From Synechococcus sp. PCC 7335 (lineage in GTDB: Bacteria; Cyanobacteriota; Cyanobacteriia; Phormidesmidales; Phormidesmidaceae), in the NCBI RefSeq assembly GCF_000155595.1, contig NZ_DS989904.1, positions 1,565,175 through 1,629,174 of the forward strand: a stretch of 64,000 nucleotides of DNA, given 5' to 3'. The notes beneath the pieces were generated by a model, which did no database searches, had not been told where the DNA came from, and saw only the letters and a list, made by a program, of their open reading frames with translations. The position numbers and the translations under genes were made by a program. Position 1 is the first letter of the stretch. Every line of letters begins with the position of its first letter. This document shows, one piece after another, positions 1 through 64,000 of the stretch.

Positions 1-1
1 T

Positions 2-226
2 CGAGCCCAATATCAAGTAGTCGGTGAATTGCAGGGCCAGGTTATGCTATACGAGTCTATGCTATCGATTATGGAAGGGCATATAGGCGGATTTGAACAG
101 GTGTTAGAGGAAGTCTCGATAGCGGTTGGCCAGTGGCAAGAAGCGAAGGCAGAGCAGCAGCGTAAGATAACGCTTGCTCAGCAGATGATTGAAACCCTTA
201 GCTCACCAGAGCCCGCTCTGGTCTAA
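2..226 (+). CDS. Hypothetical protein, 3' end only
   Basis: The reading frame is open from the first base of the window and ends at a TAA at 224-226, so only about 74 C-terminal residues are present and the start lies outside. The visible part is rich in Glu, Gln and Ala with heptad-like spacing (EQVLEEVSIAVGQWQEAK), which suggests a helical or coiled-coil tail. There are no catalytic motifs or membrane segments. I do not recognise the family. A TTG at 29 is possible as a start but has no ribosome binding site and the frame continues upstream of it, so a partial gene is the better reading. Confidence 0.5.
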   Translation, partial: RAQYQVVGELQGQVMLYESMLSIMEGHIGGFEQVLEEVSIAVGQWQEAKAEQQRKITLAQQMIETLSSPEPALV

Positions 227-324
227 GACTCTCCTAACCTCTAAGCTAGTCCCCTTCAAAAGCTGGGAACCAAAGCGAGGTCACATTAACAGCGCTCTTG
301 CTTTTTGCAAGGCAAGTGAGGCTA

Positions 325-385
325 TGCACTTAGGCTTCGTAGGACGAGGGTTTGTAGCATTTGAACATGCTATAGGCTAAGTGCA
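325..385. repeat. Dispersed palindrome-flanked repeat, copy A
   Basis: The element is bounded by near-perfect inverted arms (TGCACTTAGGC at 325-335 and GGCTAAGTGCA at 375-385). Its inner segment, TTGTAGCATTTGAACATGC, closely resembles that of copy B near 8550. It sits between the truncated first gene and the S4-domain gene. It is non-coding in all frames I checked and may be a small non-autonomous repeat. Confidence 0.5.
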
Positions 386-428
386 GGTTGCTATAGTATT
401 ACAGGTTATATGCAATGCTTATAGGGTG

Positions 429-629
429 ATGGCAGCAGACTTCATCAAGCTCGACCAATTTCTGAAGATAATCAACGTCGTCCGCTCTGGCGGTGAAGCG
501 AAGCTAATTATCCGCAGTGGAGAAGTTTTAGTGAACGGTGAGATGGAACTTAGAAGGGGTCGTAAGCTATATGACGAGGATATCGTGACTATAGAAGATA
601 CCTCTTTTACAGTGCATATTTCCACCTAA
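429..629 (+). CDS. RNA-binding S4-domain protein (YaaA/RlbA-like)
   Basis: This 66-residue protein is essentially a single S4 RNA-binding domain: F-I-K-L-DQFLK, then V-x-SGGEAK, then a GEVLVNGE turn and RRGRKLYDED. That is the usual pattern of the stand-alone S4 family related to YaaA/RlbA and the S4 part of ribosomal and tRNA-modifying enzymes. It probably binds structured RNA or ribosomes. I chose ATG 429 because the longer frame from 381 adds a non-conserved hydrophobic stretch reading through the repeat region. The product is complete for this short family. The RNA target is unknown. Confidence 0.75.
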   Translation: MAADFIKLDQFLKIINVVRSGGEAKLIIRSGEVLVNGEMELRRGRKLYDEDIVTIEDTSFTVHIST

Positions 630-779
630 GATTTCCAGTTAAGAAGATCTGCATCAGTATTAGGCGTTCTCTAGATGTCTTCTATAGGTCTTCTTCTATA
701 GACCTTGCTTCTTGATACAGTCGAATTGCAAAGAACATTTTAGACTAGAGGTACATACGGTGCTATTTAGAGGAAAAGT

Positions 780-1040
780 ATGCAGCCTAAGATTGAGATT
801 TATACCTGGAGTCGCTGTCCATTCTGTATTCGAGCTAAGTCTCTATTAGATAGGAAAGGCGTCGAATATACGGAGTATTGCATTGATGGCGATGAAGAGG
901 CCCGTAGCAAGATGGCTGAACGTGCTGGGAGAAGATCGCTGCCTCAAATTTTTGTCGATGAGCGTCACATCGGCGGCTGTGATGATATCCACGCGCTTGA
1001 GCGCAAGGGCAAATTGGATAGTTTATTGAAAGCTGCCTAG
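780..1040 (+). CDS. grxC: Glutaredoxin 3 (GrxC)
   Basis: The 86-residue product has the dithiol active site CPFC (Cys13, Cys16), the cis-proline TLP-equivalent segment RRSLPQIFVD, and the glutathione-binding GGCDD motif near residue 66. These are the hallmarks of a class I glutaredoxin. It reduces protein disulfides and glutathione mixed disulfides in the cytoplasm, using glutathione. An upstream GAGGAAAAG provides a ribosome binding site for ATG 780. It appears monocistronic, since a strong hairpin follows the stop codon. Length and motifs match the family, so the assignment is firm; the physiological substrate is not. Confidence 0.95.
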   Translation: MQPKIEIYTWSRCPFCIRAKSLLDRKGVEYTEYCIDGDEEARSKMAERAGRRSLPQIFVDERHIGGCDDIHALERKGKLDSLLKAA

Positions 1041-1063
1041 CTCTCGATTAATTTCAGTTGAAG

Positions 1064-1102
1064 TAGCCCTCTCTCTATAGGCTAGGAAGAGGGCTATCTT
1101 TC
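1064..1102 (+). terminator. Intrinsic terminator of grxC
   Basis: A perfect 9-bp stem (TAGCCCTCT at 1064-1072 pairing with AGAGGGCTA at 1088-1096) is followed by TCTTTC. It lies 24 nt after the grxC stop and before the convergent lrtA gene. The tail is T-rich only on the plus strand, so it should act on grxC. Confidence 0.7.
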
Positions 1103-1171
1103 GAAAGCTCACCTTTGGTAAGAGGCGATAGAAAGCAAAGAGCAATCAAGGGAAAAGGCAACAGAAATTCG

Positions 1172-1846
1172 CTAGATAGCTTTTGCAACAGGAGTCAACC
1201 TGCTTGCCTTGTTCTCTTTGTGGTTGTTATTTTGAGCAACTTTGGTTTGGTGGTTCTGTCGAGGCTGTAGCAGACCGTAGCCCTTGTGGTTGCGCTCGTA
1301 GATAACATTAATTTCTCCAGTTTCTACGTTGCGGAACATGTAGAAGTCATGTCCAACGAGCTCTAGATTCTCGAGGGCAGTCTGTACAGTCATTGGCGGC
1401 ATCGCAAAGTACTTGCTGCGTACAACTGTGTCAGGTAGTTTGGGCTGGTGGTTGAGTACTTCGCTAATATCGGCATTGTGAGAAGTAATATCAGGCGCGT
1501 TGATAGTGGCATCGACGTCTGTTGGCCGTACAGTAGCGTGATCTTGATCGCGACGCTTCTCTTTGTATTTCCTAAGCTGGCGGGTAAGCTTATCGGTCAC
1601 CATGTCGATGCTGGCATATAGACTCTCGCTGCTCTCTTCAGCGCGAACAACGACATTGTTGAGGAAGACAGTGACTTCTGCGGTTTGTTTCGGGGCAATT
1701 CGGGGGTTGTTTTGGACAGACAGGCAGACATCTACTTTGTTGATAAGTGTTTGAAAGTGAGCGGTTGCCTTTTCGATTTTCTGATGTACATGACTACGGA
1801 TGGCGTCAGTGATCTCGATGTTTTTCCCCTGGATTACTAGCTTCAT
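1172..1846 (-). CDS. lrtA: Long-form ribosome hibernation factor (LrtA/HPF)
   Basis: This 224-residue protein has the N-terminal HPF/RaiA fold (MKLVIQGKNIEITDAIRSHV, the HFQTLINKVDV segment and a VRAEE strand). A variable linker follows, then the C-terminal dimerisation domain ending around DFYMFRNVETGEINVIYERNHKGYGLLQP. That is the long HPF architecture, known in cyanobacteria as LrtA, a light-repressed transcript. It binds 30S subunits and promotes inactive 100S dimers in darkness or stress. The start at 1846 is chosen because GGGGAGG lies seven bases upstream; an in-frame extension to 1903 has no such support. The 240 bp between this gene and the divergent lipB is long enough for the long leader known for lrtA. 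Confidence 0.93.
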   Translation of the reverse strand: MKLVIQGKNIEITDAIRSHVHQKIEKATAHFQTLINKVDVCLSVQNNPRIAPKQTAEVTVFLNNVVVRAEESSESLYASIDMVTDKLTRQLRKYKEKRRDQDHATVRPTDVDATINAPDITSHNADISEVLNHQPKLPDTVVRSKYFAMPPMTVQTALENLELVGHDFYMFRNVETGEINVIYERNHKGYGLLQPRQNHQTKVAQNNNHKENKASRLTPVAKAI

Positions 1847-2044
1847 GAAGTAGCCTCCCCTGTGGCGGTTTAGTTTTATGCTTTTTAAGCCTAGCATCGG
1901 CATTTTGGCCGAGTATCAAACTGTCAAACTTTTTAAGCATCCGTTGATAAATCTTGACTTGAGCCTAGGATCCGATATGTAAAAAAAGTGCTAGTGGGTA
2001 GAAAGGTAAAGACTATAAGCTGCTCAACGGTTTAATGCAAAGCT

Positions 2045-2082
2045 TAGTAGAACAGCTGAATAATAGTAGAACAGTTGAATAA
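2045..2082 (+). repeat. 19-bp tandem duplication before lipB
   Basis: Two head-to-tail 19-bp copies (2045-2063 and 2064-2082) differ at one base. They end three bases before the GTG start of lipB, and the next bases (GGTGAATAAAC) partly repeat the unit again. One of a series of such duplications in this window. Confidence 0.85.
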
Positions 2083-2085
2083 ACG

Positions 2086-2760
2086 GTGAATAAACGATTG
2101 GGCTATGTAGTCTCGCTAGAGACAGCGATACCCTATGTAAGGGCTTGGCGATGGCAGCAGCAGCTCGTCACGAGATATAAGCGTGCCGGTTGTAGTATGA
2201 GAGATACGCTGATATTGCTTCAGCACCCGCCTGTCTATACGCTTGGTCAAGGCGCTGATATCAGATTTTTGAAGTTTGCGCCTGGTTCTAAGCACTACGA
2301 GCTTCATCGAGTAGAGCGGGGTGGGGAAGTGACCTATCACTGTCCAGGTCAGGTGGTAGGCTATCCTATCTTAGATTTGAAACAGCATCGAATGGATCTG
2401 CACTGGTATCTCAGAGAGCTTGAGGAAGTGATTATTCTGGTGCTAGCTGAGTATGGGCTACGCGGCGATCGCCTTGAAGGGATGACAGGCGTATGGGTGG
2501 ATGGATATAAGGTGGCAGCGATCGGTATCAAAGTAAGCCGCTGGATTACGATGCACGGGTTTGCTTTAAATGTGTGTCCGGATATGGGTGGATTTGAGCG
2601 CATTGTTCCCTGCGGTTTAGAGGGGAAGTCTGTGGGATCGATTGCGCAGTTTGTTCCAGACATCAGCTTGAAACAGGTCCAACAAACCTTGATCGAACAG
2701 TTTGAACAAGTATTTGGGCTCACTTTTGAGCCAACTTCAATATCTGATCTCAATTTATAA
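2086..2760 (+). CDS. lipB: Octanoyltransferase LipB
   Basis: This enzyme transfers the octanoyl group from acyl carrier protein to lipoyl-dependent enzyme domains, the first step of lipoate synthesis. The 224-residue product shows the family blocks [35 protein letters not shown], the lysine block [23 protein letters not shown] and the active-site cysteine block [11 protein letters not shown]. Length is normal. The start is GTG at 2086; there is no clear Shine-Dalgarno because a tandem duplication occupies the upstream bases. A TTG four codons further in is an alternative. It is divergent from lrtA. Confidence 0.95.
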
Positions 2761-2840
2761 GGCTGAAGATCGAGCAGGTTAAGGATCGAGGACGAAGCAG
2801 GAGTACTTAATTTAATTAAGGACTAGATTGTGACAGGCAA

Positions 2841-4109
2841 TCAGGTTTGAAAGTCAACTTCTAACAAAGAGAGATCATCGTCAAATCGATCGCCTCCAAA
2901 GCGACTGACTCGTTCGATGAGGGTACTGATGGTGAGCTGTTGCTGCGTCTCTAGCTCAGTCAAGATAGTGACCAGACCTGTTAGACCTAGCTGTGGCTTA
3001 ACCGAATCTATCGGTGGTTTGGTTGGATAGATTTCGTAGATGCCATCGCTGAAGATGTATAGACGACTGCCAGTTAGGATAGTGCATTTCTCCGATCGAT
3101 AGATACTGTCGTTCATCATGCCAATCGGCATGCCAGGGGTTCTCAGCTGCTGTAGTTTGACCACACTGTTTGAAGCGGAATGAGGACGCATCGCAGGCTC
3201 AACCAGTAGTGCCGGGGGGTGACCAGCACTGGCATAGACGAGCTGCCTGGTCACTCGGTGATAGACGCCGTACCAAATAGTGAAGTATTTATCGTTTTGC
3301 TCGGTCATCTTAAAGGTTTCGTTCAGCCCCTTTAGAACGGTCTCGGGACGACGAAAATCCACCCCGGGAAGTGACTGCGATCGCAATACATTTAGAACCG
3401 AGGTCGACAATAGCGCCGCTCCTAGGCCATGGCCTGATACATCTAGCAGATACATGACCAAATAGTCAGGATCGAGCCAGTAGTGATCAAAACAATCTCC
3501 CCCTAGCTCTTGAGAAGAGATAAATCGAGACGTGATTGAGATACAGTTTTTAGCATCTGCCGGCGTATCTTGAGGTAGAAGCGATGTAACGTAGGTAGCT
3601 GCCTCCGCTAACTCATTCTCTAATCTACGCGTTTGTGCCCTGAGTGCTTGCATGAGCTTGTGAAGTCGTAGCCCAGAATTGACCCTAGCGACTAGCTCGG
3701 CTGTATCAATAGGTTTGATGAGTAGATCATCTGCGCCAGCTTCTAATGCTTCTACTCGATTGGCAAGATCGCTATGGCTAGTCATGATCAAAAAAGCAGT
3801 GGTCGCTAGCTGAGGATCTTGCTTGATTTGGCAGCAGATATCAATTCCGCTAGAACCGCCAGGCAAGAGCAGATCGCAGATAACAACAGAAGGGGCTAAG
3901 TGAATCGCCTTGTGAAGGCCACTATCTGCGTCATTGGCGGTTTCCACACGATAACCATGCTTTTGTAATAGCCGCTGTAAGCCCTGCAAAATATAGGGAT
4001 CATCGTCGATTAACAGAATATCGGTCAGCGTCACCGGATGAGCTATCAAACTCTGACGAGTCGACGCTCCTAGCTTTAGATATGGCGTAGATGATGCGTT
4101 AGAAGTCAT
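2841..4109 (-). CDS. Response regulator with PP2C (SpoIIE/RsbU-type) phosphatase output
   Basis: Residues about 30-150 form a receiver domain with the acidic pocket DDD (35-37), phosphoacceptor Asp79 in VVICDLLLPGG and the conserved Lys in LIKPID. A helical linker (RAQTRRLENELAEA) leads to a PP2C/SpoIIE domain (about 190-420) with metal-binding GGDCFDHYWLD, LDVSGHGLGAALLS, YASAGHPPALLV and FSDGIYE. Phosphorylation of the receiver probably controls dephosphorylation of an anti-sigma-factor antagonist, as in RsbU partner-switching. No antagonist or anti-sigma gene is nearby. Its start overlaps the 3' end of the upstream membrane-anchored gene by 11 bp, so the two are co-transcribed and probably translationally coupled. 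Confidence 0.9.
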   Translation of the reverse strand: MTSNASSTPYLKLGASTRQSLIAHPVTLTDILLIDDDPYILQGLQRLLQKHGYRVETANDADSGLHKAIHLAPSVVICDLLLPGGSSGIDICCQIKQDPQLATTAFLIMTSHSDLANRVEALEAGADDLLIKPIDTAELVARVNSGLRLHKLMQALRAQTRRLENELAEAATYVTSLLPQDTPADAKNCISITSRFISSQELGGDCFDHYWLDPDYLVMYLLDVSGHGLGAALLSTSVLNVLRSQSLPGVDFRRPETVLKGLNETFKMTEQNDKYFTIWYGVYHRVTRQLVYASAGHPPALLVEPAMRPHSASNSVVKLQQLRTPGMPIGMMNDSIYRSEKCTILTGSRLYIFSDGIYEIYPTKPPIDSVKPQLGLTGLVTILTELETQQQLTISTLIERVSRFGGDRFDDDLSLLEVDFQT

Positions 4110-4890
4110 AAGCGGCCTGAACAGGAATATCCTCTTCCGACGAGCTAGACGGAGTGTGAGGCGCTTCTAAAATAAGACGGCTGGAAATAGAATGGTTCCA
4201 CAAGTCAACGAAATCGACTAAGTAGTAGGGCAGCTCATCCGAGCCATCTGTTTTTCTTTCGGGTATGACAAAATCTTCTAGATCAAATAAGTGTAATCGC
4301 TCCATCGTATCGACTTCAAAGGGCTCTAGAATGTTGGCTCTATAGGCTCCTGATTCATCGATAGCACTAAAGCAGCAGACCTGATAGTAGTTTTCTCCCG
4401 AGAGCTCACGGTATTGCACAAGGGTATAGACATCGGCAGGCTGAATAGGAAAGGGCAGCGAAAGCGCAATTTTCTGCTGGGTTGGTAGGAACGAGAGACG
4501 CACAGCCTTACGCACACCATAGTAGCCGACTTTATCTGGCTGAAGCGGGTACTTGCGGTGGCGGGGCTGAACATAAGTTCGCATAAAGGTAGCAATGCCA
4601 AGTGCTTCCTCGGTGTACGCGCCAATTAGGCTGACGTGAACATCGTAGGCAGGAACATTGCTGATATTGAAGACTTCAAGGGCAAGACTAGTATGCCCTT
4701 CTGAGTCTGTAGTTGGCTGTAAGTCCCAGTAAAGATGGGGCAGGGCAGTGAGACTGAGCCGTTTTTCTACGACGTTGCGATAGTAGCTGCTCTCTTGCCT
4801 TAGCTGTTTGAGGTTTTTATTGGTTAGCCATACATAGGCTCCTGTTAATCCAACTAGCACCAGGTTACTAATGATCAAAATGGGTTCCAT
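4099..4890 (-). CDS. Membrane-anchored protein of unknown function
   Basis: This 263-residue protein starts with one hydrophobic helix (residues 4-22, ILIISNLVLVGLTGAYVWL). A basic, helical stretch follows (NKNLKQLRQESSYYRNVVEKR), then a soluble beta-rich domain containing LALEVFNISNVPAYDV, which resembles an immunoglobulin-like fold. It is likely a type II/N-anchored protein facing the cytoplasm. It is the first gene of a two-gene operon with the receiver-PP2C regulator (11-bp overlap), so it may localise or sense for that regulator. This is an inference; I do not recognise a named family. Confidence 0.65.
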   Translation of the reverse strand: MEPILIISNLVLVGLTGAYVWLTNKNLKQLRQESSYYRNVVEKRLSLTALPHLYWDLQPTTDSEGHTSLALEVFNISNVPAYDVHVSLIGAYTEEALGIATFMRTYVQPRHRKYPLQPDKVGYYGVRKAVRLSFLPTQQKIALSLPFPIQPADVYTLVQYRELSGENYYQVCCFSAIDESGAYRANILEPFEVDTMERLHLFDLEDFVIPERKTDGSDELPYYLVDFVDLWNHSISSRLILEAPHTPSSSSEEDIPVQAAYDF

Positions 4891-4947
4891 GCCATCCCCT
4901 TGCTTATCCCTATTATCTCCTCAGTATTCAAAACCATACCCCAAACT

Positions 4948-6723
4948 ATGATTTCTATTCAGGCGCAGCAGACCCTTTCTATGTATACGCGCGACGGTGT
5001 GCGGCTCGATGCAGATGTCTACTTCCCCAAAGGAGCCGGTCCGTTTCCGGTTTTGTTGATGCGGCAGCCATACGGGCGAGCGATCGCTTCTACCGTTGTT
5101 TATGCCCACCCTCGCTGGTACGCTGCGCATGGCTATATCGTCGCCATTCAGGACGTTCGAGGGCGAGGAACCTCTGAGGGTGAGTTTTCACTATTTGCTT
5201 ACGAAGTTTTAGATGGGGAAGACGCGGTTGAATGGGCTGCGCGGCTCCCAGGGAGCGATGGCCAAGTAGCGATGTACGGCTTCTCTTACCAAGGTATGAC
5301 TCAGCTACAGGCGGCGCAGTCAGCTCACCCGGCGCTTAAGACAATCGTGCCAGCAATGACTGGCTATCATCTCTATGAAGATTGGGCTTATGAAAATGGA
5401 GCGCTGTGCTTTCATCTAGGACTAGTGTGGGCAATCCAGCTAGCAGCGCAAACTGCTCAAATAGAGGGCGATAGTCAGACTTATCAGAAGCTAGTAGCGG
5501 CGGCTCGCACTCTGCCGACAGATGAGTCCACCCCAGGTTGGCGTGAGGTCCTAGCGGATGTAGACACCTTTTTTCACGATTGGGTGAGTGCGCCCAAAGG
5601 CGATCGCTATTGGCAGCAGCTAACGCCGCAGCTCGACCAAGTCGATCTACCCATGCTGCATGTGGGAGGCTGGTTTGATCCGTATTTGCGAGGGGACTTG
5701 CGGCGATACCTGGAGATGGCAGCGCGTAGTCGATATCTGCATCATTTTTGGGTTGGACCCTGGATTCATATCCCCTGGGGCCGAAAAGTAGGCGCGATGG
5801 ATTTTGGTCCTGCTGCGGCTAGTCCAATTGATCGACTACAGCTCCAGTGGTTTGATGGAATTTTGAAAGGAGAGAATATGGCTAAGCTGCGGCAGTCGCC
5901 GCCGGTGAACCTATTTGAGATGGGCCGAAATCAGTGGCGATCGCTCGATGCCTGGCCAACCGAGCAAATGACTGAGCAAACGACTGAGCAGCTGGCGGTA
6001 AACTCAGCAGTCTCCAGATCAGAAGACAAAACCAAGCCAGAAAACAACACAATAACTTATTTTCTCTATAGCGATGGACTCGCAAATGTTCGTGAGGACA
6101 GCGGCGTGCTCAGTGAGTCATTAACCCAGATGCCGCAGTTCGATACGCTCGTACATGATCCGTGGAATCCTTGTCCTGCTGCGGGTGGTCACAGCTCAAT
6201 TCCTGCCGGGGTGTTTGAGCGCACGGCGGTGGATGCGCGAGGGGATGTACTGACCTATACATCAGCGCCATTCGCCGAGGAACTGCGGGTGGTAGGCGTG
6301 CCAAAAGTAGTGATTGCGATCGCCGCGTCAACGACCAGCTACGATCTTTGCGCCATACTCTCTAGAGTCGTCCGGGGCAACGTCTACAATCTCACACAAG
6401 GGTACGGGCGATTTCAGCACTTGGCAGACCGGGAGCTAGTAGGCCAGAACTCACCCGGCCAGAGCTTAAAAGGAAGATCCGTCTCACTACCACTACACCC
6501 CACTTGCTTTAGCCTCTTTCCTGGAGAGTCTTTGCGCCTGAGCCTAAGCGCCGCCTGCTATCCTGCTTTTTCAATCAACCTTGGAACGGGAGCGTCCCAG
6601 CAGGAAAGTAAGGCAGTAGACGCTCGGATCATAATGCTGACGATCGCGCTTGGTGGCAACATTGCAGATCAATGGCCTGGTTGTGATGGTACTCTACTCA
6701 AGCTGCCGGTAGTTCTTGATTGA
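4948..6723 (+). CDS. CocE/NonD-family alpha/beta hydrolase
   Basis: The 591-residue protein has the X-Pro dipeptidyl-peptidase S15 / CocE layout. The N-terminal strand is RDGVRLDADVYFP, the oxyanion segment RQPYGR, then VAIQDVRGRGTSEGEF. The nucleophile Ser113 lies in GFSYQG, the acid Asp244 in GGWFDPY and His274 in GPWIHIPW. The C-terminal jelly-roll domain follows (from about residue 390). Members hydrolyse esters or peptides; the substrate here cannot be deduced. ATG 4948 is chosen over an upstream TTG at 4900 because conservation begins just after it. A 12-bp tandem repeat encodes the TEQ-rich linker between the two domains (5962-5997). Its 3' end overlaps a convergent gene by 26 bp. Confidence 0.88.
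   Translation: MISIQAQQTLSMYTRDGVRLDADVYFPKGAGPFPVLLMRQPYGRAIASTVVYAHPRWYAAHGYIVAIQDVRGRGTSEGEFSLFAYEVLDGEDAVEWAARLPGSDGQVAMYGFSYQGMTQLQAAQSAHPALKTIVPAMTGYHLYEDWAYENGALCFHLGLVWAIQLAAQTAQIEGDSQTYQKLVAAARTLPTDESTPGWREVLADVDTFFHDWVSAPKGDRYWQQLTPQLDQVDLPMLHVGGWFDPYLRGDLRRYLEMAARSRYLHHFWVGPWIHIPWGRKVGAMDFGPAAASPIDRLQLQWFDGILKGENMAKLRQSPPVNLFEMGRNQWRSLDAWPTEQMTEQTTEQLAVNSAVSRSEDKTKPENNTITYFLYSDGLANVREDSGVLSESLTQMPQFDTLVHDPWNPCPAAGGHSSIPAGVFERTAVDARGDVLTYTSAPFAEELRVVGVPKVVIAIAASTTSYDLCAILSRVVRGNVYNLTQGYGRFQHLADRELVGQNSPGQSLKGRSVSLPLHPTCFSLFPGESLRLSLSAACYPAFSINLGTGASQQESKAVDARIIMLTIALGGNIADQWPGCDGTLLKLPVVLD
5962..5997 (+). repeat. 12-bp tandem repeat inside the CocE-like gene
   Basis: Three diverged copies of a 12-bp unit (starting 5962, 5974, 5986) encode TEQ-containing tetrapeptides. 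They lie in the linker between the hydrolase core and the C-terminal jelly-roll domain, where length changes are tolerated. Confidence 0.75.
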
Positions 6724-7132
6724 AAACTTCGAACACCCGACGACAGCAGTTTCTCAAAGATTCTCCTGAAGCTGGATCGGGTATGATAGCGCCTTCAAAC
6801 TGCCAGTTATCGATGGTAGATAGCCGCCACCGTTGCCCCTGATGATCAAATCCTGCGATTTCAAGGCCGATGGCACGGCGCCGATCGCTTTCAGTATCCT
6901 GATGAAGACGAATTTGAATCAATAGACTACGGCACTGAAATAGACGACTAACGCCTGGAAAGTGAAATCCGATATCGACTGAATCCGGGTCGATTAAATC
7001 TCGCGTTGTAGAATCGTTCAACCAGGGTTTGAGGTCTGCTCTTAGGTCGGGTAACTCGGACTTAAAGAGTCCAATCGTTGCTGCAATCTTACTAGCAAAT
7101 TCGATTGTTGATGCTTGTTCGGCTGCGTTCAC
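6698..7132 (-). CDS. Conserved hypothetical protein, 144 aa
   Basis: The predicted 144-residue soluble protein has no signal peptide or membrane helix. Recognisable segments are DIGFHFPGVSRLFQCRSLLIQIRL and DHQGQRWRLSTIDNWQFEG, which look like an alpha/beta fold of the kind often found only in cyanobacteria. I do not recognise a function. The start is GTG at 7132, directly preceded by GAGGTGAT, which can pair with 16S rRNA. Its 3' end overlaps the convergent CocE-like gene by 26 bp. Codon usage is like that of the neighbours, which supports it being real. Confidence 0.6.
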   Translation of the reverse strand: MNAAEQASTIEFASKIAATIGLFKSELPDLRADLKPWLNDSTTRDLIDPDSVDIGFHFPGVSRLFQCRSLLIQIRLHQDTESDRRRAIGLEIAGFDHQGQRWRLSTIDNWQFEGAIIPDPASGESLRNCCRRVFEVFNQELPAA

Positions 7133-7334
7133 ATCACCTCACTGAATTCAGTTCATTTATTGTAGCGGCCAAATATTCGTGAGTAACTAGTGATTGCAAT
7201 TCCAATTAATCCTAGTCTGGCGATCTATCAATGTCTTCTGGGCTTTTCATCGGCTTCTTAGCCCAGTGCTTGTAGACTCATTTTGTGGAATGTATCATGT
7301 AGACTTATCCAAACACGTCATGGTAGGAAGCTGA

Positions 7335-8525
7335 ATGGAGGGGCGCACTCCGGTTTTGCCTAAGGATAGTAGACCCTTCAAACTATTGTTCTTTGTTGAC
7401 AAACGACCGAACTCAGCCGAACAAATTCGGCAAATTCGCGCTCAGGTAAAGGCGCTCTGTGCACCGGATGAGGTTGGTCTAGAGATTGTTGATGTCAATA
7501 ACCAACCTTATTTAGCGGAGCGATTCAAGCTGGTGGCCACGCCTGCACTGATTAAGGTTTCAGAGGACAGCTACCAAATCTTGGCGGGTGGTGATGTGGC
7601 TACTAAATTGGCACACTGGTGGCCACGGTGGAATCAAGAGCTCCTCGATGAGTCGTCAGAAAACGACAAAGTGGTTTCCCTTTTGTCTTTATCTGGATCT
7701 GATGGTGTCAAAGTCAATGCGGTCGATCAATCCACCGAGGTGATTAGGCTCTCTGATGACATCTTTCGGCTAGAACAGGAAAAAGAAACGCTATTATCTC
7801 AGATCGAGTTTAAAGATCGCATTATTGCGATGATGGCTCATGATTTACGAAACCCACTGACAGCAGCTTCGATTGCCTTAGAAACTTTGGAGCTAGCCTT
7901 TGAACCGAACGGTGCGAAAGCAGATAAGTTTACGCCAGAGCTAATTGCTCACCTGCTCCAGAGCACTAAGACGCAGATTCGAGCGGTCAGCAGCATGATT
8001 ACCGAGATCTTGAAGGCTGCTAGAGGCTCTGATACCAACATAGAAGTTTCGCCACAAGATTTAGACCTAAACGATCTGTGCATGACAGTAATCGAGTTTT
8101 TTGCACCGAAACTATCGGCTAAAAAGCAGACTATCGAGACTGACCTACCGCAGGATCTGCCCCACGTTTATGCCGATGCGGATCAAGTACAAAGAGTCCT
8201 TAGTAATTTAGTCGACAACGCAGTTAAATACACGCCTGTGGCAGGAAAAATTGGCATCGCAGCCCTGCATCGAACAACCGAAAAGGTGCAAATTAGCATT
8301 AGAGATAATGGTCCGGGAATTCCTCGAGAAAACCAGAAGAAAATTTTCGAGGAAAGCTTTCGGCTAAAACGCGATCGCGCTGAAGATGGATATGGTCTGG
8401 GTCTAGCGCTTTGTCAGCAAGTAGTCAGGGCCCACTATGGAGAAATTTGGGTTGATTCCAAGCAGGGCGAGGGCAGCTGTTTTCACTTCACCTTGCCTGT
8501 GTATCGAGGAACCAATGGGAGTTGA
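7335..8525 (+). CDS. sasA: Clock-output histidine kinase SasA
   Basis: SasA reads the KaiC phosphorylation state through its KaiB-like N-terminal domain and phosphorylates RpaA. Residues about 14-104 are the thioredoxin-like KaiB domain (FKLLFFVDKRPNSAEQ, then KLVATPALIKV). The HisKA region is at about 160-230 with His169 in AHDLRNPLT, and the HATPase has the N box NLVDNAVKYTP, DNGPGIP and GYGLGLALC. Length (396) and domain order match SasA. ATG 7335 is the first in-frame start. It is apparently monocistronic and far from any kai gene in this window. Its partner gene rpaA lies at 54269, also in this window. Confidence 0.93.
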   Translation: MEGRTPVLPKDSRPFKLLFFVDKRPNSAEQIRQIRAQVKALCAPDEVGLEIVDVNNQPYLAERFKLVATPALIKVSEDSYQILAGGDVATKLAHWWPRWNQELLDESSENDKVVSLLSLSGSDGVKVNAVDQSTEVIRLSDDIFRLEQEKETLLSQIEFKDRIIAMMAHDLRNPLTAASIALETLELAFEPNGAKADKFTPELIAHLLQSTKTQIRAVSSMITEILKAARGSDTNIEVSPQDLDLNDLCMTVIEFFAPKLSAKKQTIETDLPQDLPHVYADADQVQRVLSNLVDNAVKYTPVAGKIGIAALHRTTEKVQISIRDNGPGIPRENQKKIFEESFRLKRDRAEDGYGLGLALCQQVVRAHYGEIWVDSKQGEGSCFHFTLPVYRGTNGS

Positions 8526-8530
8526 TACGA

Positions 8531-8593
8531 CGCTTTGTAGGTTAAGGGTTGTAGCGTTTGAACAGGCTATACGCTCAGTGCAGATCGCTATAC
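8531..8593. repeat. Dispersed repeat, copy B
   Basis: Just downstream of sasA, this segment aligns with copy A (325-399) over about 60 bp with roughly 80% identity by eye. The best block is TTGTAGCGTTTGAACAGGC, followed by a diverged right arm (CGCTCAGTGCA). The left inverted arm has decayed. Non-coding. Confidence 0.5.
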
Positions 8594-8617
8594 ATGCTTG
8601 GAAGTTACACGCAGGGC

Positions 8618-9280
8618 TTAGTGCCCTTCAATCATCTTTGTCTTCATCTCGGCTAGCTGCGCGTCGATGCTGCCTTGTCCTTCAAGCTGTGCAAACTGTC
8701 GTTCGACATCGTCTGCGCCTAACGTTCCGGCAACTTCTGCCTGCGCCTCTAGGTCCATGATTCGCGCTTCCATTTTTTCGAACGCGCCGGTAGATCCTGG
8801 CGAATTACTCATCAGCATCTCGTGTAGTCGAACGCTCGACTGAGCAGCTCTAGCCCTAGCGATATACATATCTTTTTTTGTACGGGCTTCAGAAATCTTT
8901 CGTTCTAATAGGCTCATATTAGACTTTAGCTGCCGAACGATTTCTTTTTGCTGAGCGATTTGGGGCTCGAGCGTTTGAACGGTTTGGCTATATGTTTGGC
9001 GGCGTTCGAGGGCCTCTCTGGCGAGGGGATCGTCCCCCTTTTGGAGGGCAAGCTGGGCTCTGTTGTACCACTCTTGAGCCGTACGCCCAGCCTGCTCATA
9101 CTGCCTTTCAGTGCGCTTTTGGGTGGCGATCGCATGAGCCACCGCCTGACGCATAGCGATTAAATCACGCTGCATATCCTGCAGCGTCTGCTGCAGGATC
9201 TTTTCAGGATCTTCAGCCCCCTTTACTAGCGTATTGACATTAGAGCGAACCAAGCGCGAAATGCGATCAAGCAGTCCCAT
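8618..9280 (-). CDS. pspA: PspA/IM30-family membrane-remodelling protein
   Basis: The 220-residue protein begins MGLLDRISRLVRSNVNTL, the amphipathic helix of the PspA/Vipp1 family. Long coiled-coil helices follow (EDPEKILQQTLQDMQRDLIAMRQAVA and onward). It ends at the position where PspA ends and lacks the extra C-terminal helix characteristic of Vipp1, so PspA is favoured over the thylakoid-biogenesis paralogue Vipp1. These proteins are ESCRT-III-like and coat stressed membranes. GGAGAG eight bases upstream of ATG 9280 supports the start. The next upstream minus-strand gene is a SPOR-like protein 75 bp away, possibly in the same transcript. Confidence 0.88.
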   Translation of the reverse strand: MGLLDRISRLVRSNVNTLVKGAEDPEKILQQTLQDMQRDLIAMRQAVAHAIATQKRTERQYEQAGRTAQEWYNRAQLALQKGDDPLAREALERRQTYSQTVQTLEPQIAQQKEIVRQLKSNMSLLERKISEARTKKDMYIARARAAQSSVRLHEMLMSNSPGSTGAFEKMEARIMDLEAQAEVAGTLGADDVERQFAQLEGQGSIDAQLAEMKTKMIEGH

Positions 9281-9355
9281 CGGTAGAGCTCTCCAGTGAA
9301 CTTACTGAATTAAAGATAGCGCTGGATACACTCGTACGCTATATGGCAAGTTTCT

Positions 9356-10630
9356 TTACTCTGTCGTAGGACCATACACTTCAGCCACAATGTTATTCTC
9401 TTTTAATTTTTCAAGAAACTGCTCTGCGGATTGAGCGTTGCTAAAAGCTCCTACCTGAATCCGATTACCATCGGCAAACCGACGGACAAAAGCTTCACTG
9501 ATAGATTGTCTAATTTGCCAGAGACCCTGCTCTGATCTGAAAGGAACCGTGACGTAGTAGGTTTGCCCAATCGGCAATACAGCGGCCTGTGTCTCAGTCG
9601 CTACTGAAGCTGAGTTAGGTCTAGCCACAGACGGTATGACGGTCTCTACTGGTCCCGCCGAAGATAGCCCTGATGGATGAGAAGGCGTCGTCGGTGGCTG
9701 CCCTGCGCTAATAGTACTAGGAATGATAGGGTCACTTTTGGGCATCTGCAGCGAGCTAAGATTGTCAATTTTAAGTTGGACGAATTCAGCGCTCGATAGG
9801 TCTGGTCCAGGCGGGTCAAACGTCGCAGCAGCGGTGTTTTCTATACCAAGAACCGGACTAGGATCAGCCAGTTCGTTGGCTAGACGCTGCTCGGCAAGCG
9901 AATTTGACATGACGTAGCTAGCCCCCAATCCGGTTAGGAGTCCTAAGCAGCCCAGCACTGCGCCAGCTAGTAGAGAAACGGTTTTACGTCTAGATTGACC
10001 AGTAGCTGCAAGCTCAGCTGGGTTGGGCTGTGCTGATTTGTCCTCTAGGCTTCCGATGAGTTTTGTAGAAGAGGCTAGGTAGCTGCTAGGCGTGCTTATT
10101 CCAGATAGAGTTTGCGCAGATTCCCCCGGCTGGTGAGCCTGTGTGACCTGACTTAGTGGGGAATGAGTTTGTGGAGCGATAGTAGGAACTATTCCACTGC
10201 CGACAGCTTTGGCTTTAGTCTGATCGGCTTCAGTCAGTGAGCTTAGTAAGGCGGATGTGGATATGCTTGCTGAATGACTGGTTAGCTCATTAGATGAGTT
10301 ACTAGATTTTTGCTGCGCCCAGAAGCGGATCGATGGCGGATTAGCGTCTTGGCTGTCACGATCATAGTAACCAGCGGCCATTAGCTTTCTATTAGGCGGA
10401 ACTGGCGGTGGGGTACTTACTAGAGTCGCCTCGACTGGTTCCACATCAGAAGCCGGATCGCTCTGTGTGTTTCTATAGGCATCTTCTCGGCAGATATCTT
10501 CTCCACTCAATCCTGTGAGCCGACGACTACGACGATACCGAGTTAGCTCAGCGTCTAGACTGATATCAACGCTGCCTAGTACAGCACCTAGCCGAGCCGA
10601 TAATTCATGAGTAGTACGCTGCGTCGCCAT
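9356..10630 (-). CDS. Membrane protein with C-terminal SPOR-like domain
   Basis: The protein has a long low-complexity cytoplasmic region rich in Ser, Thr and Pro and one transmembrane helix in the middle (SLLAGAVLGCLGLLTGLGASYVM). A periplasmic linker and a C-terminal SPOR-like domain follow (GNRIQVGAFSNAQSAEQFLEKLKENNIVAEV). SPOR domains bind denuded glycan strands at division septa, so a role in cell division or envelope remodelling is likely. ATG 10630 is preferred because AAGGGGT lies six bases upstream; the upstream ATG at 10645 has none. Preceded by divergent DUF721 gene. Confidence 0.75.
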   Translation of the reverse strand: MATQRTTHELSARLGAVLGSVDISLDAELTRYRRSRRLTGLSGEDICREDAYRNTQSDPASDVEPVEATLVSTPPPVPPNRKLMAAGYYDRDSQDANPPSIRFWAQQKSSNSSNELTSHSASISTSALLSSLTEADQTKAKAVGSGIVPTIAPQTHSPLSQVTQAHQPGESAQTLSGISTPSSYLASSTKLIGSLEDKSAQPNPAELAATGQSRRKTVSLLAGAVLGCLGLLTGLGASYVMSNSLAEQRLANELADPSPVLGIENTAAATFDPPGPDLSSAEFVQLKIDNLSSLQMPKSDPIIPSTISAGQPPTTPSHPSGLSSAGPVETVIPSVARPNSASVATETQAAVLPIGQTYYVTVPFRSEQGLWQIRQSISEAFVRRFADGNRIQVGAFSNAQSAEQFLEKLKENNIVAEVYGPTTE

Positions 10631-10757
10631 GACAGACCCCTTCATTTGTAATAGTTAATAGAAGGTGCCCTATGTGACCAAGCGAAATAACATCATATCT
10701 TGATGTATCAATGCTGAACCCAACCCAAAAACCAATACATCTAAACCCAGTTTAACT

Positions 10758-11306
10758 ATGGGACTAGAAGGCCTAAATAGCCTAATCAAGGGGCTAGAGA
10801 CTCAAGATAGCTGGCAGACGCAACGACAGTTTCGCTTAGTGCTAGCGCATTGGCCGAAGGCAGTTGGCTTTGCCGTGGCTAGACAAACCAAACCCGTCAG
10901 AATATGTAGAGCAGAACTCTACGTTGCAACGGCTACGCCTGTATGGGCTCAAACACTTACCTACGAACGATTCAAAATTCTACGAAAGCTAAATCGCTAT
11001 CAGAGCCAACCTATCAAAAACATCCGATTCTCTACAGCGCAATGGACTACGCCTGAAGCCAAATCAGCGCGATCGCGCCTACCTAATCAAACCAGCCTCC
11101 AACACCCTAGCCATACCGGACAAACAACTCAGCCCTTCGACACTAAAGCAACGACCCCTATGGAAGCGTATGAAAGATGGGCTCACCTGATTCAACGAAT
11201 GCAGCAGAGTCAGTCGCTATGCCCTAACTGTCGGTGCCGATGCCCACAAGGAGAATTAGATCGGTGGTCTGTTTGTGCCCTATGTGCAAGCAAACAATGG
11301 CAGTAA
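10758..11306 (+). CDS. DUF721 (DciA-like) protein with C-terminal zinc ribbon
   Basis: Residues about 1-100 match the DUF721 fold (LIKGLETQDSW, HWPKAVGFAVARQTKPVRI, LYVATATPVWAQTLTYERFKIL). This domain is found in DciA, the helicase operator that loads DnaB in bacteria lacking DnaC. A linker of about 50 residues with no similarity follows. The C-terminus carries four spaced cysteines (CPNCRCRCPQGELDRWSVCALC), a probable zinc ribbon. A role in replication initiation is an inference from the domain. The zinc ribbon is an extra compared with the simplest DciA proteins and may contribute DNA binding. Confidence 0.75.
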   Translation: MGLEGLNSLIKGLETQDSWQTQRQFRLVLAHWPKAVGFAVARQTKPVRICRAELYVATATPVWAQTLTYERFKILRKLNRYQSQPIKNIRFSTAQWTTPEAKSARSRLPNQTSLQHPSHTGQTTQPFDTKATTPMEAYERWAHLIQRMQQSQSLCPNCRCRCPQGELDRWSVCALCASKQWQ

Positions 11307-11870
11307 GTCTATCATCAGCGGGATCATGCCGTAGTACTTTCCCGACGTCTAGTACTCTACCTACGTACTATAGCTTTGGTCACTTAGCTTACGGCATAGT
11401 CACTGGCTATAACCCTTGTGTTTCAACAGGCTAAGTGACTCGCAAGGTGCGAATGCATCCGCACCTTGCTATATGTCCATCGAAAGCCGTTTGTATTTTT
11501 TCATCGATCTCTATTAAGCCAATTAAAAATCATCCCTTCCTGGGCATATTTTTGATTGATTTTAATGATAAGAATCCCCTCATTGCGAAAGATTACAGTT
11601 CTTCTAATCTATGAGCTTTTTCTCTTGTGAATGGCAAGTCTAAATAGGTGATCCCCGAGGATGGCTGTTTCTTCAAGATGGCTGAAACTCCCGTGGGCAA
11701 CCATGTTTCACTTCTTTACTGAAATCTGAAGAAAATGTAAACATAGAACAAGTCCTTTTCTTATTGATTCACTCATGCTGGCAATAGATTCGGGTTTTTT
11801 TATGTTGGAAAATGGCTTCTTTAATTAAGTCATTATGAAGTTCGAGACTATAAACTTAAGAAACTCAATT
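11307..11870. other. Non-coding interval between the DUF721 gene and the Cys-rich gene
   Basis: No supportable reading frame is present. It holds the third copy of the dispersed palindromic repeat (11379-11439). Immediately next to that is a strong 10-bp hairpin (GCAAGGTGCG at 11442-11451 pairing with CGCACCTTGC at 11460-11469). It lacks a T-tract but could end DUF721 transcription. From 11480 to 11830 the DNA is AT-rich, with a repeated GATGGCTG (about 11660-11690). No known RNA family was recognised there. Confidence 0.6.
11379..11439. repeat. Dispersed palindrome-flanked repeat, copy C
   Basis: The arms GTCACTTAGC (11379-11388) and GCTAAGTGAC (11430-11439) form a perfect 10-bp inverted repeat. 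The inner part, CTATAACCCTTGTGTTTCAA, shares the CTTGT-G-TTT-AACAGGC core with copies A and B. The arms are nearly the same sequence as those of copy A. Confidence 0.5.
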
Positions 11871-12164
11871 ATGGCTGCTTCAAACTGTGAAATAAGTCGC
11901 TGTGGGCTGTGCAGATTCTATTCCCATGAAGGCAGACGCGGCGGACAATGCAGTCGACTGAGTGCCCCTGTGAATGCTCGCTGGAGTGCCTGCTGCTTCT
12001 CGGATGCTCCTTTTGCAGACAGCTCACAGCCCCCATCGGGGATCGCAGAGTGGATGACACCACCTGAGCAGATTAGCTCTAGACAGATTAATTCAGTTTT
12101 ATTTTCTGCTAATGCTTCTACAAGTACTTTTAAAAAGACCGTTTGTTCAGCGATCACTGACTAA
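11871..12164 (+). CDS. Small cysteine-rich conserved protein
   Basis: The 97-residue product has an N-terminal block with CEISRCGLCRFYSHEG, RRGGQCSRL, and SACCFSDAPF. Six or more cysteines fall in the first 45 residues, followed by a poorly conserved tail. This block recurs in small cyanobacterial proteins of unknown role and could bind zinc or an iron-sulfur cluster. ATG 11871 (MAASNCE) is chosen because the conserved part starts directly after it; an upstream ATG at 11835 would add twelve residues. A strong hairpin with a T-tract follows the stop, so it is probably transcribed alone. Confidence 0.65.
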   Translation: MAASNCEISRCGLCRFYSHEGRRGGQCSRLSAPVNARWSACCFSDAPFADSSQPPSGIAEWMTPPEQISSRQINSVLFSANASTSTFKKTVCSAITD

Positions 12165-12272
12165 TCTAGCCACCTGATCCCGTTGCTTAGTTTTGATTGT
12201 CTAATCACCTTAGCGATCGCAAATCAAGAATTAGGTGAGATCAAGATTAAGTTAGGTCGAAATTAGACAGCG

Positions 12273-12308
12273 AACGACTATGTCTCTCATGACGACATAG
12301 TCGTTTTT
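12273..12308 (+). terminator. Intrinsic terminator of the Cys-rich gene
   Basis: A perfect 12-bp stem (AACGACTATGTC, 12273-12284, with GACATAGTCGTT, 12294-12305), a nine-base loop and TTTTT follow. It acts on the plus strand, about 110 bp after the stop codon. Confidence 0.85.
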
Positions 12309-12410
12309 AATAGAAACTATCTTTTTAACTTTGATTCTTCGCTAACTTGTAGCTGTGTAGCTAGGGCTAACTGTATTTTTAAGAGCAGCTAATTCTTCCT
12401 TGATGACTGC

Positions 12411-13280
12411 TTAGGGTAGCCAAGGAAACTTTTTGAAATCCGGCTGTCTCTTTTCTAAGAAGGCTTGTTTCCCTTCAGCACCTTCTTCACTGAGGTAGTA
12501 GAGCAGAGTTGCATTTCCCGCCAGCTCTTGCAGTCCTGCCTGTCCATCGCAGTCAGCGTTGAATGCCGACTTTAGGCATCGAATAGCAATGGGACTTTTC
12601 TGCAGAATCTCTTGTGCCCACTTGATGCCTTCACTCTCTAGCTGGTTGATTGGCACCACAGTATTAACTAGACCCATATCCAAGGCCTGCTGGGCATCAT
12701 ACTGACGACAAAGAAACCAGATTTCACGTGCCTTTTTTTGCCCAACGACTCTGGCCAGATAGCTAGCGCCAAACCCACCATCAAAGCTGCCCACCTTTGG
12801 TCCAGTCTGGCCAAAAATGGCATTATCAGCTGCGATACTGAGGTCACAGACCAAATGTAGTACATGTCCACCACCGATGGCGTAGCCTGCAACTAGCGCA
12901 ATGACAACCTTAGGCATAGAGCGAATCAGCTTTTGTAGGTCGAGGACGTTGAGCCTAGGGATACCATCTTCTCCGACGTAGCCTGCCTTTCTACGAACGC
13001 TTTGATCGCCGCCAGAACAGAAGGCGTATTTACCATCAGTGTGTGGTCCCATCCCAGTCAACAAAACGACGCCGATAGTCGTATCTTCTCTTGCGTCATG
13101 AAAGGCATCGTACATTTCAAAGACTGTTTTGGGGCGGAAGGCGTTGCGTTTGTGGGGGCGATTGATAGTGATTTTCGCCATGCCATCAGCTTTGTGGTAC
13201 AGAATATCTTCGTATGTCCCGATCGGTTTCCAGGAGACAGAATGCGAGTCGTGAGCTGGGCTGGGCGTGGGTCCAGGCAT
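12411..13280 (-). CDS. menB: 1,4-Dihydroxy-2-naphthoyl-CoA synthase MenB
   Basis: MenB closes the naphthoquinone ring in phylloquinone synthesis, supplying the secondary electron acceptor of photosystem I. The 289-residue crotonase-fold protein has [14 protein letters not shown], the oxyanion blocks FCSGGDQ and [22 protein letters not shown], and the MenB-specific [22 protein letters not shown] and C-terminal KKFPWLP. Length and motifs are typical. ATG 13280 gives a short N-terminal extension (MPGPTPSP) with a weak ribosome site, so the true start could be a few codons inside. Divergent from hemJ. Confidence 0.95.
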
Positions 13281-13462
13281 GAGTAAGTGTCCAAATGAAT
13301 AGTAACGTTAAGAACCTATGAGCTATGCGATCAAAATATAAGCTGCTAGCGGAAAATAAAGGGCACAGTCCCGAAGAAAGTTTGGCTGCCAGTTGGAGTT
13401 AGTGGTCCAGGCTTTCGTTGGTGCTCTTATCGCTCTCCTAATGAAACAGGCAAAGATATTCA

Positions 13463-14044
13463 ATGGCTTATTACTGGTTCAAAGCGTTTCATCTTGTTGG
13501 TGTGGTGGTTTGGTTTGCAGGTTTGTTTTACCTGGTGCGCCTATTTATCTACCATGTGGAAGCAGAAGAAGAGCCAGAACCTGCTCGTAGCATTTTGAAA
13601 AAGCAGTACGAGATTATGGAGACTCGGCTGCTGAAGATCATTACAACGCCGGGTATGCTGCTGACACTAGCAATGGCGGGAGGACTACTATGGCAGCGTC
13701 CAGATGTCCTGCACGAGGGCTGGATGCACGCTAAGTTGGGATTTGTGGTGCTGTTAGCCGCCTATCACATGTACTGCGCCAGGCTTCGTAAACAGCTAGC
13801 GGCTGGTGAATGTGGTTGGGGCCCGAAGCAGCTGCGAGCGCTCAACGAAGCCCCTACGCTGCTGCTAGTAACGATAGTGATGTTAGTCGTTTTTCAAAAC
13901 AGCTTTCCGACGAATGCGACAACATGGCTGATAGCAGGGTTAATTTTATCGTTCGTGATCACGATTCAGTTGTATGCCCGAAAGCGTAGATTAGACAAGG
14001 AGCGCGAAGTGGCTGAGCTAGCTGTTTCTGAGCAGATGTCGTGA
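13463..14044 (+). CDS. hemJ: Protoporphyrinogen IX oxidase HemJ
   Basis: HemJ oxidises protoporphyrinogen IX to protoporphyrin IX at the membrane, the branch point to heme and chlorophyll in most cyanobacteria. The 193-residue integral membrane protein has about four helices. It carries the conserved His10 in FKAFHLVGVVVWFAGLFYLVRL, the MEXRLLKIITTPGM block and the K-in-WMHAKLGFVVLLAAYH block with more conserved His. Length is usual. No strong Shine-Dalgarno is seen before ATG 13463. It is followed 236 bp later by a small hli gene. Confidence 0.93.
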   Translation: MAYYWFKAFHLVGVVVWFAGLFYLVRLFIYHVEAEEEPEPARSILKKQYEIMETRLLKIITTPGMLLTLAMAGGLLWQRPDVLHEGWMHAKLGFVVLLAAYHMYCARLRKQLAAGECGWGPKQLRALNEAPTLLLVTIVMLVVFQNSFPTNATTWLIAGLILSFVITIQLYARKRRLDKEREVAELAVSEQMS

Positions 14045-14192
14045 ACAGAGTTGAAAAGATAGCGTCGGAAAAACTGAGGAGTTTTCTGCAAAAAAGCGGT
14101 CTTCTAGCCTGATTGCACCCCATACTGCAGAGTGAATGTCCTTCGATATCCCAAAATATATCGGAAGATACAGTTAGGTTTTGTTGAATTCG

Positions 14193-14210
14193 TTAACATG
14201 TGTTTACATT
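14193..14210 (+). promoter_or_regulatory. Candidate HLR1 (RpaB) box upstream of hli
   Basis: The 18 bases read TTAACATG-TG-TTTACATT. They match the HLR1 direct-repeat consensus (G/T)TTACA(T/A)(T/A)NN(G/T)TTACA(T/A)(T/A) perfectly in the right half and at six of eight positions in the left half. The box lies 69 bp before the start of a high-light-inducible gene, the classical kind of RpaB target. An AT-rich GCTAAT near 14230 could serve as the -10 element. Confidence 0.55.
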
Positions 14211-14279
14211 GCTTAAAGATGTTGGTGCTAATGCTCCAAATCTTGAGGCGAAGGAAATAGCTAATTGAGGAAACGAACA

Positions 14280-14438
14280 ATGGAAAATTCACCTACTACA
14301 AACGAACCAGCTAAGTTAGGATTCACGGAATTTGCTGAGACCTGGAACGGTCGACTAGCAATGATTGGGTTCGTCTCTGCGATCGCAGTCGAATTTGCAA
14401 CTGGCAAAGGTATCTTGAGTCAGCTTGGCTTGATGTAG
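14280..14438 (+). CDS. High-light-inducible protein (Hli/SCP), 52 aa
   Basis: This short gene encodes a single chlorophyll-binding transmembrane helix with the Hli signature: [19 protein letters not shown] (residues 20-38), preceded by a polar leader and followed by [11 protein letters not shown]. Glu20-Asn23-Arg25 are the conserved chlorophyll and salt-bridge residues of the extended LHC family. Such proteins protect newly made chlorophyll and photosystem II intermediates at the thylakoid under strong light. It sits 3' of hemJ, linking it to tetrapyrrole supply. A candidate HLR1 box and a strong terminator frame it, so it is monocistronic. Confidence 0.92.
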
Positions 14439-14502
14439 AGATTCGTTTGAACGCATTAAATACAATAAATAGAACGTTTAAAAATTGAGCTTAAAAAGGT
14501 AT

Positions 14503-14534
14503 AGGGACTCGTAATCTTTGCGAGTCCCTTTTTA
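14503..14534 (+). terminator. Intrinsic terminator of hli
   Basis: A perfect 9-bp stem, AGGGACTCG (14503-14511) with CGAGTCCCT (14521-14529), is followed directly by TTTTT. It is 65 bp after the hli stop. Confidence 0.92.
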
Positions 14535-14697
14535 TTCAAGACTTTATTCAAGGTTTTGTTTGAGATATCGCGTTCGCCACTGCGCTCGACACAGCCGCAA
14601 TCTTACGTCACAGAGGCTACTGCATATGGGCCAGGTCAGGTCAAGCCTTCGAATGTTCGTCTACTTTAGTCTTCTTGACTATCTCTAGTCTTCTTAA

Positions 14698-15021
14698 CTA
14701 TTCTGTGTCCGCTTGTTCGGCATCAGGCGCTAGCCAAGTCGACATAGCTTTCAATTCAGCAGGAATTTCTTCGTCCAAATAAAACTCTAGTTGAGTTTCT
14801 TTGAGGCCTAAGTAGCCCGACTCAGCAAATGAAGTGAGCATCCGTGTTAAGGCAATCCATACGCGCTCTTCAAATTCCCAATCTTTTCGAAACGGAGCGC
14901 GATCAGCAATGGATTTAAGTGCCCAAAAATAGCTATTACGGACCACTGATCCGGTCTTTTTGTAGGGCGGGACATCTTCGTTACGTACAAAGAGGACACC
15001 ATTTTCTATTCTAGCTCGCAT
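14698..15021 (-). CDS. Conserved hypothetical protein, 107 aa
   Basis: The soluble 107-residue protein has a small beta start (ARIENGVLFVRNEDVPPY) and an alpha-helical body (NSYFWALKSIADRA, WEFEERVWIALTRMLTSFAESGY). It ends with an acidic tail. No cofactor or catalytic motif is visible, and I do not recognise a function. ATG 15021 is the only reasonable start; the divergent ABC ATPase begins 90 bp away. Codon usage and the absence of any competing frame support it as real. Confidence 0.6.
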   Translation of the reverse strand: MRARIENGVLFVRNEDVPPYKKTGSVVRNSYFWALKSIADRAPFRKDWEFEERVWIALTRMLTSFAESGYLGLKETQLEFYLDEEIPAELKAMSTWLAPDAEQADTE

Positions 15022-15110
15022 GAGGCGATGGATATCTGTAGTAGGGAAGTAGAAGAAAGTCTAGCCGATTGAGATAGGCTGAGTAGGTAAGTTGATAGGG
15101 CTTCAAACTG

Positions 15111-15965
15111 ATGGTTGCAGCAGTCTCTCTGCAAAACGTTCACAAAGTCTATAACAATATTTGCGTGGTAAACGATCTGTCCTTAGCGATTGAGCCAGGA
15201 GAGATTTTCGGACTTTTAGGACCCAATGGGGCAGGCAAATCAACGACGATTCGGATGCTGACAACCCTGGCACAGCAGACGCAAGGCGATATTGTAGTAG
15301 CGGGCTATGACGTCAGTCGTCAGCCTACCGAAGTTCGCCGTCAAATCGGTGTCGTGCTACAGCAGGTTAGCGTGGATGCCGACATGACCGTCTGGGAGAA
15401 TATGGAGTTCCACGGACGGATGCATCATCTCCCAGCGGCCAGGCGACAAGCGGAAATTCGCCGTTGGCTAGCGTATGTAGGCTTAAGTGATCGCGCCAAT
15501 GATAAAGCGAAAACGCTCTCTGGTGGGATGAAGCGCCGTTTACAGATTGCCAGAGCGCTACTGCATCAGCCTAGCATTTTGTTTCTAGATGAGCCGACAG
15601 TAGGATTAGATCCGCAGACTAGGCGGCGACTGTGGGAAATTATCCTAGAGCTGAACCGTGAGCACAAGATGACGATGCTGCTAACGACGCATTACATGGA
15701 AGAAGTGGAATACTTGTGCGATCGCATCGGCATTATGGACAAAGGCGTACTGATTGAAAGCGGCACCTTGGGTGAACTACGGCAGAAGCATGGCGAAGGT
15801 ATTGTTATGAAGCAAAAAGGCGATAGATGGGAGTACTTGTTTTTCCCCTCTTTAGCTGCAGCTAACCAGTATCTAGATCAGCAGCCAGACAAAACAGGAA
15901 TGATGACACGGCCTGCCAATTTAGAAGACATCTTTGTAGAGCTGACTGGGCGAAACCTAGACTGA
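15111..15965 (+). CDS. ABC transporter ATP-binding protein (ABC-2/drug type)
   Basis: The 284-residue ATPase has Walker A GPNGAGKST, Q-loop VVLQQ, signature LSGGMKRRLQIARALL, Walker B ILFLDEPTVGLDP and the switch His in LLTTHYMEE. The C-terminal extension (NLEDIFVELTGRNL) is typical of the daunorubicin/CcmA-like subfamily, which works with an ABC-2 permease. No permease gene is adjacent; the next gene is scpB. The permease must therefore be elsewhere or downstream genes have been rearranged. Substrate unknown. Confidence 0.85.
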   Translation: MVAAVSLQNVHKVYNNICVVNDLSLAIEPGEIFGLLGPNGAGKSTTIRMLTTLAQQTQGDIVVAGYDVSRQPTEVRRQIGVVLQQVSVDADMTVWENMEFHGRMHHLPAARRQAEIRRWLAYVGLSDRANDKAKTLSGGMKRRLQIARALLHQPSILFLDEPTVGLDPQTRRRLWEIILELNREHKMTMLLTTHYMEEVEYLCDRIGIMDKGVLIESGTLGELRQKHGEGIVMKQKGDRWEYLFFPSLAAANQYLDQQPDKTGMMTRPANLEDIFVELTGRNLD

Positions 15966-16126
15966 TTCTGGGCGAGCAGAACTGAGAACAGCTACGAACA
16001 ACTACTCTAGGCCAAAGGTTGAATAGAGTTTAGAAAGGCGTGTAACAGAGGCGAGTATAACGGCGAGTGTAACTAAGTGCGTAGCCCGCGCAACTGAGTG
16101 CGAGTATATGAGAAGAGAGGTGAGTG

Positions 16127-16792
16127 ATGTCTCAGCTAGCAAATAAGATTGAGGCAATTCTATATTTGAAGGCTCAGCCTTTGAAGATTAGCCAGATTGC
16201 GGAATTTGCTCACTGTGATCGCGAAACAGCAGAAGAAGGCTTGATTGCCTTAATGAATGAGTACGCCCATCGTGAAGGCGCGCTTGAGATTGCTGAGACA
16301 GAAGAAGGCTATGCGCTACAGCTACGAGAAGTGTATAAACCTTTGGTCGATACCATTGTGCCTTTGGACATTGGCCTAGGGGCTCTGCGGACACTCGCTG
16401 CGATCGCGTTACGTGGGCCGATCGCTCAAAGTGAGTTAGTTGACGTGCGTGGCTCAGGTGTATATCAACATGTTCCCGATCTGGTCGATCAGGGTTTTGT
16501 CAAAAAAAGGCGTCAGGCAGATGGCCGCTCTTCTTGGCTACAGGTGACTGAAAAGTTCTACCAGCATTTCGAGATTGATAAGCTACCTCAGATTTCGACG
16601 CTGCGGCTGCCAAAGCAGAAAGCTGAGCCAGCTACCCACCAAGATCACCACCCCGATAGTGAAGCAACGCATGAGGCTAGCCAAAGCCGTGATCCTAGCG
16701 CTGTTGATTCAGCTTCACAAGCGATGCTAGCAGCTAGAGCAGAAGAGAAGAAGCCAGAAGAGGCTGCTTCAGAAGCTCCAGAAGCTACCTAA
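16127..16792 (+). CDS. scpB: Segregation and condensation protein ScpB
   Basis: ScpB dimerises and, with ScpA, forms the kleisin module of bacterial SMC condensin. Two winged-helix domains are visible: LANKIEAILYLKAQPLKISQIAEF (about 4-27) and LRTLAAIALRGPIAQSELVDVRGSGVYQHVPDLVDQGFV (about 85-123). The last 70 residues are an acidic, Ala/Glu-rich tail, longer than in many ScpB proteins. ATG 16127 follows AGAGAGG at good spacing; a GTG one codon earlier is less likely. The 158 bp upstream contain imperfect GGCGAGTGTAAC-type repeats. Confidence 0.88.
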   Translation: MSQLANKIEAILYLKAQPLKISQIAEFAHCDRETAEEGLIALMNEYAHREGALEIAETEEGYALQLREVYKPLVDTIVPLDIGLGALRTLAAIALRGPIAQSELVDVRGSGVYQHVPDLVDQGFVKKRRQADGRSSWLQVTEKFYQHFEIDKLPQISTLRLPKQKAEPATHQDHHPDSEATHEASQSRDPSAVDSASQAMLAARAEEKKPEEAASEAPEAT

Positions 16793-16946
16793 GCACAGTA
16801 TTATTCGTTAAGCTGTGTATAGTTAGTAACCATAGATTTCCTTAATAGTTCATAGGAAATTTTATAGACAGGGCATTTGTGGGGGAACATACCAGTTTTA
16901 AGAGCGTTTCCCACGGTTAAGCTAAGGTTAGTTATTCCTCATTCAT

Positions 16947-17315
16947 ATGGTTTTCAATCCTGAGAGCGCAGACTTCACCAATCTCAACTCGGAAGAGAGT
17001 ATGACGAATGAGCTGTTGGACTACCTACAGCATCAGCCTCCCGAAGTGCTAAGCAGAGTGGCGCAGTCTGTTAGCGGTGAAATCCGACAAATTATTTCTC
17101 ACAACGTTCAAGGATTGGTAGGCGTGCTACCTGCGGACGGGTTCAACGTGCAGGTCAGCACCGATAGAGAAAACCTCGCAGGCTTACTGGCTTCAGCAAT
17201 GATGACAGGTTATTTCTTACGACGAATGGAGCAAAGGATGGAACTAGAAACCAACCTTTCCGGCTCCTTGGGCCCAGACCTAGATCCAACCGATAAACGC
17301 AAAGCTGAAGAGTAG
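16947..17315 (+). CDS. DUF760 protein
   Basis: The 122-residue protein has the conserved DUF760 core: LLDYLQHQPPEVLSRVAQSV, EIRQIISHNVQGLVGVLP, and RENLAGLLASAMMTGYFLRRMEQRMELE. The family occurs in cyanobacteria and plastids, is predicted soluble and helical, and has no established role. Several ATGs could start it; 16947 is the first, and a GAGAG-preceded ATG at 17001 would still keep the whole domain. A 12-bp tandem triplication lies 50 bp after the stop. Confidence 0.8.
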   Translation: MVFNPESADFTNLNSEESMTNELLDYLQHQPPEVLSRVAQSVSGEIRQIISHNVQGLVGVLPADGFNVQVSTDRENLAGLLASAMMTGYFLRRMEQRMELETNLSGSLGPDLDPTDKRKAEE

Positions 17316-17364
17316 TTCCCCTCGCGATAGCAGTTCCACTTGTGACACTAGCCTCTCCCAGTCA

Positions 17365-17400
17365 GATGCGATACCAGGTGCGATACCAAGTGCAACTTGG
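17365..17400 (+). repeat. 12-bp tandem triplication
   Basis: Three 12-bp units start at 17365, 17377 and 17389 (GATGCGATACCA, GGTGCGATACCA, then a decayed third copy). They lie between the convergent DUF760 and HtrA-like genes. Confidence 0.75.
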
Positions 17401-17449
17401 ATTTGCCTCTTTCCCAGCGAGTACGAGAAGTGCTACGAGATCAGCGCGG

Positions 17450-18709
17450 CTACAGGTCCTCCGGTAAAGCGGTTGGCTTAACACTGATCCGCTGAGTCTT
17501 CCCGGCGCGAATAACGCTAACCTCTAGCTCTTCGCCAATGCCACCGTTTTCGACTTGGGACTGCACGTCGGTAACGTTCTCTACTGCATTGCCGCCAATC
17601 TTCGTAATCAAATCGCCTCGCTTTAAGCCAGCAGATTCGGCTGGCGTACCAGGCATCACTCGAACGATAACCACGCCTTGAACGGCGCTAATATTGACGT
17701 CAAGATCTTCATCCTGGTTAAGGCGATCGCGCATCTGCTCATTTAGATCCACCATTTGGATCCCAAGATAAGGATGCTGCACCTCGCCCGTTTCAAACAG
17801 CTGATCTGAGATTCGCTTAGCCGTTTCGATAGGAATTGCAAAGCCAAGCCCCTGCGCGTTCGCTCGAATTGCCGTGTTCATCCCGATGACTTCACCACTA
17901 GCATTGAGCAATGGACCACCAGAATTTCCTGGATTAATTGCTGCATCAGTTTGAATGAACTGGACACGCTTGTCGGCGATACCAACTTGAGTACTCGATC
18001 GATCTAGAGCACTAATAATGCCAGCGGTGACCGTATTGTCTAAACCGAGCGGATTACCGATGGCGATCGCCCACTGTCCGGGTGATAGATTGTCTGTTGT
18101 CCCTAATGGTGCGCTCGGTAAGTCATTGGCATCGATCTTGATGACTGCGACATCGGTAATCTGATCAGCGCCAATGACTTCTCCTGTGAAGGTGCGGCCA
18201 TCCTTAAGCGTAACCTCTACCCTGTCAGCCCCTTCGATGACATGGGCATTGGTCATCAGCTTGCCATCGGGGCTCAAAATGAAGCCAGAGCCAGTTCCCT
18301 GTTCTAATCGCTCTGGAAGTTGGGGAGTACGAGGAAGCTGAGAATTGCTATCCTCTTCTTCAAAAAAACGATTGAACAGACGACGCTCGAAGGGATCGCT
18401 CAAGCTGCTAACCGATCGAGAGGCATCAATTCTGACGACGCTAGGGCCGACTCTATCGACCGCGCTAGCAATAAAGTTGGCTTCACTAGGCAGGGTGCTA
18501 GCAGGTACTGGCAGCGTAGTGACAGTTTCTTGAGCAGTTTGAATGGTAGTAGGGTTCTGTACCTGATTAGGGATCGCCGGCTCAAAGATATTGAAAGGCT
18601 CAGACGCTGTCTGTTGAACATATGCATGCCCTGTCCAGCCTACTCCTAAGCCTAGCAGTAATAGGAATCCACCCAGCCCTAATTGTTTAGGAGAAATCCC
18701 CATGCTCAC
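17450..18709 (-). CDS. HtrA/Deg-family serine protease (HhoA/HhoB/HtrA type)
   Basis: The protein has an N-terminal membrane anchor or signal (LGLGGFLLLLGLGVGWTGHAYV). A trypsin-like domain has catalytic His156 (TNAHVIEG), Asp186 (TDVAVIKID) and Ser263 (NPGNSGGPLL), and one PDZ domain follows (about 315-415, LGIQM, GVVIVRVMPGTPAESAGLKRGDLITKIGG). The single PDZ and length of 419 fit the cyanobacterial HhoA/HhoB/HtrA set; which paralogue cannot be told from this copy alone. It would act in the periplasm or thylakoid lumen on damaged proteins. Confidence 0.93.
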   Translation of the reverse strand: MSMGISPKQLGLGGFLLLLGLGVGWTGHAYVQQTASEPFNIFEPAIPNQVQNPTTIQTAQETVTTLPVPASTLPSEANFIASAVDRVGPSVVRIDASRSVSSLSDPFERRLFNRFFEEEDSNSQLPRTPQLPERLEQGTGSGFILSPDGKLMTNAHVIEGADRVEVTLKDGRTFTGEVIGADQITDVAVIKIDANDLPSAPLGTTDNLSPGQWAIAIGNPLGLDNTVTAGIISALDRSSTQVGIADKRVQFIQTDAAINPGNSGGPLLNASGEVIGMNTAIRANAQGLGFAIPIETAKRISDQLFETGEVQHPYLGIQMVDLNEQMRDRLNQDEDLDVNISAVQGVVIVRVMPGTPAESAGLKRGDLITKIGGNAVENVTDVQSQVENGGIGEELEVSVIRAGKTQRISVKPTALPEDL

Positions 18710-19073
18710 TGCCTAGAAACGATGTTTGATGCCAAAAATATGAAGGCGTTCCCACTACTTTAACGAGTTCTGTCGTCTTTGAGAGTGACCATCAGCCGAC
18801 GTTTTCTATCTTCTATTTCCTGATAGACAAGGCCGCTCACTGAAGATAAGATTAGGCTCTCTTAGGATTCTTACGCTGAGTTCAGGGCGTTCAATCCGGC
18901 GCTGCCTAGTCAAGTGCGTTCATTCCAGTGCATTCAGTCCAGTGCGTTGAGCTAAGGGCATCAAGTCAGTGCATCACAAGCTCTTCGCTCGTTCCTCGAC
19001 TTAAATTTAGCAAATTAGGGATTAGCTACCATCAGAATGACTACCTGTTTCCATTATTAGCTTTCGACCGAAA
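18710..19073. other. Intergenic region between the HtrA-like and LysM genes
   Basis: This 364-bp divergent spacer holds promoters for both flanking genes and a 14-bp tandem triplication (18913-18954). No reading frame or RNA gene could be supported. Confidence 0.6.
18913..18954 (+). repeat. 14-bp tandem triplication
   Basis: Three 14-bp units (18913, 18927, 18941) share AGTGC(G/A)TT; the first two differ at two positions and the third is more decayed. Confidence 0.8.
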
Positions 19074-19937
19074 ATGTTTATGCGGCGTCTATTGACTATC
19101 TTTTCTGTTGCGATCGCACAGCTATCTATCTCGTCAGTGATGGCTTCCGCTGTGGCGGCTAGCTGTCCAGCAGCACTCTCACGATTGCAGCGTCACCAAG
19201 CTACTTCTGGTGAAACTTTAGCAACGATAGCTGAGCGCTACAGTTTGCGCTCCGACACGCTTGCTAGGTTCAATGGAGGTCTAAATCCTTCCCCAAGTGC
19301 TGCTGTGCCTGGCGGCTACGAGGTAGTCATTCCTCCTTTTGATGGTCAAGTGGTCGCTGGTGCTTCTAGCGATACCTGGCAGAGCCTAGCTGAAAGATAC
19401 GACAGCCAACCAGATCTATTGTTTGAGCTAAACGGCTGCGTTAGCCAAGTGCCTAGCCGCGTCTTTATCCCCGGTGCTAGTAGAGGTATGAGTAGAACGG
19501 TAGCGGCTAACCAGGATGTGATCGCACCACAGCTATCCGGCTATCCCTTAGCCGAGCCTGCCGCTATCCAACTGAGCTATGGTTGGCAGCCGCATCCTGT
19601 CCGAGACGAAGTCGTATTTAACAGCGGTCTAGCGTTTGGTGTGCCTATTCCGACTGAAGTGAAGGCGGTAGGAACGGGCATTGTTGCATTTGCGGGGGAG
19701 CGTGAAGGCTATGGACAACTGCTGGTAATCAACCATGAGCAGGGGTTGCAGACCAGATATGCCAATCTAAATGAGATTTCAGTCTCTGTGGGACAGTCTG
19801 TATCGACTGGTTCAACGGTAGGCGAGGTTGGAGATAGTCAGCCAACTTATCTGTATTTCGAGGTCCGTCGCAATTCACCCTCAGGATGGGTTGCTCAAGA
19901 TCCTGGTGATTATCTTCCGGCTTTAGAACTCCGTTAA
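19074..19937 (+). CDS. Secreted LysM / degenerate M23 peptidase-like protein
   Basis: A signal peptide (LLTIFSVAIAQLSISSVMASAVAA) leads into a LysM-like segment (HQATSGETLATIAERYSLRSDTLARFNG, then a second weaker copy around residues 100-130). A C-terminal lysostaphin/M23 beta-barrel follows (about 180-285). In active M23 enzymes the metal ligands are HxxxD and the HxH of the last strands. Here the first motif reads NSGLAF and the last reads YLYFEVR, so the key His and Asp are missing. It is probably a non-catalytic binding or regulatory protein, like EnvC/NlpD, acting on cell-wall amidases. Confidence 0.8.
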   Translation: MFMRRLLTIFSVAIAQLSISSVMASAVAASCPAALSRLQRHQATSGETLATIAERYSLRSDTLARFNGGLNPSPSAAVPGGYEVVIPPFDGQVVAGASSDTWQSLAERYDSQPDLLFELNGCVSQVPSRVFIPGASRGMSRTVAANQDVIAPQLSGYPLAEPAAIQLSYGWQPHPVRDEVVFNSGLAFGVPIPTEVKAVGTGIVAFAGEREGYGQLLVINHEQGLQTRYANLNEISVSVGQSVSTGSTVGEVGDSQPTYLYFEVRRNSPSGWVAQDPGDYLPALELR

Positions 19938-20106
19938 TTTTACGGAGTGGTTTTGGAGCGTTTTGATGTTATTCCAAAGAAAACCCGATCGAAAACTAGC
20001 CAATCGTTCGATATACCTTTACAATTCCGATAACTTTATAGGAAAGAGGCTCTCTATAGAAACTCTTTGTACGGTACCTTAGCAGGCAAAAAAGAGATTA
20101 AAACGT

Positions 20107-21162
20107 ATGAAGCTTCCGACGATAGCCAACTTTAATAAAGTGAAGCTTCTATGCCTCAGCCCTTTCCAGAGAACTGCCCGGAGAACTGCTAGAAGGCTAT
20201 CTCCTTCTGAAAAAGCTGACCTAGGTTATCCCCGAAGGCCCACTCATACCAAAGACGAAAACCGCAAGATTGAAAGGAAAAAGAACGAAAAAAGTGCCTA
20301 TCGAATAGTACTTACGCTGCTGTTAGTTCGACCTTGGGTTTTAGTCTTGGGCTTTTGGATATCTTCAGTGGGGCTTGGCACGCTAGCACTAGGAGGCATG
20401 CTAAGTCCGGTAAGACTGACTAAGGCGCTTCCAAAGCCTGCTCCTGCTGATACTGTTCAAAGCGCGACTGAAAGGAATGCTGGTTTATCACCTTCCGACA
20501 CGGCAACTAGCGAACAGTTGTCTTTGGCGCTGCCCTTTGTTTTACTAATTAGCTCCTGTGTGGTGGGTTGCTTTGTAATCTCAAGGCGACGAGCGATGAA
20601 GATGGCCGTTGCTAGAGCGCGAGCTCGCAAGGCCCATAGCGGTTTGCGCAGCGGTTCAAACATGAGTGTGCCTACTCGTCGCAAGCGTAGTGTCAACCAA
20701 GCGGCGACTGGTAAATCTGTTGCTAGTAAATTGGGTAGTAAAGCCGGGAGTGCTGCGGGCTATCCAGTTAGAAAGGCGCCGATACGCAGTATGACAAACG
20801 CTGAACCGACTGCTAGGACAACAGCTAAAACAGCCGCTGACGTTTCTCTGCCAAACTTTAGAAGTCTTGCTGCTGAGCTTCGTTCGAAGCAACGAACACG
20901 CTCTACGACCGGACAAGCAGCTCGAACATCAGCTAGATCTAACAGGAAGAGTAAGCGGGCCTTGGTATCTCGAGCAACGGTGGCGCGTTCTAACACGCGC
21001 TCGCAGCAGTCACGACCTAGCGTGAGAAGTACTCGCCGTGCGGTTAGTCGGCGTCGACAGCCAGTGGTCAGTGTGGTACCCGCTAGCGAGATGCATGCCC
21101 TGGACTGGAGTGAGAAGAGTTTGGCGCATGAGATGGATGTGCGTCATCGGTCGGCGATGTAG
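20107..21162 (+). CDS. Basic two-helix membrane protein, unknown function
   Basis: The 351-residue protein is strongly basic, with two hydrophobic helices (LTLLLVRPWVLVLGFWISSVGL about 69-92 and LALPFVLLISSCVVGCFVIS about 138-158). A long Arg/Ser/Thr/Ala-rich tail follows, probably disordered and able to bind nucleic acid or acidic lipids. The C-terminus ends with a more ordered motif, ASEMHALDWSEKSLAHEMD-VRHRS, which looks conserved. I do not recognise a function. It follows the LysM/M23-like gene by 170 bp and may share an envelope role. Confidence 0.6.
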   Translation: MKLPTIANFNKVKLLCLSPFQRTARRTARRLSPSEKADLGYPRRPTHTKDENRKIERKKNEKSAYRIVLTLLLVRPWVLVLGFWISSVGLGTLALGGMLSPVRLTKALPKPAPADTVQSATERNAGLSPSDTATSEQLSLALPFVLLISSCVVGCFVISRRRAMKMAVARARARKAHSGLRSGSNMSVPTRRKRSVNQAATGKSVASKLGSKAGSAAGYPVRKAPIRSMTNAEPTARTTAKTAADVSLPNFRSLAAELRSKQRTRSTTGQAARTSARSNRKSKRALVSRATVARSNTRSQQSRPSVRSTRRAVSRRRQPVVSVVPASEMHALDWSEKSLAHEMDVRHRSAM

Positions 21163-21254
21163 TTGCGATGTAGTCCATCCAAGTACGGTATCGTACATAG
21201 GGTCGCACCTGCGGTGTATGAACGGTTCTAGCAAGCTCGAATTTGTAGAACTGA

Positions 21255-21302
21255 GGTGCTATAGAACTAAGGCGCTATAGAACTAGGGCCTAATAGAGCT
21301 AG
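21255..21302 (+). repeat. 16-bp tandem triplication
   Basis: Units at 21255, 21271 and 21287; the first two (GGTGCTATAGAACTAA, GGCGCTATAGAACTAG) differ at two positions, the third is diverged. They lie between two convergent genes. Confidence 0.85.
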
Positions 21303-21326
21303 AGAGTTAGCCCCTTCTAATGACAG

Positions 21327-22580
21327 CTAGGCATCTAGGATATAGTGCTTTTTAACCCAGGCGATCGCCTCTGTTTGGGTCTTGATTTGACCTTCTGCCT
21401 GAGCCTGCTCGACCGCAGCTAATATTTTGCCAATTTGAGGGCCGGGCGAGGCTCCTAGCTGCTGCATCAATAGATTTCCATTCAGTAGAGACTGCGCATG
21501 AGCAACCGTATCTTCTGGATCTAGAAACCGATCGATCATCGGCTTTAGTACCGGCATCTTCACACCCCGAGCTAAAGCGAGTAAGGCAACTGCTAGAAAA
21601 GCATCCCCTACTAGCTTGAACAAGAAGAATTGCTGGGCTCTATCCATCGGGCCGCTGCAAAGCTGAGTAATCGCTGGGCCGGCTTGTACAAGCTTGAGAA
21701 TACTCTTCGCTTCTGAGCGGCTGTATTTGAGCTGAGCAAGTTCTTGAGCGGCGCAAGCAACGTCCGGGCTAAGTAAACAGCTAAGTTTAGCCACTTTTAT
21801 CCAGCTACGATAGCAGCCCACCGGAACGGGCTTAACCCAACCGCTTAATCTCTGAGCGAAAGCGGGATAAGTTGCTTGAAGCTGCGCAATCGTCGTCTCA
21901 ATTGCCATAACCCGCTGAATACTGCTGCGATCAAAATGGGGTAGGCAGAACGCTAATAGTCGATTCTCCCAGATAGCGTTAAGCTGAGCGCTGCTAGCTG
22001 AAAGGCTAAGTAGTGCATCAAGCTCACTTCGAACTCGCTCCATTGATATCTGCTGCAGCTTAGGTGAGAGCTGTCCAATAGCAGTTTGAGTCTCGTTTTC
22101 TAATGTGAAATCTAGCTGAGCGGCCTGACGGTAGGCTCTCATCAATCGCAAGGGATCGTCAGCTAGATTTTGGTAGCTGACCATACGTAGGATCTTGTTA
22201 TCGAGATCGATTTGACCATCGAGTGGATCGATCAGTTCCTGGCTATGGGGGTCGAAGGCGATCGCATTAACGGTGAAATCGCGTCGTCGCAAATCGTCTT
22301 CGATGTGATCACCTTGCTGTTGGGCAAAGTCGATCGTCACCTGGTCGAATACGACTCTGGCAATCTGTCTGGCTTCATCTAAAACCACAAATCCTGCTTT
22401 GTATCGCTTGGCTAAGGCTAAAGCGGTTTCTATCGACTGATAGGGCAGCACTAAATCTAAATCTAGATAGTTAGAGCGCCGTTGCAGAAGCTGATCGCGA
22501 ACGCTACCGCCGACTAGATAGGTTTCATCAGGCAGCTCGTCGATAGAAAAAGGCCAAGTTTCAGGAACAAAAGGAGACAT
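21327..22580 (-). CDS. CCA-adding / poly(A) polymerase family tRNA nucleotidyltransferase
   Basis: This class II nucleotidyltransferase has the head motifs YLVGGSVRDQLLQRRSNYLDLDLVLP (GGxVRD and DxD), RRRDFTVNAIAFDP, LIDPLDGQIDL and DPLRLMRAYRQAAQLDF, followed by the helical tRNA-binding domain. It adds or repairs the CCA end of tRNAs; in cyanobacteria the job may be split between CC- and A-adding enzymes, which I cannot decide here. The start at 22580 (MSPFVPETW) is favoured by AAGGAGACAT context on the complementary strand being absent and by homology beginning there; upstream in-frame Met codons at 22625 add a Cys-rich, unlikely stretch. Confidence 0.88.
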   Translation of the reverse strand: MSPFVPETWPFSIDELPDETYLVGGSVRDQLLQRRSNYLDLDLVLPYQSIETALALAKRYKAGFVVLDEARQIARVVFDQVTIDFAQQQGDHIEDDLRRRDFTVNAIAFDPHSQELIDPLDGQIDLDNKILRMVSYQNLADDPLRLMRAYRQAAQLDFTLENETQTAIGQLSPKLQQISMERVRSELDALLSLSASSAQLNAIWENRLLAFCLPHFDRSSIQRVMAIETTIAQLQATYPAFAQRLSGWVKPVPVGCYRSWIKVAKLSCLLSPDVACAAQELAQLKYSRSEAKSILKLVQAGPAITQLCSGPMDRAQQFFLFKLVGDAFLAVALLALARGVKMPVLKPMIDRFLDPEDTVAHAQSLLNGNLLMQQLGASPGPQIGKILAAVEQAQAEGQIKTQTEAIAWVKKHYILDA

Positions 22581-22729
22581 GCAAGGACAGTAACCACAGC
22601 GTCTGTGGTCCGCCATCATAAACAACAGTTTGTTATTCTATCGCCATCGTCTATGGAACCGTGGAGAGAGAGCGCTATTCCAGAAAAACTTACGCTAAAG
22701 TAAAACAAAGCGACCAGAGGTCTGGGCCT

Positions 22730-23011
22730 ATGTGTATTTGCGTGAACTGCCATTACGTCGATAGCTGTGTTACCTACCATGCGGTAGAGACTAATCACCA
22801 GCAGCCTCACTTGAGCGAACTACCTAGCTTTGAACCTAACAATCCCACAATCAATGCCAACATCATGCTGCCAAAGGTAGAGGTAAACGGTGATCAGATT
22901 GTTCAGGAAAACGAGTTTGGCTTTGAATATGACGTCGTAGGCTGCGATAGCTTTTCTAAGGATATGGGGAAGTGGGCTAGGCTACGTCCTGGCGAAGCAG
23001 TTCCTACCTAG
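22730..23011 (+). CDS. ycf34: Ycf34 iron-sulfur protein
   Basis: The 93-residue product begins MCICVNCHYVDSCVTYHAVE, the diagnostic cysteine cluster (Cys2, Cys4, Cys7, Cys13) of Ycf34, found in cyanobacteria and red-algal plastids. Ycf34 has been described as an iron-sulfur protein affecting photosynthetic electron transport. ATG 22730 is clear because the conserved motif starts at residue 1; the longer in-frame extension from 22661 is not part of the family. The rest is acidic with a conserved GFEYDVVGCDSF motif. It precedes a Ser/Thr kinase gene by 130 bp. Confidence 0.9.
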   Translation: MCICVNCHYVDSCVTYHAVETNHQQPHLSELPSFEPNNPTINANIMLPKVEVNGDQIVQENEFGFEYDVVGCDSFSKDMGKWARLRPGEAVPT

Positions 23012-23141
23012 TGGCTATTTTGTAAGCGCTGTTAGACAAGCGTTGGTAGAACAGTAGCTAGCAAAGATCAAGCGATATTAGACAAGAGCAATAGAAAAGC
23101 AAGAGCGGTAGGACGAAGATACGTGGCATGCTGGAAGGATA

Positions 23142-25190
23142 ATGGTCTATTGTCCTAATCCTGTTTGTCCAGAGCCTGAGAATCCTGGCGGCGCGATTTT
23201 TTGTCAGACTTGTGGAAGTGCTCTGACGGTAGGCGATCGCTATCGCTTGCAGTCGCTTTTAGGGAGAGGTGGATTTGGTCGGACCTTCTTAGCCACGCAG
23301 CTGACGACAGCGCCGGTTGGTCAAAATCGCCCATCGCGGTGTGTGATCAAGCAGATCTATCTAAGTCCTTCTAGCTCAGACTCTTCAAACGCTAAATTTA
23401 GCGCAGAGGCTGAAAGGCTACGGCGATTAGGAGAGCATCCTCAAATCCCTAGACTGTTTGAAGCGATTGCCTCTGAGCAAGGTCATTTTCTAGTGCAGGA
23501 GTACGCAGCGGGCCAGAACTTACAGCAGCAGGTAGAAGCCGATGGGCCATGGGCAGAAGCACAGGTGCGATCGCTGCTAGATTCGCTAGTAGGCGTCTTG
23601 CAATACGTTCATAGCTTGCAGATTATTCACCGCGATATCAAACCTGCCAATATTGTCATTGCTAGAATCCCAGACAATAGCGCTGATGGTAGGCAAGCAA
23701 AGCTACCGATGCTAGTTGATTTTGGCGCAGCTAAGTCCATTCGCCACAGCGACGCTAAAACCGTGATCGGCAGTGCTGGCTATGCGGCTCCAGAACAATC
23801 GATGGGCCAAGCAACCTTCGCTAGCGATGTGTATGGTCTAGGGCTAACTTGCCTTTATCTATTAACCGGGCTACACCCTTTTGATCTGTACTCTGCCATG
23901 GAAGATCGCTGGGTCTGGCAAGACTACCTACCGACGCCGATTGAAAGTAGATTTACCCAGGTGCTAAACCGAATGGTGGCGCGTTCCTTACAGCAGCGCT
24001 ACGAAAGTATGGACCAGGTCGCCCTCGGCTTACAATCTTCTCAAAACTTTTTGATCAAGGGCTCTCAAGACATTATCGCTCGCGCTAAGAAATCTGTTCC
24101 ACGTCTTGAAAGTATCCTCAGCTTGGAAAGCGGCACTGCTCTAAAGCGCTTGTGGTCTGCGAGCCAACAGCGATTTTCTAAAGCAGCATCGCCTGCTGTG
24201 ATTACTCGCCCCCAGACTTGGCAACAGCAACATAGACTAGCGCCGGGAATTGGGCTAGTGCGATCGCTCGCTGTCAGCGCAAATGGCCAAACTTTTGCAA
24301 GTGGTGGCATAGATGGTGCTGTACGGCTATGGTCCCTATCGAGTGGAGAGCTAGTGCATACGTTTGCCCGTCGCTTACTTACTGGTTCAGGCCATGCGGC
24401 GGCAGTGACCGCGCTTGCATTCCATCCAGATGGCAGAGCCCTCTATAGTGCTAGCGAAGACGGCACGATGAAGGAATGGGACAGTGCGCGGCGATGTTTG
24501 CTCAATACGATGCCGACCTCTGGCTGGACACCCACAGATTTATTAGTAACCCCTGAGGGTACTCAGTTAGTGAGTCCGAACAGCGACGGCCAAATCGTAG
24601 TTTGGGATATTCAGACGTTGCTACCGTCTGAGCGGCTAACACAGCATCAAAAACGAGTAACAGCAGCAGCGCTTTCTACTCGAGGTGATCTGCTAGTGAG
24701 TGCTGGTAATGATGGGACTATCAAACTGTGGAAACGTCAGCAAGTAGAAGGGAAATGGCGATTTCGATTCGCTAAAAGTTTGGCTGTAGCGACGCAGACA
24801 AATATAAGCCAAAGCGTGATAGCACTGGCAATCCAATCGTTCAATCACGCTGCTGGCTATCGAGTGATTGCCTCAACTGCTAATGAAGTTTTCTGGTATA
24901 GCGTTGATGGACATCTAGAAATTTCTGCGCCTATCACGCTCTATCGGTCTTCCTATTTGATTACGGTGATCGCTCTTAGTCCCAGTGGTTATCTGGGCTC
25001 CAATGGTTATCTGGCGGTTGGCAGTGAGGATCGCATTCTGACTCTTTGGGATATAGAGGGTAATGACTGTGTTGCGAAGCTAGCTCATGACTGGGGGATA
25101 GAGGCGATCGCCTTTGCCCCAGATAGCAGAACACTGATCACCGCTAGTAGCGACGAAGTGATCTCTATTTGGCGGCGCGAAATCGGCTAG
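23142..25190 (+). CDS. Ser/Thr protein kinase with zinc ribbon and WD40 repeats
   Basis: Domain order: an N-terminal CxxxxC...CxxC zinc ribbon (Cys4, Cys9, Cys21, Cys24) and a Hanks-type kinase domain (about 34-300). The kinase has a glycine loop GRGGFG 41-46, catalytic Lys70, HRDIKPAN with Asp165, and DFG 193-195. A linker and a C-terminal WD40 propeller follow (about 360-682; repeats such as GGIDGAVRLWSL, SASEDGTMKEWD, SAGNDGTIKLWK, GSEDRILTLWD). All catalytic residues are present, so it should be active. Such kinase-WD40 fusions are common in filamentous cyanobacteria; the targets are unknown. Confidence 0.93.
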   Translation: MVYCPNPVCPEPENPGGAIFCQTCGSALTVGDRYRLQSLLGRGGFGRTFLATQLTTAPVGQNRPSRCVIKQIYLSPSSSDSSNAKFSAEAERLRRLGEHPQIPRLFEAIASEQGHFLVQEYAAGQNLQQQVEADGPWAEAQVRSLLDSLVGVLQYVHSLQIIHRDIKPANIVIARIPDNSADGRQAKLPMLVDFGAAKSIRHSDAKTVIGSAGYAAPEQSMGQATFASDVYGLGLTCLYLLTGLHPFDLYSAMEDRWVWQDYLPTPIESRFTQVLNRMVARSLQQRYESMDQVALGLQSSQNFLIKGSQDIIARAKKSVPRLESILSLESGTALKRLWSASQQRFSKAASPAVITRPQTWQQQHRLAPGIGLVRSLAVSANGQTFASGGIDGAVRLWSLSSGELVHTFARRLLTGSGHAAAVTALAFHPDGRALYSASEDGTMKEWDSARRCLLNTMPTSGWTPTDLLVTPEGTQLVSPNSDGQIVVWDIQTLLPSERLTQHQKRVTAAALSTRGDLLVSAGNDGTIKLWKRQQVEGKWRFRFAKSLAVATQTNISQSVIALAIQSFNHAAGYRVIASTANEVFWYSVDGHLEISAPITLYRSSYLITVIALSPSGYLGSNGYLAVGSEDRILTLWDIEGNDCVAKLAHDWGIEAIAFAPDSRTLITASSDEVISIWRREIG

Positions 25191-25233
25191 TCGTTCTAAC
25201 TATCGATAATTATCGGCATTCAACCAGCTTTTG

Positions 25234-26376
25234 CTATTGAATCAAGTTCATTCTCGACTGGAACAACCGTTTCATCCACCCGTTGAGATAATCTCGATTG
25301 GCCGTCTGTTCCTTTGGATTATTTGTATCTGCTGGGAAGGGCATCAACCCACGCACAGCCGCCTCAGTGACACAGAACATTGACTTTTGAAAGCTTTGTC
25401 CTAGCTGTACGCGCACATCATCCTTCCCGCGGACTGACTTTGCATAGATTGTTTGCAGATAGTCGGGCACATAGTGGCGCATGTCCTGCATTAGCAATGT
25501 CGGTGGAATGCCCGCCCCACCAATCGGTAGCGGATCGGCATAGAGCGCGCCATAGTCAAAGTGGCCCTGGTCGATAGGAATTTGATGTGCCTGAGCGTTG
25601 TAAGAAATGGTTCCAAAAAAGGGAGTGCCTCTAAAGAAAATCGACTCGACGTAGGGAACCGCGGTATCAAACAAGAAAGAAAGCTCAGCCTCCTGAGGAA
25701 GAATGTCGTACTCAGTGCCAGAAATTGTGACTTTGTAGACAATAGGTTTGCTAGCATTCGCCACTAGTCCAGCTTTAATCAGCTCAATCACCTGATCAAT
25801 GGTCTTGATTTTGCCCTGGTCATAGGTGGCTGAAAGATCCATAAAGATGTCACTCATCACCCGCCAAAACTGTCCTAGACCAGAATAGTAGGCGAGCTGA
25901 CGAACCTGCTCTGGTAGATAGTCGGGAAAAAGCTTGTTAAAAACTAGCAGAATCGGGTTAGTTTTAGCTTTGGCTTGAATAGCAGGGCTACAGTAGGCTA
26001 AAAAAGCTTCAGAATCTAGATAGGCATCTAGTCCTCCACCGCCGTGCCACATCATGGTGCGCATAACATACTCTGCGTACTCGTAGTTGATGCGGTCATG
26101 CCACAAGTGCTTGACTATTTTTTTAAGGCTAATCTTGCCATCGAAGTACTTGAAAATTGGAAAAAGGTTGAGAAACTGGGTGTTAGCAATGTGCTGCAAA
26201 TTGATTGCATAGGCGTCTAGCACAATGCCATAGGCATGTAGCACACCGACTACTTCTAACAAATTCTCAGGCGTGTTAGGTAGTAGCGTACCGCCAGATA
26301 GCAGCCGATCGATATAGTCGCCGATGGAATACTGAGGGGCGGGCTGCAGAGGAGGGGCTGAGAAAGTCGCGATCAT
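25234..26376 (-). CDS. cupB: CO2 hydration protein CupB (ChpX)
   Basis: This protein binds the NdhD4/NdhF4 form of NDH-1 and converts CO2 to bicarbonate in the cytoplasm, driven by electron transport. The 380-residue sequence is of the CupA/CupB family (GDYIDRLLSGGTLLP, MMWHGGGGLDAYLDS with His111, YYSGLGQFWRVMSDIFMDLS, ADPLPIGGAGIPPTLLMQDMRHYVP). I favour CupB over CupA because the length is nearer to CupB (about 380) than CupA (about 440), and because no cupS follows. It is the last gene of the minus-strand cluster ndhF4-ndhD4-cupB. Confidence 0.88.
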   Translation of the reverse strand: MIATFSAPPLQPAPQYSIGDYIDRLLSGGTLLPNTPENLLEVVGVLHAYGIVLDAYAINLQHIANTQFLNLFPIFKYFDGKISLKKIVKHLWHDRINYEYAEYVMRTMMWHGGGGLDAYLDSEAFLAYCSPAIQAKAKTNPILLVFNKLFPDYLPEQVRQLAYYSGLGQFWRVMSDIFMDLSATYDQGKIKTIDQVIELIKAGLVANASKPIVYKVTISGTEYDILPQEAELSFLFDTAVPYVESIFFRGTPFFGTISYNAQAHQIPIDQGHFDYGALYADPLPIGGAGIPPTLLMQDMRHYVPDYLQTIYAKSVRGKDDVRVQLGQSFQKSMFCVTEAAVRGLMPFPADTNNPKEQTANRDYLNGWMKRLFQSRMNLIQ

Positions 26377-26423
26377 TGGCAGGAAAAAATAGGAAGCTAG
26401 AGAAGACGGAGCTGCTAGTCAGC

Positions 26424-26447
26424 TGGCTTAGTGAGTGGCTTAGTGAG
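26424..26447 (-). repeat. 12-bp perfect tandem duplication across the ndhD4 stop
   Basis: Two identical units of TGGCTTAGTGAG (26424-26435 and 26436-26447). The ndhD stop codon (26440-26442, minus strand) lies inside the second copy, so the gene end was duplicated. Confidence 0.9.
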
Positions 26448-28041
26448 TTGGTAAGACAGTAATTGGCATGTCAAGCGGCTGATTGAGTGGCAACAATTCA
26501 GCAATCACAGCGTCATTTGACCCTCTCCCTACCAACCTCCCTGGGTTATTAGCATAGTTGGTATAGTTTGGTACGAAGCTGTTCGTTGTTGATTCCATCC
26601 AGCGGGTAAGCCATGCTGGCTGTAGCCCAAACGCAAAAATGATCAGCACAAGCGTCATCGCCGGGACGCGATCGCGCCAGCTAACTTTGGGCAGTGTCAC
26701 TTCTATCGTCCCACCAGTTCCATCAGGTGCGGCATCTAACCTGCCAAAAAACACCCGGTTGATCATCAGCAAAAAGTATACCGACGTGAGGCCAGAGCCC
26801 AGCATGCAGAATAGCGTTTGCGGCGCTTGACTCTCAAAGCTTCCTCTAAAGACGATAAATTCAGAGATGAAGCCAATCATGCCTGGAATGCCAGCGCTAG
26901 CCATCGCCCCTAAGACCATGAGTGAACCGATAAAAGGTAGCCCTCTTTCTGGTGCCATTAACCCTCGCAGGATCGTTAGGTCGCGAGTGCCTGTTTTTTT
27001 GTAGACAACGCCTACTAGTAAAAACATCAGCGCCGAAATCAGCCCGTGACTGACCATCTGTAGCACCGTCCCCAAAATACTCAGCGGTGTAATCGCTGCT
27101 GCAGCTAGCAAGATATATCCCATATGACCTACCGAGCTGTAGGCCACCATCTTCTTCATATCGGTTTGGGCGATCGCAGCAAGGGAGCCGTATAGCACAC
27201 TTACCACCGCCCACCAGGCCAATAGTGGCGATAATTCCATCCATGCTTGTGGAAACAGCCCGACGCAAAAGCGTAACATCCCATAGGTTCCTAGCTTTAG
27301 CAACACGCCTGCTAGCAGCACAGACAAAGGCGTTGATGCCTCCACATGAGCATCCGGTAGCCAGGTATGAAAGGGAAACAGCGGAATCTTAATCCCAAAC
27401 CCGATGAGCAAAACCCCCATCAGCACCGTCTGCTGAACCACACTCAGCGTCTGCGCCAATGAGGGGTCATAGTCAAAAGACCCCGTTCCAGATAGCAATA
27501 CCAGTCCTAAAAACGCTCCTAAGATCAAAATTCCAGAGAACGCTGTGTAGATTAAAAACTTAGTTGCCGCGTAACCGCGCCGCTCTCCACCCCAAATTGC
27601 GATTAATAAGTAGAGTGGAATTAGCTCTAGCTCGTAAAACAAGAAAAACAGCAGCAGATTCTGTGCTAGAAATGCCCCGGCCACTGCGCTAGTAATTAAC
27701 AGCAACAAGGAATAATACAGCCGGGGCCGCCTCACACCGTGACTGATATAAACAGAGACAAAACACAACAGACTATTGATCACAATCAAAGGCAGCGCAA
27801 TCCCATCGACCCCTAGTGAATAGGTCAGTCCCAACGGCTCTATCCAAGCTATCTTTTCTAGAAACTGAAACCCAGAATCGGTGATATCGAACTGAGCGAC
27901 AAGCGCGGTCGTCATCACCAAATTGACACCCAGCGTAATCAGGGCACCTTTTCGGATCTGATCACTCTCGATTTTTTGAGGCCAAACGCTAATGAGCAAA
28001 GCGCCCACCAGTGGAGTCAATATCAGCGCACTCAGTATCAC
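26440..28041 (-). CDS. ndhD4: NADPH dehydrogenase-like subunit NdhD4
   Basis: This 533-residue antiporter-like proton-channel subunit of NDH-1 has about 14 membrane helices. It carries the family motifs YELELIPLYLLIAIWGG, FHTWLPDAHVEASTPLSVLLAGVLLKLGTYG (split conserved Lys/His), and AQTDMKKMVAYSSVGHMG. Pairing with ndhF and cupB places it in the CO2-uptake type of NDH-1 (NDH-1MS'), rather than respiratory NdhD1/D2. The 4 suffix is inferred from the cupB-like neighbour. GTG 28041 is the start; ndhF4 ends 135 bp upstream. Confidence 0.92.
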   Translation of the reverse strand: MILSALILTPLVGALLISVWPQKIESDQIRKGALITLGVNLVMTTALVAQFDITDSGFQFLEKIAWIEPLGLTYSLGVDGIALPLIVINSLLCFVSVYISHGVRRPRLYYSLLLLITSAVAGAFLAQNLLLFFLFYELELIPLYLLIAIWGGERRGYAATKFLIYTAFSGILILGAFLGLVLLSGTGSFDYDPSLAQTLSVVQQTVLMGVLLIGFGIKIPLFPFHTWLPDAHVEASTPLSVLLAGVLLKLGTYGMLRFCVGLFPQAWMELSPLLAWWAVVSVLYGSLAAIAQTDMKKMVAYSSVGHMGYILLAAAAITPLSILGTVLQMVSHGLISALMFLLVGVVYKKTGTRDLTILRGLMAPERGLPFIGSLMVLGAMASAGIPGMIGFISEFIVFRGSFESQAPQTLFCMLGSGLTSVYFLLMINRVFFGRLDAAPDGTGGTIEVTLPKVSWRDRVPAMTLVLIIFAFGLQPAWLTRWMESTTNSFVPNYTNYANNPGRLVGRGSNDAVIAELLPLNQPLDMPITVLPTH

Positions 28042-28176
28042 TGTTCGTCCTTAACCTTCTGAATAGTTCTGTTCTTGATCATCTGTTTTCGGAGCGTATT
28101 TCTAGCAGCATAGACATAGCAGCTCCCTCGCAAGCAAGCCATAAGAGTGAACGCTGTGTTCAACTACCCTGTTCCA

Positions 28177-30009
28177 CTACCACATAGTCCAAGTCGTCAT
28201 CAAAACCAGTAGCCCAACCCCTGCCACAATCGTCAAAATGTAGCTCTGTGATTGTCCCGATACACTATATTTCAAGCTTTCGCCTCCAAATAGAGACGCC
28301 GCGCCAACCAGGTTGACTGCTCCATCGACAACGTAGCGATCAAGCCAGCTACTTAGAGCGGATAGCTGTGAGACTAGTTTCACGACCGTCAGCTCGTATA
28401 GCTTCTCGGTATAGAAATCATTACCGAGTAAATCTTGAAACCAACGAAGCGGCGCCACACTAGAGCGCGACCACGCTCGGTTCAAAGGTAGATAGAATCC
28501 CAGCCCAGTCCCTAAAACGCCAGAGCCTATGAGGAGCACCAGAGCGGTCATATTGAAATATTCAGACGGAGGGAGTAACGATAGGCGCTGTAGTCCAACC
28601 GGCAATATTAGTACGAAAATAGACAGCGTCATCATCGGTACTGCCATTAGCCAGCCAACTTCAGGGGTGCGCCTGGTTTTTAACTGCGGCTCTCCTAGAA
28701 ACACCAGTCGAAAGACCCGCACGAGATTAAGCGTACTCAAGAAATTCACCACTAAAAACACTCCCACCAGCACGGGATGCTCCGACCACAGAAAGTCGAT
28801 GCCCAGTGCAAACGCCCAGAAACAGCCAAAAGGGAGAACCCCGGTGAGTCCTAGAGCGCCGGTGAGATAGGTCAGTGTGGTTGCGGGCATCCGCGACCAG
28901 ATGCCACCTAGCTCTGTAAGGTCTTGGTTATGTGTGGTGTAAACCACCGCGCCAATACTCATGAATATCAACGCTCTAGCAGCCGCATGCGCAAAAAGCA
29001 ATAGCAGCGCTACTCCTGGCCATTCAGTGCCAACGGCAACAAATACCAAGCCGATATAGGCACTAGTAGAGTAGGAAAACGTTCGCTTGAAATCAATTTG
29101 AGCCAGCGCTACCAAAGACGCACCAATCGCTGTGGTCGCTCCAATCACAATCAAAACGTCCAGCGTAATCGGCGAGATCACCACCACTGGCTGCAGTTTA
29201 ATCAAGACGTAAGCGCCACAGGTGACCACCGCCGAATTACGTAAGATAGAGGCTGGGCTAGGCCCCTCCATGGCTTCATCTAGCCACAGATGGAGCGGAA
29301 ACTGAGCGCACTTACCCGTTGGCCCTGCAATCAAAGCTAACCCTGTCAATGTTGCTGCAATCGGAGCAAGGTTGGATTCTTTGACCCAGATGTACAAATC
29401 GTCAAACCTCAAGCTGCCAGCATAGGCACTTAGAGCAACTAGTCCCATCAGCAGCAGTACATCTCCTACCCGCTTAGTTAAAAAAGCATCTCTAGCAGCC
29501 GTGACTACCAGCGGCTGAGCGTACCAAAAGCCTACTAGTAAGTAGGTAGAAAGCGTTAGCATCTCTAGCAAAAAATAGGTAGAAAATAGAGAGCTACTTA
29601 GAATAACGCCACTAATCGCAGCTTCAAAGAAGCCCATCAACGCAAAAAATCGAGCCAGAGCCCAATCTTTCTCTAAGTAGCCCATGCCGTATATCTGAGC
29701 AAGCAAACTTAGTCCGGCAGTTAGCTCTAAAAAAATTAGATTGACCAGAGAAAGATCGAGAGAGGCGGAAAGATTAAGTCCAGCGACCTGCAGCCACTCA
29801 TAGCTGACGACTTGAGGCCCCGTATACTGAATAGCCTGTAGTAGTAAGGACCCGTGTAAGGTAGCTAATGCCGTCATCAAGACATTTATGTACATCGCCG
29901 GCCTCGGCCCACTCTGACGGATCAAACGAGTTGCCCAGGGAAGTGCTAGTAGTGCTCCTACTAGTCCGTACATTGGAATTAGCCAACTCCACTGAATTAA
30001 AAACTGCAT
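28177..30009 (-). CDS. ndhF4: NADPH dehydrogenase-like subunit NdhF4
   Basis: The 610-residue membrane subunit has about 15 helices with the NuoL/NdhF motifs AQIYGMGYLEKDWALARFFALMGFFEAAI, FPLHLWLDEAMEGPSPASILRNSAVVTCGAYVLIKL and AQIDFKRTFSYSTSAYIGLVFVAVG. The sequence is of the shorter NdhF3/F4 CO2-uptake class. The terminal region (NDFYTEKLYELTVVKLVSQLSALSSWLDRYVVDGAVN) is typical for that class. It is the first gene of the minus-strand operon and is divergent from ccmK2 across about 1 kb. Confidence 0.92.
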   Translation of the reverse strand: MQFLIQWSWLIPMYGLVGALLALPWATRLIRQSGPRPAMYINVLMTALATLHGSLLLQAIQYTGPQVVSYEWLQVAGLNLSASLDLSLVNLIFLELTAGLSLLAQIYGMGYLEKDWALARFFALMGFFEAAISGVILSSSLFSTYFLLEMLTLSTYLLVGFWYAQPLVVTAARDAFLTKRVGDVLLLMGLVALSAYAGSLRFDDLYIWVKESNLAPIAATLTGLALIAGPTGKCAQFPLHLWLDEAMEGPSPASILRNSAVVTCGAYVLIKLQPVVVISPITLDVLIVIGATTAIGASLVALAQIDFKRTFSYSTSAYIGLVFVAVGTEWPGVALLLLFAHAAARALIFMSIGAVVYTTHNQDLTELGGIWSRMPATTLTYLTGALGLTGVLPFGCFWAFALGIDFLWSEHPVLVGVFLVVNFLSTLNLVRVFRLVFLGEPQLKTRRTPEVGWLMAVPMMTLSIFVLILPVGLQRLSLLPPSEYFNMTALVLLIGSGVLGTGLGFYLPLNRAWSRSSVAPLRWFQDLLGNDFYTEKLYELTVVKLVSQLSALSSWLDRYVVDGAVNLVGAASLFGGESLKYSVSGQSQSYILTIVAGVGLLVLMTTWTMW

Positions 30010-30134
30010 TGTGATTACTTCTTAAAAAGGCTTTCAGACAAGCGCTCCAAACCAACACTTGGCTCGACTGACTGACTTCGAGTAGCTGATGGCCAGCTCG
30101 GTATGGGTAAAATGATTGGAACTAGCTCATTGAT

Positions 30135-30179
30135 GTCACCAAGACTGGGGTCACAGAGACTGAGGTCACACAAACTGCT
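30135..30179 (+). repeat. 15-bp tandem triplication
   Basis: Three 15-bp units begin at 30135, 30150 and 30165, each starting GTCAC(C/A) and containing an A-ACTG core. Confidence 0.85.
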
Positions 30180-30185
30180 CAACAG

Positions 30186-30227
30186 TTCGCCAGCGCTTAT
30201 TCGCCAGCATTTATTCACCAGCACTTA
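30186..30227 (+). repeat. 14-bp tandem triplication
   Basis: Units at 30186, 30200 and 30214 (TTCGCCAGCGCTTA, TTCGCCAGCATTTA, TTCACCAGCACTTA). It begins six bases after the preceding 15-bp triplication and is unrelated to it in sequence. Confidence 0.88.
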
Positions 30228-31035
30228 GTGATTGCCAAGGATCAGTTCACTTGTCGCCCCGATTCTCTAGAGGCTTGACCGTTCGTATAGTTAATCGTGA
30301 AACGGTCGTTCACAACCGCTGATAGCTAATTGGATAGCTAGCTAATAGGCTCATAAGCCATCCATTTAGATCGAGGAAAGAGAACTGCACAGATAACTAA
30401 AACTCGACTGAAGCTCGTAAGAAAATAAAATTCCACAACCAGAAGATGGCCTTGCCTTAAAGACAGCTCTATAAAAATCAAACCTTCGGCTTTGTCTCAA
30501 TCTTTTGTTCTTAATTCTGTGCTTTATATACTCTTGCTTTCAGTGCTTTAGATTTCTGTGACTAGATCACTAGTATTAGCTAATTCGTCTAGTAAAGAAA
30601 AACTAGACGTCTTTTAAGCGTCTTACCGAAAGCCGACTGGCGGAAGGCAGTAAGCTACTAAACCTACACATAGAGCTTCCTCTATACCGTTCTATAATAC
30701 CTGAGTGCTGGGGCGCTCAAGCATGCCCTACTATCGGGCTAGCAAATTTTCTTCATTTAACTTCACAAATAAACATGGATTGAAATGATATTTACATAAG
30801 TTTTAACAATGAGGCTTATCAGGGACAATCATTGAGTCTTATATTGTCAAAGCGGCAGCATCATTTTATTCTGAGTTATGACGCAAAGAAGTTGTCCAGG
30901 CGATCTTAAAAGAATTTTAAAAAGTAGAAACAGCTGATTTTGTACGCACTCTCTACTAGAATCTCCGTGGTCAAGCGAAGGTTTTTCTATCAAAAATTCG
31001 CCTGGTAGCTTCTCTATTTTGGGAGATTTTGGATA

Positions 31036-31344
31036 ATGCCTATTGCTGTTGGAATGATTGAGACTAAAGGATTCCCCGCAGTGGTTGAAGCGGCTGATGC
31101 GATGGTGAAAGCTGCTCGCGTTACGTTGGTCGGCTATGAAAAGATCGGGAGTGGTCGAGTTACAGTCATTGTCCGTGGTGATGTTTCGGAGGTTCAGGCT
31201 TCTGTCTCTGCGGGTGTTGAGAATGTCAAGCGCGTCAACGGTGGTGAAGTGCTTTCTACTCACATCATTGCCCGCCCTCACGAGAACTTAGAATTCGTTC
31301 TGCCAATTCGATACACAGAGGCAGTAGAACAATTCCGTTCGTAG
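31036..31344 (+). CDS. ccmK2: Carboxysome shell hexamer protein CcmK2
   Basis: This is a 102-residue BMC-domain protein that tiles the flat faces of the beta-carboxysome shell as hexamers. It has [47 protein letters not shown] and the pore loop KIGSGR. The C-terminal helix ends at residue 102, matching CcmK2 (103) rather than the longer CcmK1. GGAG lies 11 bases upstream of ATG 31036. It opens the ccmK2-K1-L-M-N-O series, all on the plus strand. The second ccmK is nearly identical, so the 1/2 labels rest on length and order. Confidence 0.94.
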
Positions 31345-31402
31345 ATAGCAGATTCTTTTGAGAAACTTCTTGGTTCAAATTTCTTCGAAAGTTTATTCAA
31401 AA

Positions 31403-31459
31403 GCGTATCGAATACGCATTTCTTGTAGGGTTAGCACGATGTTTAGCTTTGTGCTAACC
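31403..31459 (+). promoter_or_regulatory. Two intercistronic stem-loops between the ccmK genes
   Basis: The first hairpin is GCGTAT-CGA-ATACGC (31403-31417) followed by ATTTCTT. The second has perfect 9-bp arms (GGTTAGCAC at 31429-31437 and GTGCTAACC at 31451-31459). They lie in the 204-bp gap between ccmK2 and ccmK1 and could act as an attenuator or RNA-processing site that gives ccmK2 more transcript than the genes behind it. Confidence 0.6.
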
Positions 31460-31548
31460 GATGGCATGTGTAGGTAGCCTTTGACTGTCTGTGAGAGATC
31501 AGCAGAGCATTTCGTTTGTTGCATTAAATCGTTATTTAGGAAGAGAGT

Positions 31549-31887
31549 ATGGCAATTGCAGTAGGTATGGTTGAGACGCTGGGGTTTCCAGCAGTGGTTG
31601 AAGCAGCTGATGCCATGGTAAAGGCAGCCCGTGTGACTTTGGTGGGCTATGAGAAGATTGGTAGTGGTCGGGTAACTGTAATTGTCCGGGGTGATGTCTC
31701 TGAAGTTCAAGCTTCTGTCGCGGCGGGCGTTGAGAACGTCAAGCGGGTGAACGGTGGTCAAGTGCTGTCAACTCACATCATTGCTCGTCCACACGAGAAT
31801 CTTGAGTTTGTACTGCCAATTCGCTATACAGAAGCGGTAGAGCAGTTCCGTGAAAGCGTTAGTGGTATTCGTCCCTACGGTAGATAG
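31549..31887 (+). CDS. ccmK1: Carboxysome shell hexamer protein CcmK1
   Basis: This 112-residue BMC protein is nearly the same as the preceding CcmK2 over residues 1-97 (differences such as VETLGFPA for IETKGFPA). It has a ten-residue C-terminal extension, GIRPYGR, as in CcmK1. It keeps the KIGSGR pore loop. AGGAAGAG precedes the ATG. It lies 10 bp before ccmL. A duplicate gene pair with near-identical coding but different tails is the normal arrangement in beta-cyanobacteria. Confidence 0.93.
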
Positions 31888-31897
31888 GCTCTAGTTT

Positions 31898-32200
31898 ATG
31901 CGCCTAGCGAAGGTGAGAGGGACGGTAGTTAGTACCGTAAAAGACGATAGTTTGATGGGGATTAAGCTGCTGCTAATCCAATTGATTAGTGATTCTGGAG
32001 ATCTCCAAGATGACTGTGAAGTTGCCGTTGATATGGTTGGAGCAGGCGTTGGTGAGTGGGTGCTAGTCAGCCGTGGTAGTGCGGCTAGGCAGCAACAGAG
32101 ACACCTTCAAAAGCCGATTGATGCGGCAATTGTTGCCATTATCGATACGGTTAGTCTAGATACGGGCTTGCTCTATGATAAGCGAGAAGATTTTAGGTAA
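31898..32200 (+). CDS. ccmL: Carboxysome vertex protein CcmL
   Basis: The 100-residue protein is of the EutN/CcmL BMV type, whose pentamers cap the twelve vertices of the shell. It starts MRLAKVRGTVVSTVKDDSLMGIKLLLIQL, then VDMVGAGVGEWVLVSRGSAAR, and ends with DAAIVAIIDTVSLDTGLLYDK. Both conserved pentamer-forming motifs (GAGxGE, VxxIID) are present. It starts 10 bp after ccmK1 and is in the same operon. Typical length; firm call. Confidence 0.95.
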   Translation: MRLAKVRGTVVSTVKDDSLMGIKLLLIQLISDSGDLQDDCEVAVDMVGAGVGEWVLVSRGSAARQQQRHLQKPIDAAIVAIIDTVSLDTGLLYDKREDFR

Positions 32201-32267
32201 GCGATCGCTAGCTTCTAGGTAACCAAAAGTTTTAGGTAAGACGTTCTAGTTGGGGTTAAAGGGGCAA

Positions 32268-34886
32268 ATGGTCGCCCAGAGAGTAAAGCAAAGTCCGGCT
32301 CCCGCTATCCCACGGTTGAGCCTTTCTGCTAATCCAAAAGTAGGGTCTTCTGCCGATATACACGAGTTCTCTTTTATAGAAGGCAATGTCAGTATCGGTT
32401 CAGGGACGATGGTTGCGCCTGGAACTGCTGTTACAGCAGAGCAGGGCGCTTCTGTTTTGATAGGCGATCGCGTCAAACTGTTGCCAGGGGTGCTTGTCGA
32501 AGGCATCGCGGGTACGCAGGTAATGAACGCTAACGACGCCTCCCAAGCGGGTAAAGCCTATTCGATTTACATAGGTGCTAGCAGCGTTGTTGCCCACAAA
32601 TCGATCGTCCGCAGTCCTGCCTTTGTTGGTGCGAACTGCTTCATTGGATTTCGCTCAACGTTATTTAATGCCAGACTAGGTGATGGTTGTATCGTGATGA
32701 TGCACACTCTCATCCAAGATGTCGAGATTCCGCCTGGTCGGTGTGTGCCCTCCGGCAGTATCATCACCTCACAACACCAAGCCGATCAGCTACCCAAAGT
32801 CCGCTCTGAGGATCTCGAATGTGCCAGAGAGGTCATCGGCTTGGGTCAATCTTCATCGTCTAGAGCCCGCTATAGAAACGTCTCTAGCAATCTGTCTGAA
32901 CAGACATCTGGACAGACATCTAGGTACGCAGCAAAAAATACATCACACCAATCTAATCAATTCTCTACTGCCACTGAAGGAGCAGCCATGCAAGCCCAAA
33001 GACTCTCATCCGAAATTGTTCAGCAGGTGCGCTCGTACCTTGCTCAAGGGTATCGCGTCGGTATGGAGCACGCAGACAAGCGGCGCTATCGCAGTGGTGT
33101 TTGGGAAACTTGTACGCCAATCAAGGACACAAGAGAGCAGGCAGTCTTTAGCGCTTTAGAAAATTGTCTAGCAGAACACACCGGCGAGTACGTGCGGATG
33201 TTCGGCATCGATCCAGCGAGAAAGCAAAGGGTAGGTATGGTCACTGTGCAACGACCAGGCGATGCGCCAGTTGCTAAAACAGCGTCCTCGGGTGGCTCAT
33301 ATGGTGGCCAATCCTACAGCAGCCAGTCTTATAGCAGTCAGTCTTACAGCGGTGGCGGTGGGGCCAGCCAGAGCGAAGGAGGATTACCTGCTGGCGTAGT
33401 CCAAGAAGTTCGTAATTTACTCAGTGGTGGCTACCTGATCGGAACAGAGCACGCAGGCCCGCGTCACTATCGCAGCAATGTATGGAAAGTCTGTTCCCCT
33501 ATCGACTCTAGGAACGAAAGAGAAGTCTTCTCACGGTTAGAACACTGCTTAGATGAGCACAGTGGTGAGTATGTTCGCATGTTTGGGATTGATTCTGGCT
33601 CAAATAGCCGTACAGCTACGACCACGATTCAAAGAGCGGATGGAAGGCCAATCGAAGTCGATCCAAGACCTGTTGCTAACGCTTCTAGTCAGGCTCAGGG
33701 TAATGGAAACGGATACGCCCAGCCGAGCCAAAGCTACGCTCAAAGTGGAGGAAACGCAGGCGGCGAAGTTGCCCAAGCGGTGGGTCGAATCATCCGCAGC
33801 GGCAACCATGTCGGAGTAGAATTTGCCGATAAGCGGCGCTATCGTAGCGGCATTTGGCAGACAGCCCCTTCTATCAATGCTAGCAGTGAGTCTGCGGCAG
33901 TTAACCAGCTACAACGGTTTCTAGATCAAAACGCCGATAAGTATGTACGAATCTTTGGCGTCAATATTCAGACCAAGACACGTGGGGCGGCAACTACGAT
34001 TCACAAGCCCGGCCAAAAGTCGGGCCAGAACGGTGCTCAATCTGGCTCACAGTCTGATTCTAGCCGTGGTGTTTCGACCAGCGGTAGGAGGGCAGCTCGC
34101 GGACCCATTAATGCGAATCCACCCCATTACGACGACCCGGCTTACCTAAATCATAGTAATGGCGGTGGGATAGACGCTACAGTGATGGATCAGGTGACTC
34201 AGCTCATCAATCAAGGGCACAAAATTTCGATTGAATATGCCGATAAGCGGCGCTATCGTAGTGGTATTTGGAAGACCGGGCCTGCAATCGATGCGCGGCG
34301 TCCGGCTGAAGCAATTTCTGCTTTAGGCAAGCAGCTGGCACAGCACAATAACGACTACGTGCGTTTGGTGGGCGTCGATCCCAATGTTAAGCGGCGGGTC
34401 GTAGAACTAACCATTCAAAGACCGGGTCAACAGGCTGTTCAAAGCGGTGGTCGAAACAACCGATCGAGTTTCCGTGGAGTCACTTCTACAGGCCGCGATC
34501 CGATAAACAGCAATCCCCCTCACTATGACGATCCGGCTTTTCGCGGTCAGCCTAGCAGCTATGGTCAAAGTGGTGGCTACAATAGTAATGGCCAGAGCAG
34601 CGGCTACAATAGCCATAGTAGCGGTGGCTTAGAGTCTAATGTAATGGATCAGGTGACTCAGCTAATTAATCAGGGCCATAGGATCTCGGTAGAATATGCC
34701 GATAAGCGGCGCTATCGCAGCGGTATCTGGAAAACAGGCGAAGCAATTGATGCGCGCCGTCCCGCTGAAGCGATTTCCGCACTGGGTAAGCAGCTAGCTC
34801 GGCATCAGGGGGAGTATGTGCGGTTAGTGGGCATAGACCCCCAAGCTAAGCGCCGCGTTCTAGAGGCTACTATTCAGCGTCCTTAG
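32268..34886 (+). CDS. ccmM: Carboxysome scaffold CcmM: gamma-CA-like domain plus five SSUL repeats
   Basis: CcmM organises the beta-carboxysome interior, binding CcmN and shell through its left-handed beta-helix (about residues 20-200) and clustering Rubisco through small-subunit-like (SSUL) repeats. Five SSUL copies lie at about 246-330, 374-460, 499-582, 636-721 and 790-872, each with an RYRSG(V/I)W or HYRSNVW motif, joined by Ser/Gly/Gln linkers. In the gamma-CA domain, of the three zinc histidines of active homologues only His110 is kept; the others are Glu78 (VEG for IHG) and Arg115 (VRSP for IHGP), so catalysis is unlikely. ATG 32268 follows AAAGGGG; an upstream TTG (32250) is less likely. 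An internal ATG with its own ribosome site starts a short form. Confidence 0.95.
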   Translation: MVAQRVKQSPAPAIPRLSLSANPKVGSSADIHEFSFIEGNVSIGSGTMVAPGTAVTAEQGASVLIGDRVKLLPGVLVEGIAGTQVMNANDASQAGKAYSIYIGASSVVAHKSIVRSPAFVGANCFIGFRSTLFNARLGDGCIVMMHTLIQDVEIPPGRCVPSGSIITSQHQADQLPKVRSEDLECAREVIGLGQSSSSRARYRNVSSNLSEQTSGQTSRYAAKNTSHQSNQFSTATEGAAMQAQRLSSEIVQQVRSYLAQGYRVGMEHADKRRYRSGVWETCTPIKDTREQAVFSALENCLAEHTGEYVRMFGIDPARKQRVGMVTVQRPGDAPVAKTASSGGSYGGQSYSSQSYSSQSYSGGGGASQSEGGLPAGVVQEVRNLLSGGYLIGTEHAGPRHYRSNVWKVCSPIDSRNEREVFSRLEHCLDEHSGEYVRMFGIDSGSNSRTATTTIQRADGRPIEVDPRPVANASSQAQGNGNGYAQPSQSYAQSGGNAGGEVAQAVGRIIRSGNHVGVEFADKRRYRSGIWQTAPSINASSESAAVNQLQRFLDQNADKYVRIFGVNIQTKTRGAATTIHKPGQKSGQNGAQSGSQSDSSRGVSTSGRRAARGPINANPPHYDDPAYLNHSNGGGIDATVMDQVTQLINQGHKISIEYADKRRYRSGIWKTGPAIDARRPAEAISALGKQLAQHNNDYVRLVGVDPNVKRRVVELTIQRPGQQAVQSGGRNNRSSFRGVTSTGRDPINSNPPHYDDPAFRGQPSSYGQSGGYNSNGQSSGYNSHSSGGLESNVMDQVTQLINQGHRISVEYADKRRYRSGIWKTGEAIDARRPAEAISALGKQLARHQGEYVRLVGIDPQAKRRVLEATIQRP
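32977..32990 (+). promoter_or_regulatory. Internal ribosome site and start for short CcmM
   Basis: AAGGAG (32977-32982), a five-base spacer and ATG (32988-32990) lie in frame with ccmM just before SSUL repeat 1. Translation from here gives about 632 residues with all five SSUL domains and no gamma-CA domain, the counterpart of the CcmM35 short form in other beta-cyanobacteria. Confidence 0.8.
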
Positions 34887-34920
34887 CCTACTATTGCTTG
34901 ATTAATGCTGTGTGGTCGTA

Positions 34921-35676
34921 ATGCAACCGTCGAATCCTCATCTATATCAGCCGCCACGATCACTTAGCGATACTCACTACTGTGTGGTGGGTGATGTGAC
35001 TGTGGATTCGACAGCAGCGATCGCACCCGGTGTCGTCTTGCAGGCATCTTCAGGCAGCCGCATCGTTATCGAAAAAGGAGCGTGTTTAGCAGGTGGCGTC
35101 TGCTTGCAGTCTCGTCAGGGCATTCTCACAATTTGTGCAGGCGCTAGTTTGGGGGCAAATGTCCTCATTATTGGACATGGGGTAGTGGGAACGAATGCCT
35201 GTGTAAGCCCTAGCAGCACTGTGATCGATCCACAAATTGAGCCAAGTGCGATTGTGCCGCCTTGTTCTGTGCTCAACCGGGTAGCAGCCCCACCCTCAGG
35301 TAAGCCGCTCGACCAGCCGATAGGTGTTCGGGGAGGATCAGCATACGCAGAGCTGTCTGAGTCTACCAATACCTTTGTAGAACCTCCTCCAATTGGACCT
35401 AGGCCAATTGAAACGCCAGATCTAAGCGATCAGGATGGTCGATACCGAGAGTCAATCGCTACTCAAAACGGCTACGGTACCTTGACGAATGGCGTACAAT
35501 TGAACAGCTCGACTAGTAGCAGTCCTGCCGCTAGTTACGGACTGTCACAAAACGGCTCGTCCTCAATCACTGTTCAATCAGATGGTCAGTCGAATGGCTA
35601 TATCTATGGCCGTAAACAGGTCAGTCAGCTTATATCCACTTTATTTCCTAATCGGCAGTCGTTGAAGGACTCATAA
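34921..35676 (+). CDS. ccmN: Carboxysome assembly protein CcmN
   Basis: CcmN links the CcmM core to the shell during assembly. The N-terminal part (about 20-125) is a hexapeptide-repeat beta-helix (VVGDVTVDSTAAIAPGVVLQ, CAGASLGANVLIIGHGVVG). A disordered Ser/Asn/Gly linker follows, and the C-terminus has an encapsulation peptide, YIYGRKQVSQLISTLFPN, an amphipathic helix that binds CcmK. ATG 34921 (MQPSNPHLYQPP) is chosen; GTG 34912 three codons earlier is an alternative. The stop codon lies in a 19-bp tandem duplication. Confidence 0.93.
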   Translation: MQPSNPHLYQPPRSLSDTHYCVVGDVTVDSTAAIAPGVVLQASSGSRIVIEKGACLAGGVCLQSRQGILTICAGASLGANVLIIGHGVVGTNACVSPSSTVIDPQIEPSAIVPPCSVLNRVAAPPSGKPLDQPIGVRGGSAYAELSESTNTFVEPPPIGPRPIETPDLSDQDGRYRESIATQNGYGTLTNGVQLNSSTSSSPAASYGLSQNGSSSITVQSDGQSNGYIYGRKQVSQLISTLFPNRQSLKDS

Positions 35677-35697
35677 TCCGTTGAAAGGCTCATAATC
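35660..35697 (+). repeat. 19-bp tandem duplication across the ccmN stop
   Basis: The unit CGTTGAAGGACTCATAATC (35660-35678) is repeated with two changes at 35679-35697. The ccmN stop (TAA, 35674-35676) is in the first copy and a second TAA in the duplicate. Confidence 0.88.
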
Positions 35698-35782
35698 TAC
35701 AGGGCACCTCAACAACCGCAAGCTAGATCGCTAAAGCGACAGCTACTATCCCAACGACAGCTAGCCACCTTAGAGGCTCGTC

Positions 35783-36598
35783 ATGCGCTCAGACGCCACC
35801 CCTTCTCCGCAAAATCAGGCCACTAGAATAACCGCCAAGCGGCGTAATCCATTACGGGACACAGCGCTTGGAATGGTGTCTACTACTAGCTTCCCAGCGA
35901 TTATTGGCATTGCCGATGCCATGATTAAATCTTCTAACGTGTTTTTGGTGGGCTACGAGAAAACGGGTGGAGGACACTGTACGGCGATCGTTCGAGGAGG
36001 CGTTGCTGATATCAGAATGGCAGTTCACGCGGGTGAACGGATGGCAAAAGAATTTGGTCAGTTTGTCTCATCTTCTATGATCCCAAGGCCACCTGCTAAT
36101 CTTGAAGCGGTGCTGCCGCTACTGCCTCGAATAGAAGATTTGGAAGGGGCAGGTAGCCTAATGGGAGGTGAAGCCATCGGACTTCTGGAAACCAGGGGCT
36201 TTCCAGCGATGGTTGGGGCGGCTGATGCGATGACTAAGTCGGCGGAGATCACGCTGATCTCGCACGAGACGATTGGTGGTGGGCTGTGTACGATTATTAT
36301 TCAAGGCTCGCTTTCTAATGTTGCGATCGCGGTCGAAGCCGGAATGAATGAGGCCGAACGCATTGGTGAGCTGAACTCCGTTATGGTTATTCCTAGACCG
36401 CTAAGTGCTCTGGAAAGAAGCCTACCGAAGACGAAGAAGGTAGAGACTCAAGTACCGCTCAAACTACCGTTGAAACTAGAAGAAAAACAGCAGCTAGAAG
36501 AGCGTCAAAAGGAATTGGTCCCTGCAAAGAACGAAGAGCTAGAGCCGTTGAAGCGGCAGGCAGTTGTGATCCCTGAGCTAGAAACTGAGGAACTGTGA
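35783..36598 (+). CDS. ccmO: Double-BMC shell protein CcmO
   Basis: CcmO is a tandem BMC-domain shell protein thought to form trimers at shell edges. BMC domain 1 is about residues 28-115 (ALGMVSTTSFPAIIGIADAMIKSSNVFLVGYEKTGGGHCTAIVRGGV) and domain 2 about 128-215 (AIGLLETRGFPAMVGAADAMTKSAEITLISHETIGGGLCTIIIQGSL). A charged tail of about 55 residues (LKLEEKQQLEERQKE and beyond) is longer than I expect for the family. It ends the ccm series, 106 bp after ccmN, which suggests the same transcript. The operon is thus complete for K, L, M, N and O. Confidence 0.92.
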   Translation: MRSDATPSPQNQATRITAKRRNPLRDTALGMVSTTSFPAIIGIADAMIKSSNVFLVGYEKTGGGHCTAIVRGGVADIRMAVHAGERMAKEFGQFVSSSMIPRPPANLEAVLPLLPRIEDLEGAGSLMGGEAIGLLETRGFPAMVGAADAMTKSAEITLISHETIGGGLCTIIIQGSLSNVAIAVEAGMNEAERIGELNSVMVIPRPLSALERSLPKTKKVETQVPLKLPLKLEEKQQLEERQKELVPAKNEELEPLKRQAVVIPELETEEL

Positions 36599-36633
36599 CC
36601 TTAGATGACTACAGATGATGGGTGCAGCTCACC

Positions 36634-36667
36634 ATTGGTTGTATCAGAATATTGGCTGTATCAGAAA
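36634..36667 (+). repeat. 17-bp tandem duplication next to the miaA stop
   Basis: Copies at 36634-36650 (ATTGGTTGTATCAGAAT) and 36651-36667 (ATTGGCTGTATCAGAAA) lie between the convergent ccmO and miaA genes and end one base before the miaA stop codon. Confidence 0.88.
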
Positions 36668-37603
36668 TCAAGCAGAGTCAACGCATAACTCTCGCCTGAA
36701 TTCCTCGACCCGTTTACTTACTTTCTCTATCAGCTCTGGATCTTCGGCTGGGAACCACTCAATCTGCTTTTCTTTCTGAAACCAGGTGCGCTGACGCTTG
36801 GCAAACTGACAAGTGTGTTGAATGATCGCCTCAGTAGCTGAGTCTAAAGAGCATTCTCTGGCTAGGTAGCGCACTATCTCAGCGTACCCTAGGGTTTTTA
36901 GTAGAGGTAGATCAACGCCATATTTTTCGATTAGCGAAGAGACTTCGCCAACCAGGCCCATTTCTATCATCTGATGGGTACGAGTGGCTATGCGTAATCG
37001 CAGTGCCTCTGGCTGGCAAGCAAGTCCTATATATAAGATCGGATAGTCCGGTGGATTTTCACCCTGCTGACTAGAGATCGTCCGACCGCTGATATAAAAA
37101 ACTTCTAGCGCGCGCAATGTTCGAACTTGGTCATTGAGATGAATCCGGCTAGTTGCTTCAGGATCTACCTGGTGCAAAAGCTGATAGCAATGTAGCTGTC
37201 CGAGCGATTGGAGCTGCGATCGCAATTCTAGGTGAGGAGCGACTCTAGGTATTTTTAAGCCTTTGGCGATCGCGTTCACATATAGCCCAGTTCCACCTAC
37301 TAGTAGAGGTATTTTCTTCTGTGCCTGATGCATCGACGCAATGACCGCCCTCGCCTGTTGCTGATAATTTGCTACCGTCAGCGTTTCAGTCGGCTCGCAG
37401 ATATCGACAAAGTAGTGTTTCACCTGCCTTCTATCTACCAGCGGAGGCTTCGCAGTCCCAATATCGAACTCTCGATAAACTTGCCGAGAGTCAGCACTCA
37501 AAATCACTGCTGGCCATTGACTTGCCAGCGCCATCGACAGCCCTGATTTCCCGGAAGCCGTAGGTCCAACAATAATGATTAGATGTGGTTTAGTATAGTA
37601 CAA
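36668..37603 (-). CDS. miaA: tRNA dimethylallyltransferase MiaA
   Basis: MiaA adds a dimethylallyl group to A37 of tRNAs reading UNN codons. The P-loop GPTASGKSGL is near the N-terminus, followed by ILSADSRQVYREFDIGTAKP, HYFVDICEP, LLVGGTGLYVNAIAKGL, and RQRTWFQKEKQIEWF. Length (311) is typical. The start is TTG at 37603: in frame there is a TAA stop only nine codons further upstream and no ATG or GTG before the P-loop, so a rare start codon is forced. Convergent with ccmO. Confidence 0.94.
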   Translation of the reverse strand: MYYTKPHLIIIVGPTASGKSGLSMALASQWPAVILSADSRQVYREFDIGTAKPPLVDRRQVKHYFVDICEPTETLTVANYQQQARAVIASMHQAQKKIPLLVGGTGLYVNAIAKGLKIPRVAPHLELRSQLQSLGQLHCYQLLHQVDPEATSRIHLNDQVRTLRALEVFYISGRTISSQQGENPPDYPILYIGLACQPEALRLRIATRTHQMIEMGLVGEVSSLIEKYGVDLPLLKTLGYAEIVRYLARECSLDSATEAIIQHTCQFAKRQRTWFQKEKQIEWFPAEDPELIEKVSKRVEEFRRELCVDSA

Positions 37604-37773
37604 AAGAACTATATTGGCAGCATTTTAGCAGCATTCTGTAGGTAACTGCACTGGCATCGAGGGGTTAATTAGATACATGCATTTGGAGCCCATATATAAG
37701 GTCAGATTTACGGGACAGTTTTGCCCTTCTAAAATGAGGGGTTGCATCCCTCTGTTAATCAATGTGCTAAAAC

Positions 37774-37856
37774 CGCTCTAAAATCGCTTTTAACGCCAAT
37801 GTGCTAGAATTCATAGGCACATTATCCTTATGAGCCGTTAAAACCGTTTTAGAACG
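37774..37856. other. Nested inverted repeat upstream of gyrB
   Basis: The outer arms (37774-37795 and 37836-37856) are near-complementary over 21-22 bases. Inside them is a second palindrome, AATGTGC at 37798-37804 with GCACATT at 37817-37823. CAATGTGCTA also occurs as a direct repeat at 37760-37769 and 37797-37806. The DNA could extrude a cruciform or fold as RNA. Confidence 0.7.
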
Positions 37857-38065
37857 CTCGAGGCATTAGCGATTATAACTCCTTATAAACTCATAATGAC
37901 CTCTAAATATCTCTTCAATACCTCTAAATAAGAAGGGCTTAATTAGACTCCTTAATGAGATCAATCAGGGCCTAGTAGAGCTGACAGATTGAGATAGCTC
38001 TTGAGAACAGCCTTGCTGTCAACAGCCTGCTATTAGAAGAGATCGCAAAGAACACAGAACCTACC

Positions 38066-38095
38066 AACCTAAGGAAACCCAGCCTAAGGAAACCG
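38066..38095 (+). repeat. 15-bp tandem duplication before gyrB
   Basis: Two units, AACCTAAGGAAACCC (38066-38080) and AGCCTAAGGAAACCG (38081-38095), lie 27 bp before the gyrB start. Both contain AAGGA, but the ribosome site actually used is AGGAGA nearer the ATG. Confidence 0.85.
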
Positions 38096-38122
38096 GTCGC
38101 CACTGACCTCAGGAGAACACGT

Positions 38123-40060
38123 ATGGCAAACAACTACGGCGCTCAGCAGATTCAGGTACTAGAAGGACTTGAACCTGTTAGAAAACGCCCAGGCATGTAT
38201 ATCGGTAGTACGGGTCCGCGTGGCCTGCACCACCTGGTATATGAGGTCGTTGACAATGCAGTCGATGAAGCCCTAGCCGGTCATTGTACACATATTACTG
38301 CTGCTCTAAATGCGGACGGCTCAGTCACCGTAACTGATGATGGTCGAGGTATCCCTACAGACATTCATCCGACCACAGGTAAATCAGCGCTAGAAACCGT
38401 ACTGACTGTCCTTCACGCTGGCGGTAAGTTCGGCGGCGATAGTGGCTACAAGGTATCAGGTGGCTTGCATGGGGTTGGGGTTTCGGTCGTCAACGCTCTT
38501 TCTGAATGGGTAGAGGTTACGGTCTGGCGCGAGGGTAAAGTTCACACGCAGCGATTTGAACAAGGTAACCCCATCGGTAAGCTCAAGACATCCAAAGGTA
38601 GCACCAAGACAGGCACGCAGGTAACGTTCAAGCCAGATGCAACGATCTTTACGCATACGGTCGAATTCGACTATGACACCATTGCTAGACGCCTGCGAGA
38701 GCTAGCCTACTTAAACGCAGGTGTTGATATCACCTTCACAGACTATCGACTCGACCTGATTAAAGCTGACAAGCCCCAAGTTTCTCACTACTTCTATGAG
38801 GGCGGAATCAGAGAGTACGTCGAATATATCAACAATGAAAAAGAGCCGCTCCATCCCGATGTTATCTACGTTAACTCAGATAAGAATGGCGTTCAGGTAG
38901 AAGCCGCGTTGCAGTGGTGCGGCGATGCTTTCTCTGACAATTTGATGGGGTTTGCCAACAACATTCGCACTGTCGATGGCGGTACTCACCTAGAAGGGTT
39001 GAAAACTGTTTTGACGCGAACGATGAACGTCATTGCGCGTAAGCGTAAAAAGCGTAAGGATACCGAGTCGAACATGGCAGGTGAAAATATCCGAGAAGGA
39101 CTAACAGCTGTCGTATCGGTGAAAGTGCCTGACCCAGAATTTGAAGGTCAAACAAAGACGAAGCTAGGCAATACTGAAGTACGCGGAATTGTTGACTCTT
39201 TGGTTGGAGAGGCGCTCACTGAATACTTAGATTTTAATCCTAGTGTGGCAGATGCGATTCTAGAAAAAGCAATTCAGGCATTCAACGCGGCTGAGGCCGC
39301 GAAGAAAGCGCGTGATCTTGTTCGGCGTAAGTCAGTCCTAGAGTCTTCGACACTGCCTGGTAAGCTTTCTGACTGTAGCTCTCGCGACCCGGGTGAATCG
39401 GAGATCTTTATTGTCGAAGGGGATTCGGCGGGAGGTAGCGCTAAGCAGGGGCGCGATCGCAGATTCCAGGCCATCCTGCCGCTACGAGGCAAAATTCTCA
39501 ATATTGAGAAAACCGACGACGCTAAGATCTATAAGAACAATGAAGTCCAGTCGCTAATTACCGCGTTAGGACTCGGTATTAAGGGCGAAGACTTCGCGCC
39601 TGACACCCTGCGCTATCATCGCATTTGTCTGATGACAGATGCAGATGTAGACGGTGCCCATATTCGCACTTTGCTGCTGACGTTCTTCTATCGCTATCAG
39701 CGTGATTTGGTTGACCAAGGCTATATCTACATTGCTTGTCCACCGCTGTACAAGCTAGAGCGAGGCAAAAATCATACCTACTGCTACAGCGAAAAAGAGC
39801 TACAAGACGGCATCGATGCTATGCCCACAAACGCGAAGTACAACATTCAGCGATTCAAAGGACTGGGTGAGATGATGCCGCAGCAGCTATGGGATACCAC
39901 CATGAACCCTGAAACCAGAACGCTGAAGCGAGTAGAGATCGAAGATGCGGCTGAAGCGGATCGAATCTTTACCGTACTGATGGGCGATCGCGTTGCCCCG
40001 CGTCGCGATTTCATTGAAACCTACGGTCCTAGATTAAATATGGCCGATCTTGATATTTAG
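38123..40060 (+). CDS. gyrB: DNA gyrase subunit B
   Basis: GyrB supplies the ATPase of DNA gyrase, which introduces negative supercoils. The 645-residue protein has the GHKL ATP site ([47 protein letters not shown]), the transducer domain and the TOPRIM motifs [31 protein letters not shown] and [20 protein letters not shown]. The C-terminal tail [21 protein letters not shown] is present. AGGAGA six bases before ATG 38123 confirms the start. It stands alone without recF or gyrA. The structured leader is unusual. Confidence 0.97.
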
Positions 40061-40437
40061 AAGAAAGCAGGCGCTTCTACGACAAGTGCCTGCGGAAAGT
40101 TCAACTACTGATAAAGCTCATCTATTGCGAAGCTCATCTACTTTCGACTGAAGCGCTTTAGCAAGAATAGAGAGGCTTCGCAATAGGCAACGTTAAGCTA
40201 CGGAAGCAACATTGTGATCGAAGCAACATTTGTTTTGCTCAACGTGACAAAATGTTGCGAAATCTTTCTCAGGATCAAGGCGCATTCTAAGCTTTAAACC
40301 TAAGCGAAAATGCTGACCTGCTTTTCTACCTTCGCGCTTTTTCAATCGGTCGTTTGGCATGCGACGCTCATAGGCGCGACTTCCAAAAGTAGATAGCTCC
40401 ACTGAGTTCTTCAACTAAGTTAGAGATTTTAAAAAAC
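40061..40437. other. Intergenic region between gyrB and ho1
   Basis: This 377-bp segment should carry the ho1 promoter. It has a direct repeat GAAGCAACAT (40203 and 40220) and an inverted repeat GCAACATTT (40223-40231) with AAATGTTGC (40250-40258), which could be an operator or hairpin. A minus-strand frame at 40193-40414 is not supported. Confidence 0.55.
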
Positions 40438-41154
40438 ATGAGCAACAATTTAGCGACCCAGCTCCGTGAGGGCACTAAAAAAGCTCACACTATGGCCGAG
40501 AACGTCGGGTTTGTTCGATGCTTTTTGCGTGGTGTGGTAGAGAAAAAGTCTTACCGCAAGCTAGTAGGCAACTTCTACTTCATCTATTGCGCGATGGAAG
40601 AAGAACTAGAAAAGCACAAGGATCATCCTGTTGTTTCTAAGATTTACTTTCCAGAACTTAACCGTAAGAAGAGTTTAGAAGAAGATCTCGCTTTTTACTA
40701 CGGCCCTAACTGGCGTGATGAGATTCAGCTAACCAAAGCTGGTAAGCGCTATGTCGATCGTATTCGTGAGATTTCTGCGACTCAGCCTGAGTTGCTAGTG
40801 GGCCACTCCTATACTCGCTATCTGGGCGACTTATCAGGTGGACAGATTCTAAAGACTATCTCTCAGCGAGCAATGAACCTATCAGGTAGCGACGGGGTTG
40901 CTTTCTACGAGTTTCCAACGATCGATGATGAGAAGGCTTTTAAGAACAACTACCGAGCCTCATTGAGTGAAGCGCCCGTAGACGATGCTATGGCCGATGC
41001 GATTGTAGAAGAGGCAAATGATGCATTTGGTATCAATATGGCTTTGTTCAAAGAGTTAGAAGGGAACTTGATCAAGGCAGTTGGTGTAATGTTGTTCAAT
41101 AGCTTGACAGGCGGTCAGCGTCGCGGCAGTACTGAACTAGCTACTGAAAGTTAG
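40438..41154 (+). CDS. ho1: Heme oxygenase 1
   Basis: HO1 opens heme to biliverdin IXalpha with ferredoxin as reductant, the first step toward phycocyanobilin. The 238-residue protein begins LATQLREGTKKAHTMAENVGFVRCFLRG with the proximal heme ligand His17. It also has the distal-helix motif HSYTRYLGDLSGGQILK and the C-terminal FGINMALFKELEGNLIKAVGVMLFN. These are typical of cyanobacterial HO1. It is probably monocistronic, since a strong hairpin follows. Confidence 0.96.
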   Translation: MSNNLATQLREGTKKAHTMAENVGFVRCFLRGVVEKKSYRKLVGNFYFIYCAMEEELEKHKDHPVVSKIYFPELNRKKSLEEDLAFYYGPNWRDEIQLTKAGKRYVDRIREISATQPELLVGHSYTRYLGDLSGGQILKTISQRAMNLSGSDGVAFYEFPTIDDEKAFKNNYRASLSEAPVDDAMADAIVEEANDAFGINMALFKELEGNLIKAVGVMLFNSLTGGQRRGSTELATES

Positions 41155-41210
41155 ACCAAAGGCTAACCTTTATCTCTGTCTTCGAGATAGGCGAGCTGAA
41201 TACGTGAATA

Positions 41211-41246
41211 GAGCGGTTACTAATCATGGGTGGCCGCTCGCTTTTC
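41211..41246 (+). terminator. Intrinsic terminator of ho1
   Basis: GAGCGGTTAC (41211-41220) pairs with GTGGCCGCTC (41230-41239) over ten bases including two G-T pairs, followed by GCTTTTC. Confidence 0.75.
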
Positions 41247-41389
41247 TATATTCATACAAATTTCTATCTTTAAAAACGCTTCTATTCACTTGATGCATAT
41301 GCCATTGGAGAGAGTAGAGAATCTGCGACTATCGATATAACTAATCAGAGGTGGTGACAACACATCTATCAGCTTTCAATTCATCGCTT

Positions 41390-42631
41390 ATGACAGAATC
41401 CGCCTCCAGTGGATCTATAGACGGATCCAAAGACAATAGATCAAATTCGTGGTTAATAAAAGCGACTCTGTTACTAGCAAGTACGCTGACGGTAATGTCA
41501 GGTGCAACTATTGCCCCTTCATTACCGGCGATGCAGACACATTTCTCAGATGTTACCGACGCTGACTTTTGGGTGAAGCTGGTGCTGACAGTCCCTGCGC
41601 TGTTTATTGTGGTTGGTTCGCCGATTGCTGGACAGATGGTAGATAAGGTAGGGCGAAAGCCGCTTTTGTTCGGCTCAGCGCTTCTGTATGGACTAGCAGG
41701 TAGCTCTGGCGTTTGGCTTGATTCTGTGTTCGCGATTTTGGTTGGTAGAGCGTTTCTAGGGATTGCGGTGGCTGGAGTTATGGTCAGTGCGACAACGCTG
41801 ATCGCTGATTATTATCAAGGCGATGATAGAGCCAACTTTATGGGCTTGCAAGCTGCTTTCATGGGATTTGGAGGTGTTCTATTTCTTTCGGTCGGTGGGT
41901 TTATCGCCGATCTTAGCTGGCGCTTCCCGTTCCTAATCTATCTACTCTCTTGGCTGATAGTGCCGACTATACTCTCTGCGCTGTACGAGCCAGATCGAAC
42001 CCCAAAGAAGCCAGTAGATACTCTAGAACCAGCTGCCAAAGTAGCGTTTCCGGTAAAGTTGTTGATCTTGATCTATGGTGCAACCTTTCTACAAATGCTG
42101 GCTTTCTACCTAATTCCGGTGCAGATGCCGTTTTATCTGGAGCAGTTGACAGGTGCAGGGGCTACTCAAACCGGATTAGCGATCGCACTTTCGACACTTT
42201 TCAGCGCCTTTGCCTCAATGAACTATGGCAAGTTCAAACAGCGCTTCAGCTTTATTAGCATTTTGGCGATCGCCTTTGGACTAATGGGGATAGGCTATAT
42301 TGGGATTGGGCTAGTCAGCAGCTATCAGCTAATGCTGTTGGTGTTGGTCCCTATTGGAATTGGTCTGGGGTTAGTGATGCCAAACCTCAACGTCTGGGCG
42401 TCTAACGAAGTGCCCAATGCACTGAGAGGAAGAGCCTTAGGCGGACTAACAACCTTTATGTTTCTAGGCCAATTTCTATCGCCGATTGTCTCCGCCCCCG
42501 TGAGCAACGCCCTTGGCCTAACCGCAACCTATGGTCTAACAGGCGTGCTCCTAGCAGTGATCGGTGCTATTTTATGGACCTCCAAAAGGCAAGTCTGTCG
42601 GTTGATTCGTAGTCAGGTGGGTCAAACTTGA
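41390..42631 (+). CDS. Major facilitator superfamily transporter
   Basis: The 413-residue protein has twelve predicted helices. The MFS loop 2-3 motif is GQMVDKVGRKPLLFGSALLYG, with LVGRAFLGIAVAGVMVSATTLIADYYQGDDRANFMG in the helix 4-5 region. Similarity is to the drug:proton antiporter DHA group, but the substrate cannot be told. ATG 41390 is used; GTG codons at 41351 and 41354 are in frame but are too close to AGAGG to be well spaced. Confidence 0.85.
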   Translation: MTESASSGSIDGSKDNRSNSWLIKATLLLASTLTVMSGATIAPSLPAMQTHFSDVTDADFWVKLVLTVPALFIVVGSPIAGQMVDKVGRKPLLFGSALLYGLAGSSGVWLDSVFAILVGRAFLGIAVAGVMVSATTLIADYYQGDDRANFMGLQAAFMGFGGVLFLSVGGFIADLSWRFPFLIYLLSWLIVPTILSALYEPDRTPKKPVDTLEPAAKVAFPVKLLILIYGATFLQMLAFYLIPVQMPFYLEQLTGAGATQTGLAIALSTLFSAFASMNYGKFKQRFSFISILAIAFGLMGIGYIGIGLVSSYQLMLLVLVPIGIGLGLVMPNLNVWASNEVPNALRGRALGGLTTFMFLGQFLSPIVSAPVSNALGLTATYGLTGVLLAVIGAILWTSKRQVCRLIRSQVGQT

Positions 42632-42708
42632 AGCATCGCAAAAACGTTGACACACCTGTTAGAAACGACCTGCTATCAGACATATCAAGATAAAGGACTG
42701 ATTGAATC

Positions 42709-43245
42709 GTGAAAGTAGTTTGTATAGGCGGTAGCCTGAGAGAAGATTCTTATAGCATGCAGGCGCTTGAGCTAGCCGCCGAGCGGCTGCGTTTGTTAGG
42801 TGCTGAAGTAACCGTTTTGGATCTTAAAGAAATGACCTTGCCCTTTTGCGATGGCGGCAGCGACTATCCTGAGTATCCAGATGTTGAAGTGATGCGATCG
42901 CACGTAACTGAATCAGACGCACTTGTGATTGCCACGCCTGAGTATCATGGCAGCGTTAGCGGCGTTATCAAGAACGCCCTAGATTTAATGAGCTTCGATC
43001 ATTTAGATGGCAAAGTCACCGGTATGATTAGCGTGCTTGGCGGACAGTCAAACAGCAATGCGCTCAATGACCTGCGGGTGATCATGAGATGGGTTCATGC
43101 CTGGGTGATTCCTGAGCAAGTTGCCATCGGTCAGGCGTGGAATGCCTTCGATTCGGAGGGCAATTTCAAAGATGAGAAACTATCGCAACGACTTGACGCT
43201 TTTGTCAAAAGTCTTTTTCAGAATACAGAAAGACTAAGAGGCTAA
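42709..43245 (+). CDS. NADPH-dependent FMN reductase family protein
   Basis: The 178-residue flavodoxin-like protein has the FMN phosphate loop GGSLREDSYSMQALELA, the TPEYHGSVSGVIKNALDL segment and VLGGQSNSNALNDLRVIMRWVHAWVIP. These are the marks of the NADPH-dependent FMN reductase / chromate-reductase-like family. The partner oxygenase or acceptor is unknown. GTG 42709 is the start. It follows the MFS gene by 77 bp and may share its transcript. Confidence 0.85.
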   Translation: MKVVCIGGSLREDSYSMQALELAAERLRLLGAEVTVLDLKEMTLPFCDGGSDYPEYPDVEVMRSHVTESDALVIATPEYHGSVSGVIKNALDLMSFDHLDGKVTGMISVLGGQSNSNALNDLRVIMRWVHAWVIPEQVAIGQAWNAFDSEGNFKDEKLSQRLDAFVKSLFQNTERLRG

Positions 43246-43452
43246 TATAGCAGGTAGAATTTTGCTGAAGCTAGGGCACCATACTAGGCCTATGCCTATC
43301 TCTCTAACTATATATTCGATGGTAGCTAGTACAAGAAACCGATCTTGAAGAACTACTGTGCTTGAAGTCCTGCTTTCTAAGCTCTTCTACCTTAGAGAGA
43401 AACAAACTTACAACAAGATTGAAAGAACTCTTGTAGATTGTTTCTCTCTAGC

Positions 43453-43486
43453 AAATTAGAAAGATATAGAAATTAGAAAGATATAG
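43453..43486 (+). repeat. 17-bp perfect tandem duplication
   Basis: The unit AAATTAGAAAGATATAG occurs twice without change (43453-43469 and 43470-43486). It lies 54 bp from the 3' end of the convergent secreted-protein gene. Confidence 0.92.
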
Positions 43487-43540
43487 AGAGCGCAACCGTA
43501 TCAGCATAGCTTAGATCAGAGTGTCAGCTAGAGAGCGAGG

Positions 43541-44092
43541 CTATTGACAGTAGTACCACTCTGCTTCGAAAATTTCTTGATAAACTCCATCAGAAGTAAT
43601 CACTTCGACGCAATCTCCGGTACTGCCCTCAATCCAATAAGTTGCAACAGAACTATCAAACTCTTCTCCGCTGACGTAACTGTATCCACGCTCCTGTAGA
43701 GCAGCTTCACCAGAGGAAGCCCGTACGCCAATTAAGTCAGCGAGCCGACGATCTACCGTATTTCCAGTATCTTCCACATGGGCAGGGTCCCCCTGGTCAC
43801 AGTCAAAGGCGGGGGAGGTCACAATGCTCGCGTAACGACCTTCCTCTGTTCGTACTGAAATGCATTGTCCAGTTTGATAGTTGGTCCAGTAGCTATAGAC
43901 GGCTTCTCCGCTGGAGTTATCGGCCCAACGAAATTCATAGCCCTGGTTTTGCAGAGACATTTCACCATCGCGGCCCCGCGCACCCACAAGATTCTGTAAA
44001 CCGGGGGCCGGGTCTTGAGCATATACACTCGCTCCTAAGCCAATCAGACAACTGCCTGCGATCGCCGCTACTAATGATGATACGATCTTCAC
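43541..44092 (-). CDS. Secreted protein with two internal repeats, unknown function
   Basis: A signal peptide (MKIVSSLVAAIAGSCLIGLGASVYA, cleavage before QD) is followed by two tandem repeats of about 70 residues. Each has the pattern DLIGVRASSGE-L-RGYSY-YW-TG-CVEV-T-DG-Y, ending near a cysteine. Paired cysteines suggest one disulfide per repeat. This repeat is found in small exported cyanobacterial proteins; its role is unknown. GTG 44092 is chosen because GGGGAAG lies at proper distance; a GTG at 44107 is possible. It is one of three secreted proteins in this accessory stretch. Confidence 0.7.
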   Translation of the reverse strand: MKIVSSLVAAIAGSCLIGLGASVYAQDPAPGLQNLVGARGRDGEMSLQNQGYEFRWADNSSGEAVYSYWTNYQTGQCISVRTEEGRYASIVTSPAFDCDQGDPAHVEDTGNTVDRRLADLIGVRASSGEAALQERGYSYVSGEEFDSSVATYWIEGSTGDCVEVITSDGVYQEIFEAEWYYCQ

Positions 44093-44400
44093 GATAATCT
44101 TCCCCACAAATCACAGCCCTAAGTACCGGTCGGCATTATCACATAAACCCTTAACCACTTCAAACAGATGCTTCTATCTAGGCAGGTGTCTCCAATACAG
44201 TTACCCTTCTTACCAGGAAAAATTGTGCAAGTATGATTGATGTCGCTAGTGATAGTCATACTTGGAACAAAATTTTCAAGGTTGTTACTAAGTAGTGCAA
44301 GTCTGTTTTTACACATCGTAAGCTCGCACTTGAACTCCTTTTAGTGCCTGATTCCGTAACCTCTTTCTCCTATTTCTTTTCGTTCTAATCTCCCCCTGCT

Positions 44401-45048
44401 ATGGCTCTACACACGAAGAAGACATTTCAGACTGGCTTACTGTCTGCTATAGCCACCGGGCTAGTAGCTGGTTTCGGGCTGATGGCAAAAGCTGACACCG
44501 CCGCTGCTCACTGCGATCTATATGCACCTGGAGAGGACTATGCCTACCTTTCTAGTAACTGTACGTTCTCGCAAAGGCAGGGCTATATTGGCATTCAGCT
44601 ACAGGCAAATGGCGTACGCTACGAATTCGATCCGATAGGTGACCAGCCAGGGAACTACATTGATCAGCATGGGAACCCAGTTTATCGACAGGCCGGACTA
44701 GGCGATGCTGGCAATATTTTTGAGTTTGTTGATGGCTCGCATCTTTATTTGTATTGGGATAGTAGCAGTTCTTATGGAAGCACGTCTTCGGCTTCAGGCG
44801 ATCGCGTTGGTACGTTAGTTGCCCATGAGCGCGGATCTCAGATCAACTTGCGGAGTGAACCCACTATTTATTCAAGGGCGCTGGGTTACGGTTTGGCTGG
44901 AGATCAGATCGATATTCTCAATTGTGAACAGGATACTGATACAGCTACGAGCGATCTCAACTGGTGTCGTGTGCAGTTTCTAGAATCAGGCGCGATTGGC
45001 TGGATTCGCAGTGATTTCATCATCTTTCCGAGCGATGGCAGATTGTAG
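44401..45048 (+). CDS. Secreted SH3b-domain protein
   Basis: A signal peptide (about 1-32, LLSAIATGLVAGFGLMAKADTAAA) precedes a beta-rich domain with GYIGIQLQANGVRYEFDPIG. A bacterial SH3 domain is at about 138-210 (VAHERGSQINLRSEPTIYSRALGYGLAGDQIDIL, then WCRVQFLESGAIGWIRSDFI). SH3b domains often bind peptidoglycan or peptides, so it is likely an envelope or periplasmic protein. The N-terminal part resembles other exported cyanobacterial proteins of unknown role. It is divergent from the preceding gene. Confidence 0.75.
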   Translation: MALHTKKTFQTGLLSAIATGLVAGFGLMAKADTAAAHCDLYAPGEDYAYLSSNCTFSQRQGYIGIQLQANGVRYEFDPIGDQPGNYIDQHGNPVYRQAGLGDAGNIFEFVDGSHLYLYWDSSSSYGSTSSASGDRVGTLVAHERGSQINLRSEPTIYSRALGYGLAGDQIDILNCEQDTDTATSDLNWCRVQFLESGAIGWIRSDFIIFPSDGRL

Positions 45049-45134
45049 GACTTCAAAGATTCCAAGAACTAAAAGGTCTAACTGCTTAATCCCTTCCTTA
45101 TTGTGCATTTTTATATCGCTTGGCGAATCCACAC

Positions 45135-45764
45135 ATGAGATACAACGAAACTCTTGACACAAATCTCTCTAGAGCTGCTCTGCTCTCAGTTAGTGCCTTA
45201 ATAGGTGGACTAACAGCAGTAAACCTGCCAGATCAGGTAGTAGAGACTGCGATCGCGCAAATGATTGAGCAGCGTACGCCCGTTACGTACATGACGCCAC
45301 AGAACGCAGATGAAATTGCGGTACAGATTACCGACGGTAATTTCTATTTCTACGATATATTGCAACGCTCATATGGCAACCTGTTTCAGGCAACGAGTAG
45401 CAGCCTAAGGGTGATGTATGACCGCGATACCGGACGGGTTACGGTCATCAGTGACGAGACCGGAGAAGAGTTCTACAACTACACTTTCTCAGAAAGTTCG
45501 AGTGGTTCAAGCAGTAGTACATCCTCTCCAACAACCTATACTACTGTTCGAAATGCTGATGAGATCGATATTCAGGTGACAGATGGAGGCTTTGCCTTTA
45601 GCGATACGCTAGAGCAGACAGCGCCCGACACCTTCATCGCTCAGCAAGGACAAGTTAGGGTAGTTTATTATCGCGATCAGAGCCGCATTGCCATTATCAA
45701 TGTTGTTAGTGGTGATGAGCTTTACAACTATCAATACAGCGATGTTGATGAAGGTACTCTGTAA
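45135..45764 (+). CDS. Secreted protein with two tandem domains, unknown function
   Basis: A hydrophobic N-terminal segment (AALLSVSALIGGLTAVNL) resembles a signal or membrane anchor. Two similar domains of about 70 residues follow, separated by a Ser/Thr-rich linker: each runs NADEI-VQ-TDG-F-F-D-L, then VRV-Y-RD-GRV-I-GEE-YNY. They appear to be an internal duplication. I do not recognise the family. ATG 45135 is used; a TTG at 45120 is possible. It follows the SH3b gene by 86 bp on the same strand. Confidence 0.6.
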   Translation: MRYNETLDTNLSRAALLSVSALIGGLTAVNLPDQVVETAIAQMIEQRTPVTYMTPQNADEIAVQITDGNFYFYDILQRSYGNLFQATSSSLRVMYDRDTGRVTVISDETGEEFYNYTFSESSSGSSSSTSSPTTYTTVRNADEIDIQVTDGGFAFSDTLEQTAPDTFIAQQGQVRVVYYRDQSRIAIINVVSGDELYNYQYSDVDEGTL

Positions 45765-46165
45765 GCATCTGAAGCTACTTTTTTGATCGTCTGTCGTCTA
45801 TCTTTTGAAGCCTCTAATTACACCGTACCAACCACCGCACCAATAGGGTTTATTACGACCTTCTCAGCGGGTTCTTGGGAAAAAGTACTCAAGCAATCTC
45901 TGCTGTTGTTTGCGCTGATTCAATCTCTAGACGTAGAAGGGAACGCTAAAACTATTTTATGCGGGCAGCTAGCGGTTTTCGAAAACGAGAGAATTTGGGC
46001 GATCGCACCTTGATATTGAGTTATGCATCTTGTGAGCGACTAATGGGCTCACCGATAGTCTACCTATTACCTACTTCGACGCATCTATCACACTTTAGTC
46101 GTTCACACTCTAGTGTAAAATCACACCCGAACTCAAAGAAACTCGAGCCCTAAGAAATAACTCTA
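45765..46165. other. Intergenic region before the MscS gene
   Basis: Non-coding 400 bp. Two overlapping short frames (45783-46013 and 45959-46153) have weak starts, no ribosome site and no family resemblance. GCGATCGC occurs near 46000. I see nothing else here. Confidence 0.5.
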
Positions 46166-47923
46166 ATGCTATTAATGCGTTTACCGTCTAGACACTGGCT
46201 CAAGCTAGGATTGGCGTTTGTGCTAGCCTTAGTCGTCGCTGGATTCACTGGGCAACCTGGCTTTGCCCAATTCTCTTTACCCGACGGGTTTGGACAAGGC
46301 GACGTCGTAGGTCCACCGTCAGAGGTTACCCGTTATGGCCATATTGAAACTATCCTCGTAAGGTCTCCGCTCAATCCTGACCCGCTGTTCACGATCGCTT
46401 CGCCAACAGTTTATAACCGACAGAGCGATGCATCGTTAGAACAACGACCTGTAGAGCAACGTGCTGAAGAAATTAAGGCCAAGCTCCTACTTTTGCTAAG
46501 GCGGGAAATGAACCCGGATACGCTTGTATTCGAGGTATCAAAACTGAATAACATCGCCATTATCGATGTTAAGAATGAGCAATACCCTCGGCCTTTGGTT
46601 TTAGTTTCGGTAACTGCTAATGATGCTGATTTTAACGGTCAGCCCATCGATGAGCTAGCCAACGAATGGCGCGACATCTTAGAAGAAGATATCCGCAGCG
46701 GTCTGATGAAACTGCCAGCAGCAGAGAGACAAGTCACTCAAATTGTTCTAGGTCTGCTCCTCGTTACGTTCGTTGGAGTAGCAATAAAGTACAGCTTATC
46801 TAGGCGCCAGGGCGTACTTAGACAGAGAAAAAAAGTAGTTCAAGCCGCCTCGCAGCAAGCTGAATGGAACGAGATTGCGGAAACTAAACCCAGCCTCTTA
46901 CCAGAGCAGATAGAACAGAAGCGAGCCAGTTTCGTGCAAGGAATGCAGCGAGTGTTTAACCTAGACCGTCAGCTTTCTGTACTAGACTTTGTGCAATGGC
47001 TGCTGCTTTGGTTGATTATTCTAGCTTGGTATGGCGGGGTTACTACAGTTGCGATTGTTTCACCTTACTTACTGGAGAATTACCTTGGGTTCTTAGAGTC
47101 ACTGATTCAGGTGTTAACCATCTGGTTTATCACAGGGTTGGCTATTCGCCTTTGCCGCTTTCTAATAGACTACTTCACAACTGAGAGAAAGGGAATTGAC
47201 CTAAGCGACCTTCTGACCTACGGAGATGCTCAACGACGTCACCTGCGAGCTTCCACCATTGCTGGAGCGCTTAAAGGATTAGTCACTGTTATCATTATCT
47301 TAGCGGGGTTATTATCAGCTCTTTCAGCAGTGGGGCTGCCAACAGGATCGGTCGTAGCCATTGGTAGTGTGGCAGGCCTAGCTATTACCTTTGGCTCCCA
47401 AAACCTAGTTAAAGACTTGGTGAACGGCTTTTTTATCTTGGCGGAAGATCAGTATGCCATCGGTGATGTAATTGATATCGGTACAGCCGCTGGGCTGGTC
47501 GAAGCTCTGAACTTGCGGGTAACGCAACTTCGAGGCGGCGACGGTGAGCTAGTGACCATTCCTAACAGCGGCATTGCTCAGGTCAAGAATCTAACCCGAA
47601 GCTGGTCGCGAGTTAATTTCAGTGTTGATGTAGCCTATCAGACAAACCCCGACGAAGCCTTGAGCACACTTAAAGAGGTTGCTCAAAAGCTATACGACGA
47701 TCCCGACTGGCATGACAAGATATTGGCTGAGCCAACTGTTCTAGGAATCGATGGGATATCACACAGCGGTATAACAATCACCATCTGGATACAAACAGAA
47801 CCGTTACAGCAATGGGCGGTCGGACGAGAGTTGCGCTTGCGTGTACGGCGAGCCTTCACCGAAAAGGGCATCGAGATTGGCATGCCGACTTACAATCTTC
47901 TAGCAGCGATAAAAGACAAGTAA
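46166..47923 (+). CDS. MscS-family mechanosensitive channel
   Basis: The 585-residue protein has a signal or anchor peptide (LGLAFVLALVVAGFTGQPGFAQ), a periplasmic domain of about 160 residues, several membrane helices and the MscS core. The pore helix is GSVVAIGSVAGLAITFGSQNLVKDLVNGFFIL. The beta domain is DQYAIGDVIDIGTAAGLVEALNLRVTQLRGGDGELVTIPNSGIAQVKNLTRSWSRV. It would open on membrane tension to relieve osmotic shock. ATG 46166 is the first, with 46175 equally possible. Its end touches the decayed nhaC copy on the other strand. Confidence 0.9.
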   Translation: MLLMRLPSRHWLKLGLAFVLALVVAGFTGQPGFAQFSLPDGFGQGDVVGPPSEVTRYGHIETILVRSPLNPDPLFTIASPTVYNRQSDASLEQRPVEQRAEEIKAKLLLLLRREMNPDTLVFEVSKLNNIAIIDVKNEQYPRPLVLVSVTANDADFNGQPIDELANEWRDILEEDIRSGLMKLPAAERQVTQIVLGLLLVTFVGVAIKYSLSRRQGVLRQRKKVVQAASQQAEWNEIAETKPSLLPEQIEQKRASFVQGMQRVFNLDRQLSVLDFVQWLLLWLIILAWYGGVTTVAIVSPYLLENYLGFLESLIQVLTIWFITGLAIRLCRFLIDYFTTERKGIDLSDLLTYGDAQRRHLRASTIAGALKGLVTVIIILAGLLSALSAVGLPTGSVVAIGSVAGLAITFGSQNLVKDLVNGFFILAEDQYAIGDVIDIGTAAGLVEALNLRVTQLRGGDGELVTIPNSGIAQVKNLTRSWSRVNFSVDVAYQTNPDEALSTLKEVAQKLYDDPDWHDKILAEPTVLGIDGISHSGITITIWIQTEPLQQWAVGRELRLRVRRAFTEKGIEIGMPTYNLLAAIKDK

Positions 47924-47935
47924 GGCACTGTTGTT

Positions 47936-48773
47936 GTGTCGCGATGTACTGATCCGACGCAGTGGCATTCATGAACAGGCAGGTGACTACGGTTGATCCG
48001 ACCAAGGTACCCGCGCTATTTGCACCTGCAAGGATAGTGCTAGCCAGCTTCTGTAGCATGCCACACGCTTCTAACATGCCGCCGAACAACATCGCGGTGA
48101 TAATTAGCCAGATCGTGTTGAGCATACTGCTCATGCCCCCTCTAGAAAACAGATCGTCAATCACCGCATTGCCGGTCTCGATGCTAAAGCCGTCAGCAGC
48201 TATCTCTAGCAATAGCCTGTAGGCTCCACCCAAAGTAAAGTTTCCATCGAGCATCGTAGTTAGCAGGCCTCGCTGAAAAAGCAGCGCTGCCAAACATCCT
48301 AAAAGCACTCCAAAAATTAGAGCAGGTAGAGCAGGTACCCGTAGCGCCACCATCGTTACGACCAACAGCGGTACCGCTAGCAGCAATAGATTCAGATTGA
48401 AGTTGCTTTGAATGACCGTCTGTACATCAGCAATGGCGTTCCCGCTCAAGCTATCACCCTGATAGAAAAATCCGAGCACCAGAAACCCGATCAGAGATAG
48501 TCCAATGGCTGGCCCTGATGAGTAAACCATATGACGAATGTGGGTGAACAAATCAGTCCCCGCCATTGCCGGTGCCAGATTAGTAGTATCCGATAGGGGA
48601 GACATCTTATCGCCAAAGTAACCGCCTGAAATCACTGCGCCAGCAATCATCCCTACTGGAACGTTGAACGTTTTGCCAATTGCAATCAGCGCAATGCCAA
48701 TCGTGCCACTAGTAGACCAGCTGCTGCCCGTACACAGAGCAACAATACAGCTCACAATGCAGGAGATAAACAA
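47936..48773 (-). pseudogene. nhaC-type Na+/H+ antiporter remnant
   Basis: The minus-strand frame encodes the core of NhaC (ALCTGSSWSTSGTIGIALIAIG, GGYFGDKMSPLSDTTNLAPAMAGTDLFTH, MLFGGMLEACGMLQKLA). The N-terminal third is missing: the frame begins with TTG inside a membrane segment and stop codons (TAG, TAA) lie just upstream. The C-terminal part ends at ASDQYIA; the frame then runs antisense into mscS and encodes unrelated residues. NhaC proteins are about 450-480 residues, while about 280 are left. It is most likely a dead gene truncated at both ends. Confidence 0.8.
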
Positions 48774-49025
48774 ACGACAACTTCTCTATTTCTTCTCGAT
48801 TGGCTCTTAATGTATGACTGTATACGGCAATAAGACTACATGCAGCCGTGAGTTAAAGCTATGGGGACACGTGGTTTCTGTAGCCGCCGTTGAATACATT
48901 TTCTTGTAGAAGAAGCTGCGCTAACGGACACTAGCTATTTATTCTACTTTCTTGCATCAAGAGAGTAGCTTTTAAGATACATACAAAAGTTAGTCAGCAA
49001 ATACTGCTTAAGTGGAGAGAGCATC

Positions 49026-49358
49026 ATGATCGCACATGTAAAACAGTTTCTGTATCTCAGTATTGGATTAGGTCTTTTATTCACCGTAGCTCAACTAACA
49101 AGTCTTGGGACTTATCATCAGAAAGAGTCTGTGAATCAAGGGTTGCAGCTAAACGGCCTGCAGCTAAACGGACTACAGCTAAACGGCCTACAGCTAAACG
49201 GACTCGAAATGAATAGAGATTCTTTGCGTAATAGCGTTACTCAACCTGTTGAACAGATACCTTCTGATTGGATCGATACAGACAATACAAGTATCAATAT
49301 GTCCAGCAAAGAGATGGAGAATGTTGTTCTTGATGGCAGTAAAATTTCCTTTCAGTAA
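49026..49358 (+). CDS. Small secreted LQLNG-repeat protein
   Basis: An N-terminal hydrophobic helix ([22 protein letters not shown]) may be a signal or anchor. Residues about 38-60 are four perfect LQLNG pentapeptides, encoded by 15-bp tandem repeats at 49143-49202. A polar tail ends with [12 protein letters not shown]. The strongly beta-helical pentapeptide pattern, and the gene's position 25 bp before an ADYC-type gene, suggest a paired system. In myxobacterial proteins I recall such LNG repeats and the ADYC domain in one polypeptide. ATG 49026 has GAGAG 10 bases upstream. Function unknown. Confidence 0.7.
49143..49202 (+). repeat. 15-bp coding tandem repeats (LQLNG)
   Basis: Four head-to-tail 15-bp units encoding Leu-Gln-Leu-Asn-Gly, differing only at third positions (such as GGCCTGCAGCTAAAC and GGACTACAGCTAAAC). 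Copy number could change by slippage. Confidence 0.9.
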
Positions 49359-49383
49359 TACCAGCTGCTTTGGCTATACTCAT

Positions 49384-50145
49384 ATGCAGACGAAACGCAT
49401 CTTTTTCATACTGTTGGTCTTGCTTATTGTAGGATCGAGCCGTGATTCTTTTGTATATAGAAAAGAAGTAGTTGGAGCAACACTTGCGAGCTTCAATGAG
49501 GAAGGGCAGGCGCAAATTCTCAACATCAAAGATGTTCAGATTGATAGTCGAGATCCATCTGAAGAAATCTATCTCTATACCGTTGAGTATCAGCAAGCTA
49601 ACGGACAGTGGCAAAACCTGTGTTTCCCAGACAGTGAAGGCATAGCAAAAGCCATTCCGCTGTCTGGACGATGGGATAGAACAGGAGCGCATCTCAACGA
49701 TAGCAGCATCACATTTGCTTGCACTAGCGGAGCCTTAGCTAAATGTGTTCGTTGGGGTTATATGCCCTGGAAGCGCATTGATGGTGAATCGCTCCGGGAC
49801 TATCACCAAGCCTGCACCCGCATGGTACGTGCTGATTATTGCGGTGATGGCGTTGGTCACACCAAGGAAGGTACAGAGATTGATGTGTATGATCGTTTGG
49901 GGTTGCAGCAAAGAACCAGAGGAAGCGGTATGACATTTGAAGCGGCCTGGGGAGCTGATGGGGTTGTTCAGCTAAACCATTTACGATTCGAAGGCGCGAT
50001 CGCACAGTTAAAGCATGACTGTCCTAAGAAGATGGCATCAGCTCAGCAGGCTATTCGGTATGACAGTCATTATGAAGGCCAATTTCAGCCGAAACTGTCC
50101 GACCCACTCATCTTCAACGACTCCTTTGTTCAATTGGTCAAGTAG
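49384..50145 (+). CDS. Secreted ADYC-domain-like protein
   Basis: ATG 49384 gives a 253-residue protein with a signal peptide (MQTKRIFFILLVLLIVGSS). The body has YLYTVEYQQANGQWQNLCFP, FACTSGALAKCVRWGYMPWK, LRDYHQACTRMVRADYCGDG and EIDVYDRLGLQ. The ADYC-GDG motif and paired cysteines match what I recall of the ADYC domain of myxobacterial exported proteins. No enzymatic role is known. An upstream in-frame extension to 49249 reads antagonistically over the preceding gene and is not credible. The gene lies 25 bp after the LQLNG-repeat gene and is probably co-transcribed with it. Confidence 0.7.
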   Translation: MQTKRIFFILLVLLIVGSSRDSFVYRKEVVGATLASFNEEGQAQILNIKDVQIDSRDPSEEIYLYTVEYQQANGQWQNLCFPDSEGIAKAIPLSGRWDRTGAHLNDSSITFACTSGALAKCVRWGYMPWKRIDGESLRDYHQACTRMVRADYCGDGVGHTKEGTEIDVYDRLGLQQRTRGSGMTFEAAWGADGVVQLNHLRFEGAIAQLKHDCPKKMASAQQAIRYDSHYEGQFQPKLSDPLIFNDSFVQLVK

Positions 50146-50216
50146 AAAGTATTTCGATAGAACGAACATAAAAACAGTCCAATATTCAATAAGAAAGAAC
50201 AAGTGGCGGTAACACC

Positions 50217-50714
50217 ATGGCGCAACCAGCACCAACTGCTAAACAACACCCTAATTTCCGCCAGCGAATGGCCCTAATGAATGGATGGGAGACAGAGGTT
50301 GTGATTAACGCCCCTCGGGAAATGGTTTGGGATCAGGTAACCAACTTTGAAGCCTATTCAGAGTGGAATCCTTTTGTACGTAAGGCTCAAGCTGAATTCG
50401 TTGTAGGAAAGAAGATCCAGTTCCTAGAAGATCTTGAGCAGTTCGGACAGCACTGGTTGGAAGCCACCTTTCTATCAATAGATCCATATAACGCTTTTGT
50501 CTGGAAGGGATATTTCGGAGCATCCTTCCTCTTTTCAGTTCGTCATACGTTTACATTCGAAGCTATCAGTAAAGAGGAAACTTACTTTAGTCAAAGCCAC
50601 AAGAATTTTGGGCTACTAATTCCTTATCTAGCTTTGCGAGGCATCTATTGCGTGAGCTATCAAAAATATCTTGACTTTAACCAAGCGCTCAAAGAACGAT
50701 GTGAAAGCACATAA
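50217..50714 (+). CDS. SRPBCC-family protein
   Basis: The 165-residue protein has the START/SRPBCC pattern: ETEVVINAPREMVWDQVTNFEAYSEWNPFVRKAQAEF, then the beta-strand series with LEATFLSIDPYNAFVWKGYF and FSVRHTFTFEAIS, and a C-terminal helix. Such folds bind hydrophobic ligands in a deep cavity; ligand and pathway are not evident here. ATG 50217 follows AGTGGCGGTAAC with a weak ribosome site. It lies downstream of the ADYC-like gene and may be in the same transcript. A repeat resembling the dispersed palindrome family follows at 50735. Confidence 0.78.
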   Translation: MAQPAPTAKQHPNFRQRMALMNGWETEVVINAPREMVWDQVTNFEAYSEWNPFVRKAQAEFVVGKKIQFLEDLEQFGQHWLEATFLSIDPYNAFVWKGYFGASFLFSVRHTFTFEAISKEETYFSQSHKNFGLLIPYLALRGIYCVSYQKYLDFNQALKERCEST

Positions 50715-50734
50715 ACTATCTACACATTTTCTAG

Positions 50735-50767
50735 GGCTGAAACCCTTGATGCATGAAGAGCTAAGTG
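50735..50767. repeat. Possible dispersed repeat, copy D
   Basis: GGCTGAAACCCTTGATGCAT followed by GAAGAGCTAAGTG matches the inner part and right arm of copy C (CTATAACCCTTGTG then AGGCTAAGTG) at about 70% by eye. It has no left arm. Weakest of the four copies. Confidence 0.3.
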
Positions 50768-50855
50768 GTCAGCAATGACCGTAGGCTTTGCCATCTCGCA
50801 GAATATGCATCCGGCCACTGCTATACCCGGCCAGATTCGCTAGGCCAAATATGAC

Positions 50856-50886
50856 AAACCTCCTAGCCCAATACAGAGCTAAGAGG
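50856..50886 (-). terminator. Probable terminator of psbD
   Basis: On the minus strand, CCTCTTAGC and GCTAGGAGG form a nine-base stem with one G-T pair, followed by TTTG. It lies about 40 bp after the psbD stop. Confidence 0.65.
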
Positions 50887-50926
50887 TTAGAAGGGATTAT
50901 GTAACTAGTCAATCAAAGACTAAGGC

Positions 50927-51985
50927 TTACAGTGCATTACCACGAGGAAGAACTTCCTCAGGGAATACAAATTTCTCATGCGGCTGGTCCTGCGGACTCA
51001 ACCACGCACGAATACCTTCATTCAACAGAATGTTCTTCGTATAGAACGTTTCAAACTCAGGGTCTTCGGCTGCCCGAATCTCCTGCGATACGAAGTCATA
51101 CGCTCGCAAGTTCAAAGCTAATCCTACAATACCAATCGAACTCATCCATAGCCCCGTTACCGGAACAAACAACATGAAGAAGTGCAACCAGCGCTTGTTG
51201 CTAAACGCAATCCCGAAGATCTGCGACCAAAACCGGTTCGCAGTTACCATCGAATAGGTCTCTTCTGACTGAGTCGGCTCAAACGCTCTGAACGTGTTCG
51301 CGTTCTCATCGTCTTGGAACAACGTGTTCTCTACGGTCGCTCCGTGGATTGCACACAGTAGCGCACCACCTAGGATGCCGGCTACGCCCATCATATGGAA
51401 CGGGTTCAGCGTCCAGTTGTGGAAGCCCTGCAAGAACAATAGGAAGCGGAAGATGGCCGCTACCCCGAAGCTCGGCGCAAAGAACCACGATGACTGTCCC
51501 AACGGGTACATCAAGAACACAGAGACGAACACCGCAATCGGTCCACTAAAGGCAATCGCGTTGTATGGCCGAATGCCGACTAGACGAGAAATCTCGAACT
51601 GGCGCAGCATGAAGCCAATCAAACCGAAGGCACCGTGTAGGGCAACGAACGCCCATAGGCCACCAATCTGGCACCAGCGAACGAAGTCTCCTTGGGCTTC
51701 GGGGCCCCACAGTAGCAAGAGCGAATGGCCCATACTATCAGCAGGGGTAGAGACTGCAACCGTTAGGAAGTTGCAGCCTTCTAGGTATGAACTAGCCAAG
51801 CCGTGGGTGTACCACGACGTGACGAAGGTAGTGCCGGTCATCCATCCACCGATAGCCAAAAAGGCGCAGGGGAATAGAAGCAAACCGGACCAGCCTACAA
51901 AAACGAATCGGTCGCGCTTTAGCCAGTCGTCGAGAACGTCGAACCGTCCTCGCGCGGCGGGCGCTTGGCCCATTGCTATGGTCAT
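50927..51985 (-). CDS. psbD: Photosystem II D2 protein
   Basis: D2 is a core reaction-centre protein of photosystem II, binding P680 chlorophyll, QA and pheophytin. The 352-residue sequence is typical ([118 protein letters not shown]). It is a single gene with no psbC overlapping its end, so it is the psbD2-type second copy found in many cyanobacteria, rather than the psbDC operon. AGGAGATCC supports ATG 51985. A clear -10 hexamer (TATAAT) lies at 52120-52125 on the minus strand. Confidence 0.96.
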
Positions 51986-52119
51986 AAAAAGGATCTCCTA
52001 ATTGGATCATTTATATAGGACAGGGTAAAGACACGGCCTAAGACTGATGAACGCAATAAATACCATTGAGTCACCAAAAATATAAAGGTCGTTTACTAAT
52101 CTTTACCCTTGTTCTCATT

Positions 52120-52125
52120 ATTATA
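52120..52125 (-). promoter_or_regulatory. Putative -10 element of psbD
   Basis: The minus strand reads CCTATAATAATG, giving a perfect TATAAT about 135 bp before the psbD ATG. No good -35 hexamer lies at the usual distance; activation may depend on another factor. Confidence 0.5.
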
Positions 52126-52248
52126 GGATCACTTTCCCTAAAAATCTTCTAAATAAGACATAAAGCTCTGGGAAAGAGGAGGCTTATACGCACGATAGCT
52201 ATACTAGAGGGCGGACTCAACAGACCTTAAATTTGTAAGTAAAACTGT

Positions 52249-52521
52249 ATGTACATCGTTGAACTAGCGCTAAAGCACACCGCCCTTCCCTTAACTGTGC
52301 AAAAGCAAGATAAGGAAGGGGCTGAAGCAGCCTATAAAGAAGTGCTCTCTGCGCTCTCGTCTGGTAATCCAGTGACATTAGAGCTGACCTGCGACAAGGT
52401 AACAGATAAAAAGGTCGCGATCGCCGTCAGCGAGCTAGCCGCTGTGCAAATCTATGAAAAGTCAGGGAGTTCTGGCGCTTCGGGCCGAGCACCTGGCTTT
52501 TTTGCCTTAGCAGGTGAGTAA
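52249..52521 (+). CDS. UPF0367 family protein
   Basis: The 90-residue protein has the UPF0367 pattern: MYIVELALKHTALPLTVQKQ at the N-terminus, VTLELTCDKVTDKKVAIAVSELAAVQIYEK in the centre and the closing SGRAPGFFAL motif. The family is confined to cyanobacteria and some plastids; its function is not known. The gene overlaps the following CbiO-like ATPase by 8 bp, which suggests translational coupling. It is divergent from psbD. Confidence 0.88.
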   Translation: MYIVELALKHTALPLTVQKQDKEGAEAAYKEVLSALSSGNPVTLELTCDKVTDKKVAIAVSELAAVQIYEKSGSSGASGRAPGFFALAGE

Positions 52522-53176
52522 TCTGGCGATCGCGATTGAGCATGTCAGCTTCAACTGGCCTTCGGGTGCGACCGTACTGAGCGATTGTTCTTTGAGCGTC
52601 GCACCTGGAGAATTTTGTATGCTGTTGGGTAACAATGGCAGTGGCAAATCCACTTTACTCAGGCTGCTAGCCGGGCTGCTACCAAGACAAACCGGTAGCA
52701 TCAAAACCTCTGGTCCAGTTGGCTTTGTGTTTCAAAACCCAGACCATCAGCTGGTGATGCCTACTGTAGGCGCAGACGTTGCTTTTGGCCTAGTCAAAGA
52801 GAAGCTAACTGTCAAGCAAGTGCGACGGCGGGTAGAAGAAGCACTCTCGGCAGTGAACTTATTACGGTTTCAGCGGCGGCCGATCTACGCACTTAGCGGC
52901 GGTCAAAAACAGCGGGTTGCGATTGCCGGGGCCATTGCCCAGCACTGCGAAATTCTATTGCTAGATGAACCCACTGCTCTGCTCGATCCAGATAGTCAGC
53001 TTGACTTGGTTAGGCAGGTACAGTCGCTGGTCAAAAGTAGAGGACTCACCGCCCTATGGGTGACCCATCGATTAGCGGAATTAGACTATTGCGATCGCGC
53101 CTTTCTATTAGAAAAGGGAACGCTCAGCGATAGCGGTGACCCTCAAAGGCTCAAACACAAACTTCAACAGCCGTAG
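52514..53176 (+). CDS. ABC ATPase of the CbiO/EcfA type
   Basis: The 220-residue protein has Walker A GNNGSGKST, Q-loop VFQNPDHQLVMPTVGADVAFG (the FQNPDHQ signature of CbiO/EcfA ATPases), signature LSGGQKQRVAIAGAI, Walker B ILLLDEPTALLDP and the switch VTHR. ECF transporters import vitamins or metals with a T and an S component; neither is encoded nearby. In cyanobacteria such an ATPase often stands alone like this. GTG 52514 is the start, overlapping the UPF0367 gene. Confidence 0.87.
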   Translation: MSNLAIAIEHVSFNWPSGATVLSDCSLSVAPGEFCMLLGNNGSGKSTLLRLLAGLLPRQTGSIKTSGPVGFVFQNPDHQLVMPTVGADVAFGLVKEKLTVKQVRRRVEEALSAVNLLRFQRRPIYALSGGQKQRVAIAGAIAQHCEILLLDEPTALLDPDSQLDLVRQVQSLVKSRGLTALWVTHRLAELDYCDRAFLLEKGTLSDSGDPQRLKHKLQQP

Positions 53177-53256
53177 CAATGCAGACACACTTACAGAGTT
53201 CTATCGCCTAATATGAAAAGTATAGATACCTCACGTTCCTATCGTTAGTCCTTGCT

Positions 53257-53802
53257 ATGGCTGACAGCTCTTCTCAGGCAATCTTATTAGTTGATGGCTA
53301 CAACATCATTGGGTCGTGGATGGATCTCATTCAGCTCAAAAATTCTCAGGGATTAGACGCGGCTAGAGAAAGGCTAATTGCGTCTTTGGCCAACTACAGC
53401 GCCTACCAAGACTATGAAACTTGGGCCGTCTTCGATGCCTACGAACAGCAGGCACCCTCCTCCCAAAACGTCGTTACCAAACATCTATCTGTTCACTATA
53501 CTGACTTCGGCCAAACCGCCGACAGCTACATAGAAAGAGCTTGCGCTAAGTTTCGCAACGATGCTCGCAAGTTTACAAAGCGATTGATTGTCGCTACTTC
53601 TGATAACGTTCATAGACAAACTGTGGTTGGCTATGGCGCAGAAGGCATCTCTGCACTCCAGCTACAAAACGAGGTGACTCGTGTTAATCAGCGGGTCCAG
53701 CATCGCCAAAAGCCAAAAAAGAAGCGCTCAGGTCGATTTATGGCCAGCCTTGATCCAGATACCCTGAGTCGCTTGAGAAAACTAAGTAGAGGCGATGGCT
53801 AA
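53257..53802 (+). CDS. NYN-domain (YacP-like) ribonuclease
   Basis: The 181-residue protein has the PIN/NYN pattern: ILLVDGYNIIGSW with the metal-binding Asp at residue 13, ARERLIASLANYSAYQDYETWAVFDAYEQ, DSYIERACAKF and VATSDNVHRQTVVGYGAEGIS. YacP/Rae1-type proteins cleave RNA on the ribosome. The C-terminal basic tail (QHRQKPKKKRSGRF) could aid RNA binding. It lies 80 bp after the CbiO-like gene. The catalytic Asp residues appear intact. Confidence 0.85.
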   Translation: MADSSSQAILLVDGYNIIGSWMDLIQLKNSQGLDAARERLIASLANYSAYQDYETWAVFDAYEQQAPSSQNVVTKHLSVHYTDFGQTADSYIERACAKFRNDARKFTKRLIVATSDNVHRQTVVGYGAEGISALQLQNEVTRVNQRVQHRQKPKKKRSGRFMASLDPDTLSRLRKLSRGDG

Positions 53803-53873
53803 ATAGCTGGCTACTGATGTCAAAAGTGCTGCTTGCCAAAGCGACACCAGCTTATGTACTATGGAGTTCGCAT

Positions 53874-53945
53874 TCCTCAGTAGCTCAGTGGTAGAGCGGT
53901 CGACTGTTAATCGATTGGTCGTAGGTTCGAATCCTACCTGGGGAG
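53874..53945 (+). tRNA. tRNA-Asn (anticodon GTT)
   Basis: The 72-base cloverleaf folds cleanly: acceptor TCCTCAG with CTGGGGA, D arm GCTC-AGTGGTA-GAGC, anticodon arm GTCGA-CTGTTAA-TCGAT with GTT at the centre, T arm GTAGG-TTCGAAT-CCTAC and discriminator G. No CCA is encoded, as expected for a cyanobacterium with a CCA-adding enzyme. Confidence 0.97.
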
Positions 53946-54077
53946 TTTTAGTTCAATATTTTCTACCGTACAGGACTACCGTGCAGGATCGTTCATGTCT
54001 TATTCGGACAAACGACCTACGTACTGTCCTATCTATCAATATTACGATATAAGAATAAGCGAAGGAGTATTAAGCAA

Positions 54078-54096
54078 AGCTTAAGCGGCTTAAGCT
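54078..54096. promoter_or_regulatory. Palindrome upstream of rpaA
   Basis: AGCTTAAGC and GCTTAAGCT form a perfect inverted repeat around one central G, 172 bp before the rpaA start. A repeated GAAGGAGTATTA (54061 and 54125) flanks it. It may be a regulator binding site; the protein is unknown. Confidence 0.45.
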
Positions 54097-54268
54097 AGAG
54101 TATGACAAACGCTTAATATAGACCGAAGGAGTATTATTTTTTCCTGAAAAAGATATTTTGACAATGCGGGCTTAATTCGTCGAGTATAGCTAGACTAGGT
54201 GGTCAAATACACCCTCTAAGGTTAGCGGAAATGGTAGCCTTGTCCAATAATCAACACCTTATAATAAT

Positions 54269-55006
54269 ATGCCTCGTATACTTGTCATTGATGATGATCC
54301 TGCTATCGTTGAGCTTGTTTCCATCAACTTGGAGATGGCTGGATATGACACTACTCAAGCTAACGATGGTATTAAAGGACAGGCCTTGGCTGTCCAGTTG
54401 GTACCTGATCTGATCATGCTTGACTTGATGTTGCCAAAAGTAGATGGCTTTACAGTTTGTCAGCGACTACGCAGAGATGACCGTACGGCTGACATTCCGG
54501 TGTTGATGCTGACAGCTTTAGGTGAAACCCAAAACAAAGTCGATGGGTTTAATGCAGGAGCTGATGACTATCTGACCAAGCCGTTTGAGTTAGAGGAGAT
54601 GCTAGCGAGAGTCAGAGCTTTGCTTAGACGTACCGATCGCATCCCACAGGCAGCCAAGCACAGCGAAATTCTAAGCTATGGGCCGCTGACGTTAGTCCCT
54701 GAAAGATTTGAAGCGATTTGGCTAGATAAAACTGTAAAGCTAACTCACCTGGAATTTGAGCTGCTTCACTGTCTACTACAAAGACACGGCCAAACTGTTT
54801 CGCCTAGCGAGATTTTGAAAGAGGTCTGGGGCTACGATCCTAACGACGACATCGAGACGATTCGCGTACATGTCAGGCATCTGCGTACGAAGCTAGAGCC
54901 CGATCCGAGACATCCTCAGTATATCAAGACAGTTTATGGCGCTGGTTACTGCCTAGAGCTGCCAGCTGAAGCTACTCTAAAGCCAGAACAAGCTGCAACT
55001 GCCTAG
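54269..55006 (+). CDS. rpaA: Clock-output response regulator RpaA
   Basis: RpaA is the master transcription factor of circadian output, phosphorylated by SasA. The receiver (about 3-120) has acidic residues DDD 8-10, phosphoacceptor Asp52 in LIMLDLMLP, and Lys in YLTKPF. The OmpR-type DNA-binding domain (about 140-235) has [56 protein letters not shown]. The segment [25 protein letters not shown] is diagnostic for RpaA, as opposed to RpaB. The cognate kinase gene sasA lies at 7335 in this same window. It is transcribed alone on the plus strand. Confidence 0.94.
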
Positions 55007-55141
55007 GAAGTTGGTAGCCAAAGCTCAAGGGTACATATTTTGAGGACCACCTGTTGAGATAACGGACGAGCCTGAACAGCTGTTGATTGAATGCTTCCCG
55101 CAAACATTGGCTTTGCGGGAATTTTATTTGGAGTAATTGAA

Positions 55142-55561
55142 ATGTTTGGAACTTATCAACAGAGCAAAGTACGCATTGAGATCGCAGCAACTGCTGAGCA
55201 AATTGGCCAGAGCTTAACTCAGCTAGAGAACCTTCGGCGATGGATGAAGCCTCAGCAGATCTACGGCGTGACCATGGGCAATTTGAAGACACCGTTAACA
55301 GTGGGCCAATCTTTTAAAAGTGCTGTTGGGTTGTCGTCCTCTATCAAGCTAGAGTTCGGACATATCGACCATCAAGTTGAGCTAATTGCCCCGAATGGCA
55401 TCCGATTTTTATTGAGTGGAGGAATTGATGGCTTTCACGAATGGCAGTGGGGCGATGGGTGGGTGCAATCACGAATCGAGGGAATTTCGCTACTACCATT
55501 AAATCTAGCTCAGACAGCTGGATTGATTCGACTACGGCAGCACTTGGAAGCTACAGACTAG
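55142..55561 (+). CDS. SRPBCC-family protein
   Basis: The 139-residue protein shows KVRIEIAATAEQIGQSLTQLENLRRWMKPQQ, the typical start of a START-like fold, then GQSFKSAVGLSSSIKLEFGHIDHQVELIAPNGIRFLLSGGIDGFHEWQW. It ends with a helix. The ligand is unknown. ATG 55142 follows GGAGTAATTGAA; an upstream in-frame ATG at 55091 is not supported by a ribosome site. It lies between rpaA and the convergent Rubisco activase gene. Confidence 0.7.
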   Translation: MFGTYQQSKVRIEIAATAEQIGQSLTQLENLRRWMKPQQIYGVTMGNLKTPLTVGQSFKSAVGLSSSIKLEFGHIDHQVELIAPNGIRFLLSGGIDGFHEWQWGDGWVQSRIEGISLLPLNLAQTAGLIRLRQHLEATD

Positions 55562-55639
55562 AGTTACGGGATAGTGGCGCTGCGCCGGATATGGGTTGAA
55601 AGTAGGTTTGCAATTAGCGCTAAAGTTCAGCTCTAGAAA

Positions 55640-57007
55640 TTAGTCAGGCCGATGAACGATAAGCTCTGCGGTGCGCTGCTTAGTGCGGGTGTTGATGCCG
55701 ATGAGCCGAATGTAGTAATTGGAAAATTCTGATAGGCAATGTTGTAGGCGCTCTTTGGCTTCTACCTGGTTAGCAGTATCGACTGCAGCGTAGGGTTGCC
55801 ACGAGTTCATTCGAAATCGGCGTTGATCGCTGTGTTCTATAGCGATGCGATCGCCCGAAGACAAGACACTTTGTAGCTGCTGCTGAACTGTAGAAGACAG
55901 TGACGACAAACTCGATGACCGACTTGGCTGCTCGCTACCATTAGCATTCGAAGAGGGTTGAATAGAGCGGGCGATACGTGCTTCTCTTAGCCTTTGCCAC
56001 GGAGATGATTCTTTAGCTGCAGTCTGTTCACTACCCATACCGTAGGGCGTCAGTCCATTGTTAGCGGGTGGGGTAAGTAGCTCAGGATCTCTACGAGGGC
56101 GCATGTGCTCCCAGCTAGAGTTTCGGGGGGTTAATGCCTGGTTGTATTCGTTGACTAGGCCCATAGTACGGACGCGATCTTGTTCTTCGACCAGGGTATT
56201 GCCTGCTGCTACGAGGTGATCAAGAGTGAAGTGAGGACGGTTGAAGGTGGGTTTTTGGGGCGTGTTGACGACGTTAGTAGCTACTTTTTCGATACCAACC
56301 TGCTCTATGAAACGAGTAATTTGTTCATCGTATAGCTGCGATCGCACTGCCCCAAAGAAATCAACTGCCTGATCTTTGAACTGCTTCACCAGCTGCTCAA
56401 TATCCTCAGCCGATAGTCCATCGCCAGCAAACATACCGCCCACAATTCCTACCCTATCTTCTTCGCTAGGCTGCCAATAGAATTTCTGCATCCGGCCATC
56501 TCGAATCAGCGGCGCGTACAGTGTGGCAAAGTCGTTTCCCGTCGCAATAATTGGAATTCTCGGCAGCGCTTTCTCGTCGTAGCTACCTGGAAGCTGCACA
56601 TTGGTTGGATTGTCCGCAATATTCATTAGCGTGTTGTTTACAAGCTGCGTATTCACGGTGTACTGCGTCATCCGATCAAACCGACCAGCCCCGGCATCTA
56701 GATCATTGATCATTAGCACCGCCATCCGCCCGCGAACTCGCACCAGCTCGGCCGCCTCGCGATAGCGCAATCTGATCAGCCGAGCGGGATCACCCGCATC
56801 TGGGCTTTCTAGCTCACCACCTGAAATATGGACAACCTCTACGCCCATCCGCTCAAAAACTAGCTCGCACTGAAATGTTTTGCCTTCACCTTTTCGTCCG
56901 TGGATGCCTAAAATCAGAGGCACTTTAACTTGGGGTAAGTCTAAGTAGTTCTTGGTGATGTGGACAGCCAGCTTGTTGAGGAACCTAGGCGCGATGTAGT
57001 AAGTCAT
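55640..57007 (-). CDS. rca: Rubisco activase with C-terminal SSUL domain
   Basis: The AAA+ enzyme removes inhibitory sugar phosphates from Rubisco. Walker A is GIHGRKGEGKT (34-44), Walker B LMINDLDAGAGR and the arginine-finger region RDGRMQKFYW. A Ser/Pro-rich linker (about 290-365) leads to an SSUL domain (about 370-455) of the CcmM type (GDRIAIEHSDQRRFRMNSWQPYAAVD, YYIRLIGINTRTKQRTAELIVHRPD). The SSUL tail is thought to recruit it into carboxysomes. It ends a minus-strand run after the SGNH hydrolase gene, with a 4-bp gap. Confidence 0.95.
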   Translation of the reverse strand: MTYYIAPRFLNKLAVHITKNYLDLPQVKVPLILGIHGRKGEGKTFQCELVFERMGVEVVHISGGELESPDAGDPARLIRLRYREAAELVRVRGRMAVLMINDLDAGAGRFDRMTQYTVNTQLVNNTLMNIADNPTNVQLPGSYDEKALPRIPIIATGNDFATLYAPLIRDGRMQKFYWQPSEEDRVGIVGGMFAGDGLSAEDIEQLVKQFKDQAVDFFGAVRSQLYDEQITRFIEQVGIEKVATNVVNTPQKPTFNRPHFTLDHLVAAGNTLVEEQDRVRTMGLVNEYNQALTPRNSSWEHMRPRRDPELLTPPANNGLTPYGMGSEQTAAKESSPWQRLREARIARSIQPSSNANGSEQPSRSSSLSSLSSTVQQQLQSVLSSGDRIAIEHSDQRRFRMNSWQPYAAVDTANQVEAKERLQHCLSEFSNYYIRLIGINTRTKQRTAELIVHRPD

Positions 57008-57011
57008 AGAA

Positions 57012-57614
57012 CTAATCTTGAGCGAACCAGCTCTGCCAGGCTGACCACTGGGTAATGAGCTGAGACAGGGCTAAGTAGCCAGATGCACCCGGATGCGCTC
57101 CATCGACTGCCGCAACTTCCTGCATCCACAGCGCATTTTTATGTAGAGGTTGATAGACATCTAGATAGGGCACATCTAGTTCAGCGCATAGATCGCTGTA
57201 GTTCGCAGATACTGTTTTGGCCCGGTAGTTCATATTCTCATCGGCAACTGGCGGCGGTCCAATCAGCAATGACGGAAACATCGCCTTTGCCTGGGTAAGG
57301 ATGCGCCGTGCGCACAGTACAGAATCTTTCTCTTCTACAAACCGAATCCCATTTTCTACTCTGTTGTCGTTCGTGCCAAACGAGAACACTACGCGATTGT
57401 CAGTTTCACTAGGAAACCTTTTGGCAGCTTCAGCTAACCACCGTACTTCTATCTGTTCACTAGTATTGCCGCGGATGCCCAGGTTGTAGACAGTGAGATT
57501 GTAGTGAGGCGAGGTCATGGCGGCGCAGGCTCTACCCACCCAGCCTAGATAGGTCGGATCGCCTGTGCCAGCGACAAAGGAGTCTCCAAAAAAGCAAATG
57601 CGAATATCTTTCAT
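57012..57614 (-). CDS. SGNH/GDSL-family hydrolase
   Basis: The 200-residue protein has the four SGNH blocks: FFGDSFVAGTGD (Ser12), LGIRGN (Gly46-Asn50), FGTNDNRVENG (Asn82) and DGAHPGASGY (Asp171, His174). These give a lipase/esterase catalytic triad. No signal peptide is present, so it is cytoplasmic. It lies between a small membrane protein (5-bp gap) and the Rubisco activase gene (4-bp gap), so the three form a tight operon. The substrate is not known; its link to Rubisco activase is intriguing. Confidence 0.88.
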   Translation of the reverse strand: MKDIRICFFGDSFVAGTGDPTYLGWVGRACAAMTSPHYNLTVYNLGIRGNTSEQIEVRWLAEAAKRFPSETDNRVVFSFGTNDNRVENGIRFVEEKDSVLCARRILTQAKAMFPSLLIGPPPVADENMNYRAKTVSANYSDLCAELDVPYLDVYQPLHKNALWMQEVAAVDGAHPGASGYLALSQLITQWSAWQSWFAQD

Positions 57615-57619
57615 GCCGC

Positions 57620-58030
57620 CTATTGTGCTGCTTTGGCTGCTTGAGTGCGCTCTTCAATCTGAGTCAGTGCCTGTACTACAAGGTCTTTTGCCTGCAGCTT
57701 CCAGCCCCTTTTTTGGATGAGGATGGCGATCGCCCCTCCAATCCCAGTGGCGATAAAATCGACTGGCTGTGTAAACGAGATGCCAAACAACAGCCCTAGT
57801 CCCGCAATTCCCCAAAAAGGCAATGCCACCGCCTGCCGCTGCTTCAGCAAAATATCGTCAAAAAAGTTTTGATTCAGCTGCCCTTCTAGCTCTTCTTTTA
57901 CCTGCTTCTGCTGAGAAGGCGAAACCGATAGTGCAATCTTCTGCCGCAGCTTTTCAATCTTTCTAGCATCAGTACTATATTCAGTGAGCTGATCTTCAGC
58001 TAGCATTACCAAACGCTCTGTCTGCGACAT
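57620..58030 (-). CDS. Small membrane protein with coiled coil
   Basis: The 136-residue protein has an N-terminal charged helical domain (TERLVMLAEDQLTEYSTDARKIEKLRQKIALSV). It has two hydrophobic helices around residues 70-110 (LPFWGIAGLGLLFGIS and VDFIATGIGGAIAILIQ) and a C-terminal charged helix. ATG 58030 follows GGAGAG; an upstream frame to 58129 crosses the Rubisco terminator and is not credible. It is the first gene of the three-gene unit with the SGNH hydrolase and rca. Function unknown. Confidence 0.7.
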   Translation of the reverse strand: MSQTERLVMLAEDQLTEYSTDARKIEKLRQKIALSVSPSQQKQVKEELEGQLNQNFFDDILLKQRQAVALPFWGIAGLGLLFGISFTQPVDFIATGIGGAIAILIQKRGWKLQAKDLVVQALTQIEERTQAAKAAQ

Positions 58031-58091
58031 AGGGCTTCTCTCCTCGGCGTAGCTTTCACTGCATAGCCGATCAACAACAAAATAGACAATA

Positions 58092-58120
58092 TAAAGGGAG
58101 AGTAGTTGACTACTCTCCCC
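58092..58120 (-). terminator. Intrinsic terminator of rbcL-rbcX-rbcS
   Basis: GGGAGAGTAGT and ACTACTCTCCC form a perfect 11-bp stem with a two-base loop. On the minus strand it is followed by TTTATATT. It lies 34 bp after the rbcS stop and separates the Rubisco operon from the next minus-strand genes. Confidence 0.85.
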
Positions 58121-58153
58121 CACAGTCAAGTTACATTCATAACTGACAGATAC

Positions 58154-58504
58154 TTAGTAGCGGTAGCCACTGCTGTTATTACTACCGGGCTTGTGAACAA
58201 TAAAGCTCACAGCTTGGCACTGCTTGACGTTGTCAAAACCAACTACGCGGATGAAGCAGTTGCCGTACTCGGAGCGACAAGCTTGGATTTCATCCAAAAC
58301 AGCGCGAGTGTTGTTAGCGCCGAACAAAGGCAGCTTCCACATTGTCCAGTAGTAGGCTTCAGGCTCTGATGTTTCGTTGAATTCAACGGCAGGAATATAG
58401 CCCATCTGCAGACAGTAGTTGATCTGCTTTTCGATTTGCTGATCAGTAAGCGGAGGCAAGTAGGAGAGAGTTTCGTACCGACGCTCTTTAGGCAGAGTTT
58501 TCAT
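58154..58504 (-). CDS. rbcS: Rubisco small subunit
   Basis: The 116-residue Form IB small subunit has [47 protein letters not shown], and the C-terminal [25 protein letters not shown]. All conserved contact residues I can check are present. It is last in rbcL-rbcX-rbcS on the minus strand, 73 bp after rbcX, and a terminator follows. The ribosome site before ATG 58504 is weak (AAAAGAAA). Confidence 0.96.
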
Positions 58505-58576
58505 GGTTTCTTTTAGGTGAAAATTTGGGCTGAAAATTTGAATCTGAATTTAGACTAATTGAGTCAATTCATTGAG

Positions 58577-59113
58577 CTAGATAGCTTTATCCGGCGGGTC
58601 AGCATCATTGGGATTACTGGTATCGACATCGGTGATGTCTGCGTTAGGGAAAGAGGATGTATCTTCAGAGACCTTTGAATTACCTCTTTCTAACTTATCT
58701 ACACTAGCGGCTAATTCTTCTGAGGTCATTTGGGTGATTTTCTCGAGATGCTTTTTGCGATGCTCTATGTTGGCCTGTTGAATTTGAGTGGTTACCATCT
58801 CAGGTAGAAACTCAGAGACTTCTTCTGCCACATGAAGACGCACTGTCATAACCCTTAAGGCCAGATCAGGCGCCTCTCGAAACAGGCTTTTGATATAGGC
58901 TTCGCCATCTTGAAGTTTTTCACGACTCGAGAACTCATGGAGCCAGCGGTGCCGAGGTAGATTGGTTTCTTTAAGTTGGCCTAACACGATACGAACCGCT
59001 TGATAGGTAAGGTAGCTCTTAAGTACCTGAGCCGTATCCTTTGCAATTCGCTTGAGATCCATACTGGAGGCATTTTGGGGAAAGCGTGCCGATAAATCTG
59101 CTTCGTCAGCCAT
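58577..59113 (-). CDS. rbcX: Rubisco assembly chaperone RbcX with long acidic tail
   Basis: RbcX binds the C-terminus of the large subunit and stabilises dimers during L8S8 assembly. The core (about 18-135) is MDLKRIAKDTAQVLKSYLTYQAVRIVLGQL, DGEAYIKSLFREAPDLALRVMTVRLHVAEEVSEFLPEMVTTQIQQANIEHRK. Family members are about 130 residues; here 178, because of an N-terminal extension of 17 and an acidic, Asp/Asn/Ser-rich tail of about 40. ATG 59113 is preferred because AAGGG precedes it; the ATG at residue 18 has no ribosome site. It lies between rbcL and rbcS. Confidence 0.92.
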   Translation of the reverse strand: MADEADLSARFPQNASSMDLKRIAKDTAQVLKSYLTYQAVRIVLGQLKETNLPRHRWLHEFSSREKLQDGEAYIKSLFREAPDLALRVMTVRLHVAEEVSEFLPEMVTTQIQQANIEHRKKHLEKITQMTSEELAASVDKLERGNSKVSEDTSSFPNADITDVDTSNPNDADPPDKAI

Positions 59114-59229
59114 TGTCCCTTAAGGACACTGCAGTAACTGTTCTGACCGATACTGCTATCTAGGATTTGCTCCCTACACTTGACAGACCAGAGCCTCAAG
59201 CGCAGAGAGCCTCAATCAGACCGTGTCTA

Positions 59230-60660
59230 CTAGATAGTGTCTACGGTGTCGAACTCGAACTTGATCTCTTTCCACAGTTCGCAAGCCGCAGCTAGTTCTG
59301 GGGACCACTTGCAGGCTTCACGGATGATATCGCCACCCTCACGAGCCAGGTTGCGGCCCTCGTTACGCGCCTGAACGCAGGCTTCAAGCGCAACTCGGTT
59401 AGCCGTTGCACCTGGCGCATTACCCCAAGGGTGACCCAAAGTACCACCCCCAAACTGAAGGACAGAGTCGTCGCCGAAGATTTCAACCAAGGCAGGCATG
59501 TGCCATACGTGAATACCACCGGAGGCAACCGCCATTACACCTGGCATAGAAGCCCAGTCTTGGGTGAAGTAAACACCACGAGACTTATCCTGCTCAATGT
59601 AGTTCTCACGCAGCAAGTCAACGAAGCCCAACGTACCGGCTCTGTCGCCTTCGAGCTTACCGACAACAGTACCTGTGTGAATATGGTCACCACCAGACAT
59701 CCGTAGGCACTTCGCCAATACGCGGAAGTGAATACCGTGGTTCTTCTGACGGTCGATAACAGCGTGCATTGCCCGGTGGATGTGCAGAAGTATGCCGTTG
59801 TCGCGGCACCAGTGAGCCAGCGTAGTGTTAGCAGTGAAGCCGCCCGTGAGGAAGTCATGCATGACGATGGGCATCTCAAGTTCTTTCGCATACGCAGCCC
59901 GCTTCATCATTTCTTCGCAAGTCGCAGCGGTCACGTTCAGGTAGTGGCCCTTGATTTCGCCTGTTTCTGCCTGAGACTTGTGGATTGCATCGGCTACGAA
60001 CAAGAATCGATCACGCCACCGTTGGAAAGGCTGTGAGTTGATGTTCTCGTCATCTTTGGTGAAATCGAGACCGCCACGGAGACATTCGTAAACCGCACGG
60101 CCATAGTTCTTAGCGGAAAGACCTAGTTTAGGCTTGATTGTACAGCCGAGCAGAGGACGACCATACTTGTTGATGCGATCGCGCTCAACTTGAATACCGT
60201 GAGGGGGGCCTTGGAACGTCTTGACGTAGGCAACTGGAATCCGCAAATCTTCCAGCCGCAGAGCGCGCAGTGCTTTAAAGCCAAATACGTTACCCACCAA
60301 GGACGTGAGCAGGTTAGTTACAGAACCTTCTTCAAACAGATCGAGAGGATAGGCAACGTAAGCGATGTACTGATTATCTTCGCCGGGTACAGGCTCGATA
60401 TCGTAGCAGCGTCCACGGTAGCGGTCCATGTCGGTGAGCAAGTCAGTCCAGACAGTGGTCCAAGTACCTGTAGAAGATTCTGCTGCAACCGCTGCGGCAC
60501 ACTCTTCAGGTGGGACGCCAGGCTGAGGCGTCATCCGAAAAGCAGCCAAAATATCTGTATCCCTGGGCGTGTAGTCCGGAGCGTAGTAAGTCAGTCTATA
60601 ATCCTGTACGCCAGCATCGTAGCCAGCGCCCGACTTGGACTGAGTCTGTGAGTAGGACAT
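59230..60660 (-). CDS. rbcL: Rubisco large subunit (Form IB)
   Basis: The 476-residue protein carboxylates ribulose-1,5-bisphosphate. The active-site blocks are [16 protein letters not shown] (with the carbamylated Lys), [35 protein letters not shown], and [38 protein letters not shown]. The N-terminus ([23 protein letters not shown]) is of Form IB type. AGGGAAAT precedes ATG 60660. It heads rbcL-rbcX-rbcS and the 850-bp upstream region is unusually long. Confidence 0.97.
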
Positions 60661-61099
60661 ATTTCCCTATTTCCTGTCTATTATTCTGTGTGAACTATTC
60701 TGGGCGAACCAAACTAGATATTGACCGAACTCCATGCATCTCATTGAAAAGAGACAAACACCTACACCCGAGAGTACTGCACTAACCACAATACGGTGAT
60801 AGCGACGGACTCAAGCGATTTTCTGAATATGAAGTTCGAAGCGTGATCATAAGCGATCTCAATACAACCTCTGGAATACTGCCAGAAAGCGGTAAAAATC
60901 GCGCCGATCGGAGTCAGGTGTTTGCTTCAGACCAACCGATGGGATTAAGTCTGTCAGATTAACCTATGCTCTTCAGAATACTATCAGGCCACCAATAAGT
61001 TTCCTTTTAGAAGTTCTGTATAGTCTCATAGTAAAAACTAATGAACGTTGATGTAGAAGGGTTTCAACCGTTCATGAAATATCTATAAGTACAGGAGAA

Positions 61100-61117
61100 T
61101 CTGTAACATTCTGTAAC
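61100..61117 (-). promoter_or_regulatory. HLR1-like (RpaB) box upstream of rbcL
   Basis: The minus strand reads GTTACAGA-AT-GTTACAGA, two identical 8-mers spaced by two bases. Each matches seven of eight positions of the HLR1 half-site (G/T)TTACA(T/A)(T/A); the spacing is exact. It lies about 440 bp before rbcL on the rbcL coding strand. RpaB binding is inferred. Confidence 0.5.
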
Positions 61118-61332
61118 AAGAATGCCGCATAGGTCGTTATTTTTGAGCAGATAGAGGGAAAAGGCTGAAGCGATTTGCCGCTTTTATTTCTTTTACTCAG
61201 TTATTCTTCATACAAGGTAAATTCGTTTTCGTAAGGAATGTCCGATCCGTAACAGAGCCTTAAGAATTTACGCTTCAAAATCCTGTTTTGCTAGCGCCAA
61301 TTGACGAAGCGGGGTGGTCGCCTTCGATCTTG

Positions 61333-61370
61333 AGAGAGCTCTTTCGATATAAGAGAGCTCTTTCGATATA
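61333..61370 (+). repeat. 19-bp perfect tandem duplication
   Basis: The unit AGAGAGCTCTTTCGATATA (61333-61351) repeats without change at 61352-61370. It contains AGAGCTCT, a palindrome. It lies about 150 bp before panB. Confidence 0.93.
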
Positions 61371-61518
61371 TGTGTGCTTTCGGGGCGCGGTAATCTCTAC
61401 TCTGCTCGACAGCTCTGAACTTGGTATCCTGTTTCTTGTTAGGCGTATAGCTGTTAGAGAGCTGTTTGAGTTGAGTTCGGTGGCTTTGGCCCACAGCTTG
61501 CGGGAAGGAGAAATAGCC

Positions 61519-62298
61519 ATGGTCGTCAATGTGCATCAGTTTGCACAGTGGAAAAGAGCAGGCCGGACGATTGCGGTTCTGACCGCTTGGGACTATCTGT
61601 CGGCGCAAATGGTGCAGGCGGCAGGAACAGATATTGTGCTAGTAGGCGATTCTATGGCGATGCCGGTGATGGGGCATGAGACCACCATTCCGCTAACGCT
61701 AGAGGAGATTTTGCACCATACGAAGATGGTGCGCCGGGCGATCCAAAACACCTTGGTTGTGGTTGATCTACCCTTTTTGACTTATCATGCGAGTCGTTCA
61801 GCGGCGCTATTGGCAGCGGGAAGAGTACTCAAGGAAACGGGCGCTCAGGCGGTGAAAATGGAAGGTGGCTATCCCGACATGGTGGAAACAATTGCATCAG
61901 TAGTGCGAGCGGGCATTCCAGTAATGGGGCATGTGGGACTGACGCCGCAATCTGTCTATACGTTTGGTAGCTTCCAGAAGCAGGGTAAAACAGACGAAGA
62001 TGCTAAGCGGATATTAGGTGAGGCGATCGCCCTTGAAGACGCCGGTGTTTTCTCTATTGTTCTAGAACATATTCCTAGCGATCTTGCTCGAAAAATCAGT
62101 GAGAAGCTGACCATTCCAACCATCGGTATCGGCGCAGGCCCAGGCTGCGATGGCCAGGTGCTAGTGACCTCAGATCTGTGGGGACTTTCCGAGTGGCAGC
62201 CACCGTTTGCCAAGACGTATGTGAACTTGCGCGAGCAGGCAATAGAGGCAGCACAGCAGTTTTGTGAAGAGGTGCGATCGCATCAGTTCAAGTTATGA
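61519..62298 (+). CDS. panB: 3-Methyl-2-oxobutanoate hydroxymethyltransferase PanB
   Basis: PanB makes ketopantoate for pantothenate and coenzyme A. The 259-residue TIM-barrel protein has [83 protein letters not shown] and [18 protein letters not shown]. Catalytic residues are intact. ATG 61519 follows GGAAGGAG, a strong ribosome site, so the 77 residues upstream in the same frame are not coding. Its stop lies in a 14-bp tandem duplication that also supplies the next gene's ATG. Confidence 0.95.
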
Positions 62299-62321
62299 AT
62301 TTGGCTATATGAATTTGCCTA
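62294..62321 (+). repeat. 14-bp tandem duplication across the panB stop
   Basis: TATGAATTTGGCTA (62294-62307) is repeated as TATGAATTTGCCTA (62308-62321). The first copy holds the panB TGA and the second the ATG (62309) used for the downstream cupin. Confidence 0.85.
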
Positions 62322-62809
62322 TGAGTAAGCAAGCGCTAATCGAAAAGCTATCGCTAATAGAGCATGTAGAAGGCGGCTACTTTTCAGAAACGTATCGAGC
62401 ATCAGACGCAATAGAAACGCCTAGAATAGGGGCGCATCGTTCGATGATGACCTCTATCTACTATCTGCTCACAGACGATCGACCAATCGATCACTTGCAT
62501 CAAAACCAGTCGGACATTGTGCACTACTTCCAAGCAGGCGCACCGATTACCTATATTCTGGTGGACTTAGAAGGCAATCTCACGAAGACCAAGCTTGGAA
62601 TGGCGATCGAGCAGGGCGAAAGGCCCCAGTTAGTTGTGCCAAAAGGCTACTGGAAAGCGGCCGTATTGGAGGCTGGAGAATATGGCCTGCTAGGTGAAGC
62701 GGTGGCCCCTGGTTTTGACTATCGCGATATGACCATCGCCAAAGCGGATGATATTCGCGTTCGGTTTCCGTCTCTGTGGACTCAGCTAGCGCCTTACGTT
62801 CGGGCTTAG
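62309..62809 (+). CDS. Cupin (DUF985) family protein
   Basis: The 166-residue protein has the DUF985 pattern: IEHVEGGYFSETYRAS, HRSMMTSIYYLLTDDRPIDHLHQNQSDIVHYFQAGAPITYILVD, and QLVVPKGYWKAAVLEAGEYGLLGEAVAPGFDYRDM. The fold is a small cupin barrel; the enzymatic role is not established. ATG 62309 (MNLPMSK) or 62321 (MSKQAL) can start it; neither has a good ribosome site, consistent with coupling to panB, which ends just upstream. It stays in the same orientation. Confidence 0.82.
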   Translation: MNLPMSKQALIEKLSLIEHVEGGYFSETYRASDAIETPRIGAHRSMMTSIYYLLTDDRPIDHLHQNQSDIVHYFQAGAPITYILVDLEGNLTKTKLGMAIEQGERPQLVVPKGYWKAAVLEAGEYGLLGEAVAPGFDYRDMTIAKADDIRVRFPSLWTQLAPYVRA

Positions 62810-62968
62810 CCAGTCAAGATTAGCCAGCCCGGATTAGCAACGTCAATATATATGCATTGGTGAAATGGATGGCCTAGAAAGGGCTTTGGACGCTCAGCTC
62901 AGGATTATTGCAGGTAAGCTAATCAGAGGTAAACATCCAACTCTTTTTAACTCATTTAACGATTAACT

Positions 62969-64000
62969 ATGGTTGCTACTAGCACTCGAGTTCCCGATAG
63001 CGCACCTGCGGCCAAGCGCGATTATAAAGTGGCTGATATTACGCTAGCTGAGTGGGGCCGAAAGGAAATTGCGATCGCAGAAGGTGAAATGCCGGCGCTA
63101 ATGACGATTCGTGCCAAGTATCGCGATAGCAAGCCATTATCGGGCGCGAAGATCATCGGCTGCATTCACATGACCATTCAGACCGCTGTACTGATCGAGA
63201 CGCTTTGCGAGCTGGGCGCTGAAGTTCGCTGGTCTTCTTGCAATATCTTTTCTACACAGGATCATGCAGCGGCGGCGATCGCAGCAGTGGGCATTCCTGT
63301 TTTTGCTTGGAAAGGTGAAACCGAAGAAGAATATATCTGGTGCATCGAGCAAACTTGCCACAACGCTGATGGCGAACTGTGGGACGCCAACATGGTCCTC
63401 GATGATGGCGGTGATCTGACTGGCCACATCCACCAAACGTATCCTCAAATGCTAGAGCGCATTCACGGGGTCACCGAAGAGACTACTACAGGTGTTCACC
63501 GTCTGTATGAAATGCTAGAGAAAGGCGAGCTGAAGATTCCTGCGATCAACGTTAACGACGCCGTTACCAAGACCAAGAACGACAACAAGTACGGCTGTCG
63601 TCACAGCCTCAACGATGCGATCAAGCGCGGCACCGATCACTTGATGGCTGGAAAGAAAGCCTTAGTGATTGGCTATGGTGATGTGGGTAAAGGCTCGGTT
63701 GCCTCCTTGCGTCAAGAAGGCATGATCGTAAAAGTCGCTGAAGTCGATCCGATCTGCGCAATGCAGGCATGCATGGACGGCTTTGAGCTAGTTTCTCCTT
63801 ATATCGATGGCAAGAATGACGGTACTGAAGCTAGCATCAACAAAGAACTGCTGGCCAACATCGATTTGGTCGTTACCGCGACTGGCAACTACAACGTCTG
63901 CGGTGCCAACATTCTCAAGCACTTAAAAGCCAGCGCTGTCGTCTGCAACATCGGCCACTTTGACAACGAAATCGATACCGCCTTCATGCGTAAAGAGTGG
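62969..64000 (+). CDS. ahcY: S-adenosylhomocysteine hydrolase, 5' part
   Basis: This enzyme splits S-adenosylhomocysteine into adenosine and homocysteine with bound NAD. The visible 344 residues include [107 protein letters not shown] and the NAD loop [17 protein letters not shown]. The window cuts it off; the family is about 425-430 residues. ATG 62969 ([10 protein letters not shown]) is the start. It is not obviously linked to the gene before it. No SAH riboswitch was recognised upstream. Confidence 0.96.

Follow-up and report, generated by a model that had tools for sequence, protein, structure and literature searches.

ADYC (PF20032) is a named protein domain without known function, and a search of the literature available to us under either name found nothing. 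In one clade of Myxococcota it occurs behind LNG-type repeats in a single chain, a form that is presumably already known in outline; it had been named in the sequence-only reading of our locus and does exist, filling 32 rows of our tree, all of them from Myxococcota. In plants, repeat precursors are processed by BURP-domain peptide cyclases, with which they may share a chain (in cis) or not (in trans). In the window, by which we mean the whole stretch of 64,000 nucleotides of Synechococcus sp. PCC 7335 that was analysed, the repeats and the ADYC domain are encoded in two neighbouring genes with the following features:

49026..49358, + strand: gene of the LNG-repeat partner, 110 aa, predicted to be exported; called from the ORF, a paralogue and orthologues
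49026..49103, + strand: signal segment of the partner, 26 residues, from a hydrophobicity heuristic, extent approximate
49143..49202, + strand: four perfect LQLNG units; the unit consensus h-x-L-N-G is common to all groups
49314..49355, + strand: strand motif conserved at the C-terminus of the partner, 14 residues, family form VEGGQLVxV
49384..50145, + strand: gene of the ADYC protein, 253 aa, ATG start at 49384
49384..49440, + strand: N-terminus of the ADYC protein, a signal or membrane anchor, strongly hydrophobic, without lipobox
49462..49986, + strand: ADYC domain PF20032, residues 27-201, Pfam profile match

The ORF coordinates and a repeat scan confirmed the four perfect LQLNG units, which at the DNA level make up a 15-bp tandem repeat (49146-49201, 92% matches), and the distance of exactly 25 bp between the stop codon of the partner and the ATG of the ADYC gene. 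The two do not share one open frame, so the locus is not of the fused LNG-ADYC type. A degenerate two-unit LQLNG pattern had no second site in the 5.97 Mb genome, and its reversed-pattern control gave 0. A second copy of the pair lies on another contig of the window genome (L003, 1050-2162); its ADYC gene, which is intact in Leptolyngbya sp. Heron Island J, differs from the copy there by a 4-bp gap, is frameshifted and was read in two frames. The partner shows the traits of a grouping that we made here, namely period-5 h-x-L-N-G units, an export signal, a VEGxxL C-terminus and an ADYC neighbour. Its version of the terminal VEGGQLVxV strand spans 10 residues, within a tail that we read over its final 11 residues. 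Neither protein of the pair gave a match in NCBIfam.

The assignment of the second protein to ADYC, made at first from its motif, was borne out by a profile search with 49384-50145, which matched PF20032 with 199 bits (E 9.2e-59; the cut-off is 27 bits) over profile positions 2-174 of 176. The protein has the RADYCG motif, the core cysteines and the invariant residues C80, C113, K120, C121, C144, R146, R149, D151, Y152, C153, D170 and E186. C80, C113, C121, C144 and C153 are invariant in 49 rows of the alignment, and C213 is present in 46 of these. Two extra cysteine columns covary (both present in 30 rows, only one in 3, both absent in 16), as a disulphide would. AlphaFold models the fold of the window ADYC protein with confidence (mean pLDDT 86.6, pTM 0.84). 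A sequence search of the PDB returned chance hits only, and Foldseek, run with models of the window protein and of a fused protein, found nothing under E 0.001 (best 0.73 and 0.19, respectively). Residues 24-93, approximately, weakly resemble SH3/tudor-like barrels over about 50 residues, with VIA-align Z scores no higher than 3.7 (model of the window protein) and 4.3 (fused protein). The fold cannot be called new, because these matches barely cover the C-terminal part of ADYC.

To see how the two genes are arranged elsewhere, we used the best 80 of 122 confirmed ADYC loci from a scan of genome contigs, which came from Cyanobacteriota, Pseudomonadota, Fibrobacterota and Myxococcota. At each locus the ADYC frame and its flanks were read, giving 38 two-gene loci with usable flanks; L013, with a run of N at the place of the partner, and L026, which is broken, were left out. 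An automatic partner test, requiring at least three N/Q-G/A steps at a spacing of 5 or 10, was positive for the ORF just upstream of ADYC in 29 of the 38 loci. Among the 2269 other ORFs of these loci it was positive for 7, of which three are true partners at other places (1.4 kb upstream in L023, downstream in L034 and L041). Reading by eye added L025, L030, L045, L050 and L052, the first and third of them weak, so that 37 of 38 two-gene loci have a partner; L021 has none within its 5.5 kb. Outside the 80-locus set, the Rhizobium plasmid pWSM4643_1 has a repeat partner directly downstream of ADYC, with period-5 NAITA-type repeats and the C-terminus VISVELPSGK. As it is annotated 'hypothetical protein' and no publication on ADYC was found, the suggestion of an undescribed secreted pair agrees with our results. 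In L130 (1755-3072), on a Rhizobium symbiont plasmid, ADYC comes first, the repeat partner lies 3′ of it and a LuxR-type regulator adjoins; two LNG partners stand in tandem before one ADYC in L018 (2771-2998 and 3447-3674) and in L053 (3047-3349 and 3350-3793).

The LNG-ADYC pairing is thus a rule and not a local oddity. Rare adjacency elsewhere had been named as an outcome that would speak against the pair; the two genes turned out to be adjacent or fused almost everywhere, including in other cyanobacteria. The separation into two genes holds for our locus and is not peculiar to the window genome, as all cyanobacterial loci, all sampled pseudomonadotal loci and some from Myxococcota (L028, L030 and L031) are of the two-gene type. 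The joint travel of the two genes and their occasional fusion suggest one unstudied cell-surface complex.

The order of segments is constant in fused and two-gene forms: signal, LNG repeats, VxLP strand, (V/L)EGxxL strand and ADYC core. What differs is the position at which the chain is cut. In Pseudomonadota, Fibrobacterota and some Myxococcota the cut follows the VxLP strand and the ADYC protein opens with VEGTxFxVTL, whereas in cyanobacteria and in the MAG loci L029 and L030 it falls one strand later, the partner ending in VEGGQLVxV and the ADYC protein being without that strand; L029 and L030 show the cyanobacterial pattern on both genes. In a test with a position-specific matrix from cyanobacterial partner tails, which was devised after the alignment had been seen, a VEG(T/S)xF motif about 140 residues before RADYC ranked first or second among the hits in 16 of the 19 two-gene ADYC proteins from outside the cyanobacteria, and in none of the 14 from cyanobacteria. 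For the fused proteins, shuffling gave weak results (most p values above 0.05), as their inserts differ in length and LNG units look like the motif, and for this reason we relied on the two-gene comparison. AlphaFold places two strands of a fused protein (91-97 and 100-105, pLDDT about 90) just before the core, at the aligned motif site. It appears from these alignments that the domain boundary of the module moved between two chains during evolution.

Export was called by a hydrophobicity and motif heuristic, and cleavage sites do not come from a dedicated predictor. By this heuristic all sampled ADYC proteins, and nearly all proteins of the pairs, have an export-type N-terminus. Both window proteins have N-terminal signal segments and, as had been proposed, are probably exported. 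Of the 15 other ADYC proteins from cyanobacteria 8 have a lipobox, as do 15 of 28 fused proteins; 14 of 21 other two-gene ADYC proteins have an AXA site only.

We consider it an even call that the two genes encode two chains of one exported complex with strand donation, in which ADYC presents the LNG ladder. That they form a widespread and hitherto undescribed exported two-component module, in which an ADYC protein of unsolved fold, unable to complete its own sheet, receives a strand from the cyanobacterial LNG partner, we put forward tentatively, at somewhat less than even confidence. From the pairing and the position of the cut we infer a physical complex, strand donation and extracytoplasmic display. 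In the two-gene form a Sec-type signal would take the partner out of the cytoplasm, and the ADYC protein would be tethered, through a lipobox in many cyanobacteria and through a bare hydrophobic N-terminus in the window protein. The partner would then dock on the disulphide-bonded core of ADYC. Its last strand, in cyanobacteria, would lie at the edge, a place taken in other bacteria by a strand of the ADYC chain itself, and ADYC would display an LNG ladder of variable length in the periplasm or on the cell surface, with a structural or a binding role. A clade of Myxococcota would make the identical module as a single chain, with a signal or lipobox at its front. The structure of the ladder itself is unsupported, because pLDDT is below 50 for the LNG repeats in the fused model.

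The same data can be read with ADYC as an enzyme and the LNG protein as its substrate, the repeats being core peptides that undergo cleavage or modification once outside the cytoplasm. The number of repeats ranges from 0 to 25, against an ADYC core with 20 invariant residues, K, R, D, Y and E among them; the repeats look disordered in the fused model, the alternation between cis and trans would suit a precursor and its enzyme, and the fold list includes a small BURP match (Z 2.8, which is noise level). We nevertheless consider such a role unlikely, as a Pfam search of the window ADYC protein at E up to 1 gave no enzyme family and no BURP match, reading by eye showed no recurring biosynthetic or protease genes near the ADYC loci, the C-terminal strand of the partner is better conserved than the repeats and more like an interface, and an export signal is predicted on both proteins, which is not usual in bacterial peptide pathways. 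The LNG protein might instead build a fibre or a pentapeptide-type beta-helix scaffold, with ADYC as anchor or nucleator. The period-5 unit present in all groups fits such a scaffold, as do the longer arrays, which match PF00805 weakly (above the cut-off in some homologues, L031 and L057, the latter with E 9e-8), and secreted N/Q- and G-rich repeats are reminiscent of functional amyloids. The window partner, however, has no match to PF00805 at E up to 1, the repeats are modelled at low confidence and four units would make a short solenoid, and we regard the scaffold as quite unlikely.

It had also been proposed that the pair arose by a split of a fused myxobacterial gene or by transfer from a myxobacterium. 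In an unrooted tree of 70 ADYC sequences the fused forms lie on one side of a branch (99/92), the cyanobacteria form one clade (100/93) and the architecture changes once. The segments of the pair are identical in kind and order to those of the fused form, the window stretch around the pair is absent from genus relatives, and an AU test that nested the cyanobacteria beside two fused myxobacterial sequences (Hyalangium and Pyxidicoccus) gave p 0.092, a placement that is disfavoured and not rejected. Yet the fused clade excludes all cyanobacteria, and two-gene forms occur also in Pseudomonadota, Fibrobacterota and some Myxococcota; a recent split or transfer is therefore not favoured and seems improbable to us. 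Since the root of the tree is not known, fusion in Myxococcota and one ancient split both fit it. The later cut of cyanobacteria, L029 and L030 may have a single origin, as their union in one clade was not rejected (p-AU 0.485). Finally, that the two genes have only their operon in common, the repeats being a low-complexity spacer without contact to ADYC, is very improbable: repeat length and predicted order do vary freely, but a spacer cannot act in trans, and a separate partner with a conserved C-terminal motif stays beside ADYC across phyla.

ADYC is rare and patchy in cyanobacteria, because it was found in only 3 of 65 genomes of the window's order and in 2 of 386 genomes of an even sample of Cyanobacteriota, one of these being the window genome. 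Among Myxococcota it is present in 11 of 141 genomes, the centre genome included, with about 26 to 32 matches, fragments included, in each of three Nannocystis-type genomes and 3 in a Sorangium. Nannocystis poenicansa FL3, the genome of L028, and two other Nannocystis genomes represent a large ADYC expansion, and Microcoleus, Azospirillum, Tahibacter, Solimonas and Peristeroidobacter are among the genomes with a single copy. The window stretch was probably gained or often lost, because it is absent from genus relatives, and it looks strain-specific around the pair. Upstream, an NhaC-type antiporter ORF (47856-48773, - strand, 305 aa) has genus relatives of 28-35% identity that are mostly 458-512 aa long, one shorter relative of 231 aa lying near a contig end; the ORF looks truncated. 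Downstream, 72 bp 3′ of ADYC, a START/SRPBCC-type gene (50217-50714, + strand) has a 37-residue match in 1 of 6 other genus genomes. No wider conserved neighbourhood of the ADYC loci was seen, as neither the START-type gene nor the antiporter occurs in the other loci, and no promoter or terminator candidate exceeded chance level in a scan. Phage cargo was considered and rejected, as a search of viral contigs and phage records found no relative.

That ADYC has a partner of its own across phyla, whether fused or separate, is the first concrete handle on it. Work on ADYC should take the pair as its unit, and a single-copy cyanobacterium, Azospirillum or Rhizobium would be simpler to work with than Nannocystis. 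If an edge strand can indeed reside on either of two chains, the module would offer a clean natural case for strand complementation.

Compared with known systems, the pair recalls the plant BURP peptide cyclases in joining a repeat chain to a conserved domain in cis or in trans. This is an analogy only: the pair is bacterial and has no sequence or significant fold match to them, and any catalytic activity of it is hypothetical. With pentapeptide repeat proteins (PF00805) the partner shares a period of 5, a central L or F and a G at the end of the unit, and long arrays match that family weakly, but the partner has N-G at positions 4-5, is predicted to be secreted and in the window is without a profile match. 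The two-gene loci of Pseudomonadota (Azospirillum, Rhizobium, Nevskia and others) likewise have a separate partner with LNG or LNA repeats beside ADYC; unlike the window locus, they are cut one strand earlier, the partner ending in VxLPxG...R and ADYC retaining VEGTxF. The fused PF20032 proteins of Myxococcota (Nannocystis, Polyangium and Sorangium) have the same invariant ADYC residues as the window protein, LNG repeats in front and an export signal. Compared with them, the window ADYC protein is without the second covarying cysteine pair, and what they hold in one chain is divided here between two genes, with the EGxxL strand on the partner.
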